Part shown: positions 1 to 59,936 of the stretch, piece after piece
Layout: the number at the start of each line of letters is the position of its first letter
Numbering within the stretch: position 1 is the first letter of the stretch
From: Armatimonadota bacterium
GTDB taxonomy: Bacteria; Sysuimicrobiota; Sysuimicrobiia; Sysuimicrobiales; Humicultoraceae
NCBI GenBank assembly: GCA_031459855.1
Contig: JAVKHP010000001.1
Coordinates: 1,765,906-1,825,841, forward strand
Direction of reading: 5' to 3'
DNA: 59,936 nucleotides
Notes under the pieces: generated by a model
Databases searched by the model: none
What the model was told of the DNA's origin: nothing
The model's input: the letters and a program-made list of their open reading frames with translations, nothing else
Made by a program: the position numbers and the translations under genes

Positions 1-771
1 TGGATCGAGCTCGACGGCAGGCGGGTCGGCGCCAGCAGCCTGACGCTCGACGGCGTGCCGCCCGGCGTCTACGCGCTCAGGATCACGAAAACGGGCTTCC
101 GGCCCGTGATCCGGCGGATTCGCCTGGGTCCGGGAGAGCGCGTCGCCCTGCGCGTGGCCCTGGCGCCAGTGGCACCGCCACGACGCTCGCCGCCTGCGCC
201 GCAGTGGATCGTCCGGCTGCAGGACGCACAGCGACCGCGGAGCATCCCCACGCCCGCCGCGCGACCCGGCGCGGTGTACCTGGTGACGTTGCCCGCGCTG
301 GCAGGCGTCACGCAGTACAACCGGCTCGACCAGGTGGTGCTGGCCGGTGTCGTCTATCGGCGCGCCCTGGTCGAGTACCGCAACTGGTGGCAGGGACGCA
401 GCCGGCGCGATCGCGAGTGGCGGGTGGTCTACCGGCTGGGAGGCCGGTACGCGCGCTTCCGCGCGCGGGCGGGCCTGGAGGACGGCGCGCCCCCGGAGGT
501 CACCGCGTCGTTCGAGGTGCGGGGCGACGGGGTCACGCTGTTTGCGGGCGCACTCAAGCGCGCTGGCGACGCGCCCGACGTGATCGACGTCGACGTCGCT
601 GGCGTCGTCGAGCTGGAGCTGATCGCCAGGGCGACGGATCCGTTCTACACCCGGGGCGTGGGCGTCATCTGGGCCGATCCACACCTGGTGCCGGCACCCG
701 CTGGTGCCCCGACACCGTCCGCGCCGTCACCGGCAGCCGGCGACGGCCCCGCGCGCCAGGAGCGTCCCTGA
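1..771 (+). CDS. PEGA-domain / NPCBM-like protein, 3' part (5' end outside window)
   Basis: The frame is open from base 1, so the gene begins upstream of the window. The first ~35 residues read as the end of a PEGA repeat (ELDGRRVGAS, LDGVPPGVYALRITKTGFRP), a small beta domain common in surface or periplasmic proteins. Residues ~95-230 look like an NPCBM/NEW2 carbohydrate-binding beta-sandwich (RDREWRVVYRLGG, GVTLFAGALKR, VIWADPHLV). The tail is Pro/Ala-rich and disordered. No catalytic motif is visible in this part. It is probably an exported sugar- or cell-wall-binding protein, but the signal peptide and N-terminal domains lie outside the window. Confidence 0.7.
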   Translation, partial: WIELDGRRVGASSLTLDGVPPGVYALRITKTGFRPVIRRIRLGPGERVALRVALAPVAPPRRSPPAPQWIVRLQDAQRPRSIPTPAARPGAVYLVTLPALAGVTQYNRLDQVVLAGVVYRRALVEYRNWWQGRSRRDREWRVVYRLGGRYARFRARAGLEDGAPPEVTASFEVRGDGVTLFAGALKRAGDAPDVIDVDVAGVVELELIARATDPFYTRGVGVIWADPHLVPAPAGAPTPSAPSPAAGDGPARQERP

Positions 772-961
772 GGTCGCAGCGGTGCGGGCGCCACCCCCCG
801 GCGCGCGCATCCCCGGGGTCCCGCCACCGGAGCGCGCGAGGGCCGTTCCACCGCCGTTGCGCGACGCGATCGGCCCGGCAGCCGCGCGGCCAACCGCGCG
901 GGGTTGAACCCGAGGCCGCGCCGCCTGCAGGCGGGGGAGGCAGGACGCCCGATCCCCGTCG

Positions 962-1309
962 CTACGTCGCGTACTTCTTCGCCCAGTCGCTGACCAGGGG
1001 GATCGTAAACGCTTTGCCCTGATACGCCTGCGCGGCGTAGTACACCGACAGGATCAGCCAGGCCAGCCACAGCACGGGGAACGTGAGCACGCCCATCAAG
1101 AACCCCAGGAACGGGATCCCGGAGAGGATCGTGGCGATGACCCAGAGGGCGAACCAGGCGATCCCCCAGAACAGAGCCGTCCAGCCGTGGTGGCGCATGA
1201 ACGGGTCCTTCTTGAGGTCGCTGACGACGATGACGAGGGCCACCAGCCAGATGGGGTAGGCGAGCGCGGCGAGCAGGCGGTTCGACTGGTCCGATGGCGA
1301 TGTGCTCAT
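962..1309 (-). CDS. DUF4870 (Tic20-like) small membrane protein
   Basis: This 115-residue protein starts at an ATG 5 nt downstream of an AGGAGG ribosome binding site. The frame stays open further upstream, but the RBS decides the start. The N-terminus is short and polar (MSTSPSDQSNR), followed by four hydrophobic stretches: LLAALAYPIWLVALVIVV, the segment after the conserved RHHGWTALFWG motif, an ILSGIPFLGFLMGVLTFP segment and a last one around VLWLAWLILSVYYAAQAYQG. The HHGWxAL motif followed by YxAxxAYxG is typical of DUF4870. The function of the family is unknown. It is monocistronic, divergent from the PP-loop gene at 1736. Confidence 0.8.
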   Translation of the reverse strand: MSTSPSDQSNRLLAALAYPIWLVALVIVVSDLKKDPFMRHHGWTALFWGIAWFALWVIATILSGIPFLGFLMGVLTFPVLWLAWLILSVYYAAQAYQGKAFTIPLVSDWAKKYAT

Positions 1310-1575
1310 GGACGCCTCCTGCAGGCGAAGTGCGCACGTGCCACGCGTGCACGCGCGCCCGGTGTGGTTCGCACCACCTGACGATGCGGCATCTCCTCGC
1401 GCAGGAACGTACGCGCGCGAGCACATGCGCCCAGCGTCTTTCGCACCGCGGCCCTGACTTCCTGCCGCCTCACGTCGCTCCAGACCGGGCGGTAGCGGTA
1501 TCCAGCTCGCCTGCACCGGCTGGTCCGACGTGCGCTCGTAGGGCGTGTTGAGCGGTACCTGTGGCGACGCCTGCA

Positions 1576-1691
1576 GAGACGTCCATATGACACGCCCCTG
1601 GACACGCTCGTGGAGACGCCGCTTGAGACGTCCACGCGCCTGCAATTCGAAAGACACGTCTGCCGTCGTGTGCCCGTCCGCTTGAGACGTC
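1576..1691. repeat. Spaced GAGACGTC motif cluster
   Basis: GAGACGTC occurs at 1576-1583, 1625-1632 and 1684-1691, with a variant GAGACGCC at 1613-1620. The last two full copies share the longer word GCTTGAGACGTC and are 59 bp apart. They lie 45-160 bp upstream of the PP-loop start codon, a position that fits activator or repressor sites. They may instead be remnants of a tandem duplication. Confidence 0.4.
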
Positions 1692-1720
1692 GACCGCCTA
1701 CCGATGCGCCTGTATGCGCC

Positions 1721-1726
1721 TATAAT
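1721..1726 (+). promoter_or_regulatory. -10 element of a probable leaderless promoter
   Basis: A perfect TATAAT ends 9 nt before the ATG at 1736. Transcription would start at or just before the ATG, and no Shine-Dalgarno sequence is present. No -35 hexamer is seen at 17 +/- 1 nt, so activation may depend on the upstream GAGACGTC sites. Confidence 0.5.
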
Positions 1727-1735
1727 GAAAGCGCG

Positions 1736-2713
1736 ATGGCCACCGCCTCGACCGTGCGCTCACCGCTCGCCGCCGGGCTGATCGACGAGATCCGCGCGGT
1801 GACCGGCGGCCGCCCCGTGGTCGTCGCGTTCAGCGGCGGGCTCGACTCGTCGACCGTGGCAGCGCTGGCGAAGGAGGCGCTGGGGGCGCCGTCGGTGCTG
1901 CTGGTCACGGTCAACATGGGCGCCTACAACTACCGCCGCGGCAACGAGATCGTCCTGGAGATGGCCGAGCAGCTGGGGCTGGCACAGCGCTGCCTGCTGG
2001 GCCAGCGGCTCCAGCACGTGGTGCAGCGCGCCGGCCCGGCGTGCAACCGCTGCACCCGGGAGATCAAGTTGGGGCTGGTGCGGGCTGCCGCCCGGGGGCG
2101 GCTGGTGCTGACGGGCTCCAACCGCAGCGACACCTGGGGGCAGCGCGGCCTGAAGGTGCACGACGGCTTCTACGCGCCCCTGCTGGACCTCGACAAGCCG
2201 CAGATCCGCGCGCTGGCCGCCGAGCTCGGCCTGCGGATCCCACGCATCGGTGAGGCGCCCGGCCGCGAGGGGTGCAAGCTGAAGCACCTGCTGAAGCCGC
2301 TGGTGAACCCCGACTACCACGGCCGCGCGGTGGCCGAGGCCAACGAGGTGTTGCTGCAGACCCTGGCGGCGGTCGGCTGGCCTGCCGAGCTGGCCAACGT
2401 GAAGATCATTGGGCCGCTGCGCCGGAACGTGGCCCTGGTGAACGTCCGGCCGACGCCGCCCGGCCCGGTGCGGGCGGCGGTGGAGGCCGCCCTGCGGGCG
2501 CTCCCGGTGCTGGACGAGGTGCGCGTCGTCGACGGGCCCCTGCGCCTGGTCGTGCGCGCCGGCCCCGCGCTCGCCGGTGACGCCCGGGGCCGCTACTGGG
2601 TCGAGCACGGCCGCCTGGCCCCGGAGTTCGCGCATCCCATCACGGTCGAGTGGCAGCCCGCAGCCGACGGGCGCCTGGCGACCTTCCACGTGCTGGACGC
2701 CACGCCCGCCTGA
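1736..2713 (+). CDS. PP-loop ATPase of the LarE/ExsB type (ATP-dependent sulfurtransferase-like)
   Basis: This 325-residue protein has the PP-loop SGGLDSS near residue 34, which binds ATP pyrophosphate. It also has NRCTREIK (around residue 104), a TGSNRSD motif and a second Cys in GREGCKLKH. LarE-family proteins adenylate a substrate carboxylate and transfer sulfur, and conserved cysteines may donate it; here two cysteines sit near the expected active-site face. The C-terminal ~100 residues form an extra alpha/beta domain. The ATG at 1736 is chosen because it follows TATAAT by 9 nt; the frame is open further upstream. It leads the same strand as the sugar ABC operon, but 135 nt separate it from the binding protein. 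The exact substrate is unknown. Confidence 0.75.
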   Translation: MATASTVRSPLAAGLIDEIRAVTGGRPVVVAFSGGLDSSTVAALAKEALGAPSVLLVTVNMGAYNYRRGNEIVLEMAEQLGLAQRCLLGQRLQHVVQRAGPACNRCTREIKLGLVRAAARGRLVLTGSNRSDTWGQRGLKVHDGFYAPLLDLDKPQIRALAAELGLRIPRIGEAPGREGCKLKHLLKPLVNPDYHGRAVAEANEVLLQTLAAVGWPAELANVKIIGPLRRNVALVNVRPTPPGPVRAAVEAALRALPVLDEVRVVDGPLRLVVRAGPALAGDARGRYWVEHGRLAPEFAHPITVEWQPAADGRLATFHVLDATPA

Positions 2714-2848
2714 CGGTCTGCCGCGCTGCGCGGGGCGGCCTGCAGGACTGGCCGCGCGCGCGCCCGAACCAGCGTGACGATGAGCCGGGGCCCGAGCATG
2801 CCGTGGCCAGACGCGGTGCGGACCACCGCTCGAGGGGGCCACATCCGT

Positions 2849-4090
2849 ATGCTGACGGGCAGCGTGCTGCTGCTCGCGCTGGCCCTCGCCGTGGCCGGAC
2901 CGGCGGCCGCGACATCCGAGGCCACGCTGGAGTTCTGGACGATCGCGCTCCAGCCGTTCTTCACCGACTACGTCCGCGCGATGATCGCAGCCTACGAACG
3001 GGCCACCCCGGGCGTCCGCGTGCGCTGGGTCGACGTGCAGTTCCAGGCCATCGAGCAGAAGCTGCTCGCCGCCCTCGCCGGTGGCGTGCCCCCGGACGTG
3101 GTGAACCTCAACACCGAGATGACGGTCCGCCTGGCGCAGCGGGGCGCCCTGGTCGACATGGACGCGGCCACCCCACCCGAAGTCCGCGCGCGGTACTTCG
3201 AGGGGCTGTGGCGCTCGGCACGGCTGGATGGGCGCACCTACGGTGTGCCGTGGTACGTGGTGCCCAACGTCGTCGCCTACAACGCCGCCCTCTACCGCAG
3301 GGCGGGCCTGGACCCCCAGCGCCCGCCCGCGACCGAAGACGCCATGATCGCGCACGCCCGCCAGATCAAGGACCGCACCGGCATCTACGGGTTCATGCCC
3401 AACGTCGAGGGCGTGCGAATGCTGCACCGCTTCCAGGAAGCGGGGCTGCCGATCCTCAGCGCCGACGGGCGGCGCGCCGTGTTCAACTCCGCGGCCCACG
3501 TGGCCTACCTGGCGCGCTACGTGGCGTTGTTCCGGCAGGACTACTTCCCCGAAGACACGCTGCGCCGCGGGTACCTGGGCGCCACCGAACGCTACAGCGC
3601 CGGGCGGCTCGGGATGCTCATGACCGGCCCGCAGTTCCTGCTGCGGGTCAAGACCGACAACCCCGAGGTCTACGTCCAGACGCGCGTGGCGCCCTACCCG
3701 AAGGGCAAGGGGCAGACGCTGCACCTGGCGACGATGACGCTGGCGGTCCCCCGCGCCAGCCGGCACGTGCGCGCGGCGGTGGCGTTCGCGCTGTACGTGA
3801 CCAACGACGAGAACCAGCTGGCGTTCAGCCGACGGGTGGTGGTCTTCCCCTCGACGCGGCGCGCGGCGGCCGACCCCTTCTTCCGGCAGGGCGGCGCGGA
3901 CCCCGAAGCCGTGGCGCGTCGGGTCGCCGCCGCCGACCTGCCCCTGGCGCGCGACCTGAGCGTGGTCGTGCCGCACCAGGGCGACCTGTTCCGCATCTTC
4001 CGCGAGGCGATCGAGAGCGCGTTCTACGGCCGGCGCACGCCCCAGGCGGCCCTCGACTGGGCGGTGGCCGAGTGGAACGCGCGGCTGTGA
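2849..4090 (+). CDS. Extracellular sugar-binding protein (ABC family 1)
   Basis: This is the solute receptor of a carbohydrate ABC importer. From the ATG at 2849 it is 413 residues with a clear signal peptide (LTGSVLLLALALAVAGPAAA, cleaved near ATS). An in-frame start at 2774 would only add 25 polar residues before the signal. Family-1 features are a lobe-1 sheet beginning with LEFWTIALQ, the PPDVVNLNTE segment and a hinge around TYGVPWYVVPNVVAYN. The genes that follow are a MOSC protein and two MalF/MalG-type permeases. No ATPase is encoded here, so an MsmK/UgpC-type ATPase must be shared from elsewhere. The stop overlaps a GTG that opens a 4-codon frame ending on the next start. Confidence 0.88.
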   Translation: MLTGSVLLLALALAVAGPAAATSEATLEFWTIALQPFFTDYVRAMIAAYERATPGVRVRWVDVQFQAIEQKLLAALAGGVPPDVVNLNTEMTVRLAQRGALVDMDAATPPEVRARYFEGLWRSARLDGRTYGVPWYVVPNVVAYNAALYRRAGLDPQRPPATEDAMIAHARQIKDRTGIYGFMPNVEGVRMLHRFQEAGLPILSADGRRAVFNSAAHVAYLARYVALFRQDYFPEDTLRRGYLGATERYSAGRLGMLMTGPQFLLRVKTDNPEVYVQTRVAPYPKGKGQTLHLATMTLAVPRASRHVRAAVAFALYVTNDENQLAFSRRVVVFPSTRRAAADPFFRQGGADPEAVARRVAAADLPLARDLSVVVPHQGDLFRIFREAIESAFYGRRTPQAALDWAVAEWNARL

Positions 4091-4101
4091 GGCGGCCGTG
4101 A
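4087..4101 (+). other. 4-codon relay frame (binding protein to MOSC gene)
   Basis: A GTG at 4087 overlaps the binding-protein stop (GTGA). The frame runs GTG-AGG-CGG-CCG-TGA and its TGA overlaps the GTG of the MOSC gene. It is short enough to be chance, but it matches the pattern seen at longer spacers in this window. Confidence 0.35.
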
Positions 4102-4583
4102 CCTCCTTCGGGCAGGTCCTGGGCATCTACCTCCTGCGGGCGCACCGCCAGCCACCCGATCCCGTGCCGCAGGCCAAGGCGCTGGTCGGGCACGGCCTCG
4201 AGGGCGACGTGCACGGCAAGGGGCGGCCCGACACGGCACGGCAGGTCCTGCTCGTCGACCGGAGCACGCTGGCCGCGCTGGACCTGCCGCCCGGGGGGCT
4301 GCGCGAGCAGCTCACCGTGGACCTGCCCGGGCTCGACCGCTTGCCGCCAGGCACACGGCTGCGGGTGGGCGAGGCCACCCTGGAGGTCACGATGCCCTGC
4401 GAGCCGTGCGAGGTGGTGGGTCGGTACCTGGGCGTCCCCGATCCGTATGCCTTGCGCGACGCCCTCCGCGGCCGGCGGGGAGTCCTGGCGCGGGTCGTGG
4501 CCACGACGGGCGAGGGGTGGATCCGCCTCGGGGATGCCATCGTCGTGGAGCCCCCGGCCGCTCCCGGCCCGGCGTTCCGGTGA
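4098..4583 (+). CDS. MOSC-domain protein
   Basis: This is a 161-residue single-domain MOSC protein. MOSC domains, as in molybdenum cofactor sulfurases, YiiM and mARC, carry sulfur or bind molybdopterin. The conserved cysteine lies in MPCEPCEVVG, and there are GLEGDVHGKG and RGRRGVLARV segments. It starts with a GTG 7 nt after the binding-protein stop and ends GTGA-overlapped with the first permease, so it is embedded in the sugar transporter operon. No molybdenum cofactor or xanthine-oxidase-family gene is nearby. The link to the sugar pathway is unexplained; it might supply Moco to an oxidase encoded elsewhere. Confidence 0.82.
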   Translation: MTSFGQVLGIYLLRAHRQPPDPVPQAKALVGHGLEGDVHGKGRPDTARQVLLVDRSTLAALDLPPGGLREQLTVDLPGLDRLPPGTRLRVGEATLEVTMPCEPCEVVGRYLGVPDPYALRDALRGRRGVLARVVATTGEGWIRLGDAIVVEPPAAPGPAFR

Positions 4584-5467
4584 CCGTCGCCGCGCGCCGC
4601 TGGCGCCGCGCCGCGACGGCCTACCTGTTCCTCGCGCCCGCGCTGGCGCTGCTGGGGCTGTTCACGTTCTACCCGGTGGCCGTCGGCACCCTGCTGGCGC
4701 TGTTCGACTACGACGCGATCTCGCCGCCGCGGTTCGTGGGGCTGGCGCACTTTCGCGCGCTCGTTGCCGACCGGTTCTTCTGGATCGCGCTGGGGAACTC
4801 GCTGAAGTACCTGCTGGTGGTGCCGGTGCTCCAGGCGCTGTCCATCGGGCTCGCGGTGGCGGTGAACGTGCCGCTACGGGGGATCGCCTGGCTGCGCGCG
4901 GCGTACTACCTGCCCGTGGTGACGTCGATGGTCGTGGCCGGGCTGCTGTGGCGGTGGCTGTACGAGCAGGACGGCCTCGTGAACTTCGTCCTGCTGCGTC
5001 TGGGCGTGCTGGCGCGGCCGGTGGCGTGGCTGGGCCACCCGGACCTGGCGCTGTTTGCCGTCATGTTCGTCACGCTGTGGAAGGGCCTGGGATACTACAT
5101 GGTGATCTACCTGGCGGGGCTGCAGGCGATCTCCCCGGAGTATGAGGAAGCCGCGACCGTGGACGGCGCCACGCGGTGGCAGGTCTTCCGATGGGTCACG
5201 CTGCCCCTGCTGCGGCCGTCGATCCTGCTGGCCTCGACCATCAGCGCCATTGCGGCGTTGAAGGTCTTTGAAGAGATCTACGTGATGACCGGCGGGGGGC
5301 CGATGTTCCGGACGTACACCATGTTCTACTACATGTTCGACAAGGGGTTCCAGCAGCTCGACCTGGGCTACGCCGCCGCCCTGGGCGTCGTGCTGGCGGC
5401 CGCCGTGCTCGTGTTCTCGGCGGTGACCTTCCGGCTGTTTCGGCACGGGGGGTGGACCTATTACTGA
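4580..5467 (+). CDS. Carbohydrate ABC transporter permease, MalF/UgpA type
   Basis: This 295-residue inner-membrane permease has six predicted TM helices. The first is in YLFLAPALALLGLFTFYPVA. The EAA loop for the ATPase reads YEEAATVDGATRWQVFRWVT, close to the consensus EAA---G---------I-LP. The GTG start at 4580 overlaps the MOSC stop. The C-terminus TFRLFRHGG is typical of MalF/UgpA-like subunits. It pairs with the permease at 5502 and the receptor at 2849. Confidence 0.9.
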   Translation: MTVAARRWRRAATAYLFLAPALALLGLFTFYPVAVGTLLALFDYDAISPPRFVGLAHFRALVADRFFWIALGNSLKYLLVVPVLQALSIGLAVAVNVPLRGIAWLRAAYYLPVVTSMVVAGLLWRWLYEQDGLVNFVLLRLGVLARPVAWLGHPDLALFAVMFVTLWKGLGYYMVIYLAGLQAISPEYEEAATVDGATRWQVFRWVTLPLLRPSILLASTISAIAALKVFEEIYVMTGGGPMFRTYTMFYYMFDKGFQQLDLGYAAALGVVLAAAVLVFSAVTFRLFRHGGWTYY

Positions 5468-5501
5468 CGCGCTGTCCCGCCGTGCCCGTCGCCCGCCCCC
5501 G

Positions 5502-6299
5502 GTGGTGCGCTACGCGGGGCTGGTGGCGCTCGCGGTCTTCACCACGTTCCCGCTGGTGTGGCTGGCGGCGGTGGCGCTGCGGGCCCGCGGCCCGGTCTTT
5601 GGGTTCCCGCCGGCGCTGTGGCCGTGGCCGCCGTCCCTGGTGCACGTCGCCACCGTCTGGCAGACGATGCCGCTGCCGCGGTTCTTCGCCAACACGCTGG
5701 TGCTGGTCGGGGCCGGGGTGGTCCTGCAGGTGACGCTGTGCGCCATGGCGGCCTACCCGCTGGCCCGCATGGAGTTCCCGGGGCGCCGCCTGATCACGGG
5801 GCTACTGCTGGCGACGCTGATGCTGCCCGGGCACATCGGCCTGATCGTCAACTTCGTGACGCTGCTGCGGCTGCGCCTGGTGGACACCTACGCGGGGGTG
5901 GTCCTGCCGGGCGCGGTGAGCGTCTTTGGCATCCTCCTGCTGCGCCAGGCGTTCCTGGCCGTGCCGGCGGACCTGGAAGACGCCGCGCGGCTGGATGGGG
6001 CCTCGGAGTGGACCATCTGGCGACGGGTCATGCTGCCCGTGGTGCGGCCGGCGCTGGCGACGCTCGCGCTGTTCGAGTTCGTCGCCCACTGGAACGCGTT
6101 CCTCTGGCCGCTGGTGGTGCTGAAGTCGCCCGAGAAGTACCCGCTGGCCGTGGGGCTGCTGTACCTGTCGGGGCTGTTCGCCCACAGCACGCGCGCGGTG
6201 GCCGCCGGCGCGGTGCTGATGACGCTGCCGGTGGTGGTGGTGTTCCTGTTCACGCAGCGGTACTTCGTGCGCGGGCTCCTGGTGGGAGCGCTGCGGTGA
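5502..6299 (+). CDS. Carbohydrate ABC transporter permease, MalG/UgpE type
   Basis: This second permease has an N-terminal helix (YAGLVALAVFTTFPLVWLAA), the EAA loop (DLEDAARLDGASEWTIWRRV) and the typical end RYFVRGLLVGALR of UgpE/MalG proteins. The start is uncertain. Tandem GTGs at 5502 and 5505 are possible, but residues encoded from a CTG at 5472 (SRRARRPPP) look like a normal permease N-terminus and would close most of the gap to the upstream stop. Its stop overlaps a GTG that begins the next relay frame. Confidence 0.88.
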   Translation: MVRYAGLVALAVFTTFPLVWLAAVALRARGPVFGFPPALWPWPPSLVHVATVWQTMPLPRFFANTLVLVGAGVVLQVTLCAMAAYPLARMEFPGRRLITGLLLATLMLPGHIGLIVNFVTLLRLRLVDTYAGVVLPGAVSVFGILLLRQAFLAVPADLEDAARLDGASEWTIWRRVMLPVVRPALATLALFEFVAHWNAFLWPLVVLKSPEKYPLAVGLLYLSGLFAHSTRAVAAGAVLMTLPVVVVFLFTQRYFVRGLLVGALR

Positions 6300-6364
6300 A
6301 CGGTCCGCGCGGCACGCTGGACCGCGGCCCTCGCCCCGGACGCCTGGCCGGCGGTGGCGCCTGA
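6296..6364 (+). other. Relay mini-ORF, 22 codons (permease to DUF4127)
   Basis: The GTG at 6296 overlaps the permease stop (GTGA). The frame runs 22 codons to a TGA at 6362-6364, one nucleotide before the GTG at 6366. The junction words resemble each other 70 bp apart (GTGAACGG at 6296, GTGAACCG at 6366), as if the junction had been duplicated. Translation is inferred only. Confidence 0.4.
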
Positions 6365-6365
6365 C

Positions 6366-7874
6366 GTGAACCGCCTGCTCTTCGTGCCGCTCGACGACCG
6401 GCCCGCCACGCGCGAGGGCGTGCTGGACCTGCTGCCGCTGCTGGGCGTCCCGTGGGCCACGCCGCCGCGGGAGCTGCTGGGGCATCGCCGGCAGCCCGCC
6501 GACCTGGACGCGCTGTGGCGGTGGGTGGAGCGCGAGGCGGCCTCGGCCGATGCCCTGGTGGCGTCCGCTGAAGTGCTCCTGCACGGCGGGCTGGTGGCCT
6601 CGCGCCTGTCGGTCGACCCGCTGGAGGCCCTGTGGGCGCGGCTGGACCGCCTGGTGCGGCTGGCCGGACGGGTGCCGACCTATCTGAGCGCCGTCAACCC
6701 GCGCATTCCCGCCGGCGGCGCCGACGAAGAACCCGCGTACTGGGGGCCGCACGGCGACGCGCTGCGGCTGTACTCCAGCCGGCTGGACGCCGGGGAGCAG
6801 ACGGGCGACGACGCCAGGGTCCGCGAGGCGCTGCGCGCGCTGGAGACGGTGCCCGCGCCGGTGGTCGACGACCTGCTGCGCCGCCGTCGCCGCCAGCTGC
6901 TCCTCAACGTCGAGCTGATGCTGCTGGCCGCGCAGGGCACGCTGCGCGCGCTGCTCGTCGGCCAGGACGACGCGGAGCCCTACGGGCTCCCCCGCGCCGA
7001 CCTGGCGGTGCTGCGGCGCCTGCGGGCGCGCCTGGGCAGCCCGCGGGTGCACATCTCCGCGGGTGCCGACGAGCTCAACGCGCGGTTGCTGGCGCGGCTG
7101 GCCAACGACACGATCGGCCGCGGACCCCGGGTGGCCGTGCGCTACACCTACCCCGAAGCCCGGCGCAGCATCCCGCGCTACGAGCCCGCACCGCTGGAGG
7201 AGACGGTGATGGCGCACCTGGAGGCCGCCGGCTGCCCGGTGGCCGAGGACGGTGCCGAAGCGCTGCTGTGGGTGCACAACTTCGCCGGGGCGCAGCAGCG
7301 CGAGGCAGTCGACCAGCGCGGCGCGCCGCCGGCGCCGGTGCGGACCGTGGCCACCGCGCTGGCCGAGGCCAGCGGGCGGGGGCTCCTGTGCGGGTGTGCC
7401 GACGTGCGGTTCGCCAACGGTGCCGACGACGCGCTGGTCAACGCGTTGCTGGTGCGCGACGACTTCGCCGGCCTCGTCGGCTACGCAGGCTGGAACACCT
7501 GCAGCAACAGCCTGGGGACGGTGGTGGCCCAGCTCGTGCTCAGCTACCATGCCCGCGCGCGCCTGAGCCCCACCCGCTACCGTGAGCTCCGCCGGCGCTA
7601 CCTGCTCCGCCGCCTCCTGGACGACTGGGGCTACCAGGCCGTCGTGCGACCGTACCTGGCGCGTGAGGTGGTGCCGCACCTGGGCGCCGACGGCGGGCAC
7701 CTGGGGCCCGCCGTCGGCGCCGTGCGCGAGGCGGCGCTGCGCCGGTTCCAGGAGAAGGTGCTGCCGCCGGTCGAGCGCGTCTTCGGTGGCCCTGCGCTGC
7801 GCGGGCTCAGCTTCCCCTGGGACCGGTTGTTCGAGGTCCACGTCGAGCTGCCCGAGGAGCTGGCCGCGCTGTGA
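6366..7874 (+). CDS. DUF4127 family protein
   Basis: This protein is about 502 residues and matches DUF4127 in order: RLLFVPLDDRPATRE at the N-terminus, LVASAEVLLHGGLVASR, YLSAVNPRIPA, LLVGQDDAEPYGLP, VHISAGADELNARLLAR and GYAGWNTCSNSLGTVVAQ. The family has no established activity. The conserved DDRP, QDD and GADE acids suggest a metal-dependent enzyme, perhaps on a sugar. The GTG at 6366 or the in-frame GTG at 6354 is the start; 6366 gives the family's usual N-terminus. It ends with a GTGA overlap with the FAD oxidoreductase. Its place inside a sugar-uptake operon suggests carbohydrate catabolism. Confidence 0.85.
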   Translation: MNRLLFVPLDDRPATREGVLDLLPLLGVPWATPPRELLGHRRQPADLDALWRWVEREAASADALVASAEVLLHGGLVASRLSVDPLEALWARLDRLVRLAGRVPTYLSAVNPRIPAGGADEEPAYWGPHGDALRLYSSRLDAGEQTGDDARVREALRALETVPAPVVDDLLRRRRRQLLLNVELMLLAAQGTLRALLVGQDDAEPYGLPRADLAVLRRLRARLGSPRVHISAGADELNARLLARLANDTIGRGPRVAVRYTYPEARRSIPRYEPAPLEETVMAHLEAAGCPVAEDGAEALLWVHNFAGAQQREAVDQRGAPPAPVRTVATALAEASGRGLLCGCADVRFANGADDALVNALLVRDDFAGLVGYAGWNTCSNSLGTVVAQLVLSYHARARLSPTRYRELRRRYLLRRLLDDWGYQAVVRPYLAREVVPHLGADGGHLGPAVGAVREAALRRFQEKVLPPVERVFGGPALRGLSFPWDRLFEVHVELPEELAAL

Positions 7875-9238
7875 GCGCTGATGCTGCCTACGACGTCGTG
7901 GTCATCGGCGGCGGTCCGGCCGGGACGGTGGCCAGCATCGCGGCCGCGCGCGCGGGCGTCCGGGTCGCCTGCGTCGAGCGGTATGGCTTCCTGGGCGGCA
8001 CGCTGACCGCTGCCATGGTGGCGCCCATGATGGGGTTCCACGCCGGCGGGCAGCAGGTGGTACGCGGCATTCCCCAGGAGATCGTGGACCGCCTGCAGGC
8101 CCTGGGCGCCTCGCCGGGCCACGTGCCCGACCCTATCGACTTCTGCGCGTCGATCACGCCCTTCGACTACGAGGGGCTCAAGCGGGTGCTGCTGGAGATG
8201 GCCGTGGACGCCGGCGTCGACCTGTGGCTGCACACCGTGTTCCTCGACGCCCGGGCCCGCGACGGCGTGGTCGAGCGCGTTCGCGTCTGGCAGAAGGACG
8301 GGACCAAGGACCTGCGCGCGTCGGTGTTCGTCGATGCCTCGGGCGACGGCGACCTCTCGGCGGCGGCCGGCGCGCCCTTCGAGGTCGGGCGGCCCGGCGA
8401 CGGACGCCCGCAGCCCATGACGCTGATGCTCCGCCTTGGCGGCGTGGACTGGGAGGCCGTAATGGACTACCTGACGGCGCACCCCGACGAGGTCCAGCAC
8501 GGCCAGGGGATCCACGAGCGCATCGACGTCGCGTGGCTGCGGCGCCTGCCGTCGCGGGGCTTTGCGGGCTTTGGCGGCCTGGTCCGTGCGGCGCGCGACC
8601 GGGGCGAGTGGACGATCCCGCGCGACCGCCTGCTGGTGTTCGAGGGCGTGCGGGCGGGCGAGGCCGTGGTGAACACCACGCGCGTGCTCGACCGACTGGG
8701 CGTGGTCGGCGCCGACCTGGCTCGGGCCGAGGTGGAGGGTCGCCGGCAGGCCTACGCGGTGGCCGACTTCCTCCGCCGGCATGTGCCCGGATTCGGCGAC
8801 GCCTACGTGCTCGAGACCCCCGCCCAGATCGGCGTGCGCGAGACGCGGCGGGTGCTGGGGGAGTACGTGCTGACTGCCGACGACGTCCTGGGAGCCCGCA
8901 AGTTCGACGATGCCATCGCGTGCGGCGCCTACCCCATCGACATCCACGATCCGGCATCCATGCGCCTGGTGGCCCGCCGCCTGCCCGAGGGCGAGTACTA
9001 CACGATCCCCTACCGGTGCCTGCTGCCGCGCGGCGGCGTGAACTGGCTCGTGGCCGGCCGGTGCATCTCGGCTACCCACGAGGCCGCGGCGGCGTTTCGG
9101 GTCTCGGCGATCGTCATGGCCATCGCGCAGGCGGCGGGCACTGCGGCGGCGCTGGCCGTCCGGCAGCGCGCCACGCCGCGGGAGGTCGACGCGCAGGCGC
9201 TGCGGGCGCAGCTGCGCGCCCAGGGCGCCGTCGTCTGA
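7871..9238 (+). CDS. FAD-dependent oxidoreductase (FAD_oxidored / PF12831 type)
   Basis: This 455-residue flavoprotein opens with a Rossmann dinucleotide motif (VVVIGGGPAGTVASIAAARAG) followed by CVERYGFLGGTLT. It has the FAD-contact segment FVDASGDGDLSAAAG and the C-terminal VAGRCISATHEAAAAFR. These are typical of the PF12831 family, often found in sugar or uronate operons and thought to oxidise hydroxyl or C-C groups. The start GTG overlaps the DUF4127 stop. The substrate is probably the sugar imported by the operon's ABC system (inference). Confidence 0.85.
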   Translation: MSADAAYDVVVIGGGPAGTVASIAAARAGVRVACVERYGFLGGTLTAAMVAPMMGFHAGGQQVVRGIPQEIVDRLQALGASPGHVPDPIDFCASITPFDYEGLKRVLLEMAVDAGVDLWLHTVFLDARARDGVVERVRVWQKDGTKDLRASVFVDASGDGDLSAAAGAPFEVGRPGDGRPQPMTLMLRLGGVDWEAVMDYLTAHPDEVQHGQGIHERIDVAWLRRLPSRGFAGFGGLVRAARDRGEWTIPRDRLLVFEGVRAGEAVVNTTRVLDRLGVVGADLARAEVEGRRQAYAVADFLRRHVPGFGDAYVLETPAQIGVRETRRVLGEYVLTADDVLGARKFDDAIACGAYPIDIHDPASMRLVARRLPEGEYYTIPYRCLLPRGGVNWLVAGRCISATHEAAAAFRVSAIVMAIAQAAGTAAALAVRQRATPREVDAQALRAQLRAQGAVV

Positions 9239-9264
9239 GGCGGTCGCGAGAGGCAGAGAGGGGC

Positions 9265-9951
9265 ATGTACGAGGGCGCCGCCGCATCGATCCCTGACCGC
9301 CGCGGGCTGCTGATCGTGAGCCTGCCCCGCAACGACCTGGCCCTGGCCCGGGCCGCGGTCACCGCCGGCGCCGACCTCCTCAAGGTGCACGTCAACGTCG
9401 ACCACCGCGCCGCGCGCGTGCGCTTTGGCTCGCTGGACGACGAGTGGCCGCGCCTGGAGACGATCCTGGGGCTGGGCGTGCCCACGGGCCTCGTGCCCGG
9501 TGAGGAGCAGATGGTGACGCGCGAGGAGGTGCCGCGGTTGCGCCGGTTCGCGTTCCTCGACGCCTACATCACGCGGTTGCCGCTGTTCCTCTACGAGGTG
9601 GGCGTGCCGGTGGTGCCCGCCGTGCCCCACGACTACCCCGTGGCGGCCTACGGGGCGATCGCCGCGCTGCCGGGGGAGTGGCTGGAGGCCGCGCTCGTGC
9701 CGCCGGACGGCTACGGCGCCGAGCCCGTGGCCGACGACCTGGTGGCGCTGGCGCGGCTCGGGCAGGCGACGGGCCGTCGGCTCATCGTGCCCAGCCAGCG
9801 CCGGATGCGCCCCGAGGACCTGCCGCGCTACTTCGCCGTTCCGCACGTGTGGGCGGTGATGATCGGCGCGGTGGTGACGGGACGGACGCCCCGCGCGCTG
9901 GGGCAGGCCACCGAGGCCTTCCGGCGCGGGTTGGACGCGCTGTTCCGGTGA
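9265..9951 (+). CDS. TIM-barrel-like protein of unknown function
   Basis: This 228-residue protein starts at an ATG preceded by AGAGAGGGG. The pattern of short hydrophobic strands and helices is that of a (beta/alpha)8 phosphosugar-binding barrel: LLIVSLPRNDLALARAAV, AGADLLKVHVNVDH, VPTGLVPGEEQ, LDAYITRLPLFLYE, VPVVPAVPHDYP, RRLIVPSQRRM and a C-terminal VMIGAVVTGRTP resembling a phosphate-binding turn. It recalls NanE-type epimerases, but I cannot place it in a named family. It shares the operon of the FAD oxidoreductase. The stop overlaps a GTG starting a two-step relay to the MFS gene. Confidence 0.65.
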   Translation: MYEGAAASIPDRRGLLIVSLPRNDLALARAAVTAGADLLKVHVNVDHRAARVRFGSLDDEWPRLETILGLGVPTGLVPGEEQMVTREEVPRLRRFAFLDAYITRLPLFLYEVGVPVVPAVPHDYPVAAYGAIAALPGEWLEAALVPPDGYGAEPVADDLVALARLGQATGRRLIVPSQRRMRPEDLPRYFAVPHVWAVMIGAVVTGRTPRALGQATEAFRRGLDALFR

Positions 9952-10073
9952 CCGCCCTGGCCTGCTGGCAGGAGGCGGACGACATGCCCGTGACGTGGTC
10001 CGACGACGACATGAGGGGCTGCGGAAGGACTGCCCGCACGGCGTGCTGGCGCGACGCGCCCGGAGGCGCGTGA
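9948..10073 (+). other. Relay mini-ORF 1, 41 codons (TIM-barrel gene to MFS)
   Basis: The GTG at 9948 overlaps the upstream stop (GTGA). The frame is open for 41 codons and its TGA overlaps the GTG of the next mini-ORF at 10070. The encoded peptide is Cys/Trp/Arg-rich with no recognisable domain. Translation is inferred. Confidence 0.4.
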
Positions 10074-10144
10074 CGGTGCCGAAGCCACGGCCTCGTGCTG
10101 ACGCCGGCCACCGTGCAGGGTGCCACGCCCCCGGAGGCGCATGA
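10070..10144 (+). other. Relay mini-ORF 2, 24 codons, with duplicated RBS-start
   Basis: The GTG at 10070 lies in the word CGGAGGCGCGTGACGGTGCC. The same word recurs 71 bp later as CGGAGGCGCATGACGGTGCC, which is the RBS and start of the MFS gene. The mini-ORF ends with a TGA that overlaps the MFS ATG (ATGA). Both frames begin M-T-V-P. It looks like a tandem duplication of the translation start. Confidence 0.45.
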
Positions 10145-11334
10145 CGGTGCCGGACGATCGCAACCTGCGCTGGCTGTTTGCGGCGCTCTTCCTGTGGACG
10201 TTTGGGCTGGGCCTGTACGAGCAGCTGGTGCCCATCTTCGCGCGCCAGCTCGGGGCCTCGCCGGTGCAGCTCGGCACGCTGTTCAACCTGCGCTACCTGG
10301 GGTTGGCCGCGGGCTACCTGCTCGGCATCGTCGTCGCCGACCGCTGGCGCCGCCGGACCGTCATCGTCGCCTCGTGGGTGGCGGCCACGCCGGTGCCGCT
10401 GCTGCTGGCCGCCGCGCCCACCCACCTGTGGCTGCTGCCGGGCCTGCTGCTGTACGAGGTCACCTTCTTCGGGTTGCCCGCGGTGCACGCGTTCGTCGCC
10501 GAGCGCGTCGCGCCCGACCGCCTGGCGTCCACCTTCGCTGCCATGGGCGTGGTGACGTCGACCGCCTTCCTGGTGGCGCCGACCCTGGGCGGCGTCGTCG
10601 CCGACCGCTGGGGGATTCGCGCGACCCTGCTGCTGGCCGCGGCCTGCTACCTGCTCTCGACCGCGATGGTGCTGCAGGTGCGCGGGGCGCCGCCGGCTCC
10701 GCGTGCGGCGCACGCCGCGGTGCTGCTGACGTGGACGGCGCTGCGCCCGCTGCTGCCCGTGCTCCTGCTGGTCGCGGGACCCGCGGTCGCGGTGCTGGCA
10801 GCAGCGCCGTTCCTCACGCCGTTCCTGCGCGAGGTCCGGGGGCTCTCGCTGTCGGAGATCGGGTTCCTGGGCTCGATGACCGCGGTCGGCGGGGTGGGGC
10901 TCACCGCGATCGGTGGCCGGTTGGGCGACCGGGTGGGTATCGTCCCGGCCCTGGTCGGTGCGCTGCTGGTTTACGCGCTGGGGATGGCCCTGCACGTCTA
11001 CGGCCCGGCGGCGCTGCTGCCGGTAGCGTCGATCCTGCGGGCGCGGGCGCCCGCCGCCGCGCTGGGGCAGGCCCTGGTCGGGGCGCACGCGCCCGCGGAG
11101 GTGCTCGGCCGGGCGTTCGCCGTCTCGGGGATGCTGGCGGCCGGGCTTGCGGCGCTTGGCGTGGTGGTCGGCGGCTATGCCTACCGGGCCGACCCCGTGC
11201 TGCCCGTGGTGCTGGCAGCGGGGCTCGCGGTCGCGCTGGCCGGGGCCGTGCTGTGGGTGCGCCCCGTCCCCGCCGCGGCGGCAACCGCGCGCCGACAGGT
11301 GGCAGAGGCCGCACGCGACGCGCCGGCGCCGTGA
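10141..11334 (+). CDS. MFS transporter
   Basis: From the ATG at 10141, preceded by GGAGGCGC, this is a 397-residue polytopic protein with about 12 TM helices. The loop 2-3 signature is degenerate (LGIVVADRWRRRTVIV). A central loop separates two six-helix halves, and the second half repeats the signature as GGRLGDRVGIVPAL. It closes the sugar operon, so it may export a product or import a related substrate. An in-frame start at 10120 is possible but lacks an RBS. Confidence 0.85.
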   Translation: MTVPDDRNLRWLFAALFLWTFGLGLYEQLVPIFARQLGASPVQLGTLFNLRYLGLAAGYLLGIVVADRWRRRTVIVASWVAATPVPLLLAAAPTHLWLLPGLLLYEVTFFGLPAVHAFVAERVAPDRLASTFAAMGVVTSTAFLVAPTLGGVVADRWGIRATLLLAAACYLLSTAMVLQVRGAPPAPRAAHAAVLLTWTALRPLLPVLLLVAGPAVAVLAAAPFLTPFLREVRGLSLSEIGFLGSMTAVGGVGLTAIGGRLGDRVGIVPALVGALLVYALGMALHVYGPAALLPVASILRARAPAAALGQALVGAHAPAEVLGRAFAVSGMLAAGLAALGVVVGGYAYRADPVLPVVLAAGLAVALAGAVLWVRPVPAAAATARRQVAEAARDAPAP

Positions 11335-11460
11335 CGCGCGACGCGCGCATCACGGCGCGGGCTCGCGCACCCTGAGCGTCTCCTGCGGGCGGCGCGGAGG
11401 GTGTGGGCGGCGCAGCAGGCGGGCGGCGCTGGAGGGCGCGTGGGCGCGCGAGGGCGACAC

Positions 11461-12378
11461 TCAGGTGCGCGATGCGGTCGCAGCTGCGCCGGCTTGCTGC
11501 GGCGCCTGGCCGCGCGTGTTCACGAGCCAGACGCCCCCCAGCACCACCGCGCCCCCCAGCAGCGTGAGGCCCGAGGGGATCTCGCCGAGCCACACCCACG
11601 CCACGAGCACTGCCAGCGGTGCGATCAGGTACAGCGCGTTCCCGACGATGGCCGCCGGTGCCCGCGACAGGGCGTAGGTCCACGTGGCATAGCCGATCGC
11701 GGTGGGGAAGACGCCCAGGTAGACGGCGGCCAGGGTGGCGGTGCGCGGGGCCGTGCGTGTCGCGTCCACCAGGCCGCCGGCGGCCAGCAGCATGAGGAGC
11801 GTGCCGGCCCAGATGCAGTAGGCGTTCAGCGCGGTCGCCGCGTACCGCCGCAGCAGCGGCTTCTGGCCCACGAAGTACGCCGAGGTGGCCACGGCTGCCA
11901 GGACCACCCACAGCGCGTTGCGGTCGACCGCGAGGCTCCCGCTCTCGCTCCAGACGATCAACCCCACGCCGCCGAACGACAGCACGGTGCCCACCCATCC
12001 CCACGCGGTCAGCCGCTCGCGCAGGAACGCCACGGCGAAGAGCGCGATCCAGATCGACTCCGATGCGATGATGAGGCTGCCAGCGCCGGCCGTGACGGTG
12101 CGCAGACCAAAAGCCAGCGCCAGCGTGTAGGTCGTGATGCCCGTGGCGCCCAGGACGACGATCGCCGGGAGGTCGCGCCACGCCGGCGGGCGGAGCCCGG
12201 CGACGACCGCGTGCCCGGCCAGCAGCGTCGAGGCGATCAGGTACCGGAGGGCCGCCAGGTGCACCGGGTGGTAACCGTCCAGGCCGGCGCGGATCGCGGC
12301 GTAGGCCGATGACCAGGTGAGCAGGGTCGCTGCCACCGCCATGAGCGTGCGGCGGTCCAGGGGGAGCGTCCGCGGCAT
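11461..12378 (-). CDS. EamA/DMT family transporter
   Basis: This 305-residue protein has ten hydrophobic helices in two EamA repeats. The first begins LMAVAATLLTWSSAYAAIRA; the second starts near ALWVVLAAVATSAYFVGQ and contains the typical end-of-repeat WVWLGEIPSGLTLLGGAVVL. EamA proteins export metabolites such as amino acids or cysteine derivatives. It is the last gene of the sulfur cluster, so export of a thiol metabolite is conceivable. The start ATG overlaps an upstream TGA (TGATG) that lies in frame with the HAD gene, 19 codons past its present stop. Confidence 0.85.
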   Translation of the reverse strand: MPRTLPLDRRTLMAVAATLLTWSSAYAAIRAGLDGYHPVHLAALRYLIASTLLAGHAVVAGLRPPAWRDLPAIVVLGATGITTYTLALAFGLRTVTAGAGSLIIASESIWIALFAVAFLRERLTAWGWVGTVLSFGGVGLIVWSESGSLAVDRNALWVVLAAVATSAYFVGQKPLLRRYAATALNAYCIWAGTLLMLLAAGGLVDATRTAPRTATLAAVYLGVFPTAIGYATWTYALSRAPAAIVGNALYLIAPLAVLVAWVWLGEIPSGLTLLGGAVVLGGVWLVNTRGQAPQQAGAAATASRT

Positions 12379-12434
12379 CAGGGGACGGCGACGCTCATGA
12401 TCCGAGCCGGGATCAGGACAGCGCTGCAGGCCGC

Positions 12435-13121
12435 CTACGGCGGGGCGCCGGACGCGAGCGCGGCCACGACTGCGTCGAGGTCGGTGAGGTCCGGGAAGAG
12501 CAACGCCGCACCCGCCGCGCGCAGCGCCTCGAGCCCGTAGACGCCCGTGGCCACGCACAGGCAGGCCGCGCCGTTGGCCCGTGCGGCTGCCAGATCGTGT
12601 GGCGTGTCGCCGACCACGACGATCCGGTCGAACGGTGTGCGGTAGTGCGCCCGGGCACGGGCGATGCCAGCGGCGATGATGGCGGCGCGCTCGGGGGCGT
12701 CGTCGCCGAACCCACCCGTGGGGAAGTAGCGGTCCAGGTCGTGGACGGCCAGCTTGAGGCGGGCCCCGCGTTCCAGGTTGCCCGTGCCCAGCGCCAGGTA
12801 CATGTCGGCCCGCGCCGCCAGCGCCTCGAGCAGCGGTCGCACGCCAGGACAGACCTCGCCCGGCTGCTCGCGGACCGTCTGCGCCAGGTGGCGCAGGAAG
12901 CCTTCCCGCAGGGCGGTCAGCGCACCGTCGGCGGCGGGCAGGCCGTGGCTGCGCAGCACGTCGCGTATGATCAGGGCGTCGGTGCGGCCCGCGGTGTCCA
13001 GCGCGCGCAGGTCGGGGACGACGCCGAAGCCTTCCTGCAGGGCACGGGCGAAGGCCAGGCGCGCGGCCCCGCTGCGGCGGACGAGCGTGCCGTCGACGTC
13101 GAAGAGGAGCAGCGTCGGCAT
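12435..13121 (-). CDS. HAD-superfamily phosphatase (phosphoglycolate-phosphatase-like)
   Basis: This 228-residue protein carries HAD motif I (LLFDVDGTL, nucleophile Asp8 and Asp10), a helical cap from residue ~17, motif II around ALGTGN, motif III Lys in the RLKLAVHD region and motif IV VVVGDTPHDLAAA. The cap type (C1) fits phosphoglycolate phosphatase, PPase or beta-phosphoglucomutase-like enzymes; the substrate cannot be read. It begins 9 nt after the TusA stop. A second in-frame stop 19 codons downstream lies on the EamA start, which suggests recent C-terminal shortening. Confidence 0.85.
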   Translation of the reverse strand: MPTLLLFDVDGTLVRRSGAARLAFARALQEGFGVVPDLRALDTAGRTDALIIRDVLRSHGLPAADGALTALREGFLRHLAQTVREQPGEVCPGVRPLLEALAARADMYLALGTGNLERGARLKLAVHDLDRYFPTGGFGDDAPERAAIIAAGIARARAHYRTPFDRIVVVGDTPHDLAAARANGAACLCVATGVYGLEALRAAGAALLFPDLTDLDAVVAALASGAPP

Positions 13122-13130
13122 GGACTTATT

Positions 13131-13361
13131 CTAACACCCGGCGCGCGTGATCCTGATCCGCCACGTCCCGCCGCCGACGTCGTCGATGGTGCAGCGGTAC
13201 CCCATCGTGGAGACGTACAAGGGGATGGACTCCAACGCGGGCGGATGATCGGTCAGCACCTCCAGCACCGCCGCCTCCTCCAGCGGCGTCTGGCGAAGGA
13301 CCTCCACGGTCTTCATCATGGGGTAGGGGCAGATCTCGCCCCGCACATCCAGTGTACGCAT
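13131..13361 (-). CDS. tusA: TusA-like sulfur-carrier protein
   Basis: This 76-residue protein has the TusA/SirA fold signature: RTLDVRGEICPYPMMK with the persulfide-carrying Cys11 in the CPxP motif and a mid-protein LEVLTDHPPAL. TusA proteins accept persulfide and pass it on. Paired with YeeE/YedE it is the usual partner for imported thiosulfate or sulfur. ATG 13361 is chosen because it gives a standard-length TusA. The frame stays open to an ATG at 13589, only 10 nt after the YeeE stop, which would add 76 repetitive residues. Confidence 0.88.
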   Translation of the reverse strand: MRTLDVRGEICPYPMMKTVEVLRQTPLEEAAVLEVLTDHPPALESIPLYVSTMGYRCTIDDVGGGTWRIRITRAGC

Positions 13362-13412
13362 GATCGTGCTACCGTCCTTTCCGTCGTGGCGTCCTGGGGC
13401 ATGGGGCAATGT

Positions 13413-13590
13413 TCCAGTACAACGCTGCGTTGGTGTGCCCCGCCGTGCGCTTTCGCTATGGCCTCCCGCAGGTGGAGCACGCCTCCGGTGTAGTCCTGTG
13501 CTAGCACGCGCCACCGGCCGCGCGCCCTGCGGCCTCCAGCGACCTGCCGCACGCCTCCAGTGCAGCCCCGTGCCAGCAAACGCCACCATC
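13413..13590. repeat. Degenerate ~72-bp tandem repeats between yeeE and tusA
   Basis: Units begin at 13413, 13485 and 13556 (TCCAGT/TCCGGT), a spacing of 72 and 71 bp. In the tusA frame they read as repeated TGLHxRRA-like peptides about 24 residues apart. The word GTGTACGC lies at both ends of the spacer (13352 and 13592), once at the tusA start and once at the yeeE end, consistent with duplication of the gene junction. The units are diverged and the match is modest. Confidence 0.4.
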
Positions 13591-13598
13591 TGTGTACG

Positions 13599-14858
13599 CT
13601 ACGCGATCCTGCGAATCACCGACACGCCCACCCGAGCCCCGAGCGCCAGCGCAGCGGCGAACACCCACCCGTTGAGGGCCAGCGAGGGAATCGCCGAGAA
13701 GAACGCGCCGATCGTGCACCCCATGGCCAGCGAGGCACCATACCCCATCAGCAGGCCACCGGCGAGGGCCTGCACGTAGCGCCGACGCTCGGCGGGCCGG
13801 CGGATCCGGAACTCGCCGGCCAGCAGCGCGCCCGCGAAGGCACCGGCGACCATGCCGACGTCGAGGGTCAACGCGTGGGAGATCCACGGGCCCCGCGTGC
13901 CGACCAGGGCGCACCCCGACAGCGTGCCGGCCCCCTGGAGCGGGCCCGGCCCCACGCCAGCGATCTCCAGCACCCCGATGGCCCAGCGGGAGAGTTCGCC
14001 GGTCACGCCCCACGGCATGTGCGCCAGGTAGAGCCACACGTTCAGCACGCCGAGCGCCACGCCCCCCGCCGTCGGCGACCATCCGCGCACCAGCACGGCC
14101 GCCAGCGCCACTGCCAGACGATCGAGGAGCCCCGCGCCCGATGGCGCGGCGAGGCTTGACCCCGCTGCGGGGCCCGGCGCCACAGGGGACGGTGCTGCCG
14201 GCAGCCCGGCGCGGGTCTCCCGCCACACCACCAGCACGTACGCCACCGCGAGCAGCGCGAACGTCACGGCGAGGCCACCCACGTACCCGCCTGCCGCCGG
14301 GAGCCACACCACCGGGCTGCGCGCAATGGACGCGCGCCACCAGAAGTTCCAGGTGTGGGCACCCGCCCCCAGCCCTGCCAGGATCCCCATCAGGGCCACC
14401 GCGGACGCCACATACCCTTCCCCGATGCGGTACAGCGAACCCGAGACGCACCCGCCGGCCAGCACCATGCCCACCCCGAACAGGATCCCCCCGAGCACCA
14501 GGTGGAGCCCGAGGGGAACCGCGTGCGCCTCCGGGGCCACCATCCCCAGCGTGGGATCCGGCACCATGCGCCACATGAGCAGGGCGAACCCCGCACTGGC
14601 CACGGCCAGCCCGGCCAGGATGCCCCGCATGATGCGACCAGACCCGAAGAGGAACAGGTCCCGAAAGGCGGAGGCGAAGCAGAACCTGCTGCGCTGCAAC
14701 ACGAACCCCAGGGCGACCCCAAACGCCCAAAAAACGCCCGTGCGGGGGTCGCCCGGCGCGGCATGCGCCCAGAGGACGCCCGCCACGAGCGTCGCCCCGA
14801 GCGCGGCGATCGCGCCAGCGGCGAGCGACACCACCGGAGGCTCGCGACGACCGTTCAC
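13599..14858 (-). CDS. YeeE/YedE family (TsuA-like) thiosulfate/sulfur transporter
   Basis: This 419-residue membrane protein has many helices and the three conserved cysteine motifs of the YeeE/TsuA thiosulfate channel: GGCVSGS (Cys137), LSGCALVG (Cys316) and MGCTIGAFFSA (Cys381). An extra Cys60 lies in QRSRFCFASAFRD, typical of YedE. A Pro/Ala-rich cytoplasmic loop (~219-242) joins the two halves. It starts 4 nt after the rhodanese stop and is followed by TusA, giving a thiosulfate or polysulfide uptake-and-relay unit. Confidence 0.9.
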   Translation of the reverse strand: MNGRREPPVVSLAAGAIAALGATLVAGVLWAHAAPGDPRTGVFWAFGVALGFVLQRSRFCFASAFRDLFLFGSGRIMRGILAGLAVASAGFALLMWRMVPDPTLGMVAPEAHAVPLGLHLVLGGILFGVGMVLAGGCVSGSLYRIGEGYVASAVALMGILAGLGAGAHTWNFWWRASIARSPVVWLPAAGGYVGGLAVTFALLAVAYVLVVWRETRAGLPAAPSPVAPGPAAGSSLAAPSGAGLLDRLAVALAAVLVRGWSPTAGGVALGVLNVWLYLAHMPWGVTGELSRWAIGVLEIAGVGPGPLQGAGTLSGCALVGTRGPWISHALTLDVGMVAGAFAGALLAGEFRIRRPAERRRYVQALAGGLLMGYGASLAMGCTIGAFFSAIPSLALNGWVFAAALALGARVGVSVIRRIA

Positions 14859-14862
14859 CGTG

Positions 14863-15759
14863 CTACCGTCCTACCGGCGTGTCGGTGCGGTTGCCCCACT
14901 CCTCCCAGCTACCGTCGTAGTTGCGCACCTGGGGGTACCCCAGCAGGTACTTCAGCACGAACCACGTGTGCGCCGCGCGCACCCCCGTCTGGCAGTACAC
15001 GATCACCTCGCGGTCCCGCGGGAACCGCGGCCCGTAGATGGCGCGCAGGGCCTCCGGCGTCTTGAACGTGCCGTCGGGGTTGACGGCGGCCGTCCACTCG
15101 ATGTTCACGGCGCCCGGGACGTGACCGCCGCGGGCCGACCGCACGTCCAGGCCCGCGTACTCTCGCGGGCTGCGCGCGTCGCAGACGAGCCGGCTGCCCA
15201 GCCGGGCCAGCAGGTAGTCGGTCGTGGCGAGGATGTTCTCGTCCCGTGGGGGCGCGACGTACGTCGAGGGTGTCGGCGTGCTCCCGCCGGTGACCAGCGG
15301 CCGGCCCTCGGCGACCCAGCGCCGGCTGCCGCCGTCGAGGATCGCGACGCGCGGGTGGCGGTAGAGCTTGAAGATCCAGAACGCCCGCGCCGCGAACAGG
15401 CTGCTGGTGTCGTCGTAGAGGACCACGCTGTCCTCGTTCCGGATGCCCAGCCGCCGTGCCATGGCCTGGAACTGCTCGCGGGTGGGAGCCATGCCTTTGA
15501 CGGGATGCGTGGGATCCGTCAGGTCCGTCTGCCAGTGCACGTAGACGGCGCCCGCGATGTGCCCACGGGCGTAGACCCCGGGCGTACTGCTCACGTCGAT
15601 CAGGCGCACGGCCGGGTGCGTGAGGCGGGCGGCCACCCACGCGGCGTTTACCAGGGCCTGTGTGCGCCCCAGGCCGGCGGCGGGCTGGCCGGACACCGCA
15701 GGGGCCAGCGCGCCCACCACGACCGAGATGGTCACGAAGACCGGTACGATCGCGAGCAT
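14863..15759 (-). CDS. Secreted two-domain rhodanese (thiosulfate/3-mercaptopyruvate sulfurtransferase)
   Basis: From the ATG at 15759 the 298-residue product has a signal peptide (MLAIVPVFVTISVVVGALAP, then SGQPAAG) and two rhodanese domains. The N-terminal one is inactive (VVLYDDTSSL replaces the Cys loop). The C-terminal one carries the active loop CQTGVRAAHT. It would act outside the cytoplasmic membrane, generating or transferring sulfane sulfur for the YeeE channel encoded next. Earlier in-frame starts reach 15951 but would bury the signal peptide. The RBS is weak (GGCAGAG). Confidence 0.85.
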   Translation of the reverse strand: MLAIVPVFVTISVVVGALAPAVSGQPAAGLGRTQALVNAAWVAARLTHPAVRLIDVSSTPGVYARGHIAGAVYVHWQTDLTDPTHPVKGMAPTREQFQAMARRLGIRNEDSVVLYDDTSSLFAARAFWIFKLYRHPRVAILDGGSRRWVAEGRPLVTGGSTPTPSTYVAPPRDENILATTDYLLARLGSRLVCDARSPREYAGLDVRSARGGHVPGAVNIEWTAAVNPDGTFKTPEALRAIYGPRFPRDREVIVYCQTGVRAAHTWFVLKYLLGYPQVRNYDGSWEEWGNRTDTPVGR

Positions 15760-15977
15760 CCTCTGCCACCACGTCGCGCACACCGTCGCACTTGCCCGGG
15801 CCGTTGAACCCGTCCTGGAGAGGGGGACCCAGAAGCCCCCACGCATCTTCCACGCTCTGCCTGCACGCTGCATCTGCCAGGTCACCTCCCTGGTGCCGAT
15901 TCCATTCAAGACGCGGCGCACGGCCGGCCCCTCGCCGGCCATACGCGTCAACGTCGTGTGACGGTTGTCGGGGGGAA

Positions 15978-15999
15978 CGCGAAGGCTACCGCCTTCGCG
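15978..15999. terminator. Hairpin, 9-bp arms with 4-nt loop
   Basis: CGCGAAGGC and GCCTTCGCG flank the loop TACC. It is downstream of the ABC ATPase (minus) and upstream of the rhodanese gene. No T-run follows on either strand, so it could be a factor-dependent terminator or an operator. Confidence 0.4.
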
Positions 16000-16102
16000 A
16001 CGGACAGATGCACTCGCGCGGCCTGGCGGTCCCGCGCTCGCGGGTGCTGCGGGAACGGTTCGTCGAGGACCCCATCGTCGTCGGTCTCCGTGCTTACGCC
16101 AT

Positions 16103-16131
16103 TAGGTAGCACAGCTGCCAACGCGATACAA
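16103..16131 (-). promoter_or_regulatory. Candidate promoter of the sulfur operon
   Basis: On the minus strand TTGTAT (16131-16126) is followed after 17 nt by TACCTA (16108-16103). The -10 is imperfect. It would give a ~340-nt leader before the rhodanese ATG at 15759. Confidence 0.3.
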
Positions 16132-16259
16132 CCCCCTGGCGGGCCGGGGCCAAGATGATTGACCTGTTGCCCGCCGCTTCACAAGATCGGGACACCACGG
16201 CGGGCCGGGGACGTATGCGCCTCAGGCGTGGGGCGATTCGGGCGGTGGGTTGTGCGGCG

Positions 16260-17033
16260 TTACGCGCTGAGGCCACCCAACGCTTCCCAGATCCGCCGCT
16301 CGAGGGCCGAGAACTCTGCGGCGAAACGCATCGCGGCGGTCCGCGGGCGGGGGAGGGTGACGTCAACGTGGGCCTTGATGCGCCCGGGCCGTGCCGTGAG
16401 GACCAGCACGCGATCCGCGAGGAAGACCGCCTCCTGGATATCGTGCGTCACCAGGACCACCGTCTTCCGCCGGTGCTCCCACAGGCGGTGCAGCTCCGTC
16501 TGCATCCGCGAGCGCGTTTGCGCGTCCAGCAGACCGAAGGGCTCGTCCAGCAGCAGGATCGATGGATCGGTGGCCAGCACGCGCGCCACCTCGACCATCT
16601 TCCTCATGCCCGCCGACAGCTCTTTGGGATAGGCCCGGGCGTAGGCACCCAGGCCGGTGAACTCCAGCAGCCCGTCGACGATCGCCTGGCGGGCCGCCGC
16701 CCCATCGTCCCGCGCCAGCAGGCCCAGCTCGAGGTTCTCGCGGACGGTCATCCACGGGAAGATCGCCTCCTCCTGGAAGACGTAGCCCCGTTCCGGGCCC
16801 GGTCCGGACACGGGACGGCCCTCGCAGAGGACGCGACCCTCGGTCGGCTGCAGGAGCCCGGCGATGATGCGCAGGAGCGTCGTCTTGCCGCACCCCACGG
16901 GGCCCACGACGGCCAGGAACTCGTGGTCGAAGACCTCCACGCTGACCCCCTCGAGGGCACGGGTCGGCACGCGGCCAGCGTAGGTATGGCCGATACCCGC
17001 GACCGCCAACCGTACCCTACGCGAGATGGGCAT
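16260..17033 (-). CDS. ABC transporter ATPase, TauB/SsuB type
   Basis: This 257-residue nucleotide-binding subunit has Walker A GPVGCGKTT (residues 44-52), Q-loop YVFQEEAIFPW, signature LSAGMRK (139-145; the usual LSGGQ is altered to LSAGM), Walker B ILLLDEPFGLLD and the H-loop in VTHDIQEA. It follows two TauC-type permeases. No substrate-binding protein is encoded in this cluster. The start ATG lies inside one copy of a 33-bp direct repeat. Confidence 0.9.
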   Translation of the reverse strand: MPISRRVRLAVAGIGHTYAGRVPTRALEGVSVEVFDHEFLAVVGPVGCGKTTLLRIIAGLLQPTEGRVLCEGRPVSGPGPERGYVFQEEAIFPWMTVRENLELGLLARDDGAAARQAIVDGLLEFTGLGAYARAYPKELSAGMRKMVEVARVLATDPSILLLDEPFGLLDAQTRSRMQTELHRLWEHRRKTVVLVTHDIQEAVFLADRVLVLTARPGRIKAHVDVTLPRPRTAAMRFAAEFSALERRIWEALGGLSA

Positions 17034-17099
17034 GGGCCACGGCGCCGCGGGCCGCCGCGTGGGCGACCAACCGTACCCTATGCGAGATGGGCATGGGCC
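17006..17099. repeat. 33-bp direct repeat, 61-bp period, at the permease/ATPase junction
   Basis: 17006-17038 and 17067-17099 are identical except for one C/T. The right copy encodes the permease C-terminus and its TAG stop. The left copy carries the ATPase start ATG. Each copy contains both signals in their original overlapping arrangement, so this is a tandem duplication of a junction where permease stop and ATPase start formerly overlapped by 17 nt. Confidence 0.9.
17017..17094 (-). other. Relay mini-ORF, 25 codons, created by the junction duplication
   Basis: The ATG at 17094 lies 14 nt before the permease stop. The frame runs 25 codons to a TAG at 17019-17017, which lies 14 nt past the ATPase ATG. 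The overlaps at the two ends are therefore the same, as expected from a duplicated junction. The peptide starts like the ATPase (MPIS) and ends like the permease (AHAHLA). Confidence 0.5.
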
Positions 17100-17884
17100 T
17101 CACGCCTCGCCATCCAGCCCGTCGCCCTGCCGTGGACGGCGAGCAAGAGGCGATCGCTGGCGAGCACCACGAGCCCGATGGCGACGATGCCGATGACGAT
17201 CGTCGACACGCGCGGGTATGTGGCCGCCAGCGTGAGGAGGTAGCCCAGGCTGGGGGAGTGGGGGTCGATCAGCTCGGCTACCACCATGGTGGTCCAGGCG
17301 AGGGCCACCCCGATGCGCACGCTGGAGAAGATCTCGGGCAACGCGCACGGCAAGACCACCCGACGCCACGTCATGGCTCGGGGGAGCCCCAGGACCGCGG
17401 CAGCCTCGAGGTAGACGCGCGGCACGCCGGAGGCGCCCTGGAGCACCCCCAGGGAGACGACGGCCCCAACGCCGGTGGTGATGAGGAGGATCCTGGCCAA
17501 CTCCCCAACTCCGAACCACAGCACGTACAGCGGCAGGAGGGCCAGCGCCGCTGCAAACCGCACCAACGTCACCCAGGGCAGCAGGAGGGCTCCCATCCGC
17601 GGCTCGGCCGCGGCCGCAAGCCCCACCACCAGCCCCACTGTGGTCCCCGCCAGCACGCCGGCCAGGACCCGGCCGCCGCTGACGAGGACCCCGCCCATAA
17701 GGGTCCCCGAGCGCAGCAGGAAGACCGTCTCGGTCGCCAGGGAGCCGTAGGTGGGTAGGAACTCCACGTTCTCGATGTAGTGCGCCCCCATCCAGACGCG
17801 CCGGGGCAGATAGGGGCTGCTGATCTGGGCCACCGCGCCGTAGAGCACCGCCAGGGTTGCGAAGGCTACCAGTGCGTGGCGCAC
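17078..17884 (-). CDS. ABC transporter permease, TauC/SsuC type
   Basis: This 268-residue BPD-type permease has an N-terminal helix (LVAFATLAVLYGAVAQI), a periplasmic segment, four or five further helices and the EAA loop YLEAAAVLGLPRAMTWRRVV. It starts 3 nt after the stop of the other permease. Together they form a heterodimeric importer for nitrate/sulfonate/taurine-like substrates by family; the actual substrate is unknown. Its 3' end lies in the duplicated 33-bp repeat. Confidence 0.88.
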   Translation of the reverse strand: MRHALVAFATLAVLYGAVAQISSPYLPRRVWMGAHYIENVEFLPTYGSLATETVFLLRSGTLMGGVLVSGGRVLAGVLAGTTVGLVVGLAAAAEPRMGALLLPWVTLVRFAAALALLPLYVLWFGVGELARILLITTGVGAVVSLGVLQGASGVPRVYLEAAAVLGLPRAMTWRRVVLPCALPEIFSSVRIGVALAWTTMVVAELIDPHSPSLGYLLTLAATYPRVSTIVIGIVAIGLVVLASDRLLLAVHGRATGWMARREAHAHLA

Positions 17885-17887
17885 ACG

Positions 17888-18841
17888 TCACCTCCGCGCC
17901 CAGCCGGTCAGCCTGGCCGCGACGGTCCTGCTTAGCGCGTCCATCGCGTACCCGGTCGCGGCCAGACCAACGATCCCTACCATGACCACGGCGGGGTCGG
18001 CACCGATCTCCAGGCGGGAGGACCACAGACCGCCTCCGACGATGAGGTGGCCGATGCCATCGTCAGCCATGAGCATCTCTGCGCCCACCGCCGTCATCCA
18101 CGCGAGCATGAGCGCGTAGCGAACTCCCGAGAGGAGCGAGGGGCCGAGGGCCGGGAGGAGCACCCGGCGCCACAACAACCTGCCGCGCACCCCCAACGCC
18201 CGCGCCGCCAGGATGTACACGGCAGGGAGGTCGCGGAGACCGTGGTAGGCAGCCACCACCAGCGTGACGCACGCGGCGTAGCCCACCGGCACCAGCAGGT
18301 GCGCCTCGCCGTGCCCCAGCCACAGCATCAGGTACGTCAACAGCGCTAAGGGTGGAATCGAGCGCAGCAGGCTGAATACCGGGTGAACATACGCATCGAC
18401 CACGCGGCTCCAGCCCATGGCGAGCCCTACCGCGATGCCCGCGGGCGCGCCGGCGGCCAGGCCGGTCAGGACGCGGGCCGTGGTGCGTGCCAGAGCGCCC
18501 TGCAGGGTGATCCGCCGTTGGATGAGGAAACCCAGGTGACCATCCCCGTGGGAATGCCCGCCTGGCGCTCCGGGGCCGACCGGCCCCGCAGACGCTTCCG
18601 GGCCAACCAGCCACACCAGCGTCCGCCCCAGTTGTGGTAGCGAGGGCAGGGCTTCCCGCCGGTGCACCGCCGCCAGCCCCTCGGGCATCCACGGCGCGTC
18701 GACCCAGCGCCCGGACTCCGCCAGCAAGCCGTAGGTCCCGACGGCGAACACGACCGAGAGGACGCCGAAGAGAAGGCGCTGTCGCGTGTCGTGATGGGTT
18801 CGGACAGCCTTCGTGAACGTCTCCCGACCAGGAGAGGACAT
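17888..18841 (-). CDS. ABC transporter permease, TauC/SsuC type, with His-rich insertion
   Basis: This 317-residue permease is longer than the usual ~260. The first helix (LLFGVLSVVFAVGTYGLLA) is followed by a ~75-residue probably extracytoplasmic segment containing PGGHSHGDGHLG, a His/Asp cluster able to bind a metal. The EAA loop is ILAARALGVRGRLLWRRVLL. It is the first gene of a three-gene operon with no receptor gene. The insertion might partly replace a receptor or sense metal (speculative). It begins ~100 nt downstream of the tRNA-Gly gene on the same strand. Confidence 0.87.
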   Translation of the reverse strand: MSSPGRETFTKAVRTHHDTRQRLLFGVLSVVFAVGTYGLLAESGRWVDAPWMPEGLAAVHRREALPSLPQLGRTLVWLVGPEASAGPVGPGAPGGHSHGDGHLGFLIQRRITLQGALARTTARVLTGLAAGAPAGIAVGLAMGWSRVVDAYVHPVFSLLRSIPPLALLTYLMLWLGHGEAHLLVPVGYAACVTLVVAAYHGLRDLPAVYILAARALGVRGRLLWRRVLLPALGPSLLSGVRYALMLAWMTAVGAEMLMADDGIGHLIVGGGLWSSRLEIGADPAVVMVGIVGLAATGYAMDALSRTVAARLTGWARR

Positions 18842-18941
18842 GCACAGTTTAGCGCCGCATGCTACGGCGACGCTGCGTTCGTGGTGTTCGTACCCGCGAA
18901 ACCCTCATCCTGCTCAGCTGGGAAGATCACTGGGACAGGCC

Positions 18942-19016
18942 TGGAGCGGGCGACGGGATTCGAACCCGCGACCCTCGGCTTGGGAAGCCGATGCTCTACC
19001 GCTGAGCTACACCCGC
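18942..19016 (-). tRNA. tRNA-Gly (anticodon CCC), CCA encoded
   Basis: A 75-nt cloverleaf on the minus strand. The acceptor GCGGGTG pairs with CGCCCGC (one G-U). The D-arm has GCTC, the anticodon stem TCGGC/GCCGA encloses the loop TTCCCAA, and the T-arm contains GGTTCGAATCC. The discriminator is T73, usual for bacterial tRNA-Gly, and CCA is encoded. Confidence 0.97.
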
Positions 19017-19028
19017 CCGCTCGCCCGC

Positions 19029-19034
19029 ATTATA
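19029..19034 (-). promoter_or_regulatory. Extended -10 promoter of tRNA-Gly
   Basis: The minus strand reads TGGTATAAT, an extended -10 (TGN-TATAAT), ending 12 nt upstream of the mature tRNA 5' end. No good -35 is seen, as expected for an extended -10 promoter. Confidence 0.6.
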
Positions 19035-19115
19035 CCAGATTCGGCATGGCCCGGAGCGCCCCTTCCAGAGCGGTCTGCCCGGCGACCCCCGTCGCGCGCG
19101 TCCCGCGGTCACCGG

Positions 19116-19921
19116 TCACCCCCGGGCCCCCGTGGCGCCCGATGACGATATGACGACGGCGCCGGCGCGGGTGGCGGCCTCGACGGCGGATGGGTGGATC
19201 ACGAAGCCGAAGAGCACAGGCACCGGGGCGCCCGGCAACACCGGGGCGAGGGTCTGGACCTGCCTCCAGAACGCTTCCACGTCCCGGCCGTGGATGCGGC
19301 TCTTCACCTCGCCGACCACTACGATGCGTTCGCCGTCGCGCGTCCCTCGCCGTACAGGTCGACTTCGACCTCTTCACCGTCCACCGTGAGGAAGCGTCGC
19401 TCCAGGGCGCCCACGCGGATCCCGCAGTGTTTCTCGAGGTAGGCGGGAGCGACTTCGCGCGCGAGGTCCTCCAGGGTGAACCCGAGGGTCTCGGCAAGCG
19501 TGCCAAGCTGTCGGGCTGTCTCCCGCTGGGCCTCGGCGAGGCGGTGCATCTCCTCCACGAGTCGGGTAACCTGGCCCTCCGTGCGACGCTGCGCATCGGC
19601 CAGCTGTTCGAGGTGGGTCTCGGTGCGCTGCTGGGCGGCGGCCAGTTGCTCGAGGCGGGTCTCGGTACGCTGCTGGGCGGCGGCCAGCTGTTCGAGGCGG
19701 GTCTCGGTGCGCTGCTGGGCGGCGGCCAGCTGCTCGAGGCGGGTTTCGGTACGCTGCTGGGCGGCGGCCAGCTGCTCCACCCGCACCGCCAGCTGGCGCA
19801 CGATTTCCGGCAGCGAGAGCAGCTCGTCGGTCAGCAGCAGACGGCGCAGTTGGGCCCGCCACTCGGCGCGCTTCTCCAGCGCCCGCAGCAAACCCTCGAA
19901 GTCGCGGAGCGTAAAAGGCAT
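19116..19921 (-). pseudogene. Coiled-coil PD-(D/E)XK nuclease-like protein (DUF3782 type), frameshifted
   Basis: The gene opens at ATG 19921 (MPFTLRDFEGLL). It encodes a coiled coil with four near-identical 14-residue repeats (RTETRLEQLAAAQQ, residues 57-112), then a nuclease-like domain: LEKHCGIRVGALER and EEVEVDLYGEG, with the acidic motif. The frame then ends at 19319. The rest of the domain (VVGEVKSRIHGRDVEAFW, the E-x-K motif, then PVLFGFVIHPSAVE) continues in another frame to 19116. Removing two bases from the CGCGCG run at 19337-19342 restores one ~268-residue protein. It is a disrupted gene, a phase-variable gene or a sequencing error. This family is common in filamentous and thermophilic bacteria; its role is unknown. 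Confidence 0.8.
19586..19783. repeat. 42-bp tandem repeats encoding a two-heptad coiled-coil unit
   Basis: Four full 42-bp units (19586-19753) plus a partial fifth encode RTETRLEQLAAAQQ. The 14-residue period equals two heptads, so copy-number change would lengthen or shorten the coiled coil without a frameshift. Confidence 0.85.
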
Positions 19922-19930
19922 CGTGACAGA

Positions 19931-19939
19931 ACTATACCA
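19931..19939 (-). promoter_or_regulatory. Extended -10 promoter, probable leaderless start of the nuclease gene
   Basis: TGGTATAGT on the minus strand; the hexamer TATAGT (19936-19931) ends 9 nt before the ATG at 19921, the same geometry as TATAAT before the PP-loop gene. No Shine-Dalgarno lies between. Confidence 0.5.
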
Positions 19940-19980
19940 CGGCGAGAGCGCTCGGTCCCAGCCGCGCGGACCCCGGACGG

Positions 19981-20550
19981 CTACTTGCGCTTCGCCCGCT
20001 CGACGTAGGCGCCGGCCTCCACGTCGACGCGGATCCACTCGCCGGCCGCGATGAAGGGCGGCACCTGGATGACGACGCCGTTCTCCAGCTTTGCCTCCTT
20101 CCAGACGTTCTCGGTGCCCACCCCATGGGCAGGCGGTGCGGTCTCGGCCACCCGCACCTCCACGATGTCCGGGAAGACGACGCCCACCGGTTGGTCCTCG
20201 TGGAACTCCACCGGGAGCACCATACCCTCGGTCAGGTACGCGGCCGGACGACCCAGGCGGGTGCGCTCGATCGCCACCTGGTCGTAGGTCTCGGTGTCCA
20301 TGAAGTGGCAGAGGACGTCGTCGGCGTAGAGGAACTGCATCGACCGCCGCTCCAGGGGCACGTCGGCAACCGGCTCGTCGGCGCGAAACCGCCACTCCCG
20401 GACCGCGCCGGTACGGACGTTGCGCAGCTTGGCGTGGGTCACACCGCCCATCTGGCCGCCGCCGGCGTGGAAGGTGGCGCTGAGCACTTTATAGAGCTCG
20501 CCCTCGAGCCGGATCGCCATGCCCGGCCGGAGCGCGGACGCGACGACCAT
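19981..20550 (-). CDS. Elongation factor P-like protein with a non-lysine tip loop
   Basis: This 189-residue protein has the three EF-P domains: KOW-like N-terminal (LRPGMAIRLEGELYKVLSA), central OB (RSMQFLYADDVLCHFMD) and C-terminal OB (GTENVWKEAKLENGVVIQVPPFI). EF-P relieves ribosome stalling at polyproline. The loop that normally reads PGKG or PGRG, with the modified Lys/Arg, reads here HAGGGQMGG, one residue longer and without Lys or Arg. It therefore belongs to an EF-P-like subfamily that cannot be lysylated or rhamnosylated in the known way. No EpmA/EpmB, EarP or YmfI gene is nearby. It starts with ATG 20550, with GGGAG upstream. Confidence 0.88.
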   Translation of the reverse strand: MVVASALRPGMAIRLEGELYKVLSATFHAGGGQMGGVTHAKLRNVRTGAVREWRFRADEPVADVPLERRSMQFLYADDVLCHFMDTETYDQVAIERTRLGRPAAYLTEGMVLPVEFHEDQPVGVVFPDIVEVRVAETAPPAHGVGTENVWKEAKLENGVVIQVPPFIAAGEWIRVDVEAGAYVERAKRK

Positions 20551-20925
20551 CGCAGACAGCTCTCCCGCAGCCAGGAGGTGAGTCTACACCCGATATCAGT
20601 ATCAGTATAGGGGATCTACGGGCGACAAGGGTGGCATTGCCCGGTGTCGCGACTGTTCGGAGCGTTTCCCTGGGTCACCGGGCCGCTACCCACTTTCCTT
20701 GCCCGGGCCGCGCAGGCGCGCTGATGGGGGGCGTGCCTTCGCAGACGGTCACCGGTCGCGCGGGGTTCAGGGCGTGCCGTCCACGGGGCGCTGGGGGCCT
20801 GGGGGTACTCGCACACGTCACCGGTCGCGCCGCGCTCAGGTTCCTCCCGCAGGACAGCGGCAGGGCTCGTCCCAGACGCCAGACGCCGATCAGCTGTCGC
20901 GCTCGGGCAAGTCCTCGGGCGGCAC
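20551..20925. other. 375-nt spacer between EF-P-like and nucleoside hydrolase genes
   Basis: There is no supported gene. Near the EF-P end lies a TATACT box (minus, 20609-20604). The middle contains a degenerate repeat: GTCACCGG words at 20673, 20748 and 20817, the last two as GTCACCGGTCGCGC, a spacing of 75 and 69 bp. Confidence 0.5.
20604..20609 (-). promoter_or_regulatory. Candidate -10 for the EF-P-like gene
   Basis: TATACT on the minus strand, 54 nt upstream of the ATG. A TTGTCG word lies upstream but only 13 nt away, so the -35 assignment is doubtful. Confidence 0.35.
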
Positions 20926-21900
20926 TCAGGGGTACTCCCCAAGGGCGCCTAGCAGGAGGTCGAGAAACCGTGCCCGATCGAGCTGCACGCCTACCTGCGC
21001 GTTGGGCGGTTTACTGCGGCGCACGCCCTCATGGGCCTGGATCTGGTCGGGGGTACCGGTAACGTGACGGAAGTCGCACACGGTCATGCCGCGGGTCAGG
21101 GTCCCGTGGAGCTCGACGGCCACGTGCGCGGGGCGGAAGGTCACGACCGCCGGGTCGATCAGCCAGGCCACGGCACAGGGATCGTGCATGTACCCGCCCG
21201 GTCGGCCGAAGACCCGGCGCGCGGTGCCGACGTAGAAGTCGAGCAGGTCGGCGGCGACCCGGCCCAGGTGCGTGCCCAGTGCCCGCAGCCGGCGCACCTC
21301 GTCGTCGGTCATCAGGGCCTGGCGCGTGAGGTTCAAGCCGGCCATCCACAGGGGGATGCCGGACTCGAAGACCACGGCCGCCGCCTCGGGATCGGCGTAG
21401 ATGTTGTACTCCGCCGCGGGGGTGACGTTGCCGCCTTCGGTGGAGCCGCCCATCAGGCTGATCCCGGCCAGGCAGTCCTTCAGGTCGGGCGCCTCGCGCA
21501 GGGCCACGGCGACGTTGGTGAGCGGCCCGGTGGGCACGAGCCAGCAGCCGGGGTGGCGGCGGATCTCGTCAATGAGGAACGACACGCCGTGCCGCGGGTC
21601 AGGGCGCAGGCGCGGCGGCGGAAAGTCGTGGCCGTCCAGGCCGGACGGGCCGTGGATCTCGGGCCCGTGCAACGGCGGGTTCACCAGGGGCCGGGCCATG
21701 CCGGCGGCCACCGGGATGTCGGTCAGGCCGGCAGCCTCCAGGATCTTCAGCGTGTTCTCGGTGGTGCGCTCCAGCGGCGCGTTGCCGCAGACCGTGGTGA
21801 CGCCCACGACATGCAGCCGACGTGCCGCCAGCAGGATGGCGAAGGCGTCGTCGTGGCCGGTGTCGACGTCGAGGAAGACTGGAGGCGTATCGGCAGACAT
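20926..21900 (-). CDS. Nucleoside hydrolase (IUNH family)
   Basis: This 324-residue enzyme carries the calcium-binding DVDTGHDDA motif (residues 11-19) of inosine-uridine nucleoside N-ribohydrolases, plus TTVCGNAPLERTTEN, VPTGPLTNVA and NIYADPEAA. These enzymes cleave the N-glycosidic bond of ribonucleosides to base and ribose. It begins at ATG 21900 behind GGAGGA and follows the LLM oxidoreductase through a 43-codon relay frame, which makes it the likely last gene of the long catabolic operon. Confidence 0.9.
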   Translation of the reverse strand: MSADTPPVFLDVDTGHDDAFAILLAARRLHVVGVTTVCGNAPLERTTENTLKILEAAGLTDIPVAAGMARPLVNPPLHGPEIHGPSGLDGHDFPPPRLRPDPRHGVSFLIDEIRRHPGCWLVPTGPLTNVAVALREAPDLKDCLAGISLMGGSTEGGNVTPAAEYNIYADPEAAAVVFESGIPLWMAGLNLTRQALMTDDEVRRLRALGTHLGRVAADLLDFYVGTARRVFGRPGGYMHDPCAVAWLIDPAVVTFRPAHVAVELHGTLTRGMTVCDFRHVTGTPDQIQAHEGVRRSKPPNAQVGVQLDRARFLDLLLGALGEYP

Positions 21901-21912
21901 CGCTGTTCCTCC

Positions 21913-22044
21913 CTACGAGTACGCCCGACGGGCGCGCTCCGTCCCACGCGCCCCCGGTGCTGCGCCTGGCGTAGTTCGGCGTCTGACAGAGGCGGTCTCA
22001 GAACCAGGGAACATCACGTGGTCACGGCCCGTCAGCAGCGTCAC
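21913..22044 (-). other. Relay mini-ORF, 43 codons (LLM gene to nucleoside hydrolase)
   Basis: The GTG at 22044 overlaps the LLM stop (GTGA). The frame ends in TAG (21915-21913), which merges with the nucleoside hydrolase Shine-Dalgarno (TAGGGAGGAACAGCG then ATG). The product is Arg/Thr-rich with no domain. Translation is inferred. Confidence 0.35.
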
Positions 22045-23054
22045 ACCGGTCTTCCCTCGGCTTGCGTGGCCTCCCGCCCGTTGGGACGAAACACGGGCAG
22101 CACCTCGCGGCCCAGGAGTGCGATCTCTTCCATGATGAACGCGTGAGGGGTATGGGGCCCGTAGAGGCGAAAGATCAGGTGGTCGCACCCGAACCGTTCC
22201 ACGAAGAACCGAATGCCCTCGATAACATCATCAGGAGACCCCACGATGAATCGCTCTGTCCCGATCGCGTCGAGGTCACGCGCGCGGCTGGCGTCTACCA
22301 GCCCGTGGCGCCAGCTGCCGCCGTACTCGTCCCTATAGATGGGGAGCAAGTAGCGTTCGGCGGCCTCCAACGCCCGCGCCCTGGTCGGAGCGATGATGAG
22401 TTCGCGCGTGAGCACCCGGGGACGCGATGCCGGATCCACCCCTGCCTCTCTCAGATAGGTCTCGTACTGGGCGCGGCAGTCCAGCAACCGCCGGAGGTCG
22501 GCCACAGGGCCCGGGATCCAGGCGTCGGCGTAGCGGGCCGCCCGCCGCAGGTTCTCACGGCCCCACCCCCCAGCCCAGATCGGGAACGGCGCCCAGGGCT
22601 CGACGGCGATTGGGGCGATGTGGAAGTACTGGCCGTGAAACGGCGTCCCGTCGCGTGCCATGAGGTGGCGGATGGCCATGAGGGCCTCCTCGTAGCGTCG
22701 ACCCCGGTCGCGCGTCGGGACGCCGAACGCGGCGTACTCATCGTGGCGGTACCCCATGCCCACACCGAGGATCGCGCGTCCCTTGGACAGGATCTGCAGC
22801 ATGGCCGCTTCCTCGACCACGCGGAGGGGGTGGTAGAAGGGAAGGACGATGATGTTCGTGCCGAGCACGACGCGCTCGGTGCGGGCAGCAACGGCCGCAA
22901 GCATCAGGAGCGGGGACGGCCAGTAGTGGTCGTGCACGCCGTGGTGCTCCGACAGCCACACCGAGTCGAAGCCCATCTCTTCAGCGCGGACGACTTCGGC
23001 GAGCGCCTCAGCAGTGCGCGCTCCCCCCTCCGTGGGCTGGATGCCGAACTTCAA
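22041..23054 (-). CDS. LLM-class flavin-dependent oxidoreductase
   Basis: This 337-residue luciferase-like TIM barrel starts at a TTG that overlaps the upstream TGA (TTGA). Features are MGFDSVWLSEHHGVHD, VLGTNIIVLPFYHPLRVVEE, GRAILGVGMGYRHDE (flavin phosphate site) and FPIWAGGWGRENLRRAA. Such enzymes use F420 or FMN to oxidise or monooxygenate small molecules. The C-terminal FIVGSPDDVIEGIRFF is typical. Its place with two sugar isomerases, a Gfo/Idh dehydrogenase and an SsuABC-like importer suggests breakdown of an imported organic compound. The cofactor cannot be assigned firmly. Confidence 0.87.
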   Translation of the reverse strand: MKFGIQPTEGGARTAEALAEVVRAEEMGFDSVWLSEHHGVHDHYWPSPLLMLAAVAARTERVVLGTNIIVLPFYHPLRVVEEAAMLQILSKGRAILGVGMGYRHDEYAAFGVPTRDRGRRYEEALMAIRHLMARDGTPFHGQYFHIAPIAVEPWAPFPIWAGGWGRENLRRAARYADAWIPGPVADLRRLLDCRAQYETYLREAGVDPASRPRVLTRELIIAPTRARALEAAERYLLPIYRDEYGGSWRHGLVDASRARDLDAIGTERFIVGSPDDVIEGIRFFVERFGCDHLIFRLYGPHTPHAFIMEEIALLGREVLPVFRPNGREATQAEGRPV

Positions 23055-23905
23055 CGCAACGCCTCCTGGACTCGCCGGAGCGTGGCCCGGACCCCAGCGA
23101 CCTTCGGCCGGACATGGGTTTCGATGGAGATTGCGCCCTCGTACCCGTCGTCGCGGAGCGCCCGTAGTTGCGCCGCCCAGTCGATGTCGCCGTCGACCGT
23201 CCACTCGACCGTATCAGGAGCCGCACGACGCGCATCCTTCACGTGGACGTGGGCGACGAGGCCGCGTACCGCGGCGTAGCCGTCCGGGTACGGTCGTTCG
23301 CCAGCCGCCAGGGCATTGCCGGGATCCCAGTTTACGCGCAGGGCCGGCGAGCCGATCTGACGCACCAGCGCAGCCGTCCGGGCTCCCGTGTCGGCCCAGC
23401 AGATGTGCTCGTTCTCGAGGGCCAGGACGATCCCCGCTCGCTGGGCGGTGCTGGCGGCTTCCGCCAGGACCTCGACGACCGTCTGCGGCATGAACGTGAC
23501 GCCCGGCGTCTTCACGATACCGAAGGTGACGACGACGCGGCAGCCGAGCTCCTGCGCGAACGCCAGGCTCTCTTCCAGCAGCCTGGTGCGATGGTCGGCA
23601 AGCAGCGCCTCTTGGCGGCGCTCACGTGCGGACTCCTCACGATCCTGCCAGCGCAGGACCTGAAAGCCCTCGGGCACGGGCGTGGGCAGGGGGATTTTGA
23701 ACAGGCCCGGCGAGATGGCCACGACCTCCACGCGAAAGCGCGCCAACAGCTGGGGGAGCCGTCGACGCCAGTAGGGGTCGAGCCTGGGCACCCGGCGCCC
23801 GCCGACGCCTCGAAGCTCGACGTGGCGCAGCCCCAACTCGGCGGCGAGCTCCAGTGCGGTCTCCAGGTCGTCGCTCAGTTCATCGGTGACGACTGCCAGC
23901 TTCAT
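23051..23905 (-). CDS. Sugar phosphate isomerase/epimerase (AP_endonuc_2 TIM barrel) 1
   Basis: This 284-residue xylose-isomerase-like TIM barrel begins MKLAVVTDELSDDLE. Strand-end acids for the metal site are visible: IVLALENEHICWAD (Glu), LRVNWDPGNAL (Asp), AHVHVKDAR (His/Asp) and AISIETHVRP (Glu). The ATG overlaps the upstream stop (ATGA). It is a paralogue of the next gene upstream, and the pair probably acts in successive keto-sugar or inositol-like isomerisations (inference). Confidence 0.87.
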   Translation of the reverse strand: MKLAVVTDELSDDLETALELAAELGLRHVELRGVGGRRVPRLDPYWRRRLPQLLARFRVEVVAISPGLFKIPLPTPVPEGFQVLRWQDREESARERRQEALLADHRTRLLEESLAFAQELGCRVVVTFGIVKTPGVTFMPQTVVEVLAEAASTAQRAGIVLALENEHICWADTGARTAALVRQIGSPALRVNWDPGNALAAGERPYPDGYAAVRGLVAHVHVKDARRAAPDTVEWTVDGDIDWAAQLRALRDDGYEGAISIETHVRPKVAGVRATLRRVQEALR

Positions 23906-24783
23906 GTGGCCAGCCACTGCCGCAGCCGCGCGGCCCCACGCGCCATGCCTTCCTCGGCGGGCGGCAGGTCCTCGGGGTGCCAGCGGCGTTCGTATTCGAG
24001 CGACAGCACCCCATCGTACCCTTGTTCACGCAGGGCGGACAGGATCTGGGGCCAGGGCACGATCCCCTCGCCCACGACTCGCGAGCGGACGATGCGCGCT
24101 TCGGCCTCCACGTGGCTCACGTCGCGGGCACTAAACGGCCGTGTGGGATCGGTGAAGACGAAGTCCTTCACGTGCACGTAGGCGATCAGTCCCGCCAACA
24201 CCCGTAGGGCTTCTTCCCAGGGCTCGGCACCGATGAACCCGAGATTCGGTTGATCGTAGAGGACGCGCACGTGGGGGTGATCCACGGCGCGCACCAGCGC
24301 CGCCGTCCGCGCAGCGGTATCGGCCATAGTGTTGAAGTGGTTCTCCACGCAGATGACCGCACCGACGCGCTGGGCGCGACTGCCCAGCTCCTGGAGCGCG
24401 TCGACGAGGCAGGCCCACTTTTCGTCCCACCGGTCGTCTCCGGGGAGGAAGCGACCAGCGTAGAGCCGTAGCCACCGGGCACCGAGGATCGGGGCGGCCT
24501 CCAGAGCCCGGCTGTACGCGTCGATGGCATCGCGGCGTCGTTGCGGGTCAAGATCGTTGAACGACGCCTCGTAGGGTGTCAGGGCGACGATGGGCACCCC
24601 GGCTCGCTCGGCATGGCGGCGTATGGTTTGCAGCGTGCTCACGTCCGTTGCGGGGTCGAGGCCACAGCGGTAGCCCTCCTGCCAGATGACCTCTGCTGCC
24701 TCCAACCCCAGACGCGCAAACAGCTCCAGCGCCTCGGGCACCGTGTGCTCGGGGGTTCCCATGGTGTGTCCGGCGATGATCAT
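23902..24783 (-). CDS. Sugar phosphate isomerase/epimerase 2
   Basis: This 293-residue TIM barrel of the same family starts MIIAGHTMGTPE. It has metal-site segments VICVENHFNTMAD, VRVLYDQPNLGFIG, YVHVKDFVF and GVLSLEYERRW. Both ends overlap neighbours by ATGA. It is diverged from gene 1 (N-terminus, and HFN in place of HIC), so the two are probably not redundant. Confidence 0.87.
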   Translation of the reverse strand: MIIAGHTMGTPEHTVPEALELFARLGLEAAEVIWQEGYRCGLDPATDVSTLQTIRRHAERAGVPIVALTPYEASFNDLDPQRRRDAIDAYSRALEAAPILGARWLRLYAGRFLPGDDRWDEKWACLVDALQELGSRAQRVGAVICVENHFNTMADTAARTAALVRAVDHPHVRVLYDQPNLGFIGAEPWEEALRVLAGLIAYVHVKDFVFTDPTRPFSARDVSHVEAEARIVRSRVVGEGIVPWPQILSALREQGYDGVLSLEYERRWHPEDLPPAEEGMARGAARLRQWLAT

Positions 24784-25715
24784 GGCGCCAGGCCGGGCAA
24801 CCCCGCTGCCCGCAGGATGCGGTCGGTGAGGCGGTGGGTTTCGAAGGCGTCCCGCGCCGGCGTGCGCACAGTCCCACCGTGCCGGACGGCCGTCAGGAAC
24901 TCCTCGACCTCCTGGCGGAAACCCAGACGGTCGTGCACCGACGCCCATCCCATGGCCAGCGGTGTGAGGCTGGTGGTGTGCGTTTGACGCTGATCGAGGA
25001 CAGCAACCCACTCCGGCGCGTCGACGATCACACTCTTTCCGCGACCGTAGGTCTCCACGCGTTCCACCCACTGGCCGCAGGTGCGGTTGGCGATCAGAAC
25101 GCCCAGGGTACGCGCGAACCGAATCTGCGCCACGCACGACGTTTCGTAGTACGCGTCCTCGAACTGGCTGGCGGCCACCACCTTCACGGCCTCACCGCAG
25201 ATCCACCGCAGCAGATCGATCATGTGGATCGCGTTCTCCAGCGTCGCGCGATACTCTGTGCCCGGGCGGTTCTTCTCGGCGACCATCACGTCTGGCGGAT
25301 GGTCGGCCCACTCCCGGTGCAGCGCGTCGTACACCGGCGCGTAGCGTCGGTTGAAGCCCACCATGAGCAGGGCCCCCGAGGCCTCGGCGGTCTGAAGGAG
25401 AGCCTCCGCGTCGGCCAGGGTGGTCGCCATGGGCTTCTCCAGGAAGACCGGAATGCCGCGCCGCAGGAGCGCTGCCGCGATGGATGCGTGGGTGTCCTTG
25501 GGGGTGAGCACGAAGGCGCAGTCAGCGTCTACCTCGTCCAGCGTCTCGTACACTCGTGGGATGTTGTACTGCGCCGCGATGGCACGAGCCCGTTCGCCCG
25601 TCCGACTCATGACGCCAGCGATCGTGCACTCGCTGGCCAGGAGGATCGGCAAGTAGACCGACCGGGCAATCGTCCCGACGCCGATTACCGCCACACGGAG
25701 CGTGGGTTTCGTCAC
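24780..25715 (-). CDS. Gfo/Idh/MocA family dehydrogenase
   Basis: This 311-residue NAD(P)-dependent oxidoreductase has the Rossmann start RVAVIGVGTIARSVYLPILL, the FLEKPMATT motif with the catalytic-site Lys, and GFNRRYAPVY. The C-terminal domain has ENAIHMIDLLRWICG, where His and Asp are the conserved catalytic pair. These enzymes oxidise or epimerise sugars and inositols. The GTG start overlaps the ATPase stop (GTGA). It links the importer to the isomerases. Confidence 0.88.
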   Translation of the reverse strand: MTKPTLRVAVIGVGTIARSVYLPILLASECTIAGVMSRTGERARAIAAQYNIPRVYETLDEVDADCAFVLTPKDTHASIAAALLRRGIPVFLEKPMATTLADAEALLQTAEASGALLMVGFNRRYAPVYDALHREWADHPPDVMVAEKNRPGTEYRATLENAIHMIDLLRWICGEAVKVVAASQFEDAYYETSCVAQIRFARTLGVLIANRTCGQWVERVETYGRGKSVIVDAPEWVAVLDQRQTHTTSLTPLAMGWASVHDRLGFRQEVEEFLTAVRHGGTVRTPARDAFETHRLTDRILRAAGLPGLAP

Positions 25716-26485
25716 GTATGGAGCACCCCAAACCTGTAGAAGATGTCGAGGATACGGGTCCGATAGGACAGGAACTCCGGCCCCGTCTGCACGTCGCCGG
25801 TACGGGGGCGCGGGAGCGCGATCGAGATGATGTCGGCGAGTTGCCCCGGCCGCGCGGTCATGACCGCCACCCGGTCGCTGAGGAGAATGGCCTCGGCGAT
25901 ATCGTGAGTGACGAACAGCACGGTGCTGCGCAGGTCCATCCACAACCGCTCCAGGTCTACCCGCATCTGCTCCCGGGTGAGCGCGTCGAGTGCCCCGAAG
26001 GGTTCGTCCATGAGCAGCAGCGGCGGGTTGTGGATGATGGCCCGCGCAATGGCCACGCGTTGCCGCATGCCTCCGGACAGCTCGAAGGGGTGCTTGGTCT
26101 CGAACCCCTGCAGCCCCATGCGGGCCAGCAGGGTCCGCGCCGCTCCCGTGTAGGCTTGGCGCGGCAGCCCTCGGAGTTCGATCTGCAGCAGGACGTTGTC
26201 CAGGACGTTGCGCCAGTCCAGCAGCAGGTGCTCCTGGAAGACGATCCCGATCTCGCGCACAGGCGCGCGCACCGGACGACCGTCGACGCGCACGTCCCCA
26301 CGGGTGGGCGTGACGAGGCCGGCGACCACCAGGAGCAGCGTGCTCTTGCCGCACCCCGATGGCCCGAGGATGGAGACGAACTCCCCCGGGTGCACCTGCA
26401 GGTCGACGCCCGCCAGTGCCGGGACCGGCCCGGAAGGCGACCGGTACGTGACGTCGAGGCCGCGCACCTCGACCGCGCACGCCAT
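25712..26485 (-). CDS. ABC transporter ATPase, SsuB/TauB type
   Basis: This 257-residue subunit carries Walker A GPSGCGKST, Q-loop IVFQEHLLLDW, signature LSGGMRQR, Walker B LLLMDEPFGALD and H-loop VTHDIAEA. It energises the permease at 27544 and works with the NMT1/SsuA-like receptor at 26485. Its ATG shares one base with the receptor stop (TGATG). Confidence 0.92.
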   Translation of the reverse strand: MACAVEVRGLDVTYRSPSGPVPALAGVDLQVHPGEFVSILGPSGCGKSTLLLVVAGLVTPTRGDVRVDGRPVRAPVREIGIVFQEHLLLDWRNVLDNVLLQIELRGLPRQAYTGAARTLLARMGLQGFETKHPFELSGGMRQRVAIARAIIHNPPLLLMDEPFGALDALTREQMRVDLERLWMDLRSTVLFVTHDIAEAILLSDRVAVMTARPGQLADIISIALPRPRTGDVQTGPEFLSYRTRILDIFYRFGVLHT

Positions 26486-27474
26486 CAGCGCGTCGGCAGG
26501 GAGTCGGGCAGGAAGCTCTGGTCGTAGTAGTGCTTGGGGCCGAAGCGGCCGGTGACGCCCATGTAGCGCGCCAGGAGCACCACGGTGTCGAGCCAGTCCT
26601 TGTCGGTGGCTTTCATGAGTTCGTTGGAGCTCTTGCTGAACAGGCTGCTGATGGCCACCGCCAGCTGGTCGCGGCCGATGGCCTCGTTCAACGCGGGGAT
26701 GTACTTCTTCTGCACGGCGATGGCGACGTCGGGGTTCCGCCGCGCCACGTCCCAGCTCCGCACCGTCGCCCGCAGGAACGCCCGCACCAGCGCCGGCTGG
26801 GAGGTCAGCGTCTCCTGGTGGGCGATGATGGACAGCCCGATGGTGGACACGCCGTAGTCGGCGAACCGGAGGACGACCACCGGCATGCCTCGCTGCTTCA
26901 ACGTCACGGCCTGGTCGTCGGCGCCGCCCAGGATGGCGTCGACCTGCTTGTTGAGCATGGCCGGGACTTTGGCCGCAGGATCCATGGCCACCAGCCGCAC
27001 CTTGCTCTCGTCGATGTTGTTGGCGCCCACCAGCGCGGGCCACAGCGCCGACAGCGCGTCGCCCGGCGTGACCCCTACGCGTTTGCCCTCCAAGTCCTTG
27101 GGGGTCCGAATGCCGGCATCGGCAGCGGCGATGATGGCGAACCCGTTCATCTGGTAGATGGGGGCGATGATCTTGACCGGTATGCCCTGCGCGATGCCGA
27201 TGATGGCGGTACCCGCGTCGGCGAACCCAAAGAGGTCGCTGCGGTTGCCCACCAGCCGCACCGTCGTGGCCGAGCCCGTGCCCTCGCCGATCCTGAGATC
27301 GATGCCGGCCTCACGGTAGAAGCCGCGATCCAATCCCAGGTAGAAGGGCGCGTGCAGCCCGACGGCCACGAAGTTCAGGCGAAACGACACCGGTGTGAGC
27401 GACTGCGGTGCCGAGCTTGAGGTCAGCCCCAGGACCAGCACCGCGACGAGGACGATACCGATGGCGTGGCGCAT
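26485..27474 (-). CDS. ABC substrate-binding protein, NMT1/SsuA-like
   Basis: This 329-residue receptor has a signal peptide (MRHAIGIVLVAVLVLGLTSS) and the NMT1/THI5-like fold: FRLNFVAVGLHAPFYLGLDRGFYREAGIDL, then IRTPKDLEGKRVGVTPGD and VDAILGGADDQAV. The family binds pyrimidine precursors, sulfonates, nitrate or other aromatic or anionic compounds. Start ATG 27474 follows a strong AAGGAGGGG. It is the first transport gene after the permease, which sits upstream. Confidence 0.9.
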   Translation of the reverse strand: MRHAIGIVLVAVLVLGLTSSSAPQSLTPVSFRLNFVAVGLHAPFYLGLDRGFYREAGIDLRIGEGTGSATTVRLVGNRSDLFGFADAGTAIIGIAQGIPVKIIAPIYQMNGFAIIAAADAGIRTPKDLEGKRVGVTPGDALSALWPALVGANNIDESKVRLVAMDPAAKVPAMLNKQVDAILGGADDQAVTLKQRGMPVVVLRFADYGVSTIGLSIIAHQETLTSQPALVRAFLRATVRSWDVARRNPDVAIAVQKKYIPALNEAIGRDQLAVAISSLFSKSSNELMKATDKDWLDTVVLLARYMGVTGRFGPKHYYDQSFLPDSLPTR

Positions 27475-27502
27475 GCCTGTCCCCTCCTTGTCTGGTAGGT
27501 GT

Positions 27503-27547
27503 TCACGCCACTCCGGGGAGCGTCGCACCCCGATGTCCCCCTTTCAC
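27503..27547 (-). other. Relay mini-ORF, 14 codons (permease to binding protein)
   Basis: The GTG at 27547 overlaps the permease stop (GTGA) and its TGA (27505-27503) overlaps a further GTG at 27506. That next frame runs past the binding-protein start to 27423. The binding protein has its own strong RBS, so coupling here may be dispensable. Confidence 0.3.
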
Positions 27548-28335
27548 AGCGTGGAGCGCTCGACCTGCGCCAGTTCCCGACGGATCGACACATGCCAGGG
27601 AATGACGGCCCGTTCCACGCCCTCGACGAGCATGTACAAGACGATCCCGATCCCCGAGAGCAGCACCAGGATGGCAAACAGGAGCGGTGTGTTGAGGTCA
27701 CCGTTGGCGCGCAGCAGCATGTACCCCATCCCCTGGTCGGCGCCCACGAACTCCCCGACGATGGCGCCGACCGTAGCGAAGGCGATGGCGACTTTGAGAC
27801 CAGCGAAGATGTGCGGTAGCGCCGCCGGGAGCCGAATGCGCCAGAAGATACGCCATTCTGACCCGGTGATGGTGTGCGCCAGGTGCAGCAACAGGGGATT
27901 GACGGACTTGAACCCGGTGGTGCTGTCGATGACCAGCGGGAAGAAGGACAACAGGAACACGATGGCAACCTTCGGAACGAACCCGAACCCGAACCATACG
28001 ATGAACAGCGGCGCCAGCGCGATCTTGGGGATCAGCTGGAGGAGCACGATGAGCGGGTAGACTGTGCGCTCGAAGGGCTTCCAGTACGCGATCAGGAGCG
28101 CCAGGGGGATGCTGACGACGACCGTGAGGCCGAATCCGACGAGGATCTCCCGAAGCGTCACCCGGATGTGCGGGGTCAACGGACCCAGGGAGGCGATTAA
28201 CGTGCGCCAGACCACCCCCGGGGCCGGAAGGACGTAGTCGGGCAGCCGTCCCAGGGTGGCGATCACCCACCAGAGAGCGACCGCGAGGGTCAGCGTGATC
28301 GCGTAGCTCGCACCCCGGCGCAGGGGCTCGCTCAT
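27544..28335 (-). CDS. ABC transporter permease, SsuC/TauC type
   Basis: This 263-residue permease has six predicted helices (the first is ITLTLAVALWWVIATLGRLP) and a PDYVLPAPGVVW segment typical of SsuC. The usual EAA sequence is weak; the loop region ITGSEWRIFWRIRLPAALPHIFAG provides the IxLPxALP part. The start ATG overlaps the IclR stop (ATGA), so regulator and importer are translationally coupled. Confidence 0.9.
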   Translation of the reverse strand: MSEPLRRGASYAITLTLAVALWWVIATLGRLPDYVLPAPGVVWRTLIASLGPLTPHIRVTLREILVGFGLTVVVSIPLALLIAYWKPFERTVYPLIVLLQLIPKIALAPLFIVWFGFGFVPKVAIVFLLSFFPLVIDSTTGFKSVNPLLLHLAHTITGSEWRIFWRIRLPAALPHIFAGLKVAIAFATVGAIVGEFVGADQGMGYMLLRANGDLNTPLLFAILVLLSGIGIVLYMLVEGVERAVIPWHVSIRRELAQVERSTL

Positions 28336-29195
28336 GGTACCACCGTGAGGCGTGACGGCGCCGGGGCCTGCGTAGTCTGCGGGCGCTGGGGGGTGCAGCG
28401 AGCGGGCACCACCACGCCGGGGCCTGCACGGTGCCCCAAGGCCCGGGAGATCGCGAGGCTGGCCTCCAGCACCAGGGGAACGATGCGTCGCATGCGCGCA
28501 GTGGTCATCCGGTAGGCAGGCCCGGCGGCGCTGATGGAGGCGACGACCCGGCCTTCGTGGTCGAAGACGGGTGCCCCCACGCACCGCACCTCGGCGTCGT
28601 GCTCGGCGCGGTCGATGGCGTAGCCGCGCTGGCGGATGCGGCGCAACTCTGCCAGGAGCGCCTCGGGTGCGGTAATCGTCCGCGGCGTGTAGCGGCGCAA
28701 GCCGTACCGACCTATCAGCCAGCGCACCTCCGCCTCGGGGAGGAAGGCCAGGTACGCCTTGCCGACACCGGTGCAGTGGATCGGGCACCGACCGCCGATG
28801 CGCGATCCGACCTGGACGACCCGACGGGTCTCCACGCGATCCAGGTAGACCATCTCGCCTTCGCTGAGGACGCACAGGTGCGCGACCTCGCCGCACGCGT
28901 GCGCCAGATGCTCCAGGTGGGGGCGGGCGACGTCGCGGAGGCGCACCTGTGCGTGGAACATGGCCGCGAGCTCCACCAGCCGCGGCCCCAGCGTGTACTG
29001 GCCCCTGCCGTGGGCCAGGAGGAGTCCCTCAGCCGTCATGGTGCGCAGGAACGGAAACAGCGTGCCCTTCGGCATCGCAAGCGCGCGGCTGAGCGCGGCG
29101 ACGGACACGGGTTCCGCCTGGTCGCCCACGGCGTGCAGGATGCGCAGGGCCTTGGTCAGCGACTTGATGCTGCGGTTGTTATTGACAAACGCCAT
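28332..29195 (-). CDS. IclR family transcriptional regulator
   Basis: This 287-residue protein has an N-terminal winged HTH (SIKSLTKALRILHAVGD, then SVAALSRALAMPKGTLFPFLRTM) and the IclR effector-binding GAF-like domain (PIHCTGVGKAYLAFLPEAEV, RGYAIDRAEHDAEVRCVGAPVFD). The last ~35 residues are a low-complexity Pro/Thr tail. It sits between the MalFG-type and SsuABC-type importer genes, so it is the obvious local regulator. A perfect palindrome lies 38-60 nt upstream of its start. The 5' end is relatively AT-rich, with several Asn codons. Confidence 0.9.
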   Translation of the reverse strand: MAFVNNNRSIKSLTKALRILHAVGDQAEPVSVAALSRALAMPKGTLFPFLRTMTAEGLLLAHGRGQYTLGPRLVELAAMFHAQVRLRDVARPHLEHLAHACGEVAHLCVLSEGEMVYLDRVETRRVVQVGSRIGGRCPIHCTGVGKAYLAFLPEAEVRWLIGRYGLRRYTPRTITAPEALLAELRRIRQRGYAIDRAEHDAEVRCVGAPVFDHEGRVVASISAAGPAYRMTTARMRRIVPLVLEASLAISRALGHRAGPGVVVPARCTPQRPQTTQAPAPSRLTVVP

Positions 29196-29271
29196 TTGCT
29201 TTACCGCGTTGTTCGGCGTGCGCGCCCACCTTCCTGCCGGTACCGCACCGGCAGGCTGGGGGGCTCCGCAT
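29179..29271 (-). other. Relay mini-ORF, 30 codons (MalG-type permease to IclR)
   Basis: The ATG at 29271 comes 2 nt after the permease TAG. The frame ends in TAA (29181-29179), 14 nt past the IclR start. It spans the hairpin at 29233-29255, so translating it would open that structure, a layout that could serve attenuation. Confidence 0.4.
29233..29255. promoter_or_regulatory. Perfect palindrome upstream of iclR (operator or hairpin)
   Basis: CCTGCCGGT and ACCGGCAGG, 9-bp arms, flank ACCGC. IclR proteins bind palindromes near their own promoter, which fits. It could instead be an RNA hairpin inside the operon. No T-run follows. Confidence 0.5.
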
Positions 29272-29273
29272 GG

Positions 29274-30233
29274 CTAGGCCCGCAGCCCTGTGGCGGTCAC
29301 GCCCTGCACGTAGTACCGCTGGAGGGCGAAGAACAGAGTCATCGGTACCCCGATGGCCATGGCGGTGGAGGCGAAGAGGCGGCCCCACGAGGTCGACTCC
29401 TGCATGACGAATCGTGAGATCTCCACCTGGACAACGGTGTGTGCCGCCGAATTGGCGGCCACCAGGGGCCAGAAGAACGCGTCCCACTGCATGATGAAGA
29501 GCATGAGGGCAGCGCTGATGAACGCAGGCGTCGACAGCGGCGCGACGACACGCCAGTAGATCGCCCACCAGGAGGCGCCGTCGATGCGGGCGGCGTCCAG
29601 CAAGTCGTTGGGGAACTCGGCGAAGAACTGGCGGAAGAGGAAGATGGAGAGCCCGTGGGGGATCGCCGGCACGATCAGCGCCAGGTACGAGTCCACCCAC
29701 CCGAGCTGGCGGATCACCATGTACAGCGGAATCACGATGGCCTCGAAGGGCATCATGAACGTCAACAGCACGACCACGAACAGCAGCGCCTTCCCGCGGA
29801 AGGCGAACTTGGCGAACCCGAAGCCGGCCAGCGAGTTCACCACTAGACCGGCGCCCACGGTGGTGAGGCTGATGAACAGGCTGTTGGCCAGCGCCCTGGG
29901 GAAGCGCGTGCGTGTCAGGACCTCGCCGAAATACTGCAGGGTCAGTTCCTGGGGAACGAACGTCCGCCAGCTGACCGGGCGAACGTGCTGGAAGACCACT
30001 TCTTGCGGGCGTACCGCCGACAGCAGCGCCCAGTAGAGGGGCGTAAGCATGACGAGGGCGATGAGGGTGAGGGCCGCGTAGAGGACAGCCCGGGACCAGC
30101 GCGGGCGGCGCCGGCGCGCAGCGACAACGGTCCGGGCGGTGGGCACCTGCGAGGCGAGCGCTGCGGCCGTGGCCATTCCACGCTGGCCGTTGCCGAGCGG
30201 GCGCCGGACCCCGGAGCGCGGCAGGGACCACAT
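29274..30233 (-). CDS. Carbohydrate ABC transporter permease, MalG type
   Basis: This 319-residue permease has a ~45-residue basic N-terminal extension before the first helix (AVLYAALTLIALVMLTPLYW), so the true start may be the ATG at 30176 (MATAAALASQ). The EAA loop is DLLDAARIDGASWWAIYWRV, and the protein ends RYYVQGVTATGLRA as MalG/UgpE proteins do. It follows MalF by 9 nt. Confidence 0.9.
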   Translation of the reverse strand: MWSLPRSGVRRPLGNGQRGMATAAALASQVPTARTVVAARRRRPRWSRAVLYAALTLIALVMLTPLYWALLSAVRPQEVVFQHVRPVSWRTFVPQELTLQYFGEVLTRTRFPRALANSLFISLTTVGAGLVVNSLAGFGFAKFAFRGKALLFVVVLLTFMMPFEAIVIPLYMVIRQLGWVDSYLALIVPAIPHGLSIFLFRQFFAEFPNDLLDAARIDGASWWAIYWRVVAPLSTPAFISAALMLFIMQWDAFFWPLVAANSAAHTVVQVEISRFVMQESTSWGRLFASTAMAIGVPMTLFFALQRYYVQGVTATGLRA

Positions 30234-30242
30234 GTCCCGGCG

Positions 30243-31115
30243 CTAGTACTCGAACTCGGCCCGGAGCAGCCGGAGCTGCACGCCGGTGAGCACCAGGAGC
30301 GCCGCCACGATCAGCACCGCCAGGGCCGTCGCCCGCCCCCAGTCCAGGAAGACGAAGGCGACGCGGTACGCGTGGAACATGAGCAGCTCCGTCGAGCCGT
30401 GGGGGCCGCCGCCGGTCAGCAGGTAGACCGGGACGAACATCAGGATGTTGATGGCCAGGTCGGCCACCAGCACGAACGCCAGGACGCGGCGCAACAGGGG
30501 AAACGTCACGTCGCGAAACCGCCGCCACGGGGTCGCGCCATCGAGGCTGGCCGCCTCGAGCACGGTGGCGGGGATCTGCTGCAGCCCCGCCAGCAGGAAG
30601 ACCATCCAGTACCCCACGCCCTTCCACGTGGCCAGCACGATGATCGATGCCAGCGCCTGCCGCTCGCTGATGAGGAACGGCTGCGGGGGCAGGCCCAGGC
30701 GGACCAGGATGCCGTTGGCGAGCCCGAGCTGTGGGTTCAGCACCAGGTTCCAGATGATGGCCGTAATGGTCAACGAGACGGTCATCGGCAGGAAGTAGGC
30801 TGTGCGAAAGACCCCTATGGCGGGCACCTGGCGGTTGACCAGGAGGGCGAGGCCCAGGGCGAGGGCGATCTGCAGCGGGTTGATGAGCAGATTGAAGACG
30901 GCGGTCACGCGCGCTGCGTTCCACACCTGGGGATCGGAGAAGATGGCGAGGTAGTTTGCCAGCCCTGCGAACCGCTGCAAGCCGTCCAGGGTCTGCGTGT
31001 GCAGGCTCTGCCACAGCGCCAGGACCATGGGGTAGACCCGGAACACCAGCAGCCCGCCCACCGCCGGCCCGATGAAGAGGTAGGGCAGGAACGCCTCGCG
31101 CCGCCGCAGGCTCAC
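30243..31115 (-). CDS. Carbohydrate ABC transporter permease, MalF type
   Basis: This 290-residue permease starts at a GTG that overlaps the TGA of a relay frame. The first helix is YLFIGPAVGGLLVFRVYPMV and the EAA loop is TVLEAASLDGATPWRRFRDV. It forms the membrane pair with the MalG-type subunit and takes substrate from the receptor at 31212. No ATPase of the MalK type is encoded here. Confidence 0.9.
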   Translation of the reverse strand: MSLRRREAFLPYLFIGPAVGGLLVFRVYPMVLALWQSLHTQTLDGLQRFAGLANYLAIFSDPQVWNAARVTAVFNLLINPLQIALALGLALLVNRQVPAIGVFRTAYFLPMTVSLTITAIIWNLVLNPQLGLANGILVRLGLPPQPFLISERQALASIIVLATWKGVGYWMVFLLAGLQQIPATVLEAASLDGATPWRRFRDVTFPLLRRVLAFVLVADLAINILMFVPVYLLTGGGPHGSTELLMFHAYRVAFVFLDWGRATALAVLIVAALLVLTGVQLRLLRAEFEY

Positions 31116-31222
31116 GATACGAAGGAGACAGCCATCACTGCCGGTCCTGCCCGGAGGCCGTCTTCCCCGGGGACGACATCGCCGCGGCTCACGATGCGGA
31201 GGAAACGGCCGTCACTGTCGGT
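31109..31222. repeat. 37-bp direct repeat, 77-bp period, at the binding-protein/permease junction
   Basis: 31109-31145 and 31186-31222 match at 31 of 37 positions and all six differences are transitions. The right copy holds the binding-protein stop, the left copy the permease GTG start. This is an older version of the junction duplication at 17006. Confidence 0.75.
31112..31215 (-). other. Two-step relay (8 + 26 codons), binding protein to MalF
   Basis: GTG 31215 overlaps the binding-protein TGA and runs 8 codons. Its TGA (31191-31189) overlaps GTG 31192. That frame runs 26 codons and its TGA (31114-31112) overlaps the permease GTG at 31115. Three consecutive GTGA overlaps bridge the gap. 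Confidence 0.45.
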
Positions 31223-32510
31223 ACTTGGCCAGCTCACGATCGATGCGCGCGGCCGCTGCGCGCAGTGTGCGCTGCACGTCCGCACCCAGCTGGATATCAC
31301 GGAGCGCCTGCTGGAGGATGTTCTCGTACTCCCGGAACCCCGGGGTGAGTGGCCGGGGCACGGCGGTATTGGCCAGCTCGTAGAGGACGATCCGCCACGG
31401 TGCCAGCGAGAACTCGCCGGCCTTCTGCCGGTACACCGACCGCCGGCACGGGGTGCGCCGGGTGAGGTCGAACAGCATGGCGTTCTCCTTGCTGCTCACG
31501 AACGCCTTGACGAAGGCGATCGTTTCCCGCCGCCGTTCGGTCCGCGGGTTGATGCCGATGTGCCACGATCCCGTAGGCGTCACGACCTTTCCGCCCTGGA
31601 AATAGGGGTGGGGGGCGACGCCCCAGCTGAGGTCCCTGTAAGCTTCCAGGAAGCGCAGGTTCCACAGCTCGCCTACAAGCATGGCCAGCTTGCCCGTACC
31701 GAAGAGCTCGGTGACCTGCGGGATCTCGAACAGCCCTTTCGGGCTCACCTGCCACTCGGTGAAGAGCCGCTGGTAGAAGGTCATGGCGTCGACGAACGCG
31801 GGTGTGTCGATGTAGCCAGAGGCGCGCAGCCCGTCGGGGCTGATTCCGGCCGCCCCCTTCGACTGCGCCAGCGGCAGGATCTGGTAGGGGCGGTCGGTCT
31901 GCTCCAGGACGAGGCCCCAGATACCCTCCGCGGGGCGCGCGATCTTGCGTGCGGCTTCGACCACCCGCTCCCACGTCCAGCGCTGCCGCACGTCAGCGGG
32001 CGGGAACGGTAGGCCGGCGCGCTGGAACAGCGTCTTGTTGTAGTACAGGAGTTGCGAACTGGTCACGACTGGGGCAGAGTACAGCTTCCGGTCGAACGTC
32101 CCCTGGTCGATGCATGCCTGCAGCCAGTCGCGCTTCTCGTCGGCCGTGAAGACGTCGTCCAGCGGCAGCAGGTGGCCGCGCACCGCGTACGACGCCGTCA
32201 TCGGCCCATCGACGGCGTAGACGTCGGGGGTACTCGTCCGCGCGCCCAGGCGGATATCCAGTGTTTCGAACAGCCGCCCGAAGGGGATGCGCTCCAGGTC
32301 GACCTCGACGCCGGCATCGGCCGCCGCCGCTTGCACCAAGGGCACGATGTGCGCTTCGGGCCAGCCGACCCAGATCATCTTCAGTGTAGGGCGGGCCTGG
32401 GGGAACGCTGGCGCGAGGCCCAGCACCAGGACGAGGAGCAGCACGGGAACCGCGGCCTTGCACACCACCGACCGGGGACGCACCGGTGCACCTCCCGTCG
32501 CCCGCGGCAT
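31212..32510 (-). CDS. Extracellular solute-binding protein (ABC family 1)
   Basis: This sugar-type receptor is 432 residues from ATG 32510; an in-frame GTG at 32513 or TTG at 32534 is also possible, and GGAAGG lies just upstream. The signal sequence is AAVPVLLLVLVLGLAPAFPQA. Family-1 features are LKMIWVGWPEAHIVPLVQ, TPDVYAVDGPMTASYA and QLLYYNKTLFQRAGLP. It is coupled upstream to the acylase gene and downstream to MalF through the relay. Confidence 0.88.
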   Translation of the reverse strand: MPRATGGAPVRPRSVVCKAAVPVLLLVLVLGLAPAFPQARPTLKMIWVGWPEAHIVPLVQAAAADAGVEVDLERIPFGRLFETLDIRLGARTSTPDVYAVDGPMTASYAVRGHLLPLDDVFTADEKRDWLQACIDQGTFDRKLYSAPVVTSSQLLYYNKTLFQRAGLPFPPADVRQRWTWERVVEAARKIARPAEGIWGLVLEQTDRPYQILPLAQSKGAAGISPDGLRASGYIDTPAFVDAMTFYQRLFTEWQVSPKGLFEIPQVTELFGTGKLAMLVGELWNLRFLEAYRDLSWGVAPHPYFQGGKVVTPTGSWHIGINPRTERRRETIAFVKAFVSSKENAMLFDLTRRTPCRRSVYRQKAGEFSLAPWRIVLYELANTAVPRPLTPGFREYENILQQALRDIQLGADVQRTLRAAAARIDRELAKYRQ

Positions 32511-32541
32511 CACGGGCACAGAGTCGCCTTCCAAGAAGACG

Positions 32542-34947
32542 TTATGGGCGGCCTGGCGGTAGCGTCAAGCGTTCCTCCTCGAGCAGCGCATCCTCAAGCA
32601 GCAGTGCGGCGACTGCGTCCTGCTCCGCCCGCGCCGGATCCAGCGGGATGACGTGGTACCGTCCCGCCAGCCACTCGGGCAGCTGGTCACCGTAGTGCGG
32701 GCTTCCGGGCTCGCCCGAGGCGCCCGCCGCGTCGACGGCCCACAGTACGGGAGGATCGGTGGCCAGGTCGGCGATCAGCCGGTAGTTGGCGCCCAGGCTG
32801 GCCAGGTAGTTGGGATCGTAGCCGGTGTTGCACACGGTCACGCCGCTGCCGTGGACAGGGAGGCCGCCGCGGTCGAGCAACGTCCCCAGGTCGCCCCGCC
32901 CGGACAACGCGTGGCGTAGCGGGATCGTGTGGATGCGGCCCCAGGTCCAGGTGTCCATGGCCGGGCCCAGCCGGGCCTCCAGGGCGTCCACCGCGCGCCG
33001 CAGCGCGTGCAGTGCGGCGGTGGCGCGGTCGCCGTCGGGGAACCAGCCCCAGGGATCGCCGGTCAGCAGGGCGAGCGCAAGGCCGGCGTTGGCGCTGGCC
33101 ATCAGGTCCACCAGGGGCGCCGGGAAGCGCGCGGCGGCGACGGCGCGGCACCACTCTGCGAAGAACACCTCGAAGATGGCGGCGCCGACGGCATCGGTCG
33201 TCATGCGGCGATCCCAGGCACGCAGCACTGCCGCCGCGCGACGCACACGGGCGTCGCCGCTGCCGTCCACCAGCGCCAGCAGCCCGGGGACGCCCTCGAC
33301 GGCCCGCAGCGACAGCACGTCGAGCTGCATGCGGGCGAAATCGTCGGCGCTGAAGCGCTCCTGCGCCTCGAGCAGCTGTCGGATGCGGCGGGCCCGGAGG
33401 CCGCTGCTCCAGGTCCCCGAGAGAGGGTAGGGGAAGTCGGGCGGCGCGTTGTGGTTGTTGGCAGTACGCACCCAGCCGGTGGGCGGGTCGACGACCGCGG
33501 GCAGCATGTCGAAGGGGATGAACGCCCGCCACTGGTGGGCGGGGTCCCATCCGGGCCGGTAGGCGCGGTCCCACTGCTCGCGGATCGGGATGCGGCCGGC
33601 GCACTGGTAGGCGATGTGGCCGTCGACGTCGGCCAGGACGAAGTTGAGCGTGGGAACGCTCCAGGTGCGCAGCGCGGCGCGGACGGCGGCCACGCTGTCT
33701 GCCCGGGCGATCTCCAGCAGGCAGGTCAGCTCGTCGCTGTCCTCGGCGCCCAGCCAGCGCAGGCTCACGGGACCGGTGTCGCGCAGCGGGCCGGGCAGCA
33801 GGTGGTCGACGATAGGGCCGTTGCGCGACGCGCGCACGACCAGGTCGACGGCCGGCGCGCCGCGGACGGCGATCTCCTCGCGGCGCTCGCGCGCCGGCTC
33901 CCATCGGCCGTCGTAGAGGAACGCGCCGGGGTGCGTGGGATCGGTGCGCTCGAGGTACAGGTCGCGCTGCGAGCAGAGGTTGTTGGTCACGCCCCACGCC
34001 ACGCGCGCGTTGCGGCCCATGAGCAGGGCCGGCGTGCCCACGTAGGCGATCCCGGCGGCGTTGAACGACCCGCCGCAGAGGTGCAGCTCGTACCAGCAGC
34101 TGGTGACCCCGAAGGCGATGTGGGGGTCGCTGGCCAGCAGCGGTCGGCCGGTCACGCTGCGGTGTCCGGCTACGGCCCAGTTGTTGCTGCCCGGTCCCTC
34201 GCCGGCGCCCCCGCTGGCGAGCGGCTCCACCGGCGTCGCCGCGGGCGCCACCGCCGCGACGATCGTCTCGTCGCCGGCTTCGGGCAGCAGGAACGCCTCG
34301 TAGAGCCCGGGGTCGCGCAGCACGCGCTTGGCCAGCTCGGGGATGGCGATCACGGGCAGCCGCCCGGTGAGGTACCAGCGCAACTCGGCCAGCACCGCCA
34401 GCGAGTCGTACGGTGTCCACGGGTCGGGCGCGTAGTCGAGCAGGGCGAACTCGATGGGCAGGCCCCCTGCGCGCACGCCGATGCAGGCGTTCACCCCGGC
34501 GGAGAACGCCTCGAGGGCCACCCGGGTGGTCGCCGGCAGGCGCTCGAGGTGGGCCTGCGCGATGTGGGGCAGGCCGACGGTGCGGGCCACGATGTCCAGC
34601 TCGAGGCCATCGGGACCCAGCACCTCCGCCAGCCGCCCCAGCGCGCGCCGGCGCAGGTAGTCCATCTGCCACAAGCGGTCCTGGGCCATGGCGAAGCCGA
34701 CGCCGAAGAACAGGGCGTCGTCACGTGCGGCCAGGACATGGGGGATGCCCCAGCGATCGCGCAGGATCCGGACCGGCCCCGGCGCGCCGACGCGGAACGT
34801 GCCGGTGGTTGGTGGCACGCGTGCGGCGACCTCCGCCTGCCACCAGGCGTCGAACGCCTGCCGCGTGAGTCCTTCGGCGGCGCAGACGGCCTCGATGGGG
34901 ACGCCGGCCCCCAGCTGGCGCAGCAGGTCAGTCGAAGATCGCACCAT
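32542..34947 (-). CDS. Penicillin acylase family Ntn-hydrolase without signal peptide
   Basis: This 801-residue amidase-type precursor has an alpha-chain with RDRWGIPHVLA, then the autocleavage site GPGSNNWAV with Ser254 as the new N-terminal nucleophile of the beta chain. Further family motifs are LLASDPHIAFGVTSCWYE, VAWGVTNNL and NHNAPPDFPYPLSG. Known enzymes hydrolyse the amide of penicillins, acyl-homoserine lactones or glutaryl compounds, and are usually exported. Here the N-terminus has no signal peptide. Residues ~5-42 resemble a helix-turn-helix (AVCAAEGLTRQAFDAWWQ). It heads the catabolic operon, so it may act in the cytoplasm on an imported N-acyl compound. Confidence 0.85.
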   Translation of the reverse strand: MVRSSTDLLRQLGAGVPIEAVCAAEGLTRQAFDAWWQAEVAARVPPTTGTFRVGAPGPVRILRDRWGIPHVLAARDDALFFGVGFAMAQDRLWQMDYLRRRALGRLAEVLGPDGLELDIVARTVGLPHIAQAHLERLPATTRVALEAFSAGVNACIGVRAGGLPIEFALLDYAPDPWTPYDSLAVLAELRWYLTGRLPVIAIPELAKRVLRDPGLYEAFLLPEAGDETIVAAVAPAATPVEPLASGGAGEGPGSNNWAVAGHRSVTGRPLLASDPHIAFGVTSCWYELHLCGGSFNAAGIAYVGTPALLMGRNARVAWGVTNNLCSQRDLYLERTDPTHPGAFLYDGRWEPARERREEIAVRGAPAVDLVVRASRNGPIVDHLLPGPLRDTGPVSLRWLGAEDSDELTCLLEIARADSVAAVRAALRTWSVPTLNFVLADVDGHIAYQCAGRIPIREQWDRAYRPGWDPAHQWRAFIPFDMLPAVVDPPTGWVRTANNHNAPPDFPYPLSGTWSSGLRARRIRQLLEAQERFSADDFARMQLDVLSLRAVEGVPGLLALVDGSGDARVRRAAAVLRAWDRRMTTDAVGAAIFEVFFAEWCRAVAAARFPAPLVDLMASANAGLALALLTGDPWGWFPDGDRATAALHALRRAVDALEARLGPAMDTWTWGRIHTIPLRHALSGRGDLGTLLDRGGLPVHGSGVTVCNTGYDPNYLASLGANYRLIADLATDPPVLWAVDAAGASGEPGSPHYGDQLPEWLAGRYHVIPLDPARAEQDAVAALLLEDALLEEERLTLPPGRP

Positions 34948-35114
34948 AGGACGTGCATTCGTGGCGCTACGGGGGGAACTCCTGGCGGTGCCGATGCGCG
35001 CTCCGGCGCGTTCAGTGGGCGTGCGGCGTCCATGCGCACGGTTGTCGAAGGCGCGTCGCCTCGAACGCCCGGGAATCCGAGGCCCGGCGGAACGGGGACG
35101 CCGGGACGAACCGG

Positions 35115-36002
35115 CTAGCGCACGCCGTCGTCCGGGCGCGCGCTGGTGCGCGTCAACCGGGTCAGGCTCTCGCGCAGCGGCTGCCAGATGCCGTCGGGAT
35201 CCTCCAGGACGTCGCCGTGCGGACCTGCGGCGGGCGCGACGGGGATCTCTGCGGTGGTCAGGCCGGCCGTCTCGGCCGGTCCGCTGCGGTCTTCTTCTTC
35301 GCGGCTCGCGCGCACGACCTGGACGAACGCGCGGACGACGGCTGGGTCGAACTGCGTGCCGGCGCGTCGCTGCAGTTCGCCCACCGCCTCCTGGGGGCTG
35401 CGCGCGTACCGGTACGGCCGGTCTTCGATCATCGCCAGGTACGCGTCGACCACCGCCACGATGCGCGCGCCCAGGGGGATCTCCTCACCGCGCAACCCCC
35501 GCGGGTAGCCGCGGCCGTCCCACCGCTCGTGGTGGGCGCGCACGATCTCGGCGACGCCCGCCAGCCGGGGGATGACCGCGAGCAGCTGCGCGCCGGACAC
35601 CGGATGAGTGCGGATCGTCCGCCACTCCTCGGCCGTGGGCGGGCAGGGGCTGCGCAGGATCTCCTCGGGCACGCTGATCTGGCCGACGTCGTGGAGGATG
35701 GCGCCGTAGCGCACCACCTCGACCTGGTCTGGCGGCAAGCCCATCGCGCGCGCCACCTGTGCGGCCAGCTCGCCGCTGCGGCGCGCGTGCCCCGGACGGT
35801 ACTCGGTGCGGGCGTCGGCGGCGTCGGTCAGCGCCAGCAGCGCGCAGATGTACGCGCGCTCGAGTTCCTCCAGTCGGCCGGGCCGGTCGACCCGCCCGAG
35901 CGCGTCGACGCCCCCGACGCGGTCCGCGGCGCGGGGCATGGAGCCTCCGTCCCACCCCTCGGAGTGCTCCGTCGTGCTCGGCATCACGGCGTGCGGCGGC
36001 AT
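35115..36002 (-). CDS. HD-GYP domain protein (c-di-GMP phosphodiesterase-like)
   Basis: This 295-residue protein has an unstructured ~45-residue N-terminus and an HD-GYP domain: HD pair in AILHDVGQI (His104-Asp105), HPVSGAQLL, HHERWDGRGYPRGL with the GYP motif at 165-167, and VVDAYLAM. In active enzymes the motif reads HDxGK; here Gln108 replaces the Lys, which may affect activity. There is no receiver or sensor domain. The C-terminal 60 residues are low complexity. It is divergent from the TPR-XRE regulator. The start could also be the ATG at residue 22. Confidence 0.87.
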   Translation of the reverse strand: MPPHAVMPSTTEHSEGWDGGSMPRAADRVGGVDALGRVDRPGRLEELERAYICALLALTDAADARTEYRPGHARRSGELAAQVARAMGLPPDQVEVVRYGAILHDVGQISVPEEILRSPCPPTAEEWRTIRTHPVSGAQLLAVIPRLAGVAEIVRAHHERWDGRGYPRGLRGEEIPLGARIVAVVDAYLAMIEDRPYRYARSPQEAVGELQRRAGTQFDPAVVRAFVQVVRASREEEDRSGPAETAGLTTAEIPVAPAAGPHGDVLEDPDGIWQPLRESLTRLTRTSARPDDGVR

Positions 36003-36286
36003 CGCGTGTCTCCTGCGTCGTCGTCCCGCCCGCGCCTGCGGGGCGGGCGACGGATGAGACCGGCTGAGGGCTCCGGCACTGCTCGTCGTAGCCGGCTGCT
36101 CCGTCGCCCGCCGCTCGCAGCTCCCCTGCGTTGCGCGCGGTGCACCATCTGGGCCTGCACCCGGCAGCGGGCGTGGCGTCTAGGTCTAGCGACTCTGTTG
36201 TACGGGAACAACCCTCGCAGGACCAGGGCAATTTGCACCGTCGGGGCACGCAGCGCGCGCCGTCGCGCGCGGCGCACCAGGAAGGT
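36003..36286. other. 284-nt divergent promoter region (HD-GYP / TPR-XRE)
   Basis: This stretch separates the two divergent regulatory genes and contains an inverted repeat at 36197-36212. No sigma-70 hexamer pair stands out. Confidence 0.4.
36197..36212. promoter_or_regulatory. Inverted repeat, candidate operator
   Basis: GTTGT and ACAAC arms (5 bp) are separated by ACGGGA. It lies 90 bp upstream of the XRE-type regulator start. The AT-rich dyad stands out from the GC-rich surroundings. Confidence 0.35.
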
Positions 36287-38242
36287 GTGAGGAACCTCGC
36301 GGTGACTTTAGAGGAACTGCTCCGACAGGCGGAAAGCTACCGGCGGGCGGGAGGGGCCGGCCCGGCACAGGCACTGCTCGCGCGGGCGGCCGCCATGCTG
36401 GCACCCACGGCCCCGGCCCGGGCTGCCGCGTTCTTCGAGGACGCCGGGCGACTGGCCATGCACGCTGGCGCCCACCAGATCGCCGCAGAGAACTTCGGCC
36501 GGGCGCTGGAGATACTCACACAACAGATGGACCCGCCGCCGGCCCTGCGCGCCCGGCTGTACGCCCGCCTCGCCCGCGCGCACTATGCTGGCGGCACGTT
36601 GCGGCGGGCTGCGGCGGCGGCGGGCCGGGCGGTGCGGCTGGCCCGCGGCGTGGATGCGGCCGTGGCCGCCGACGCCTACCTGGTCCTCGGTGCGGTCCTG
36701 CGCATGCGCGGTCGCCCCCGCGAGGCGCTCCGGGCGTTCCACCGGGCCCGACGGCTGGCACTGCAGGCGCGTCGGCTGCGGCGCGCCGCCGAGGCGTTGC
36801 ACGGCGGCGGTCGGGCCCTGCTGGACCTGGGCGAGGTCTGGCGGGCAGAGGTCGCGCTCAACCGTGCTGAACGAGAATACCGGCGGCTGCGCGGCGCTCC
36901 GACGCCCGTCCGCGTGGACCTCGTGCGGCTACGCCTCGTGCGCGAGGATGTGACAGGCGGCCTGGACGCGGTACGCGCGCTGCTGGCAGACGTCAGCGCC
37001 CGTCTGGACGCAGCGACGCACGCATCGGCCCTGGCGCTGGCCGCAGAGTTCCAGAGCCGCGTCGACCCCGCAGGCGGCCTGGAGACCGCGGTGCTGGCGT
37101 TCGAGCTGGCCTGTACGCTGGGCCGGCCCCCGGTGCTCGCGGACGTGGTGCCCGTACTGCTCCGCCTGCGGCGCGCTACCCGTCAGCCGCTGGCGCCTCG
37201 CGAGCAGCAGGTGGCGCGGGCGTTGGCCGCTGAACTGGGCCTGGCGGTGGACGCGGAGCACGGCCGCGCGTGGCACGGCGTTGACGACGATCGGGCCGTC
37301 CCCGAGGCTGACCGGGCAGGCGTGGCACCGCCGCTTCCCGCGACGATGCGCGAGCGCCCTGCGCCCTGGACCGACGGCGGGATTCCGCCGCGTCGCCTGT
37401 CGCATCGTGCCGACCGCAGCGCGCCGGACCTGCCGACGCCGGCGCCCACGGGGCAGGAGATCCGTGCGCTGCGCATCGCGCTGGGGTGGACCCAGGAACA
37501 GCTCGCCGAACGGGCGGGCTTCGAGGTGACGACCGTCAAGCGGGCGGAGCGCAACGCCGGCGTGCCGGAACGCACGATGCGCGCGCTGGCCATGGCCATG
37601 GGCGTCGCGCCCGCATCGACGGGACAGACCGCTGCGCGCTACTGGCGCCACATGGGCCGGGCGTACGAGGCGATGGGCTCGCTCCAGGAGGCGCGCGCGG
37701 CGTTCGCACAGGCGGCGAAGCTGGCCGGGGCCAGCGGCGACCTGCTGGGCGAGGCCCAGGCCGAGGTCGCGCTGGCGCGGCTGGACCTGCGCGCCGGTGA
37801 GGTCGGAGGGGTGGTGGGGCGACTGGAGCGGTGCGGCCGGGTGTTCGCCAGTGCCGGTGACGTGGCCGCCTGCCGCCAGGTGGAACGGCTGATGGCGCAG
37901 GCGCACGTGGCCATGGGCGATGCGGCCGCCGCGGTCGAGCGCCTCGAGGCGTTGCTGGATATGCCGGGCACGCCCGTCGAGGACCGGCTGGAACTGCTGG
38001 AGGCGCTGGCAGTCGCATGCGAGGCCGCCGGCAACCCGGTCCGGGCGGACGCGATGCGTCGGGAAGCTGCGCGGCTGCGGGCGGCGGGTGCCGCGCAGGC
38101 GCCCGCGCGCGTGCGCCAGTACGCGGAAGAGGCGGTGCGCCTGCACCGCGCCGGCCGCGAGGCGGAGGCGGCGTACATGGCCGAGGTCGCGGCGCGCTGG
38201 GCGTCCATCACCCAGGCCCTCGCGCAGGTGGCGTCGGGCTAA
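36287..38242 (+). CDS. TPR protein with internal XRE-type HTH domain
   Basis: This protein is about 651 residues. Residues ~1-330 are Ala/Arg-rich helical repeats of TPR type (RLYARLARAHYAGGTLRRAA, ADAYLVLGAVLRMRGRPREA). A Pro-rich linker follows. Residues ~388-440 form an XRE/Cro HTH (TGQEIRALRIALGWTQEQLA, then RAGFEVTTVKRAERN). A second TPR block runs to the end (RYWRHMGRAYEAMGSLQEAR). An HTH between two TPR blocks differs from the usual N-terminal HTH of RRNPP or SARP-like regulators. The TPR may bind a peptide or partner. The start is GTG 36287 (AGGAAGG upstream) or GTG 36302. Confidence 0.75.
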   Translation: MRNLAVTLEELLRQAESYRRAGGAGPAQALLARAAAMLAPTAPARAAAFFEDAGRLAMHAGAHQIAAENFGRALEILTQQMDPPPALRARLYARLARAHYAGGTLRRAAAAAGRAVRLARGVDAAVAADAYLVLGAVLRMRGRPREALRAFHRARRLALQARRLRRAAEALHGGGRALLDLGEVWRAEVALNRAEREYRRLRGAPTPVRVDLVRLRLVREDVTGGLDAVRALLADVSARLDAATHASALALAAEFQSRVDPAGGLETAVLAFELACTLGRPPVLADVVPVLLRLRRATRQPLAPREQQVARALAAELGLAVDAEHGRAWHGVDDDRAVPEADRAGVAPPLPATMRERPAPWTDGGIPPRRLSHRADRSAPDLPTPAPTGQEIRALRIALGWTQEQLAERAGFEVTTVKRAERNAGVPERTMRALAMAMGVAPASTGQTAARYWRHMGRAYEAMGSLQEARAAFAQAAKLAGASGDLLGEAQAEVALARLDLRAGEVGGVVGRLERCGRVFASAGDVAACRQVERLMAQAHVAMGDAAAAVERLEALLDMPGTPVEDRLELLEALAVACEAAGNPVRADAMRREAARLRAAGAAQAPARVRQYAEEAVRLHRAGREAEAAYMAEVAARWASITQALAQVASG

Positions 38243-38335
38243 CCCCTGCCCTCGGCACTTACGACAACCGGACCGCCGCGGCATCGCCTCACGTCCGTGC
38301 AGTGGGTCCACTCCGCGCATTGGGTGGAGGCCCGG

Positions 38336-38435
38336 GCATCCTCATTCACGTCCATGCATCCTCATCCACGCCCGTACATCCTCATCCACGCCCACGCATC
38401 CTCATTCACACCGGCGCGTCCCCATCCACGCAGGT
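38336..38435. repeat. Five-unit 20-bp tandem repeat
   Basis: The units start at 38336, 38356, 38376, 38396 and 38416 with consensus GCATCCTCATYCACGCCCRY. A period of 20 bp is about two helical turns, so binding sites would face the same side of the DNA. There are no spacers, so this is not CRISPR. Confidence 0.85.
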
Positions 38436-38487
38436 GCGCCCTTCGATCGACGGCGCACGCGACGCCGGCGGCGACCCCGGACACGCA

Positions 38488-38529
38488 ACGCGCGGACGCG
38501 CGTCCCTCCGGGGGCGCGCGTCCGCGCGT
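38488..38529. terminator. Strong hairpin, 15-bp stem
   Basis: ACGCGCGGACGCGCG (38488-38502) and its exact complement (38515-38529) flank a 12-nt loop. No T-run follows. It may terminate the TPR-XRE transcript or form a structure ahead of the PLP enzyme gene. Confidence 0.5.
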
Positions 38530-38728
38530 CGGTGAGACAGTGCCGCCGGCGCCAAGACGCCCTACGTGATAGGCGTGGCGTCCCCGCATCGGTGGGACCA
38601 GTGCGCACCGCCGCGATCTGCGCAGAGGGGTGGCACGGCAGGTGGCGAGGCGTCGCGGTGTAATTACACCTGCTGGCGGCCGGATCTGGCCGGAGTCCAC
38701 CGGATGCCGGGAGCACGGAGGTCACCGC

Positions 38729-39886
38729 ATGGACCGCGCGACCAGGGACGTGTACGGGACGCTGGGCGTACGCCGCGTGATCAACGCGTGCGGGAACATG
38801 ACGCTGCTGGGTGGCTCGCGCCTCTCGCCGCGGGTGCTGGCCGCAATGGCTGCGGCCAACGACGCGTTCGTGGACATGGCCGAGTTGCTCGCGCGCTCGG
38901 GCGAGGCCATCGCGGCGCAGCTGGGGGCCGAGGCCGCCGTCGTGACCTCGGGGTGCTTCGCCGGCCTGGTGCTGGGCGCGGCGGCCATCATGACGGGCGC
39001 GGATCCTGCACGCATCGCCCGGCTGCCCGCCACCGACGGCATGCGCGACGAGTTCCTGATCCAGGCCCCGACCCGCTACCACTACGACCGCGCGGTGACG
39101 GTGCCCGGCGGCCGGCTCGTGCCCGTCGGCGACGCAAACGGCACCACGGCCGCACAACTGGAGGCCGCCATCGGGCCACGTACCGCGGGCATCCTGTACC
39201 TGGCCAAGGCCGAGGGCACGTCGGGCGTGCTGCCGCTGGCCGACGTGGTGGCGATCGCGCGCCGCGCCGGGATCGCGGTGCTCGTCGACGCGGCGGCTGA
39301 GGTGTATCCGCTGGACAGGATGCGCTGGCTGGCCGGTGGCAGCGGCGCCGATCTGGTGTGCTTCGGAGCCAAGTACTTCGGTGCGGTGAACTCGGCGGGC
39401 GTGGTGTGCGGCACCCGCCAGGCGGTCGAGGCCGTGATCCAGAACAACTTCGTCGCCTACGAGAGCGCCGACACCCAGGCGCTTGGCCGCGGCTACAAGG
39501 TCGACCGCCACGAGGTGATCGCCACGGTGGTCGCGCTGGAGGAGTGGTTCGCGCTGGACCACGAGGCGCGCCTGGCCCAGCAGGAGCGGCGCCTGCGGGC
39601 GATCGCGGCGGCGCTGGAGGGCCTCGCTGGCGTGCGGGCCGAGCTCGTCTGGGAGCAGCCCTCGCCCTGGAAGCGCCTGGTCGTCCGCCTGGACGAGGCC
39701 CGGGTGGGGACGACGGCCGCGGCCGTGGAGGCCGCGCTGCGCGAGGGCGAGCCCAGCATTCGCGTGCGCGTCGAGGACCACGCCCTGGTGCTGGCGGCCC
39801 ACACGCTGGACGACGGCGACGTTGAGATCGTCGGCCGGCGCTTGCGCCAGGTGCTGGCCATGGGGGCAGGGGCCGCGGGCGCGTGA
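38729..39886 (+). CDS. SelA-like PLP-dependent enzyme (aminotransferase fold I)
   Basis: This 385-residue enzyme starts at ATG 38729 (RBS ACGGAGGTC). The N-terminus YGTLGVRRVINACGNMTLLGG and the active-site segments VLVDAAAEVYP (PLP-binding Asp187) and CFGAKYFGAVNSAG (PLP Lys215) are those of the SelA/DgaE family, which includes D-glucosaminate-6-phosphate ammonia-lyase and D-amino-acid lyases. It is shorter than true SelA (~460) and no selB or tRNA-Sec is nearby, so it is unlikely to make Sec-tRNA. It is paired with a sarcosine-oxidase-like gene, which suggests amino acid or amine catabolism. Confidence 0.83.
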   Translation: MDRATRDVYGTLGVRRVINACGNMTLLGGSRLSPRVLAAMAAANDAFVDMAELLARSGEAIAAQLGAEAAVVTSGCFAGLVLGAAAIMTGADPARIARLPATDGMRDEFLIQAPTRYHYDRAVTVPGGRLVPVGDANGTTAAQLEAAIGPRTAGILYLAKAEGTSGVLPLADVVAIARRAGIAVLVDAAAEVYPLDRMRWLAGGSGADLVCFGAKYFGAVNSAGVVCGTRQAVEAVIQNNFVAYESADTQALGRGYKVDRHEVIATVVALEEWFALDHEARLAQQERRLRAIAAALEGLAGVRAELVWEQPSPWKRLVVRLDEARVGTTAAAVEAALREGEPSIRVRVEDHALVLAAHTLDDGDVEIVGRRLRQVLAMGAGAAGA

Positions 39887-39954
39887 CCGGCGCGGCGGCG
39901 ATCGGCCTCGACGCCACAGAGCATCCCGCAGGATCGAGGGGCAGCGTGCGGTGA
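39883..39954 (+). other. Relay mini-ORF, 23 codons (SelA-like to oxidase)
   Basis: GTG 39883 overlaps the upstream stop and the TGA at 39952-39954 overlaps the oxidase GTG at 39951. Both junction words are GTGACC, 68 bp apart. Confidence 0.42.
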
Positions 39955-41078
39955 CCTACGACGTGGTCGTCATCGGTGTGGGCGGGATGGGCAGCGCCGC
40001 CGTCTACCACCTGGCCCGCCGGGGGGCGCGGGTGCTGGGCCTCGAGCAGTTCGACATCCCCCACGACCGCGGTTCCTCCCACGGGGTCACCCGCATCATC
40101 CGCCTGGCCTACTTCGAGGATCCGGCCTACGTGCCGCTGCTGCGTCGCGCGTACGCCCTCTGGCACGAGCTGCAGCACCGGTACGGCGAGCCGCTGCTCT
40201 ACATCACCGGCGCGATCGACGCCGGGCTCCCCGGCAGCGTGACGGTCGAGGGGTCGCTGCGTTCGTGCGCCGTGCATCACCTGCCCCACGAGGTGCTGGA
40301 CGCCGCCACGCTCGGGCGGCGGTACCCCGGCTACCGGCTGGCGCCGGAGATGGTGGCGGTCTACCAGCCCGACGGCGGCTTCGTGCTGTCCGAGCGCGCG
40401 ATCGTGGCCCACGTGATGCTGGCGCAGGCGGCCGGCGCCGAGGTGCACGCCCGCGAGCGGGTGCTAAGCTGGGACCCCGACGGCGGTCAGGTCGTCGTGC
40501 GCACCGACCGCGCCGTCTACCGTGCCCGGCGGCTGGTCGTCACGGCGGGCCCGTGGGCTGGCCGCCTCGTTCCGCGGCTGGCCGCCCTGGCAGTGCCCGA
40601 GCGGCAGGTCCTGCTGTGGGCGCAGCCGCGCCGGCCCGAGCTCTTCCGGCTGGGCGCGTTCCCGGTCTTCAACCTCGAGGCGCCGGAGGGCCGTTTCTAC
40701 GGATTTCCGATCTTCGGCGTCCCGGGCGTCAAGATCGGCAAGTACCACCACCGGCACGAGCGGGTCGACCCGGATGCGGTCTCGCGCGAGGTCACCGCCG
40801 AGGACGAGGCGGTGGTGCGCGAGGGGCTACGCCGCTACTTCCCCGAGGCCGACGGCCCGACCATGGCGATGAAGACGTGTCTGTTCACCAACTCGCCCGA
40901 CGAGCACTTCATCGTCGACCGTCTGCCCGAGGCGCCGCAGGTGTGCGTCGCCGCGGGCTTCTCGGGGCACGGCTACAAGTTCTGCAGCGTGATGGGCGAG
41001 ATCCTGGCCGACCTCGCCCTGGACGGCGCCAGCGCGTTCGACCTGCGCCTGTTCCGCGCGACCCGATTCGAGGCCTGA
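39951..41078 (+). CDS. Monomeric sarcosine oxidase / N-methyltryptophan oxidase-like flavoenzyme
   Basis: This 375-residue flavoprotein has the Rossmann motif VVVIGVGGMGSAAVYHLARRG, the MSOX-type SSHGVTRIIRLAYFEDPAYVP segment and Cys310 in MKTCLFTNSPDEHFIVD, the site of covalent FAD attachment in monomeric sarcosine oxidases. It also has GFSGHGYKFCSVMGE. It would oxidise a secondary amine or N-methyl amino acid to imine plus H2O2. It follows the PLP enzyme through a relay frame. Confidence 0.88.
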   Translation: MTYDVVVIGVGGMGSAAVYHLARRGARVLGLEQFDIPHDRGSSHGVTRIIRLAYFEDPAYVPLLRRAYALWHELQHRYGEPLLYITGAIDAGLPGSVTVEGSLRSCAVHHLPHEVLDAATLGRRYPGYRLAPEMVAVYQPDGGFVLSERAIVAHVMLAQAAGAEVHARERVLSWDPDGGQVVVRTDRAVYRARRLVVTAGPWAGRLVPRLAALAVPERQVLLWAQPRRPELFRLGAFPVFNLEAPEGRFYGFPIFGVPGVKIGKYHHRHERVDPDAVSREVTAEDEAVVREGLRRYFPEADGPTMAMKTCLFTNSPDEHFIVDRLPEAPQVCVAAGFSGHGYKFCSVMGEILADLALDGASAFDLRLFRATRFEA

Positions 41079-41109
41079 GGGACGGAGTCCACGGCGTCCT
41101 CACACCTCC

Positions 41110-41254
41110 GCCGCAGGCCCGCCGACCGGCGTCCAGACGGAGCCTCCGCACCGACGCGCAGGAGCCCGCGCGGATCCGCTGCCGCAGATCCCCGGCCGGC
41201 TTGCAGGCGGAGCCGGCGGGGCGATCGAGGCCGCGGCTGTGCGGCCCGCCGCAG
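41110..41254. repeat. Degenerate ~70-bp repeats downstream of the oxidase gene
   Basis: The word GCCGCAG recurs at 41110, 41181 and 41248; the first two copies extend as similar ~35-nt stretches ending GGAGCC (71 bp apart). Divergence is high. Confidence 0.35.
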
Positions 41255-41257
41255 GGG

Positions 41258-41431
41258 TCAGCCGGCCACTTCCGCGAAGAAACGGTCAAGTGCCTTGGTG
41301 AGCGCCTTCAGATGCTTGGCGAGATCCTCGCTCGACGGGTACTTGGACAACGACTCCAGCTCCTTGGAGATGCGCGATACCTCGCGGCGCGCCTCGGCGG
41401 CCGCGTCGCGCACTTGCAGACGTACGGGCAT
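41258..41431 (-). CDS. Small helical (coiled-coil) protein, 57 residues
   Basis: It starts at ATG 41431 behind GGAGGGAC. The sequence is almost entirely amphipathic helix (EARREVSRISKELESLSKYP, EDLAKHLKALTKALDRFFAE) with two helices split by YPSS. It lies antisense between two plus-strand operons. No family is recognised. The good RBS and biased composition support a real gene. Confidence 0.6.
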   Translation of the reverse strand: MPVRLQVRDAAAEARREVSRISKELESLSKYPSSEDLAKHLKALTKALDRFFAEVAG

Positions 41432-41530
41432 GGCCGTCCCTCCGCAGCACCAGTGGTCTCTGCCATCTTGATTGCCACAAGAGCGCGGCGGCCCGCAAGA
41501 GGGGTGCCGGCGCCGGGGAGGACATAGCGC

Positions 41531-43063
41531 ATGGCCAGCACGGATCGCGCCTACCTGGCGGCCATCGACCAGGGCACGACCGGGACACGCTGTATCCTGT
41601 TCGACCTCGCCGGTGCCGTCGTGGCGTCGTCCTACCGCGAGCACGACCAGCACTTCCCGCAGCCGGGCTGGGTGGAGCACGACCCGATGCAGATCTGGGA
41701 CCGTACCCAGACGGTCGTCGCCGAGGCGCTGGCCGCCGCGCCCCGCGGTCAGCTGCTCGCGGTGGGCATCACCAACCAGCGCGAGACCACCGTCGCCTGG
41801 GACGGAGACACCGGCCGGTCGCTGTACCACGCCATCGTCTGGCAGGACGTGCGCACTGAGCGCGACTGCCAGGCGCTCATCGAGGCGGGGTGGGAGGACG
41901 ACGTGCGGCGACGGACCGGCCTGCCCATCAGCACGTACTTCTCGGCCACGAAGATCCGCTGGCTGCTGGCGCACGTCCCGGAGGTACGGGCCGCGGCCGC
42001 GGTCGGACGCTTGCGCCTGGGCACGATGGACACCTGGCTCGTCTGGCACCTCACGGGCGGCACCGCAGGCGGCGCGCACGTGACCGACCCCACCAACGCG
42101 TCGCGCACGCTGCTGTGCAACCTGGACACGCTGGCCTGGGATCCCGTGCTGCTGGACCGGTTCGGCGTGCCGGCCGCGGCGCTGCCGGAGATCCGGCCCT
42201 CCGTGCCCGCCGTGCCCTACGGGTTCACCGCGCCCGACGGCCCGTTCCGCGCCCGGGTGCCGGTGTGCGGCATCCTGGGGGACCAGCAGGCCGCCCTGGT
42301 GGGGCAGGCGTGCGTCGCGCCGGGCGATGCCAAGAACACCTACGGCACCGGGTCGTTCCTGCTGCAGCACGTGGGTCCCCGTCCGGCCTGGAGCACCCAC
42401 GGGCTGCTGGGGACGGCGGCGTACGTGGCGGCGCGGGCTGGCGGCGAGCCGGTGCGCGCCTACGCCCTGGAAGGGTCGATCGCCGTGACCGGCGCGGCGG
42501 TGCAGTGGCTGCGCGACAACCTGGGGCTGATCGCCTCGGCGGCGGAGACCGAGGCGCTGGCGCGATCGGTGCCCGATACCGGCGGCGTCTACTTCGTGCC
42601 GGCGTTCTCCGGGCTGTTCGCACCCTACTGGGACATGCGCGCTCGCGGGGCGATCGTGGGCCTGACGCGGTACGTCACGAAGGCGCACCTGGTGCGTGCG
42701 ACGCTGGAGGCGATCTGCTTCCAGAGCCGTGAGGTGCTCGACGCCATGGTGGCCGACAGCGGGCAGCCGGTCACGGTGCTCAAGGTCGACGGGGGCGCGG
42801 CGGCCAACGACTTCCTCATGCAGCTGCAGGCCGACATCCTGGGCGTGCCGGTGGTGCGGCCGGCGGTGCGCGAGACCACGTCGCTGGGCGCCGCCTACGC
42901 CGCCGGGCTGGCCGTGGGGGCGTTGCCGTCGCTGGAGGCCCTGCGGCAGCTGTGGCGCGCCGACCGCACCTTCGAGCCCGCCTGGGACGCCGGCCGGCGC
43001 GAGGAGGCGCTGCGCGGCTGGCGGCGCGCGGTGGAGCGGGCCCGGGGCTGGCTGGAAGGCTGA
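41531..43063 (+). CDS. glpK: Glycerol kinase
   Basis: This 510-residue FGGY kinase starts with the phosphate-binding AAIDQGTTGTRCILFD. It has QPGWVEHDP, GITNQRETTVAWD (glycerol-site Arg/Glu), DTWLVWHLTGG, GDQQAALVGQACV, KNTYGTGSFLL and the adenosine motif LKVDGGAAANDFLMQ, all typical of GlpK. It phosphorylates glycerol to glycerol-3-phosphate in the cytoplasm. No glpF or glpD is in view. It heads a plus-strand series running to RidA. Confidence 0.95.
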   Translation: MASTDRAYLAAIDQGTTGTRCILFDLAGAVVASSYREHDQHFPQPGWVEHDPMQIWDRTQTVVAEALAAAPRGQLLAVGITNQRETTVAWDGDTGRSLYHAIVWQDVRTERDCQALIEAGWEDDVRRRTGLPISTYFSATKIRWLLAHVPEVRAAAAVGRLRLGTMDTWLVWHLTGGTAGGAHVTDPTNASRTLLCNLDTLAWDPVLLDRFGVPAAALPEIRPSVPAVPYGFTAPDGPFRARVPVCGILGDQQAALVGQACVAPGDAKNTYGTGSFLLQHVGPRPAWSTHGLLGTAAYVAARAGGEPVRAYALEGSIAVTGAAVQWLRDNLGLIASAAETEALARSVPDTGGVYFVPAFSGLFAPYWDMRARGAIVGLTRYVTKAHLVRATLEAICFQSREVLDAMVADSGQPVTVLKVDGGAAANDFLMQLQADILGVPVVRPAVRETTSLGAAYAAGLAVGALPSLEALRQLWRADRTFEPAWDAGRREEALRGWRRAVERARGWLEG

Positions 43064-43068
43064 ACGCC

Positions 43069-43446
43069 GTGGTGCGGCTGAGCCGCAAGCGGTTCGAGCA
43101 GCTGGTGGCCGAGGCGTTGCGCCAGATCCCGCCGGAGTTCCAGCGGGCGCTGGACAACGTCGCGGTCGTCGTCGAGGCCTGGCCCACGGCAGAGCAGCTC
43201 GCCGAGGTGGGCCTGGATCCTGATGAGCTGCTGTTCGGGCTCTACCAGGGCACACCGCTGCCCCAGCGCAGCCCCCTGGAGCCCTACCGCCTGCCCGACG
43301 TCATCACGATCTTCCAGGGCCCCCTGGAAGAAGCGTGCGCCACCGAGGACGAGATGCGCGAGGAGATCCGCAAGACCGTGGTGCACGAGCTGGCGCACTA
43401 CTTCGGCTTCGACGAGGAGCGGCTGGAGGAGCTGGGCCTCGGGTAA
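43069..43446 (+). CDS. Minimal zincin metallopeptidase (PF06262 type)
   Basis: This 125-residue protein starts at GTG 43069, five nt after glpK. The C-terminus carries HELAHYFGFDEERLEELGLG, the HExxHxxGxxD zinc site (His106, Glu107, His110) of the small metallopeptidase family often found beside unrelated metabolic genes. The N-terminal FEQLVAEALRQIPPEF and LPDVITIFQGPLEE are family motifs. The substrate is unknown. The frame has a second stop 39 codons after the first, on the MBL start. Confidence 0.88.
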   Translation: MVRLSRKRFEQLVAEALRQIPPEFQRALDNVAVVVEAWPTAEQLAEVGLDPDELLFGLYQGTPLPQRSPLEPYRLPDVITIFQGPLEEACATEDEMREEIRKTVVHELAHYFGFDEERLEELGLG

Positions 43447-43577
43447 GGGCCACGGGCGGCCAGCCGACGGTCGCACGTTAGCGCATCCCCGGTTCCCGCA
43501 CGCGGCGCACGGGCACACGCAGCGCACGGGCAGGAGAGCGCCAGCGCTCACCGAACCCCTTGAGGGTGCCGGGGCCG

Positions 43578-44387
43578 ATGCACGCGTCGTCGTCCACCAC
43601 CCCCCTGCGCGCGCGGGTGCTCCGCAGCGGGAGCGCCGGCAACGCGGTGCTCGTGGAGACGGCGGGCGCCCGGGTGCTGATCGACGCGGGGCTGCCGGCC
43701 GACGCGCTGCTGCGCGCCCTGCGCGCCGCAGGCTCCACCCCGCTGGCGGCCATCCTGTTGACCCACGAGCACGACGACCACGCAAGGGGCGCGGTGGCCC
43801 TGGCGCGGGCTACGGGCGCGCCGATCTTCCTCACCGCGGCCACGCTACGCGCGTGCGGCGAGAGCCTGGCGGGGGTGCCCCACGAGGTGGTGGCGGTGGA
43901 GCGTCCGTTCGTCGTGGGCGGGGTCGAGGTCACGCCGTTTCCTGTCCCTCATGACGCCGCACAGCCCGTGGGGTTTGCGCTGACGCGCAACGGGACGCGC
44001 GTGGTCGTGGCCTGTGACCTCGGCGAGGTCACGTCCACGGTGCTCGACCACGCGCGGGGCGCCGACCTGCTGGTCATCGAGGCGAACTACGACGTCGGGC
44101 TGCTGGCGGTGTCACCGTACCCCTGGTTCCTCAAGAACCGCATCGCCGGGCCCCGCGGGCATCTCTCGAACGCGGCGGCGGCCAGGGCGGCCGTGGCCGC
44201 GGCCACGGGCCGGCCCCAGACCGTGCACCTGGTCCACCTGAGCGAGGTGAACAACCTGGCCCCGTTGGCCCGCGACCTTGTGCGCGCAGCGCTGGAGGCG
44301 GAAGGGCTGGCGGCGGTGCGCGTCGAGGCCGTCCGGCCTAACGCCGCCGGCCCATGGTGGCCGCCGGGCAGCACGCCCGCGGGATGA
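43578..44387 (+). CDS. MBL-fold metallo-hydrolase (YycJ/WalJ-like)
   Basis: This 269-residue beta-lactamase-fold protein has the metal motif LTHEHDDHARG, PHDAAQPVGF, VACDLGEVT and EANYD, matching YycJ/WalJ-type exonuclease-like hydrolases (cytoplasmic, two metals). The N-terminus reads LRSGSAGNAVLVE as in that family. Start ATG 43578 is chosen; a TTG at 43560 overlaps an in-frame TGA of the preceding gene. It ends by an ATGA overlap with the glycerate kinase gene. Confidence 0.85.
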   Translation: MHASSSTTPLRARVLRSGSAGNAVLVETAGARVLIDAGLPADALLRALRAAGSTPLAAILLTHEHDDHARGAVALARATGAPIFLTAATLRACGESLAGVPHEVVAVERPFVVGGVEVTPFPVPHDAAQPVGFALTRNGTRVVVACDLGEVTSTVLDHARGADLLVIEANYDVGLLAVSPYPWFLKNRIAGPRGHLSNAAAARAAVAAATGRPQTVHLVHLSEVNNLAPLARDLVRAALEAEGLAAVRVEAVRPNAAGPWWPPGSTPAG

Positions 44388-45748
44388 GGGTCGCGCCGGC
44401 GCTCTTCCACGGCGAGACGGTCACGCTGCGGCGCCACGCGGCGCAGATGCTGGAAGCGGCCGTGGCCGCCGCCGATCCTGCGGCGGCGGTGGCGCGCGTG
44501 CTCTGCCGCGAGGGCACCGTGCTGCGCGCCGGCGGCTGGACCTGCGACCTCCAGGCCGTGCGCCGCGTGGTCGTGGTGGGGGCGGGGAAGGGTGCCGTCC
44601 CCATGGCGCAGGCACTGGACGCGCTGGTGGGGCCGCAGCTGGCGGGCGGGCTCGTGGTGACGAAGTACGGGCACGGGGCGGCGTCGGGCCGCGTCGACGT
44701 GGTCGAGGCGGGGCACCCGCTGCCCGACGCCGCGGGCGAGCGCGCCGCGCGTCGCGTGCTGGCCATGGCGGAGGCTGCAGGCGCCGACGACCTGCTCGTC
44801 GTGGTGCTGTCCGGCGGCGGCTCGGCGCTGCTGCCGCTGCCGGCGCCCGGCGTGGCCCTGGAGGACAAGGTGGCCACCACCGATCTGTTGCTGCGCAGCG
44901 GGGCCACCATCACCGAGGTGAACACGGTGCGCAAGCACCTGTCGCGGATCAAGGGCGGGTGGCTGGCGCGCGCCGCCGCGCCCGCCCGGATCCTGACGCT
45001 GGTGCTCTCCGACGTCCTGGGGAACCCGCTCGATGCCATCGCATCGGGGCCGACGGTGCCCGACCCCACCACCTTCGCCGACGCGCTGGCGGTGGTCGAG
45101 CGCTACGGTCTGCGCGCCCGCCTGCCGGCCGCTGCCCGCGCGTACCTGGAGGCGGGAGCAGCCGGGGAGCGGCCCGAGACGCCCAAGCCCGACGACCCGG
45201 CCTTCGCGCGCGCCCACGCCACGGTGGTCGGCGACCTGCAGCTGGCGGTCGGTGCCGCGGCGGAACGGGCACGGTCGCTCGGCTACCGCGTGCGGACCTG
45301 CGGCACGGCGGTGCAGGGCGAGGCGCGCGCCGTGGGCGCCCGCTTTGGTGAGATGGTGCGCGACGTCCGCACGGCCGGCACGGCTGAGGCGGTCTGCCTC
45401 GTCATGGGCGGCGAGACCACCGTGACCGTGCGCGGCGGTGGCCGCGGCGGGCGCAACCAGGAGTTTGCGCTGGCGGCGGCGTGGCCCCTGGCGGGGGTGC
45501 CCGGGGTGCTGGTCGCCGCGTTCGGCACCGACGGGACCGACGGACCCACGGACGCGGCCGGCGCCGTGGCCGATGGCACGACGCTCGAGCGGGCACGCGC
45601 GCGGGGACTCGACCCCGCCCGGGCGCTGGCCGAGAACGACACGTACCCGTTCTTTGCGGCGCTGGGCGACCTGATCGTCACCGGGCCCACGCGGACCAAC
45701 GTGAACGACGTGTGGCTCGGGCTGGTCGCTCCGGAGACGGCCCCATGA
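44384..45748 (+). CDS. Glycerate 2-kinase (MOFRL/DUF4147 type)
   Basis: This 454-residue protein has the DUF4147 N-terminal domain (VVVVGAGKGAVPMAQALD, then VVLSGGGSALLP and VRKHLSRIKGGWLA) and the C-terminal MOFRL domain (GGETTVTVRGGGRGGRNQE, GTDGTDGPTDAAGA). It phosphorylates glycerate to 2-phosphoglycerate, feeding glycolysis. Its ATG overlaps the MBL stop, and its stop overlaps the first GlgA ATG. With glpK and lutABC it forms a C3-compound utilisation block. Confidence 0.92.
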   Translation: MRVAPALFHGETVTLRRHAAQMLEAAVAAADPAAAVARVLCREGTVLRAGGWTCDLQAVRRVVVVGAGKGAVPMAQALDALVGPQLAGGLVVTKYGHGAASGRVDVVEAGHPLPDAAGERAARRVLAMAEAAGADDLLVVVLSGGGSALLPLPAPGVALEDKVATTDLLLRSGATITEVNTVRKHLSRIKGGWLARAAAPARILTLVLSDVLGNPLDAIASGPTVPDPTTFADALAVVERYGLRARLPAAARAYLEAGAAGERPETPKPDDPAFARAHATVVGDLQLAVGAAAERARSLGYRVRTCGTAVQGEARAVGARFGEMVRDVRTAGTAEAVCLVMGGETTVTVRGGGRGGRNQEFALAAAWPLAGVPGVLVAAFGTDGTDGPTDAAGAVADGTTLERARARGLDPARALAENDTYPFFAALGDLIVTGPTRTNVNDVWLGLVAPETAP

Positions 45749-47211
45749 CTCCCGGGGGTGGCCCCATGGCCGTGCTGTTCTGCGTGGCCGAGGCTGTCCC
45801 GTTCGCCAAGGCCGGAGGACTGGCCGATGTCGCGGGCGCGCTGCCCGCGGCGCTGCGCCGCCTGGGACACGACGTGAGGGTGGTGCTCCCGTGCTACCGC
45901 GGCGTCCCCCGAGACGGCCTGACGGCGATCCGGACGGTGCACATCACGCTGGCCGGGCAGACGCTCGAGGTGACCCTCCTGGCGGGTCGGGGCAAGGACG
46001 ACGTGCCGTTCTTCTTCGTCGACGCGCCTGTGCTCTACGACCGGCCGGGCATCTACGGGGAAGAGGGCCGCGACTACCCCGACAACCTACTGCGCTTCGC
46101 GGTACTCTGTCGGGCGGCGCTCGCCATCGTCCGGGAGATCTGGAGGCCCGACCTCGTGCACTGCCACGACTGGCACACGGCGCTGCTGCCCGCCTACCTG
46201 CGCTGGGAAGGGCCCCGGCTGCCGACGCTGTTCACCGTCCACAACCTCGCGCACCAGGGGATCTTCCCCATCGGCGAGTTTCCCCTGACGGGCCTGCCGC
46301 CGGAGGCGTTCACACCCGACGGCGTGGAGTTCTTCGGCCAGGTGAACGTGGTGAAGGCGGGGCTGGTCTGGGCCGATCTGCTGAGCACGGTCAGCGAGAC
46401 CTACGCCCGCGAGATCCAGACGCCCGAGTACGGCATGGGTCTGGAGGGACTGCTGCGCGCCCGGCGCGCGGACCTGTTCGGCGTGCTCAACGGCGTGGAC
46501 TACACGCAGTGGGATCCCGCGACCGACCCCTACCTGGTGGCCCCCTACTCCGCCGACGACCTGTCGGGCAAAGCGCGCTGCAAGGCCGCCCTGCAGCGGG
46601 AGGTGGGGCTGGCTGATGCGCCGGAGGTGCCGCTGGCGGCGGTGATCGCCCGCCTGGTACCGCAAAAGGGGATCGACCTACTCCTCGACGCGCTGCCGGC
46701 CCTGGTGCGGGCGGGAATGCAGCTGGTGGTGCTCGGGACCGGCGACCCCGCGTTCGAGGAAGCGCTGCGTCGGGCCGAGCGCCGGTGGCCGGCGTCCGTG
46801 CGCGCGCGGATCGGCTTCGACGAGGGCCTGGCGCACCGCATCGAAGCCGGCGCCGACATCTTCCTGATGCCGTCGCGCTTCGAGCCCTCAGGGCTCAACC
46901 AGCTCTACAGCCTGCGCTACGGTACGGTGCCCGTCGTCCGCCGTACCGGCGGGCTCGCCGACAGCGTGGTGGACCTGACGCCGCAGACGCTGCAGGAAGG
47001 GCGCGCCACCGGGTTCGTGTTCGACGCCTACACGGTCGACGCGTTCCTGGCGGCGGTCGGCCGCGCTCTGGCCGCCTACCGCGATCCCGGCCTGTGGCGG
47101 TGGCTGCAGCAGACCGGGATGCGCCTGGATTTCTCGTGGGATCGGGCGGCGGAACGCTACGTCGCACTGTACGCCCTGACCCAGGAGCGGGCCGCAAGCC
47201 GCGTGGGGTAG
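45745..47211 (+). CDS. glgA: Glycogen synthase (ADP-glucose type)
   Basis: This GT5 enzyme is 488 residues from the ATG at 45745 (ATGA overlap), or 481 from ATG 45766, which has its own GGGGGTGG. It has the KAGGLADVAGALP ADP-glucose loop near residue 22, HCHDWHTALLP, TVHNLAHQGIFP, VNVVKAGLVWADLLSTVSETYAREIQ and the C-terminal SRFEPSGLNQLYSLRYG with the catalytic Glu. It transfers glucose from ADP-glucose to glycogen. No glgC, glgB or glgP is in view. Confidence 0.94.
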   Translation: MTPGGGPMAVLFCVAEAVPFAKAGGLADVAGALPAALRRLGHDVRVVLPCYRGVPRDGLTAIRTVHITLAGQTLEVTLLAGRGKDDVPFFFVDAPVLYDRPGIYGEEGRDYPDNLLRFAVLCRAALAIVREIWRPDLVHCHDWHTALLPAYLRWEGPRLPTLFTVHNLAHQGIFPIGEFPLTGLPPEAFTPDGVEFFGQVNVVKAGLVWADLLSTVSETYAREIQTPEYGMGLEGLLRARRADLFGVLNGVDYTQWDPATDPYLVAPYSADDLSGKARCKAALQREVGLADAPEVPLAAVIARLVPQKGIDLLLDALPALVRAGMQLVVLGTGDPAFEEALRRAERRWPASVRARIGFDEGLAHRIEAGADIFLMPSRFEPSGLNQLYSLRYGTVPVVRRTGGLADSVVDLTPQTLQEGRATGFVFDAYTVDAFLAAVGRALAAYRDPGLWRWLQQTGMRLDFSWDRAAERYVALYALTQERAASRVG

Positions 47212-47517
47212 CGGGTCCGGTGGGGGGCCAGCGAGGCGTCGCGTGCTGACCCTGGAGCTGCGGGGGTAGTGGCGTAGGGGATCCCCGGCGGCTGGCGAAC
47301 GAGAGCAGGGGTCGATGGGGTGCAGGCGTCTTCTCCGGTGTTCGAGCGGCGCGCAGGCCACGGCTGGCGCACCGCTGCGCGTGCTCCTCCGGGGCGTCGG
47401 CCCGCGTGCCACCTGCACCGCCGACATTGCTGCAGATGCCCTGCCGCTGCGCCTCGGTCCCCGTCCCGCGCTGGCTGACGGTGTCGGCGGAGGAACCGGG
47501 CGCGCGTAGGGACGAGC
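47212..47517. other. 306-nt spacer before lutA
   Basis: There is no recognised gene. An open frame from ATG 47315 to TAG 47509 (64 codons, Ala/Arg/Gly-rich) ends 8 nt before lutA; it has no family signature and may be another spacer frame. Confidence 0.4.
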
Positions 47518-48240
47518 GTGCGCACCGTCGCCCTCTTCGTCACCTGTCTCGTCGACCAGCTGTTCCCGCAGATCGGCGAGGCCGCAGTTTGCGTGCTGGA
47601 GCGCGCGGGCTGCGCCGTCAGGTTCCCGGCCGCCCAGACCTGCTGCGGGCAGGCCACGTTCAACGACGGCTTCTGGGACGACGCCCGGACGCTGGCCGCG
47701 CGTTTCCTCGACGTGTTCGCCGACGCGCCCGCGGTCGTAGCCCCCTCGGCGTCGTGCGCCGTGATGGTGCGCGAGTGGTACCCGCGGCTGTTCCGCGACG
47801 ACCCGACGCGGGCGGCGCGCGCAGCGGCCCTGGCCGGGCGCACCTACGAGTTGAGCGCGTTCCTGGTGCGCGTGCTGGAGCGCACTGACCTGGGAGCGCG
47901 CTTCGACGCCGCGGTCGCCTACCACCCTGCCTGCCACGGGCTGCGGGGGCTCGGGCTGCGTGAGGAGCCGCTGCGGCTGCTGCGGGCCGTCCGCGACCTG
48001 CGCCTGGTGGAGCTACCCCGGGCGGAGGAGTGCTGCGGGTTCGGCGGACTCTTTTCGGTGACGTTCGCGGCCGCCTCGGGCGCGATGCTGGCCAGCAAAC
48101 TCGATGCCCTCGAGGCCAGCGGCGCCGACGTCGTCACCGCTACCGACGCCTCGTGCCTGATGCACCTGGCGGGCGGGCTCGCGCGCCGCGGCAGCCGGGT
48201 GCGCGCGGTGCACCTGGCGGAGATCCTGGCGGCCACATGA
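47518..48240 (+). CDS. lutA: LutA-type (Fe-S)-binding lactate utilisation protein
   Basis: This 240-residue protein has two CCG (DUF3390-like) cysteine repeats: AQTCCGQATFNDG and EECCGFGGLFSV, with upstream PSASCAVM and YHPACHGLRGLG. The family forms an unusual 4Fe-4S or non-cubane cluster within the LutABC (LldEFG) complex that oxidises L-lactate to pyruvate. The GTG start is at 47518. The stop overlaps the ATG of a 24-codon relay to lutB. Confidence 0.93.
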   Translation: MRTVALFVTCLVDQLFPQIGEAAVCVLERAGCAVRFPAAQTCCGQATFNDGFWDDARTLAARFLDVFADAPAVVAPSASCAVMVREWYPRLFRDDPTRAARAAALAGRTYELSAFLVRVLERTDLGARFDAAVAYHPACHGLRGLGLREEPLRLLRAVRDLRLVELPRAEECCGFGGLFSVTFAAASGAMLASKLDALEASGADVVTATDASCLMHLAGGLARRGSRVRAVHLAEILAAT

Positions 48241-48311
48241 GCGGCGCGGCAGCGGCAGCCCCGGGCGCCCCGAATCGCCGCAGGGGAGGGAGTGCACCGT
48301 GGAGGCCATGA
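48237..48311 (+). other. Relay mini-ORF, 24 codons (lutA to lutB)
   Basis: ATG 48237 overlaps the lutA TGA. The mini-ORF TGA (48309-48311) overlaps the lutB ATG at 48308. The junctions GGCGGCCACATGAGC and GGAGGCCATGAGC are 71 bp apart, consistent with tandem duplication. It contains the lutB Shine-Dalgarno (GGGAGGGAG). Confidence 0.45.
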
Positions 48312-49789
48312 GCCCCGTCCAGGCCACTGGTGGCGGCAGCCAGCCGGTGGCCGTCCCAGACGCCGGCGACCACGCCGTGCAGCCGCGCATCGACGTGCGC
48401 GGCAACCTAGCGCGCGCGCTGCGTGACCCCACGCTGCAAACCGCGCTCGGCCGGGCGCTGCCGGGGTTCCGGCGCATGCGGGCCGGCGCGGTGGCCGAGG
48501 TGCCCGAGTGGGAGTCGCTGCGCCAGCTCGCTGCCCAGATCAAGGACCACACCCTGGCCCACCTCGACCGCTACCTCGCGCAGCTGGAGGCTGCCGTCGC
48601 GACCGCGGGCGGCCAGGTGCACTGGGCGGACGATGCGGTCGAGGCGCGACGCGTCATCGTCGCCCTGGCGCGGGCACGCGGGGTGCAGCGCGTGGTGAAG
48701 AGCAAGTCCATGGTCACCGAGGAGATCGGCCTGAACGCCGCGCTGGAGGCCGCGGGCGTGCGGGTGGTCGAGACCGACCTGGGCGAGTACGTGCTGCAGC
48801 TCGCCGGCGAGGCCCCCAGCCACCTCATCGCCCCGATGCTGCACAAGCCCATCGAGGCTGTCAGCGAGCTGTTCGCCGCCAGGCTGGGCGCACCGCGCTC
48901 CACCCGGGCCGAGGAGCTGAACCGGGTGGCCCGCACGGCGCTGCGGGGCGAGTTCCTGGCCGCCCCGATGGGCATCACCGGCGTCAACTTCGCGGTGGCC
49001 GAGACCGGCACGCTCGTGCTGGTGGAGAACGAGGGCAACGCGCGCCTGGTCACCGCGTGCCCGCGCATCCACGTGGCGGTGATGGGCATCGAGAAGGTGC
49101 TGCCGCGCCTGGCCGATCTGGGAGTCTTCCTGCGGCTGCTGGCCCGCAGTGCCACCGGGCAGCGCGCCAGCGTCTACGTCTCGCTGCTGACCGGGCCGCG
49201 GCGGCCCGGCGAGACCGACGGCCCCGAGGAGCTGCACCTGGTGCTGGTGGACAACGGCCGCACGCGCCTGCTGGCCGATCCGGACCTGCGCGAGGCGCTG
49301 CGGTGCATTCGCTGCGGCGCCTGCCTCAACGTCTGCCCCATCTTCGAGCGCGCCGGCGGGCACGCCTACGGCTCGGTGTACGCCGGGCCGATCGGCGCCG
49401 TGCTCACGCCGGCCCTGTGGGGACTCGAACCCGCGCACGAGCTGCCCTTCGCCAGCACGCTGTGCGGCGCGTGCGGCGAGGTGTGTCCGGTGCGCATCGA
49501 CCTGCCCCGGCTGCTGCTGGAGCTGCGGGCCCGGGCGGTGCGTGCGGGCCTGGTCGACCGCACGGATCGCCTGGTGGCCCGTCTGTGGACGTCCGTTATG
49601 CGCAGCCCCACGCGCCTCCAGCTGGCCGGGTGGCTCGCGCGGGTGCTCCAGTGGCCGCTGGTACGCCACGGCCGCATCGACTGGCTCCCCCCGCCGCTGG
49701 CAGGGTGGACCGCGTACCGCAGCGCGCCGCCGCTGGCGGCGGTGCCGTTCCGGGCGCGCTGGCGGCTGCGGCGAGGATCCGGCGCGTGA
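48308..49789 (+). CDS. lutB: LutB-type iron-sulfur lactate utilisation protein
   Basis: This 493-residue protein has a LUD domain in the N-terminal two thirds (KSKSMVTEEIGLNAALEAAG, GVNFAVAETGTLVLVENEGN) followed by a ferredoxin-like pair: CIRCGACLNVCPIF and CGACGEVCPVRIDLP. The tail is helical (ARLWTSVMRSPTRLQLAG). It passes electrons from LutA to the quinone pool. Start ATG 48308 agrees with the junction repeat; a GTG at 48299 is in frame. Confidence 0.94.
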   Translation: MSPVQATGGGSQPVAVPDAGDHAVQPRIDVRGNLARALRDPTLQTALGRALPGFRRMRAGAVAEVPEWESLRQLAAQIKDHTLAHLDRYLAQLEAAVATAGGQVHWADDAVEARRVIVALARARGVQRVVKSKSMVTEEIGLNAALEAAGVRVVETDLGEYVLQLAGEAPSHLIAPMLHKPIEAVSELFAARLGAPRSTRAEELNRVARTALRGEFLAAPMGITGVNFAVAETGTLVLVENEGNARLVTACPRIHVAVMGIEKVLPRLADLGVFLRLLARSATGQRASVYVSLLTGPRRPGETDGPEELHLVLVDNGRTRLLADPDLREALRCIRCGACLNVCPIFERAGGHAYGSVYAGPIGAVLTPALWGLEPAHELPFASTLCGACGEVCPVRIDLPRLLLELRARAVRAGLVDRTDRLVARLWTSVMRSPTRLQLAGWLARVLQWPLVRHGRIDWLPPPLAGWTAYRSAPPLAAVPFRARWRLRRGSGA

Positions 49790-49887
49790 CCGGCGGGCGC
49801 ACGGCGTCTTTGGTGCCGGGGCGCGTGTGGCGTGCGGCCCTCACGGCGGGGTGCTGCCGGCACCACCGCGGAGGATCGCGCGCGTGA
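49786..49887 (+). other. Relay mini-ORF, 33 codons (lutB to lutC)
   Basis: GTG 49786 overlaps the lutB stop; TGA 49885-49887 overlaps the lutC GTG at 49884. GAGGATCC-GGCGCGTGA at 49773 and GAGGATCGCGCGCGTGA at 49871 are 98 bp apart, again a repeated junction. Confidence 0.45.
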
Positions 49888-50642
49888 GCCGCGACGGCGT
49901 GCTGGGCCGCGTGCGGGCCGCGCTGGCGGCGGCGCGGGCGCAGGACACCGCGCGCGGCGCTGCTGCAGCGCCGATGGAGCTCCCGGCGCTTCCCGCTGCC
50001 CAGGCGCTGGCGGACCCGGTCGGCCTGTTCGTCGAGCGTGGCCGCGCCGTGGCCGCCACGGTGGAGGTCTGCGCGTCGGTGGATGACGCGGCAGCGCAGG
50101 CCGCGGCATGGCTCGCCGGCCGTGGAGCCCAGCGCCTCGCCGCCTGGGACGATCCAGAGATCTGGGCAGTGGTGGCCCAGCTGGCTGCCCGCGGTTTCGA
50201 GGTCGTCGCACCCGGCGCGCCGGTCGAGGTGGTGGCGCAGGCCGATGCCGGGCTCACCGGCGCGGCGTGGGGCATCGCCGAGAGCGCGTCGCTGGTGCTG
50301 CCCGCCGACCGGCGGCGCCCGCGGACATTCTCGCTGCTGCCGCCGCTGCACGTGGCGGTGCTGCGCGCCGACCGCATCGTGCCCGACCTGGCCGCGTGGT
50401 GTGCGCGGCTCGCTGCGGAAGAGCAGCTGGGTGGCGCTGGTCGTCCGGGTGCTGGCCCTCCGGATGCTGGTCCTCCGGGTGCCGGTGCCCTTTCGGGTGC
50501 TGCTGCAGGCGGGGGCGCGAAGCTGCCGTCGGCGCTGGCGCTCGTCACGGGCCCAAGCCGCAGCGCCGACATCGGGCTGGTGCCGGTGCAGGGTGCCCAC
50601 GGGCCGATGGAGGTCGCGGTGTTCGTGGTGCCGGGCCCGTGA
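49884..50642 (+). CDS. lutC: LutC-type LUD domain protein
   Basis: This 252-residue LUD domain protein has DAGLTGAAWGIAESASLVLP (the typical ExGxxx region) and the C-terminal TGPSRSADIGLVPVQGAHGP motif. It completes the LutABC lactate oxidation complex. A Gly/Ala/Pro linker around residues 185-205 is encoded by three 15-bp repeats (50445-50489). GTG 49884 has GGAGGATC upstream. Confidence 0.92.
   Translation: MSRDGVLGRVRAALAAARAQDTARGAAAAPMELPALPAAQALADPVGLFVERGRAVAATVEVCASVDDAAAQAAAWLAGRGAQRLAAWDDPEIWAVVAQLAARGFEVVAPGAPVEVVAQADAGLTGAAWGIAESASLVLPADRRRPRTFSLLPPLHVAVLRADRIVPDLAAWCARLAAEEQLGGAGRPGAGPPDAGPPGAGALSGAAAGGGAKLPSALALVTGPSRSADIGLVPVQGAHGPMEVAVFVVPGP
50445..50489. repeat. 15-bp x 3 coding repeat in lutC
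   Basis: CCGGGTGCTGGCCCT, CCGGATGCTGGTCCT and CCGGGTGCCGGTGCC encode a PGAGP-like linker between conserved parts of the LUD domain. Confidence 0.8.
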
Positions 50643-50670
50643 GGCCATGGTGGGCACGACGATCGCACGG

Positions 50671-50688
50671 CACGATGCTTTCATCGTG
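50671..50688. terminator. Hairpin, 7-bp arms, in the lutC-ridA gap
   Basis: CACGATG and CATCGTG flank CTTT. It lies 29 nt after the lutC stop. No T-run follows, so attenuation or mRNA processing is as likely as termination. Confidence 0.35.
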
Positions 50689-50738
50689 GCAGGACGGCGG
50701 TGGGGATCCAAAAGGGCGACCCGAGGGAGGGAGGCCGC

Positions 50739-51131
50739 ATGCCGGTGGTGTTCGACACCAACGAGACGCTGGGGTACGCGCAGGCCGCCCGCGCGGGCAA
50801 CCTGCTGTTCGTCTCCGGCCAGGTAGCGCTGGACGAGCAGGGCAACCTGGTCGGCCGCGACGACATCTGGGCGCAGACGGGGCAGGTGTTCGCCAACCTC
50901 CGGCGCACGCTGGAGGCCGGAGGCTCCAGCCTGGACCAGGTGGTGAAGCTCACGGTCTTCGTTACGCGCCTGGAGTACCTCTCGATGGTCCGCGAGATCC
51001 GCAAGCGCGTCTTCGGGCCGCTGGGCTTCTACCCGGCCAGCACGGCGGTGGTGGTGAGAAGCCTGGCCCGGCCGGAGTGGCTGGTGGAGATCGAGGCAAT
51101 CGCGGCCGTCCGCGATGCCGGGGAAGGCTAG
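50739..51131 (+). CDS. RidA family deaminase
   Basis: This 130-residue YjgF/RidA protein has GYAQAARAGNLLFVSGQVALD, QTGQVFANLRRTLEAGGSSL and LVEIEAIAAV, with the Arg of FYPASTAVVVRSL near the expected active site. RidA proteins hydrolyse reactive enamine/imine intermediates. The ATG at 50739 follows GGGAGGGAGG. It is probably cotranscribed with lutABC. Confidence 0.9.
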   Translation: MPVVFDTNETLGYAQAARAGNLLFVSGQVALDEQGNLVGRDDIWAQTGQVFANLRRTLEAGGSSLDQVVKLTVFVTRLEYLSMVREIRKRVFGPLGFYPASTAVVVRSLARPEWLVEIEAIAAVRDAGEG

Positions 51132-51201
51132 CGGTCGCGGAACTTCGAGCCGAGAAAACCAGGCTGAGGCCCGAATGGCTTAGGGTGCCACATTGTTTGC
51201 A

Positions 51202-51230
51202 TTGATAACATACGTTAGCTGCGTTATCGT
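51202..51230 (+). promoter_or_regulatory. Sigma-70 promoter with embedded inverted repeat (RHH-DUF5678 gene)
   Basis: TTGATA (51202-51207), 17 nt, TATCGT (51225-51230). GATAAC (51204-51209) and GTTATC (51223-51228) form an inverted repeat across the promoter, a classic place for an autorepressor. The region is AT-rich relative to the window. It is the best -35/-10 pair I see in the window. Confidence 0.6.
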
Positions 51231-51303
51231 AGGAATCGTCGCGGGATGTCTGCGGGACAGTCACGCCGCTACCACGGCGGTGCGGCGGAAGAGGTGAGGG
51301 GCG

Positions 51304-51822
51304 ATGGCACGCGGCACGACGCTCTACCTGCGGGGACTCCCCGAGGTGCTGGTGCGGGAAGCGAAGGCCACGGCGGCGCGACGCGGGGTGACGCTGACGG
51401 CCCTGGTGGCCGAGGCGCTCCAGCAGGTGGTGGGCGTGACGGTCCCGCTACCCGGCCCGCGAAGGGCCGGCCGGGCGCGACCGCGGGCCACCGGGCGTCC
51501 CGGACCGACGCCCCGCAGTGCCGAGGTCAGGGAGGCCACGGCGGCCGGCACGGCGGCTACGGCGAGCGCGGCTCCCGACGCCGCAAAGCACCTGGCCGAG
51601 AGCATGCGCTGGTTCGAGGTGAACCGCGCGCGCCTGGTCCGGCGCTACCGCAACCAGTACGTGGCCATCGACCGCGGTCGGGTGATCGACCACGACCGTG
51701 ACTTCGACGCGCTGGCGCGCCGGGTGTTCGCGCGGCTGGGATCACGGCCGGTCTTCATGCCGAAGGTAACGGCCGAGGAGCGGGTAGTGTCCCTCCCTTC
51801 GCCCTGGCTGGTCCCAGGGTAG
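51304..51822 (+). CDS. RHH DNA-binding protein fused to a DUF5678-type domain
   Basis: This 172-residue protein has residues 1-43 as a ribbon-helix-helix like those of antitoxins (TTLYLRGLPEVLVREAKATA, RRGVTLTALVAEALQQVV). Residues 44-100 are a low-complexity Arg/Ala/Pro linker. Residues 100-172 match DUF5678 (WFEVNRARLVRRYRNQYVAI, DHDRDFDALARRVFARLG, MPKVTAEERVVSLPSPW). It starts at ATG 51304 after GAGGTGAGGGGCG. A palindrome-bearing promoter lies 75 nt upstream and a retropepsin-like gene follows, so a two-gene, autoregulated module is likely. Function unknown. Confidence 0.75.
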   Translation: MARGTTLYLRGLPEVLVREAKATAARRGVTLTALVAEALQQVVGVTVPLPGPRRAGRARPRATGRPGPTPRSAEVREATAAGTAATASAAPDAAKHLAESMRWFEVNRARLVRRYRNQYVAIDRGRVIDHDRDFDALARRVFARLGSRPVFMPKVTAEERVVSLPSPWLVPG

Positions 51823-51825
51823 CCG

Positions 51826-51896
51826 GTGCAGCGCCCTGGACGATGAACCGCCCGTCTGCGCCCTCGACGACCGCGCCCGGGCAGGTCCAGCCATAG
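51826..51896 (+). other. Two-step relay (6 + 17 codons), DUF5678 gene to retropepsin
   Basis: GTG 51826, 3 nt after the stop, runs 6 codons; its TGA overlaps ATG 51843. That frame runs 17 codons to TAG 51894-51896, 2 nt before GTG 51899. The words GGTCC..TAGCCG recur 74 bp apart. Confidence 0.38.
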
Positions 51897-51898
51897 CC

Positions 51899-52324
51899 GT
51901 GGTGGCGTCCTCCCGGCGATCCCGACGGCGCAGTCCCACGGTGCATGCCTTCCCCTACGATGCGCGACGCGACCCACCGGCCCCCGTGCTCCCGGTGCGC
52001 CTCGGACCGCCCCGCGCCGAGCCGGCGACCGCCGTGGCGGCGCTCGTGGACAGCGGCGCCGACGTCACCGTCCTCCCGGACGGCCTGCCCCAGGCGCTCC
52101 GCCTGCCTCAGGTGGGCGAGGTGACGGTACGTGGCGTGGCGGGGACGGCTCGTGTGCCGGTCTTCGCTGCGGAAGTGGAAGTGGCCGGTGGGCGACGGAT
52201 CGCTGAGGTGGTGGGAGTGGGCGGAGAGGTGCTCCTGGGGCGCGATCTGCTCAACCAGTGGGTCGTGACGCTCGACGGCCCCCGACGCTCGCTGCAGGTG
52301 GCGGTCGGGCTCGTGCGGGATTAG
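51899..52324 (+). CDS. Retropepsin-like aspartic protease (clan AA)
   Basis: This 141-residue protein has the catalytic motif ALVDSGADVTVLP (Asp51), which is the DTGA/DSGA loop of single-domain retropepsins that act as homodimers, and the later hydrophobic-hydrophobic-Gly GGEVLLGRDLLNQW. The N-terminus is basic (SSRRSRRRSPT) with no signal peptide, so it is cytoplasmic. It follows the RHH-DUF5678 gene. One reading is that it cleaves the DUF5678 partner or another regulator (inference). Confidence 0.8.
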   Translation: MVASSRRSRRRSPTVHAFPYDARRDPPAPVLPVRLGPPRAEPATAVAALVDSGADVTVLPDGLPQALRLPQVGEVTVRGVAGTARVPVFAAEVEVAGGRRIAEVVGVGGEVLLGRDLLNQWVVTLDGPRRSLQVAVGLVRD

Positions 52325-52450
52325 GTCTGGGCTCGAGTGGCCCGGGCAGGTAAACCATATCCATCCGAAGCCCGCCCCCACGCACCACGTCGGTTGCCCC
52401 TTGATACGGCTCGATTCGCCCGCTAGCACGAGATCTTTTTCGGCGTATGA

Positions 52451-52528
52451 GGCACGATCGCGATTCACCCCGTCACGCCCGAGCGCTGGCCTGACCTGGA
52501 GCGGTTCTTCGGCCTCGGCGACGACTGA
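52451..52528 (+). pseudogene. Short remnant resembling a GNAT acetyltransferase N-terminus
   Basis: After an in-frame stop, 25 codons read IHPVTPERWPDLERFFG, the characteristic beginning of a GNAT subfamily, then end at a TGA. No acetyl-CoA motif follows. It is probably a truncated relic in the convergent gap between the retropepsin and ABC-2 genes. Confidence 0.4.
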
Positions 52529-52546
52529 CACCTCGGACGCGGTGGT

Positions 52547-53671
52547 CTACTCCCACCGGAACCGCGACCTCGCCAGGAGGAAGGCCGCCACACCCCACCC
52601 CGTCAGGTAGAGCAGCCCCGGAAGGTAGGGGCCGAGCGCGTCGCCGCGGGCGGCCACGCCGCGCATCGCCTCGACGAGCGGCGCAAGCGGCAGCGCGCTG
52701 ATGAGCGGCTGCACCGCCGCCGGCATGAACTCCCGCGGCCAGAAGACCCCCGCGAGGAACATCATGGGAAAGCCGAGCAGGCTGCCCAGCAGGTTGGCGG
52801 CTTCGGGCGTGCGCGAGACCGTGGAGACCGCAAGCCCCATTCCCACGAAGACCAGCGTTCCCCACACCGCCAGGCCCGCGAGCGCGAACAGGCTGCCGGC
52901 GATCACGACCCGGAAGAGCCCCACCGCCACCAGCGCGATCACCGCCAGCTGCACTAGGTTGGTGGCGGCGTAGCGGGCCACCAGGCCGCCGAGGAAGAGG
53001 CCAGGGTGCACCGGCGTCGCCAGCACCCGCTTGAGCACGAGACGCTGCCGGTACTCGGTCACCACCCAGCTCGTCCCCTGCAGGCCGGAATTCATGACGG
53101 TCATGGCGAGGATGCCCGGGAGAAGGAAGTCGATGAAGCGCATGCGCCGCGCGCCGGCCACCGGCGCGGTCTCCAGGCGCAGGATCGGCGCCGCCCCAAA
53201 AAGGCGCAGGTTGGCCTCGGCCACGAAGCGTTCCAGGATAAGGAGCGCCGTGCGCGCGTCCTGCAGGCGGGCCTGGTCGACGTAGACGCGGATGGTGCCG
53301 GTCCGGTGGGCCTGGGCGGGTGCCAGGGGCGAGGCCCTCGGGGAGGCCGTTGCCGACCCGGACGCCGCATCCGGCGGGACGATGACGAGGACTCGCCGCC
53401 CGCGCCGGAGCGCCTGGAGCGCCGAGGCCTCGTCGGGTTCGTCCACCACCCGCAGCACTGGCACCTCGGCCAGTCCCTGGCGCAGCCCCTCGGCCACAGG
53501 GCCCGGGCCGCGCACGAGGCCGACCGTGAACGTGACGCTCTCCCCGCGGCCGAACGCGACCCCGATGAGGCTCATTAACATGAGGGGAAACAGCAGCCCC
53601 CAGAAGACGCTGGTGCGGTCGCGGAAGTAGTGCTTGAAGAAGAAGAGGACGGTCAGGCCGAAGGCACGCAT
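52547..53671 (-). CDS. ABC-2 type transporter permease
   Basis: This 374-residue membrane subunit has TM1 at the N-terminus (FWGLLFPLMLMSLIGVAFG), a ~150-residue extracytoplasmic domain (ALRRGRRVLVIVPPDAASG) and five C-terminal helices (ATNLVQLAVIALVAVGLFRV, FPMMFLAGVFWPREFMPAA). It is typical of two-component exporters of the daunorubicin-resistance type. Its start overlaps the end of a 10-codon frame coupled to the ATPase gene. Confidence 0.9.
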   Translation of the reverse strand: MRAFGLTVLFFFKHYFRDRTSVFWGLLFPLMLMSLIGVAFGRGESVTFTVGLVRGPGPVAEGLRQGLAEVPVLRVVDEPDEASALQALRRGRRVLVIVPPDAASGSATASPRASPLAPAQAHRTGTIRVYVDQARLQDARTALLILERFVAEANLRLFGAAPILRLETAPVAGARRMRFIDFLLPGILAMTVMNSGLQGTSWVVTEYRQRLVLKRVLATPVHPGLFLGGLVARYAATNLVQLAVIALVAVGLFRVVIAGSLFALAGLAVWGTLVFVGMGLAVSTVSRTPEAANLLGSLLGFPMMFLAGVFWPREFMPAAVQPLISALPLAPLVEAMRGVAARGDALGPYLPGLLYLTGWGVAAFLLARSRFRWE

Positions 53672-53685
53672 CGCTGTCCCCTCAT
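53653..53685 (-). other. Relay mini-ORF, 10 codons (exporter ATPase to permease)
   Basis: ATG 53685 overlaps the ATPase stop (ATGA). The frame ends at TGA 53655-53653, 16 nt past the permease ATG. Confidence 0.35.
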
Positions 53686-54608
53686 TCGCGCAGGCTCCGG
53701 CCCGTCAGGTGCAGGAAGACGTCCTCCAGCGTGGCCTCCTCCACGCGCAGTTGGGTGAAACGCAGCGTCCCCGTGCGGAGGAGCGCCAGCACCGCCTGCA
53801 CGGTCTCGACGGGATCGGTGGTGGCCAGGCGCACCTCGCCGTCGGCGCGCTCCACCTGCCGCACGGCCGGGAGGGCGCCGAGCGCGGCCTCTTCGGTCGT
53901 CTCCTCGTCCGCGCCCGCCAGCGCCACCGTGGCCGCGGGCGCGTGCGCCCTGATGAGCGCCCGCGGCGTGTCCAGGGCGACGATGCGGCCGTGGTCCATG
54001 ATGGCCACGCGGTCGCACAGTCGCTGCGCCTCCTCCATGTAGTGCGTGGTGAGGATGACGGTGCGCCCCTCGCGGCGCAGGCCCTCGATGACGTCCCACA
54101 AAGTGCGGCGGGCCTGGGGGTCGAGGCCCGTGGTGGGCTCGTCCAGGAAGAGCACCGGCGGGTCGTGCACCAGCGCCACCGCGATGGCCAGCCGCTGGCG
54201 CTGGCCGCCGGAGAGCGTGCACACCCAGGCGCGGCGCTTCTCGGCCAGCTGCAGCCGCTCCAACAGCGGCTCGGGCGGGGCCGCGCGCCCGTGGAAGGCG
54301 GCGAAGAGGCGCAGCGTCTCCTCGACCGTCAGGCGGTCGAAGAAGCCCGCCTCCTGGAGTTGCACGCCGATCCGCGCCCGCACCCCGCGCGGATCGTGGC
54401 GCACGTCGACCCCGGCCACCAGGGCGCTGCCGCCGTCTGGGGCCCGGAGGCCCTCCAGCATCTCCAGGGTGGTGGTCTTGCCCGCACCGTTGGGGCCGAG
54501 GATGCCGAAGATCTCGCCGCGGCGCACGTCGAAGCTCACGCCGTCGACAGCGGTGAGCCTGCCGTAGCGCTTGCGCAGATCGCGGACCTGGACGATCAGG
54601 TCGGTCAT
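53682..54608 (-). CDS. ABC transporter ATPase (DrrA-like exporter)
   Basis: This 308-residue subunit carries Walker A GPNGAGKTT, Q-loop GVQLQEAGFFD, signature LSGGQRQRLAIA, Walker B PVLFLDEPTTGLDPQ and H-loop TTHYMEEA, plus a ~90-residue C-terminal regulatory domain, as in DrrA/CcmA-type drug or lipid exporters. The start ATG 54608 lies opposite the VapBC genes across a 205-nt divergent region. Confidence 0.93.
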   Translation of the reverse strand: MTDLIVQVRDLRKRYGRLTAVDGVSFDVRRGEIFGILGPNGAGKTTTLEMLEGLRAPDGGSALVAGVDVRHDPRGVRARIGVQLQEAGFFDRLTVEETLRLFAAFHGRAAPPEPLLERLQLAEKRRAWVCTLSGGQRQRLAIAVALVHDPPVLFLDEPTTGLDPQARRTLWDVIEGLRREGRTVILTTHYMEEAQRLCDRVAIMDHGRIVALDTPRALIRAHAPAATVALAGADEETTEEAALGALPAVRQVERADGEVRLATTDPVETVQAVLALLRTGTLRFTQLRVEEATLEDVFLHLTGRSLRE

Positions 54609-54692
54609 GGCACTGGGGTCATGATAGTGCCCGGGCAGCCTGCGTCAATGCGGCAGGCCACGCCGATCCCTTCCACACTGACCAACGCCATG

Positions 54693-54746
54693 TTGCCGGC
54701 AGGGTTTACTCCATAGTAGATTAAGTGTGGTTCCGAATTGGAACCA
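54693..54746 (+). promoter_or_regulatory. Promoter and operator of the VapBC pair
   Basis: TTGCCG (54693-54698), 18 nt, TAGATT (54717-54722). Just downstream lies a palindrome, TGGTTCC-GAATT-GGAACCA (54728-54746, 7-bp arms). A second dyad CCTGA/TCAGG is at 54754-54771. This is the expected layout for autorepression by the antitoxin. The region is much more AT-rich than the rest. Confidence 0.55.
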
Positions 54747-54813
54747 TAACATGCCTGATAGATCTTTCAGGAGCGCAACGGCGACGCGCGACAGGTAGAG
54801 AAGGGGACGAGTG

Positions 54814-55047
54814 ATGCCCAAGAGTCTGTCCATCAAGAACGTGCCAGATGAGATCGTGGCAAAGTTGCGCGCCCGCGCCCGCCGGTCTCATCGATCGCTT
54901 CAGGGCGAGCTGCTGGCGATCCTCGAGGAAGCTGTCCGACTCGAGCGCCTATCAGTCACGGAGTTGCGACGCCGCGTGGAGGCTCTCGGGTTGAGCGCGC
55001 CCGACGAATCCGCCCTGCTGGTGCGCGCCGATCGGGATGCTCATTGA
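54814..55047 (+). CDS. vapB: VapB/FitA-like antitoxin (RHH)
   Basis: This 77-residue protein has an N-terminal ribbon-helix-helix (KSLSIKNVPDEIVAKLRARA, HRSLQGELLAILEEAV) of the FitA type and a C-terminal tail that would occupy the toxin active site. ATG 54814 follows GAAGGGGACGAG. It overlaps the toxin start as TTGA. Codon use is less GC-rich than that of its neighbours, consistent with a mobile module. Confidence 0.88.
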   Translation: MPKSLSIKNVPDEIVAKLRARARRSHRSLQGELLAILEEAVRLERLSVTELRRRVEALGLSAPDESALLVRADRDAH

Positions 55048-55445
55048 AGCGTCCCCCGGCACTCGTCCTGGATACTTCCGCGTTGGCCGCGGTGGCGTTC
55101 GGAGAGCCGGCGGGTGGCCGACTAGCACTTCTTCTTGAGGGGGCACTGCTCCATGCGCCCACGCTGATGCCCTACGAGCTGGCCAGCGTGGCCTGGCGGA
55201 AAGCCGTCAGGAATCCCGCCGGTGCGGAGAGCATCCTGCGGGCACTCGATCTTGCGCTGAGTCTCGACGTGCACTGGGTCGAGATCAATCAGCGTGATGC
55301 AGTGCAGCTTGCTCTGGAGGAGGGCATTACCCCCTACGATGCTGCCTACCTCGTCACCGCCCTTGTCACGTCTGGCGCCCTTGTCACCCTTGACCAGCGG
55401 TTGACCACGGCTGCCAGAGCACGAGGCGTTCCCCTGTACCCCTGA
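55044..55445 (+). CDS. vapC: VapC-like PIN-domain toxin (ribonuclease)
   Basis: This 133-residue PIN domain starts at TTG 55044. The acidic active-site residues are Asp10 (VLDTSAL), Glu45 (PYELASV), Asp99 (TPYDAAYL) and Asp117 (TLDQRL). VapC toxins cleave tRNA or rRNA with Mg2+. All catalytic positions are intact. Confidence 0.9.
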   Translation: MKRPPALVLDTSALAAVAFGEPAGGRLALLLEGALLHAPTLMPYELASVAWRKAVRNPAGAESILRALDLALSLDVHWVEINQRDAVQLALEEGITPYDAAYLVTALVTSGALVTLDQRLTTAARARGVPLYP

Positions 55446-55650
55446 ACCAAGCTGCCGAGGTTGCAGCTGGCGTTTGCTCAGTTCCGCGCGGTGGGCGGCT
55501 CCTCGGGAGGGGGCGGTCCCAGGCAGCGACCGTACAGCCCGGTCTGATCGCCCTGTGCGGAGCGTTCGCCTCGCACGCACATGCGACGCCGGCCCCGCAC
55601 GCCCCGCGGACGGATTCCCCAAGGGCTCGCCATACGCGGGCAGACGCTGG

Positions 55651-56700
55651 CTAGCGCCCGCCCGCCCGCGGGCCCTCGCGCAACCCCTCGGCCACGCCTT
55701 GGTAGTACGCCCGCCAGATCAGGTGGTTGTAGCACTCGCTGCACAGCGGCAGGAGCTGGTGCCGCTCGGCCCACGGCAGCACCGCCCGGACCACCCGCGC
55801 GCCGACGCCGGTCCGGTAGACCAGCCACTTGAGCGGCAGCAGCACGGGATGGATCTCGGCCAGCAGCGCCAGGCTGTGCGGGCGGCCGTGCTTGCGCCAG
55901 AGGTAGACGGCGTTGCGGCCGGCTTCGCGTTGCCGGCGCATCACGGCAGCCAGGTCGAGCACGTGGACGTGCCGCACGACCGCCGCGGGCTCGTAGACGA
56001 TGCGCACACCGGCGCGCTTCAGGCGGTAGGCGAGGTCCAGGTCCTCGAAGCCATACCCGCGGAACGTCTCGTCGAAGCCCCCGACCGCCGCGAACGCCTC
56101 CCGTGCCACCGAGAAGTTGCGCGCGGCGACGTGGGCGTACGAGAGGTCGTCGCGTCGGCGGGGTGCCAGGTCGGGGAGCAGGTAGTAGGCGCGCATGAAG
56201 GTGGACTGCAGCGTGGCAGGGTCCTGCACCGTCCGGCCCTGGACCGCCAGCAGCGCGCCGCCGCGGTAGTGCCGGAGGTGGGCGGCGACGAGCCCCGGCG
56301 CGAGGCGCAGGTCGGGATCGAGGAAGAGGAGGACGCGGCCCCGCGCCACGCGCGCGGCACGGTTCCGGGCGACGGCGAGGCCCTGGTTGCGTTGACGGAG
56401 GACGCGCACCGGGTGCGGGTGCGCCAGCCCGTCCAGCATCTCGGCCGTGCCGTCGGTGGAGCCGTCGTCCACCACCACGATCTCGAACGCGCCCTCCTGC
56501 GCGGCCAGATCGGCGAGCAACGCCGCCAGCTGGTCCCGACAGTTGTACGTCGAGACGACGATGCTCGCGTCGAGCTCCGCTGCAGGCGCGGGCGGGCCGG
56601 CTGCGCGCTCCGTGTAGGCGACCGCGCCGGGGTGCCCGGGCGTATCCGGGGCGCGAGCGCTCACGGCGGGTCGCCGGCGGTGCCCGGGTGTGACGCTCAC
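55651..56700 (-). CDS. Family 2 glycosyltransferase
   Basis: This 349-residue GT-A enzyme has a low-complexity first ~45 residues, then ASIVVSTYNCRDQL, IVVVDDGSTDGTAEM, VARNRAARVARGRVLLFLDPD (metal-binding DxD-like) and the acceptor region GYGFEDLDLAYRLKRAG with the catalytic ED. It probably makes a surface glycan or rhamnan. Start GTG 56700 lies in a repeat: GTGAGCG recurs 36 bp further in (56664), with CCCGGGCACC following both. It is coupled to the SDR gene by a relay. Confidence 0.87.
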   Translation of the reverse strand: MSVTPGHRRRPAVSARAPDTPGHPGAVAYTERAAGPPAPAAELDASIVVSTYNCRDQLAALLADLAAQEGAFEIVVVDDGSTDGTAEMLDGLAHPHPVRVLRQRNQGLAVARNRAARVARGRVLLFLDPDLRLAPGLVAAHLRHYRGGALLAVQGRTVQDPATLQSTFMRAYYLLPDLAPRRRDDLSYAHVAARNFSVAREAFAAVGGFDETFRGYGFEDLDLAYRLKRAGVRIVYEPAAVVRHVHVLDLAAVMRRQREAGRNAVYLWRKHGRPHSLALLAEIHPVLLPLKWLVYRTGVGARVVRAVLPWAERHQLLPLCSECYNHLIWRAYYQGVAEGLREGPRAGGR

Positions 56701-56771
56701 AGCGGGTACCTCGTCGTCGCGGGTGCGCGTCGTGATCGTGATCGCCGGTGCTGGTCGGGTGCGGCCCTCAT
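56697..56771 (-). other. Relay mini-ORF, 24 codons (SDR to glycosyltransferase)
   Basis: ATG 56771 overlaps the SDR stop (ATGA) and the mini-ORF TGA overlaps the glycosyltransferase GTG (GTGA). CCGCTATGAGGGCCGCACCCG and CCGCTGTGAGCGTCACACCCG, 71 bp apart, match at 17 of 21 positions. Confidence 0.45.
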
Positions 56772-57568
56772 AGCGGCGGGCTGAACCGACCGTCCACGGC
56801 GGTCCAGCCGCCGTCCACCAGCAGCAGCGACCCCGTGACGTAGCTGGCGGCGTCGGACGCCAGGAAGACGATGGGGCCGGCGATCTCGTCCGGGCTCGCC
56901 CAGCGGCCCAGTGCTGGCTTGGCCGCGTAGGCCCGGTACCACTCGGGGTGGGCCTTGATCGGCGCCGTGAGCGGGGTCTCGACCACGCCGGGTGCCACGG
57001 CGTTCACGCGCACGCCCTGCGGTCCCAGCTCGGCCGCCAGCGCCCGCACCAGCTGGAGCAGCCCGGCCTTCGTTGCCGCGTAGACCCCCTGGCCGGGTTC
57101 GACGACGAGCGCGCGGATCGACGACAGCACGATGATGCTGCCGCGGCCCCGCGGGGCCATCACCGCACCGGCTGCCCGCATCAGTCGGAAGTTGCCCTTC
57201 AGGTTGACCAGCACGACGCGGTCGAACTCCTCGTCGGTGTACCGCAGCAGCGGTTTCCGGACGTTGATGCCGGGCGTGACGACGGCGACGTCGAGCGCGC
57301 CCCAGCGCGCCACGACACGGTCGACCACGTCGGCAGCGCTCGCCGGATCGGTGACGTCGACGGGCTCGGCCTCGGCCTGCCCGCCGTCCTGCTGGATCGC
57401 CGCGGCCACGGCCCGGGCGCCGTCGAGGTTGAGGTCGGCGACGACGACCCGCGCGCCGTGGGCCGCCAGGGCCCGGGCGGCCGCCGCGCCGATGCCCGAG
57501 GCGCCGCCAGCGACCAGCGCCACCCGGTCGTCCAGCCGAAAGAGCCGTCGGTAGTCCACGAAGGTCAC
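56768..57568 (-). CDS. SDR family oxidoreductase
   Basis: This 266-residue short-chain dehydrogenase has cofactor motif GGASGIG (21-27), VVVADLNLDGAR (acidic residue favouring NAD), catalytic Ser in IIVLSSIRA, and YAATKAG with the Tyr-Lys pair. It also has RVNAVAPGVVETPLT and the C-terminal LLVDGGWTAVDG. The usual NNAG motif reads TPGIN. The GTG start at 57568 has a strong AAAGGAGGGT. The substrate is unknown. Confidence 0.92.
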   Translation of the reverse strand: MTFVDYRRLFRLDDRVALVAGGASGIGAAAARALAAHGARVVVADLNLDGARAVAAAIQQDGGQAEAEPVDVTDPASAADVVDRVVARWGALDVAVVTPGINVRKPLLRYTDEEFDRVVLVNLKGNFRLMRAAGAVMAPRGRGSIIVLSSIRALVVEPGQGVYAATKAGLLQLVRALAAELGPQGVRVNAVAPGVVETPLTAPIKAHPEWYRAYAAKPALGRWASPDEIAGPIVFLASDAASYVTGSLLLVDGGWTAVDGRFSPPL

Positions 57569-57872
57569 CCTCCTTTCCTCGCGCTCTCGCGTGGCGCCTA
57601 CGGCGCGTCCTCGTCGCCGGCGCCCAGATAGTACACGATCGTGGCCGCGTACAGGCGGGCCGCCGCCACCAGCTCGTACTCTAGGCGAAGGCGGAGTTCA
57701 CGCGGCTGCGACGCGTGTCCCCGCGTACAGAGCGTCCGTGACTCCACACCGGGCCCAGACGATCCATTTGGCGAAGTAGCGGCTGGCTTGGAACCCGCTT
57801 ACCTGCGGGAGAGTGGCCGCCACTACCGAGACCACCGACTACACCGCGCGGCAATAGTGCAAGAGCAACGCC
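57569..57872. other. 304-nt gap between SDR and nitric oxide reductase genes
   Basis: Apart from the SDR RBS, it contains a 49-codon minus-strand frame (57747-57598; segment ELVAAARLYAATIVYYLGAG) ending 29 nt before the SDR start. That may be a gene remnant or a spacer frame; I recognise no family. Confidence 0.35.
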
Positions 57873-59936
57873 TCACATCCGGAGCGCCACGGCCCGGACG
57901 CCCGCGCGGGCGAGGACCTTAGGCACCGTTTCTACCGCCAACAGGGCAGCGCCCAAGATGATCAGAAGGTCCCCGGGGAGCCGAAGCTTGTTGAAGAACA
58001 ACACTTCGGGACGCTCGTAGAAGCTCAGGGCTCGAGCGGCAGCGTAGTCCGCTTGGACCGCCTCCCGCAGCTGCAGAACCCCGACAGGCGTCACGGCCAG
58101 GAACACCATGAGCGCAAGGCCGACATTCATAGCCCAGAACGCCGCCGCGAGTCGGTTCTCGCTCCAGCCCTCCGGGCGGGCATGCCGGAGAGCGTACAGG
58201 CTCAGCCCGACGGCCACGAACCCGAAGGCTCCTAGGAACGAGGCGTGACCGTGGGCCACGGTGAGGAAAGTGCCGTGCTGGTAGTAGTTCACCACCGGGA
58301 GGTTGATGAGCAGGCCAAGGATGCCCGACCCCACGAACTGCCACAGGGCGCTGGCGACGAAGAAGCGCAACGGCCAGCGCAAGGCCCCAGAGATCTCGGC
58401 GCCGCGGGCGAGGGCCCGTAGGGCCGTCCCCAGTAGCAGGAACAGGGGGATGACCTCCAGGGTGCTGAACACGCTGCCGATCCCCAGCCACAGCGGAGGT
58501 TCACCAACCCACCAGAAGTGGTGCCCGATGGCCAGGAACCCCGCCAGCAACACCAGAGCCCCTTCCAGGTACAAGGACTTGGTCACGTCCTCCCGGCTCA
58601 CCAGCCGGAGCCCCGCGAAGAACCACCCGAGCACGAGGATCTGGAAGAACGCGAAAATCCCCTCCACCCAGTGGTGGACCACCCACCACCGCCAGAAGTC
58701 GATGACCACCCAGTGGCTGGTGGGCCGGTACGCGAAGCTGGCGTAGAAGGCAGCCGTGATGCCAGCCCCGTTCCACACCAGCACCTGCAGCAGGGGGCGC
58801 CACGCGACGGCCGCGCCCCACAGGGCGGAGGCGAGGACCGCCACCCACAGGGTGAACCCCACAGCAATCCCAGCCCGCCACAGCCGCCCCATCTCCAGGT
58901 ACTCCGTGCCCTCGCTGCCCAGGAGCGGCGATCGGACCCACCCCTGAACGCTCGCGTACACGCCGAGGAGGGTCCCTGCCACGGACAGGAGGAGGACGAC
59001 CGCGGAGGCGTAGGCCACGGATCGGTGCCACGGCCGCTCCTGGCCGCCGAGGAGCAAGGCGACGTACAGGGCCGCGGACATCCACATCCCCACCACCCAC
59101 ACCACCGCCATGGCGGTGTGGGCCGAGCGCACGGCCTGGAAAGGCAGCACGGCCATGCGCTCCAGCCCCAAGCGGCGGAACAACCCGTAGAAGTCCTCCC
59201 GGGACGCGTACGCGTTGGCGAGGTAGCCGCCCGCCAGGGTCTGGAGGAGGAACACGAGGAAGCAGCCTCCCACGAGCAGCAGGGCAACCCGAGCCAAGAA
59301 GGCGGGCGGCCGGGCGGCGCGTTCCTCCAAGGGCGGCAGCGCGGGGATGGGCTCCAGACGCACCGCGCCGAAGACCACCACGACCAGCAGGGCCAGGACG
59401 AGAACCCACCCCACGGACCACGCGGTCCACAGCACCGTTCCCGGGGTCGGGACAAGGCCCAGCTCCGGCGTGGGCGGGAAGTTGTTGGTGTACGTCCCGT
59501 CGCCTCCGGGCCGGGGGGTCACGGACACCCAGGCGGCCCACGCCACGAAGGCCGCAAAAGGCCCGACCTCCTCCGTCCGCAGGGTGTTGGGGGCGATGCC
59601 GAGACGCCAGTCGCCGCCCACAAACCGGCTGCGGTACCGGCCCTCGATGAGCTGGTGGGCCTGGACCCAGGGAGCCGGGAGGACTGCGCGGTCTCCGTCC
59701 AGCCGGGCCTGTCCCAGGACCTCCCGGACCCGCAGCATCGCCCTCCGCCGCTCCTCGGCGGAAGCCCGGTGGGGAGGTTGGCCGAGCACGCGCTCCGCCA
59801 CCAAGTCGCGCAGCCAGGCCAGGTACTCCGCCCCGTAGTCGGGCCCGAAGTAGCTGCCGTTCCCGAACAGGGTACCGAACCCCATGAGGTTGCGGCGCTG
59901 GAAGACCTGTTGCCCGGCGCGCACGTCCGAAGTTGT
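57873..59936 (-). CDS. Quinol-type nitric oxide reductase (heme-copper oxidase superfamily), N-terminus outside window
   Basis: The frame is open to the right edge (683+ residues seen). The segment [20 protein letters not shown] then [10 protein letters not shown] matches the fused N-terminal domain of qNOR, and a periplasmic domain follows. The catalytic core has [21 protein letters not shown] (FeB His and Glu), [20 protein letters not shown] (two FeB His) and [20 protein letters not shown] (heme ligands). It reduces NO to N2O using quinol. At the second conserved Glu of VEGxWE an Ala is seen (VEGIFAF), which departs from cNOR/qNOR. The start lies outside the window. Confidence 0.88.

Follow-up and report, generated by a model that had tools for sequence, protein, structure and literature searches.

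In the window (the whole stretch of 59,936 nucleotides that was analysed), 61 bp at the junction between the permease and ATPase genes of an ABC transporter were very probably inserted off target by the type I-E adaptation complex, Cas1e-Cas2e. The anatomy of the site, the donor of its insert, the empty site in a relative, the I-E system of the genome and a genome-wide excess of repeats at the periods of the native array were observed directly. The 61-bp gain pushed the two genes apart, created a new short reading frame between them, and has counterparts at many other sites in the same genome.

The two genes are read from the minus strand, and the features of their junction are collected in Table 1. 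Beside the TauC/SaoP-like transporter, at window 13599-15951, lie a rhodanese with two domains and a YedE/TsuA-like sulphur transporter, a sulphur-uptake neighbourhood. The junction carries a 33-bp direct repeat, with copies at 17006-17038 and 17067-17099 that are identical at 32 of 33 positions and spaced 61 bp apart. On the minus strand, either copy contains ATGCCCATCTCGC(A/G)TAG, in which an ATG and a TAG overlap by 17 nt. The TAG within the permease-side copy is the stop of the permease, whereas the ATG within the ATPase-side copy (17031-17033) is the start of the ATPase, for which a TTG at 17007-17009 is an alternative start. An earlier, sequence-only reading of this DNA had described the repeat with its single mismatch and period of 61, the division of stop and start between the copies, the presence of both signals in a 17-nt overlap in each copy, and a 25-codon frame with the same overlap at either end (the relay frame); all of these were confirmed, and its frame arithmetic was right (61 + 14 = 75 = 3 × 25). 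In a whole-genome search at up to three mismatches, the junction repeat was found nowhere beyond its two copies, and a reversed control pattern had no match in the genome at the same threshold.

Table 1. Coordinates (window positions) of the features at the permease/ATPase junction and of a second repeat-spacer-repeat site in the window.
Feature	Position	Strand	Remarks
ABC transporter ATPase	16260..17033	-	SaoA/TauB-like, below equivalog cut-offs
28-bp putative target-site duplicate, ATPase-side	17008..17035	-	second copy of the duplicated stretch
Relay frame, 25 codons + stop	17017..17094	-	9 codons ATPase-start-like, 11 peptidase-derived, 5 permease-end-like
33-bp putative inserted fragment (spacer)	17036..17068	-	full exact donor match 17035-17068, 34/34
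28-bp putative target-site duplicate, permease-side (leader-side under the type I-E parse)	17069..17096	-	boundary from the G of the donor AAG and the 28 + 33 rule (PMC10011333)
ABC transporter permease	17078..17884	-	BPD_transp_1; TauC/SaoP-like, below equivalog cut-offs
Repeat-spacer-repeat scar, period 71, repeat 26/28	10054..10154	+	insert 10083-10119 matches C1:821537-821573 at 35/37

By its sequence, the event brought in DNA that came from another place and evidently duplicated the target site. The insert copies C1:574368-574401 exactly (34/34); this stretch lies 1.21 Mb from the junction, in the part of an M28 peptidase gene that encodes its PA domain. This 34-bp match is made up of the 28 bp between the repeat copies and 6 bp of the repeat edges; these edge matches leave the length of the insert at 28-34 bp, and the 61-bp event parses into 28 bp of duplicated target and a fragment of 33 bp. 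The 28-bp middle matches exactly one other place in the genome, C1:574372-574399, and no further place within 3 mismatches. When 460 kb of the genome were compared all against all, exact repeats of this length with non-homologous flanks proved very rare: only two exact matches reached 34 bp, both with unrelated flanks and both the inserts of repeat-spacer-repeat sites (this list excludes the stretch that carries the CRISPR locus and another that contains a long duplication). We rejected the possibility that the insert is a mobile element, given that its 28-bp core occurs at two places in the genome only, one of them inside a peptidase domain.

The sequence-only reading had attributed the 61 bp to a tandem duplication that separated two once-overlapping genes. 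The insertion at an overlapping junction stands, and the tandem duplication falls. A plain tandem duplication of 61 bp, with a middle that has since diverged, agrees with the two near-identical copies and with the unduplicated overlap of the relative described below, but it would have copied all 61 bp, and the middle 28 bp match neither flank and instead belong to a 34/34 copy of another gene, the peptidase. Outside the repeat, identity at period 61 is 9/28 on one side and 6/28 on the other, and the 61-bp unit is thus not a tandem copy of itself. We consider such an origin practically inconceivable.

Orthologues of both genes are present in G035 (record MNEU01000075.1, Armatimonadetes bacterium 13_1_40CM_64_14), in which the permease is 59% and the ATPase 60% identical. 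This was the only close permease orthologue in the 193 genomes searched (next best match 34%), and no further one was found at E 1e-30 among the 43 genomes of the phylum. A scan of the named genomes with the permease alone gave no match, and a second scan of them with two-sequence alignment returned the G035 relative again and nothing else. In G035, the permease ends in a TAA that shares an 11-nt overlap with the probable, predicted TTG start codon of the ATPase, with no spacer between the genes; the unduplicated overlap that the sequence-only reading had proposed to look for in the nearest relative is therefore there. From a conserved tryptophan codon near the end of the permease to the conserved TYAG of the ATPase, the window has 130 nt and G035 has 69 nt (130 − 61 = 69). 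Because the distance in G035 is shorter by exactly 61 nt, 61 bp were gained in the lineage of the window, at a junction that already overlapped. A loss of 61 bp in G035 instead is unlikely, since donor and insert have remained identical and the two copies are one base apart. No Cas1 was detected in G035, the assembly of which is 77% complete.

At about C1:2884-2896 kb, the genome of the window encodes a complete type I-E system (Cas1e, Cas2e, Cas3, Cse1, Cse2, Cas7, Cas5 and Cas6e, each above the NCBIfam cut-off in at least one model), with a native array of 51 repeats at periods of 61 (34 times), 62 (15 times) and 63 (once). One native spacer (C1:2885367-2885389) matches a local tandem repeat at C1:499944 of the same genome at 22/32 bases; this match is partial and was set aside. 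According to PMC10011333, the E. coli I-E protospacer is 33 bp long with the PAM AAG, the G of which is the last base of the repeat; staggered cuts duplicate the repeat during adaptation, host DNA is sometimes captured, and AAG is seen in up to 50% of cases in naive adaptation. The window site bears the marks of this process, namely a gain of 61 bp, a 33-bp fragment derived from other DNA, an AAG at the donor, and Cas1e and Cas2e in the same genome. On the minus strand of the donor the boundary reads AA|GG, and the first base of the fragment is the G of AAG. Among the three period-61 sites with a known donor, a clear AAG occurs only at the window's (1/3), which weighs against this origin. The site is not a canonical CRISPR array: its 28-bp repeat matches the native repeat at 10-11 of 28 positions (best register 11/28, P 0.80; fixed register 10/28, P 0.30).

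On these grounds, we propose that the M28 peptidase gene of the cell itself supplied a 33-bp prespacer, cut out beside an AAG PAM, and that staggered attack then joined this prespacer to 28 bp within the overlapping permease/ATPase junction. Gap filling would then have copied these 28 bp to give a CRISPR-like locus with a single spacer, repeat(28)-spacer(33)-repeat(28), away from the array. The genes have lost their mutual overlap because the duplicated 28 bp happened to carry both the permease stop and the ATPase start, and each gene now overlaps the new 25-codon frame instead. The insert presumably does not serve as a source of crRNA guides, because it matches its own chromosome perfectly beside an AAG.

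In a census of the genome, we counted two-copy direct repeats (at least 22/24 matches, periods 30-250) in a sample of 100 pieces, each of 20 kb, together with the window (2,059,936 bases, about 65% of the genome). The native array and N-containing stretches were left out, and the list of 91 repeats came down to 83 once eight runs whose length exceeded their period had been discarded. Of the 83 repeats, 10 had period 61, 4 had period 62, 33 lay at 69-80 and 16 at 81-250; the other 20 had shorter periods outside these classes. The background, from 7 repeats over 11 neighbouring periods (56-60 and 63-68), was 0.64 per period; 14 repeats were thus observed at periods 61-62 vs. about 1.3 expected (Poisson P about 1e-10), the 14 including the window's own site and two from one three-repeat cluster (C1:2780126, 2780190). 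The proportion of 61 to 62 among them resembles that of the native array. The excess was kept at five other thresholds, though it shrank: the counts at 61 and 62 were 3 and 3 at 23/24, and 0 and 1 at 24/24. The cluster itself (C1:2780126-2780276) consists of three repeats and two spacers, with periods of 62 and 61, and is possibly a neo-array that has taken up a second spacer.

A fifteenth site, of period 61 with an indel between its copies, holds a 34/34 spacer from another gene, which we take, from its sequence, to be phosphohexomutase-like. Full-length donors were found, in the 65% of the genome sampled, for 3 of the 15 period-61/62 sites and for 3 of the period-69-80 class; an exact scan of viral contigs for two period-61 spacers, out of the 15 sites, gave no match. 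As a group, the repeats of the 14 ungapped sites resemble the native CRISPR repeat (Fisher 6e-7, with random genomic 28-mers as background), and the window's repeat adds nothing to this likeness (11/28, P 0.80). The likeness is absent in 31 sites of period 69-80 (0.96; a length limit reduced this class from 33) and in 25 sites at other periods, meaning below 56 or above 84 (0.97). Scars lay in coding-like frames at 3 of the 13 period-61/62 sites that could be scored (1 of the 14 was unscorable) and at 11 of 31 period-69-80 sites, vs. 1834 of 3000 random sites. Since these counts are below random, the sites avoid coding-like frames.

The census also weighs on two other explanations. The insert could have arrived by templated insertion, either through replication template switching of an MMBIR-like kind or through end joining with templated filler at a staggered break. 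Microhomologies of 2 bp (GG) and 4 bp (GGCC) at the donor junctions would then mark two switches, and Ku is encoded in the genome; however, this leaves unexplained both the 14 ungapped sites at 61-62, which are the array's own periods, and the likeness of their repeats to the CRISPR repeat, and we regard it as very unlikely. An assembly or sequencing artefact, such as a chimeric join, is extremely improbable: the site is known from a single assembly, but its copies differ by one base, neither gene is disrupted, and many independent sites share its geometry.

Two relatives were scanned for both classes of scar, with expected counts taken from the rates of the window genome. G008, which belongs to the same family and has no Cas1 of any kind, yielded 0 sites at 61-62 and 0 at 69-80 in 400 kb (2.7 and 6.4 expected). 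G009, which has cas1e and lacks a match to the solo Cas1 described below, yielded none of either class in 173 kb of short contigs (about 1.2 and 2.8 expected). The finding in G009 speaks weakly against cas1e alone being sufficient, and it fits the absence of the 69-80 class.

At the period-69-80 sites, the lengths of both repeat and insert vary, and in the three of these sites that have a donor, as read by hand, the repeats measure about 34-37 and the inserts about 36-44. One member of this class lies in the window (Table 1), where the repeat copies hold a GGAGG and the start codon of an MFS-like gene. At C1:969530-969625 (L043), a period-72 and a period-80 scar carry inserts from neighbouring parts of one gene, with a few mismatches; a foreign homologue may be their true source. 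The window also contains 42-bp coding tandem repeats in a coiled-coil-like protein (19608-19738), which are unrelated to the scars.

Outside any recognised CRISPR locus, the genome encodes a solo Cas1, 592 aa in length and bearing long extensions (C1:1959903-1961678; L077 826-2604, minus strand), near a DNA methylase and a PLD-like protein. It has matches in G025 (56%), G027, G033 and G028, and G025 has this relative of the solo Cas1 together with no cas1e match. A scan of chosen open frames neighbouring the solo Cas1 gave no match to a Cas family. No PF09827 Cas2 was found in the genome by a search that also misses the Cas2e of the I-E locus, so a divergent Cas2 could escape it. It is conceivable, if doubtful, that the genome bears a heavy load of ectopic integrase scars made with two rulers, that of the I-E complex (61/62 bp) and that of the solo Cas1 as a second integrase (69-80 bp). 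The solo Cas1 is a candidate maker of the 69-80 scars, and its link to them is a guess; a second, lost CRISPR system would be as good a source. To our knowledge, the function of solo Cas1 enzymes is mostly unknown, and the second ruler hints at a possible activity for them. If the guess is right, a stand-alone Cas1 can spread short pieces of the chromosome through a genome, with a long duplication of the target, and in nature Cas1 enzymes reshape gene starts and operon junctions as well as arrays.

At the permease/ATPase junction, the in-frame relay is a 1-in-3 by-product of the length of the insert, and its peptidase-derived part is read in the donor's own frame. Before the insertion, the ATPase would have had a single ATG, with a predicted anti-Shine-Dalgarno pairing of −6.4 kcal/mol. 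The ancestral Shine-Dalgarno sequence would now stand ahead of the relay ATG, and direct coupling from permease to ATPase would have been lost. Reinitiation is reported to be almost abolished near 20-nt gaps (PMC10666635). The ATPase would thus now be started via coupling through the relay, which would carry ribosomes to it, or from its internal TTG, or with a lower output.

Whether the relay frame is a selected device that preserves translational coupling between permease and ATPase is a matter of function, not of origin, and is compatible with insertion by Cas1e-Cas2e. The identity of the 17-nt overlap at both ends speaks for it, as do the predicted pairing of −6.4 kcal/mol before the relay ATG vs. 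−1.7 before the ATPase ATG and, in H. volcanii and E. coli, the near disappearance of coupling once a gap reaches about 20 nt (PMC10666635). An in-frame outcome is nonetheless expected by chance in one case of three, and this is a single example; moreover, the TTG at ATPase codon 9 has an SD-like site of its own (predicted −4.4), and the RNA fold is not unusual (z 0.15). We thus think selection for coupling rather unlikely. An RNA attenuator within the insert was rejected on the same value, as the fold is no better than that of shuffled sequences.

Taken by itself, the window site would be an instance of off-target spacer integration, a known process. By the literature searched, three things appear to be new, namely how many scars a single natural genome carries, the pair of rulers and the remodelling of an operon junction; a search over partial texts, with few subscription papers among them, gave no report of many such scars in one natural genome. 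As a case from a natural genome, the site suggests that the memory-making enzyme of CRISPR is able to act as a general insertion mutator, writing pieces of host genes into other sites, and that the duplication of stop and start signals can yield new short reading frames between the genes of an operon. The fixed 61-bp ruler offers a simple test of how frequent such events are in any genome, by which the origin of new CRISPR loci, of intergenic gaps and of short proteins becomes directly testable.

Nivala, Shipman and Church (2018) reportedly described off-target (non-canonical) spacer integration by the E. coli type I-E Cas1-Cas2, under overexpression of Cas1-Cas2, together with what are said to be several putative natural cases. 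PMC11788318 and PMC9456107, both of which cite that study, likewise treat off-target spacer integration as known from E. coli, and the former gives 61 bp as the length added per new spacer. For type II-A Cas1-Cas2, off-target integration is on record in vitro (PMC6895254); those were likely half-site events on a plasmid, whereas the window genome holds full-site scars. As with casposons and solo Cas1 enzymes (PMC4046053 and PMC9939771), a Cas1 outside a recognised CRISPR locus is present here; unlike those of casposons, the inserts here are short only, with none of transposon size. The closest likeness is to E. coli I-E off-target integration, in which spacer-sized DNA reportedly likewise enters a non-array chromosomal site and a repeat-length target is duplicated. 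In contrast to the E. coli overexpression case, about 15 I-E-type scars are present here in 65% of one natural genome, and one of them remodels an operon junction.

Follow-up and report, generated by a model that had tools for sequence, protein, structure and literature searches.

Type II toxin-antitoxin operons of the FitAB/VapBC kind place first a regulator with an RHH end and a partner-binding end, carry the operator over the promoter, and are compact, patchily distributed and able to move as units. The pair of genes described here, an RHH-DUF5678 regulator followed by a retropepsin, is alike in these features, its partner-binding end and operator being putative, but its second gene encodes an aspartic protease in place of a nuclease or another known toxin, the toxin and antitoxin roles are putative, and the pair was not found on plasmids or phages with the queries tried. 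The nearest layout among described systems is that of the COG2856 (ImmA-like) Zn-protease and its Xre repressor (PMC2701414), in which a repressor stands with a small cytoplasmic protease and is sometimes fused to it. That system differs in both protease class and DNA-binding fold, with an HEXXH Zn-protease and an Xre-type HTH repressor in ImmA-ImmR where we find a retropepsin and an RHH domain, and most relatives of the present pair have no DNA-binding domain at all. The paper describing COG2856/Xre mentions no aspartic or aspartyl protease (PMC2701414).

Retropepsins themselves have been described in bacteria. APRc of the outer membrane (PMC4140852), the secreted RloA, and RimB of the RimK system (PMC12239564) have the retropepsin fold and motifs in common with the protease examined here, but none of them is described with a DUF5678 or RHH partner. 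DUF5678 (PF18929) is a Pfam family without an assigned function, for which our literature search returned one plant paper and nothing else. A search for aspartic proteases in connection with toxin-antitoxin systems gave nothing relevant, a PADLOC defence-family search gave no match for the pair, and no description of a DUF5678-retropepsin pair was found among open-licence papers; since the literature search covered that body of work, the novelty of the pair is provisional. The pairing offers a testable function for DUF5678 and a probable partner for a group of bacterial retropepsins, in a system of two short genes that laboratory strains make easy to test.

Organization of the locus

The window, by which we mean the whole stretch of 59,936 nucleotides that was analysed, comes from a genome of about 3.19 Mb in the CSP1-3 lineage, whose relatives include 'Armatimonadetes bacterium CSP1-3'; Sysuimicrobiota is the name given to the CSP1-3 phylum (PMC11604079). 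The features of the locus are as follows.

51202-51230, + strand: sigma-70-like promoter, TTGATA (51202-51207), 17-base spacer, TATCGT (51225-51230); 1 found against 0.0 expected in shuffled sequences
51204-51228, + strand: putative operator, GATAAC (51204-51209), GTTAGC (51214-51219), GTTATC (51223-51228), from recurrence upstream of RHH copies
51290-51299, + strand: ribosome-binding site AGAGGTGAGG, from sequence
51304-51822, + strand: regulator gene RHH-DUF5678, 172 aa, from ATG 51304 to the stop at 51822; sequence, profile match, conservation and purifying selection
51304-51432, + strand: RHH domain, aa 1-43, from the family profile against solved RHH antitoxin chains
51433-51594, + strand: linker, aa 44-97, low-complexity, rich in Ala, Gly, Pro and Arg, unconserved by conservation comparison
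51595-51744, + strand: DUF5678 region, aa 98-147, PF18929 match
51745-51813, + strand: conserved C-terminal tail, aa 148-170, RPVFMPKVTAEERVVSLPSPWLV, from conservation and better order in a fused model
51899-52324, + strand: retropepsin gene, 141 aa from GTG 51899; PF00077, family profile, fold match and selection
52049-52063, + strand: catalytic motif DSGAD, with Asp, Gly and Ala invariant in 14 relatives
52232-52255, + strand: second retropepsin motif LLGRDLLN, with Gly-Arg invariant in 14 relatives

The regulator scores 28.2 bits against DUF5678, above the curated Pfam cut-off of 23.2. Its RHH part alone gives a weak Pfam match to a FitA-like RHH (E=0.012, below the cut-off), and the profile of the regulator family matches solved CopG/antitoxin RHH chains with E=1e-4 to 2e-4; by this comparison the domain resembles the RHH of antitoxins. 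The downstream gene, whose start is uncertain (GTG 51899, 51902 or 51941), is identified as a retropepsin by motif, profile and predicted fold. It scores 27.3 bits against RVP (PF00077; cut-off 20.7), as expected of a retropepsin (clan AA, A2-like), and DSGAD and LLGRD supply the two retropepsin signatures, D-S/T-G-A and two hydrophobic residues followed by Gly. The profile of its family matches HIV-1 protease (E=8e-9) and Ddi1 (E about 1e-8), and the predicted model of a homologue (L013) matches the HIV-1 protease fold with a TM of 0.73 by target length and APRc (5c9f) with a TM of 0.69. Purifying selection acts on both genes (pN/pS 0.08-0.37).

Upstream of the regulator, the palindrome GATAAC...GTTATC (51204-51228), which encloses a third half-site at 51214, covers both promoter hexamers, an arrangement of operator over promoter that, on sequence evidence, is that of type II toxin-antitoxin operons. 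The half-site GTTAKC recurs at least once within 110 bases upstream of the start at 16 of the 17 RHH-form loci whose upstream region was read, and at least twice at 11 of the 17, where about 0.01-0.1 per locus would be expected; the spacing is regular at 8-10 bp. The loci with half-sites include one from another phylum (L091), and none were found upstream of L164 or of the Chloroflexota loci L093 and L094. The tandem form GTTAKCN{2,4}GTTAKC occurs a single time in the window genome (about 3.2 Mb), at the regulator promoter. Such an upstream region is what one expects of an autoregulated RHH operon. A preliminary description of this locus had proposed a palindrome-bearing promoter, an RHH protein fused to DUF5678, a single-domain aspartic protease and an autoregulatory layout; the profile matches, the predicted fold and the putative operator conserved over the promoter bear it out on all four.

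Pairing and mobility within CSP1-3

The RHH-DUF5678 gene is present in 18 of 43 CSP1-3 genomes, and the protease adjoins it in every one. Profiles of either gene strongly match the same 18 of the 43 genomes searched, with regulator and protease always adjacent, and the profile search found no orphan protease of this retropepsin type among the 43. The order is regulator first, and many relatives have stop/start junctions of the form GTGA, ATGA or TGATG, the kind found in coupled genes. The window departs from this, since about 77 nt separate the regulator stop from GTG 51899, and overlapping genes were therefore rejected there. In a nineteenth genome (G017; L166, 2050-2620) a single deletion has removed the catalytic motif and left the beginning of DUF5678 fused to the latter half of the protease. 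Just upstream of that fusion, the sequence looks like the last part of a PIN-domain gene.

The presence of the pair is patchy within genera. In the window's clade, identity of the pair is about 50-93% across genomes without common flanking genes nearby, and the proteases of G011 (family f2) and G001 (family f1) share 88% identity. Because the surroundings in the window's clade are unrelated and so similar a protease is found across families, the pair moves as a unit, with the horizontal mobility of type II toxin-antitoxin operons. In six other f2 genomes the flanks of the pair are shared. Unlike many toxin-antitoxin systems, the pair gave no plasmid or phage match for the queries tried, and carriage as plasmid or phage cargo was rejected on that basis.

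DUF5678 and retropepsin beyond the phylum

DUF5678 is present in 35 of 389 sampled genomes. Matches at L137 (within a large transporter-like frame), L141 and L147 were discarded, and L116 ends at a contig edge. Outside CSP1-3, 33 loci were informative. A same-strand retropepsin follows DUF5678 directly, or is fused to it, at 24 of them; another 3 have remnants minus the catalytic core and 6 have no retropepsin. DUF5678 with a retropepsin is a conserved unit across many bacterial lineages. Most DUF5678 proteins outside CSP1-3 are short and have no RHH, and in cyanobacteria a single protein of about 205-215 residues usually carries both DUF5678 and the retropepsin. Fusion to an RHH is a particular form of DUF5678, seen in CSP1-3 and on one Deltaproteobacterial contig (L091), with unconfirmed RHH-like starts in Chloroflexota (L093, L094). 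From the RHH-less relatives and the fusions we conclude that the core module is DUF5678 plus retropepsin, to which the RHH adds a DNA-binding part.

These neighbourhoods, examined as the preliminary description had suggested, uphold its view of a self-contained unit, with adjacency in 18 of 18 CSP1-3 genomes that have either gene and at 24 of 33 loci outside, shared mobility and cyanobacterial fusion. A lack of conserved neighbours in other genomes, which would have counted against that view, is thus not what the genomes show. They uphold equally its likening of the locus to a toxin-antitoxin operon, given a mobile, regulator-first pair with a putative operator over its promoter. The relay that it saw between the genes holds for many relatives, where they overlap, and is not seen in the window itself.

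A few loci depart from the usual arrangement. At L140, one of the 6 without a retropepsin, the DUF5678 protein has an extra C-terminal helix-like stretch and a Fic/Doc gene lies immediately downstream; with Fic/Doc in the retropepsin's place, effectors of more than one kind may serve as partners of DUF5678. At L121, downstream of position 2681, a DUF433/DUF5615 pair that is toxin-antitoxin-like comes after an orphan DUF5678 gene, and at L128 (2203-3584) two consecutive DUF5678 genes precede one retropepsin.

Proposed function

We give about an even chance to the reading that the two genes form a self-regulated protease module working like a type II toxin-antitoxin operon, with DUF5678 as the likely inhibitor. 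The product of gene 1 would be an RHH repressor, and its C-terminal half, made up of DUF5678 and the tail, would be the dedicated partner, and most likely the inhibitor, of the gene 2 retropepsin. The RHH domain would bind the GTTAKC half-sites over the promoter and repress the operon, probably more strongly when the regulator is complexed with the protease. Should the level of the gene 1 protein drop, or the protein be displaced, the cytoplasmic retropepsin would be freed to cut cellular proteins. The likeness to type II systems would follow from DUF5678 acting as inhibitor or regulatory partner and from the RHH adding autorepression. Sequence comparison shows the pairing, the operator sequence, the retropepsin motifs and the conservation of the tail; the fold and the contact of tail with protease are predictions, and inhibition, repression and harm from the free protease are inferred.

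More tentatively, and with the balance somewhat against it, DUF5678-retropepsin may constitute a new toxin-antitoxin or defence class across several bacterial lineages, with an HIV-protease-like toxin and a DUF5678 antitoxin, of which the cyanobacterial fusion would be a self-inhibited, trigger-released protease. If the protease is toxic when free, this would be a type II toxin class acting by aspartic proteolysis, for which HIV-protease inhibitors are ready probes.

The linker and the C-terminal tail

The preliminary description had suggested that the protease cuts the low-complexity linker between RHH and DUF5678. This finds no support in our comparison. The linker is the single unconserved part of the regulator, with a mean top-residue frequency of 0.16 against 0.64-0.74 elsewhere, its length ranges from 16 to 59 residues, and outside the phylum the majority of partners lack the RHH domain and with it any such linker. 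The C-terminal tail, on the other hand, is conserved and hydrophobic, and DUF5678 is conserved likewise.

In homologue L013 regulator and protease are separated by a single in-frame TAG, which we read as Gly to model both as one chain with AlphaFold. This fused chain was predicted with pLDDT 88 and pTM 0.74, and the tail (residues 121-130) formed a short strand with pLDDT 82. The regulator alone, modelled from the regulator rows only, gave pTM 0.53 and a tail with pLDDT 67 and no strand; the pTM comparison is confounded, since pTM also depends on chain length. The model suggests that the tail binds the protease. With the linker unconserved, and the tail both conserved and predicted to be better ordered with the protease, cleavage of the linker is unlikely, and the tail is the better candidate if the partner is bound or cut.

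A cut at the tail would suit a different reading, in which the locus is a derepression switch like ImmA-ImmR and the promoter is released once the retropepsin has cut its partner RHH-DUF5678, perhaps within the conserved tail. The COG2856/Xre systems set a repressor beside a protease in the same way (PMC2701414), and a conserved hydrophobic tail is what a retropepsin substrate might present. We nevertheless regard such a switch as unlikely. Outside the phylum the majority of relatives lack a DNA-binding domain that a cut could inactivate, the linker shows no conservation, and the cyanobacterial partner and protease share a single chain.

Loss of the protease and survival of its partner

Searching with DUF5678 in cyanobacteria gave 39 matches, 14 of them without an intact protease (including the weak L229, L231 and L232 and the partial L188). 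Because such a search favours intact DUF5678, we also searched cyanobacteria with the protease, and all 23 strong matches of this type have DUF5678 in front, one of the 23 (G605) being truncated at its start; the protease has a stop or frameshift in 3 of the 23 (G597, G518, G523). In the phylum of G080, represented in the protease-first search by just 2 genomes and so too thinly to be informative, an extra protease (L199) has a divergent DUF5678-like gene in front (E=0.09). Outside cyanobacteria, DUF5678 is kept beside a protease minus its core at L113, L149 and L146. The core is lost in frame at L173, and at L176 the catalytic Asp is changed to Asn. Two Litorilinea aerophila contigs can be compared directly: relative to L093, L092 lacks 307 bp, from the stop codon of DUF5678 to a point within the protease gene.

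A protease unseen without its partner, and a partner that survives alone, make up the pattern of a toxin and its antitoxin in these sequences. The asymmetry is partly expected because DUF5678 stands first in gene order, a polarity that remains a caveat, and several of the cases are related genomes.

The same pattern bears on the possibility that DUF5678 is an adaptor or maturation partner, which folds or activates the protease or feeds it substrates in ordinary regulated proteolysis without toxicity. Obligate pairing and fusion would be natural for such a partner, as would the housekeeping or stress roles of known bacterial retropepsins (PMC12239564, PMC4140852), and the cyanobacterial fusion fits an adaptor or prodomain as well as it fits the toxin-antitoxin-like reading. 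An adaptor, however, should not persist once the protease core is lost, as DUF5678 does in several lineages. This role, which we consider improbable, is also hard to square with a presence that varies within genera and with exchange from family to family. That an RHH regulator and an unrelated protease merely happen to adjoin, as the 77 nt gap in the window might by itself allow, is refuted to the point of negligible probability by pairing in 18 of 18 CSP1-3 genomes with either gene, by pairing at 24 of 33 loci outside the phylum and by the cyanobacterial fusion.

Other genes in the window and its genome

At 54811-55445 of the window, 2.5 kb downstream of the pair, lies a VapBC-like toxin-antitoxin pair, with a gene for a FitA-like RHH antitoxin (E=6e-13) and, after it, one for a PIN-domain protein (E=5.5e-12). 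The window's genome also contains further retropepsins of another type that are unpaired with DUF5678, among them a second, different retropepsin-like gene at 1405-1797 of L085 (G000:C1:737807), which has no adjoining DUF5678.
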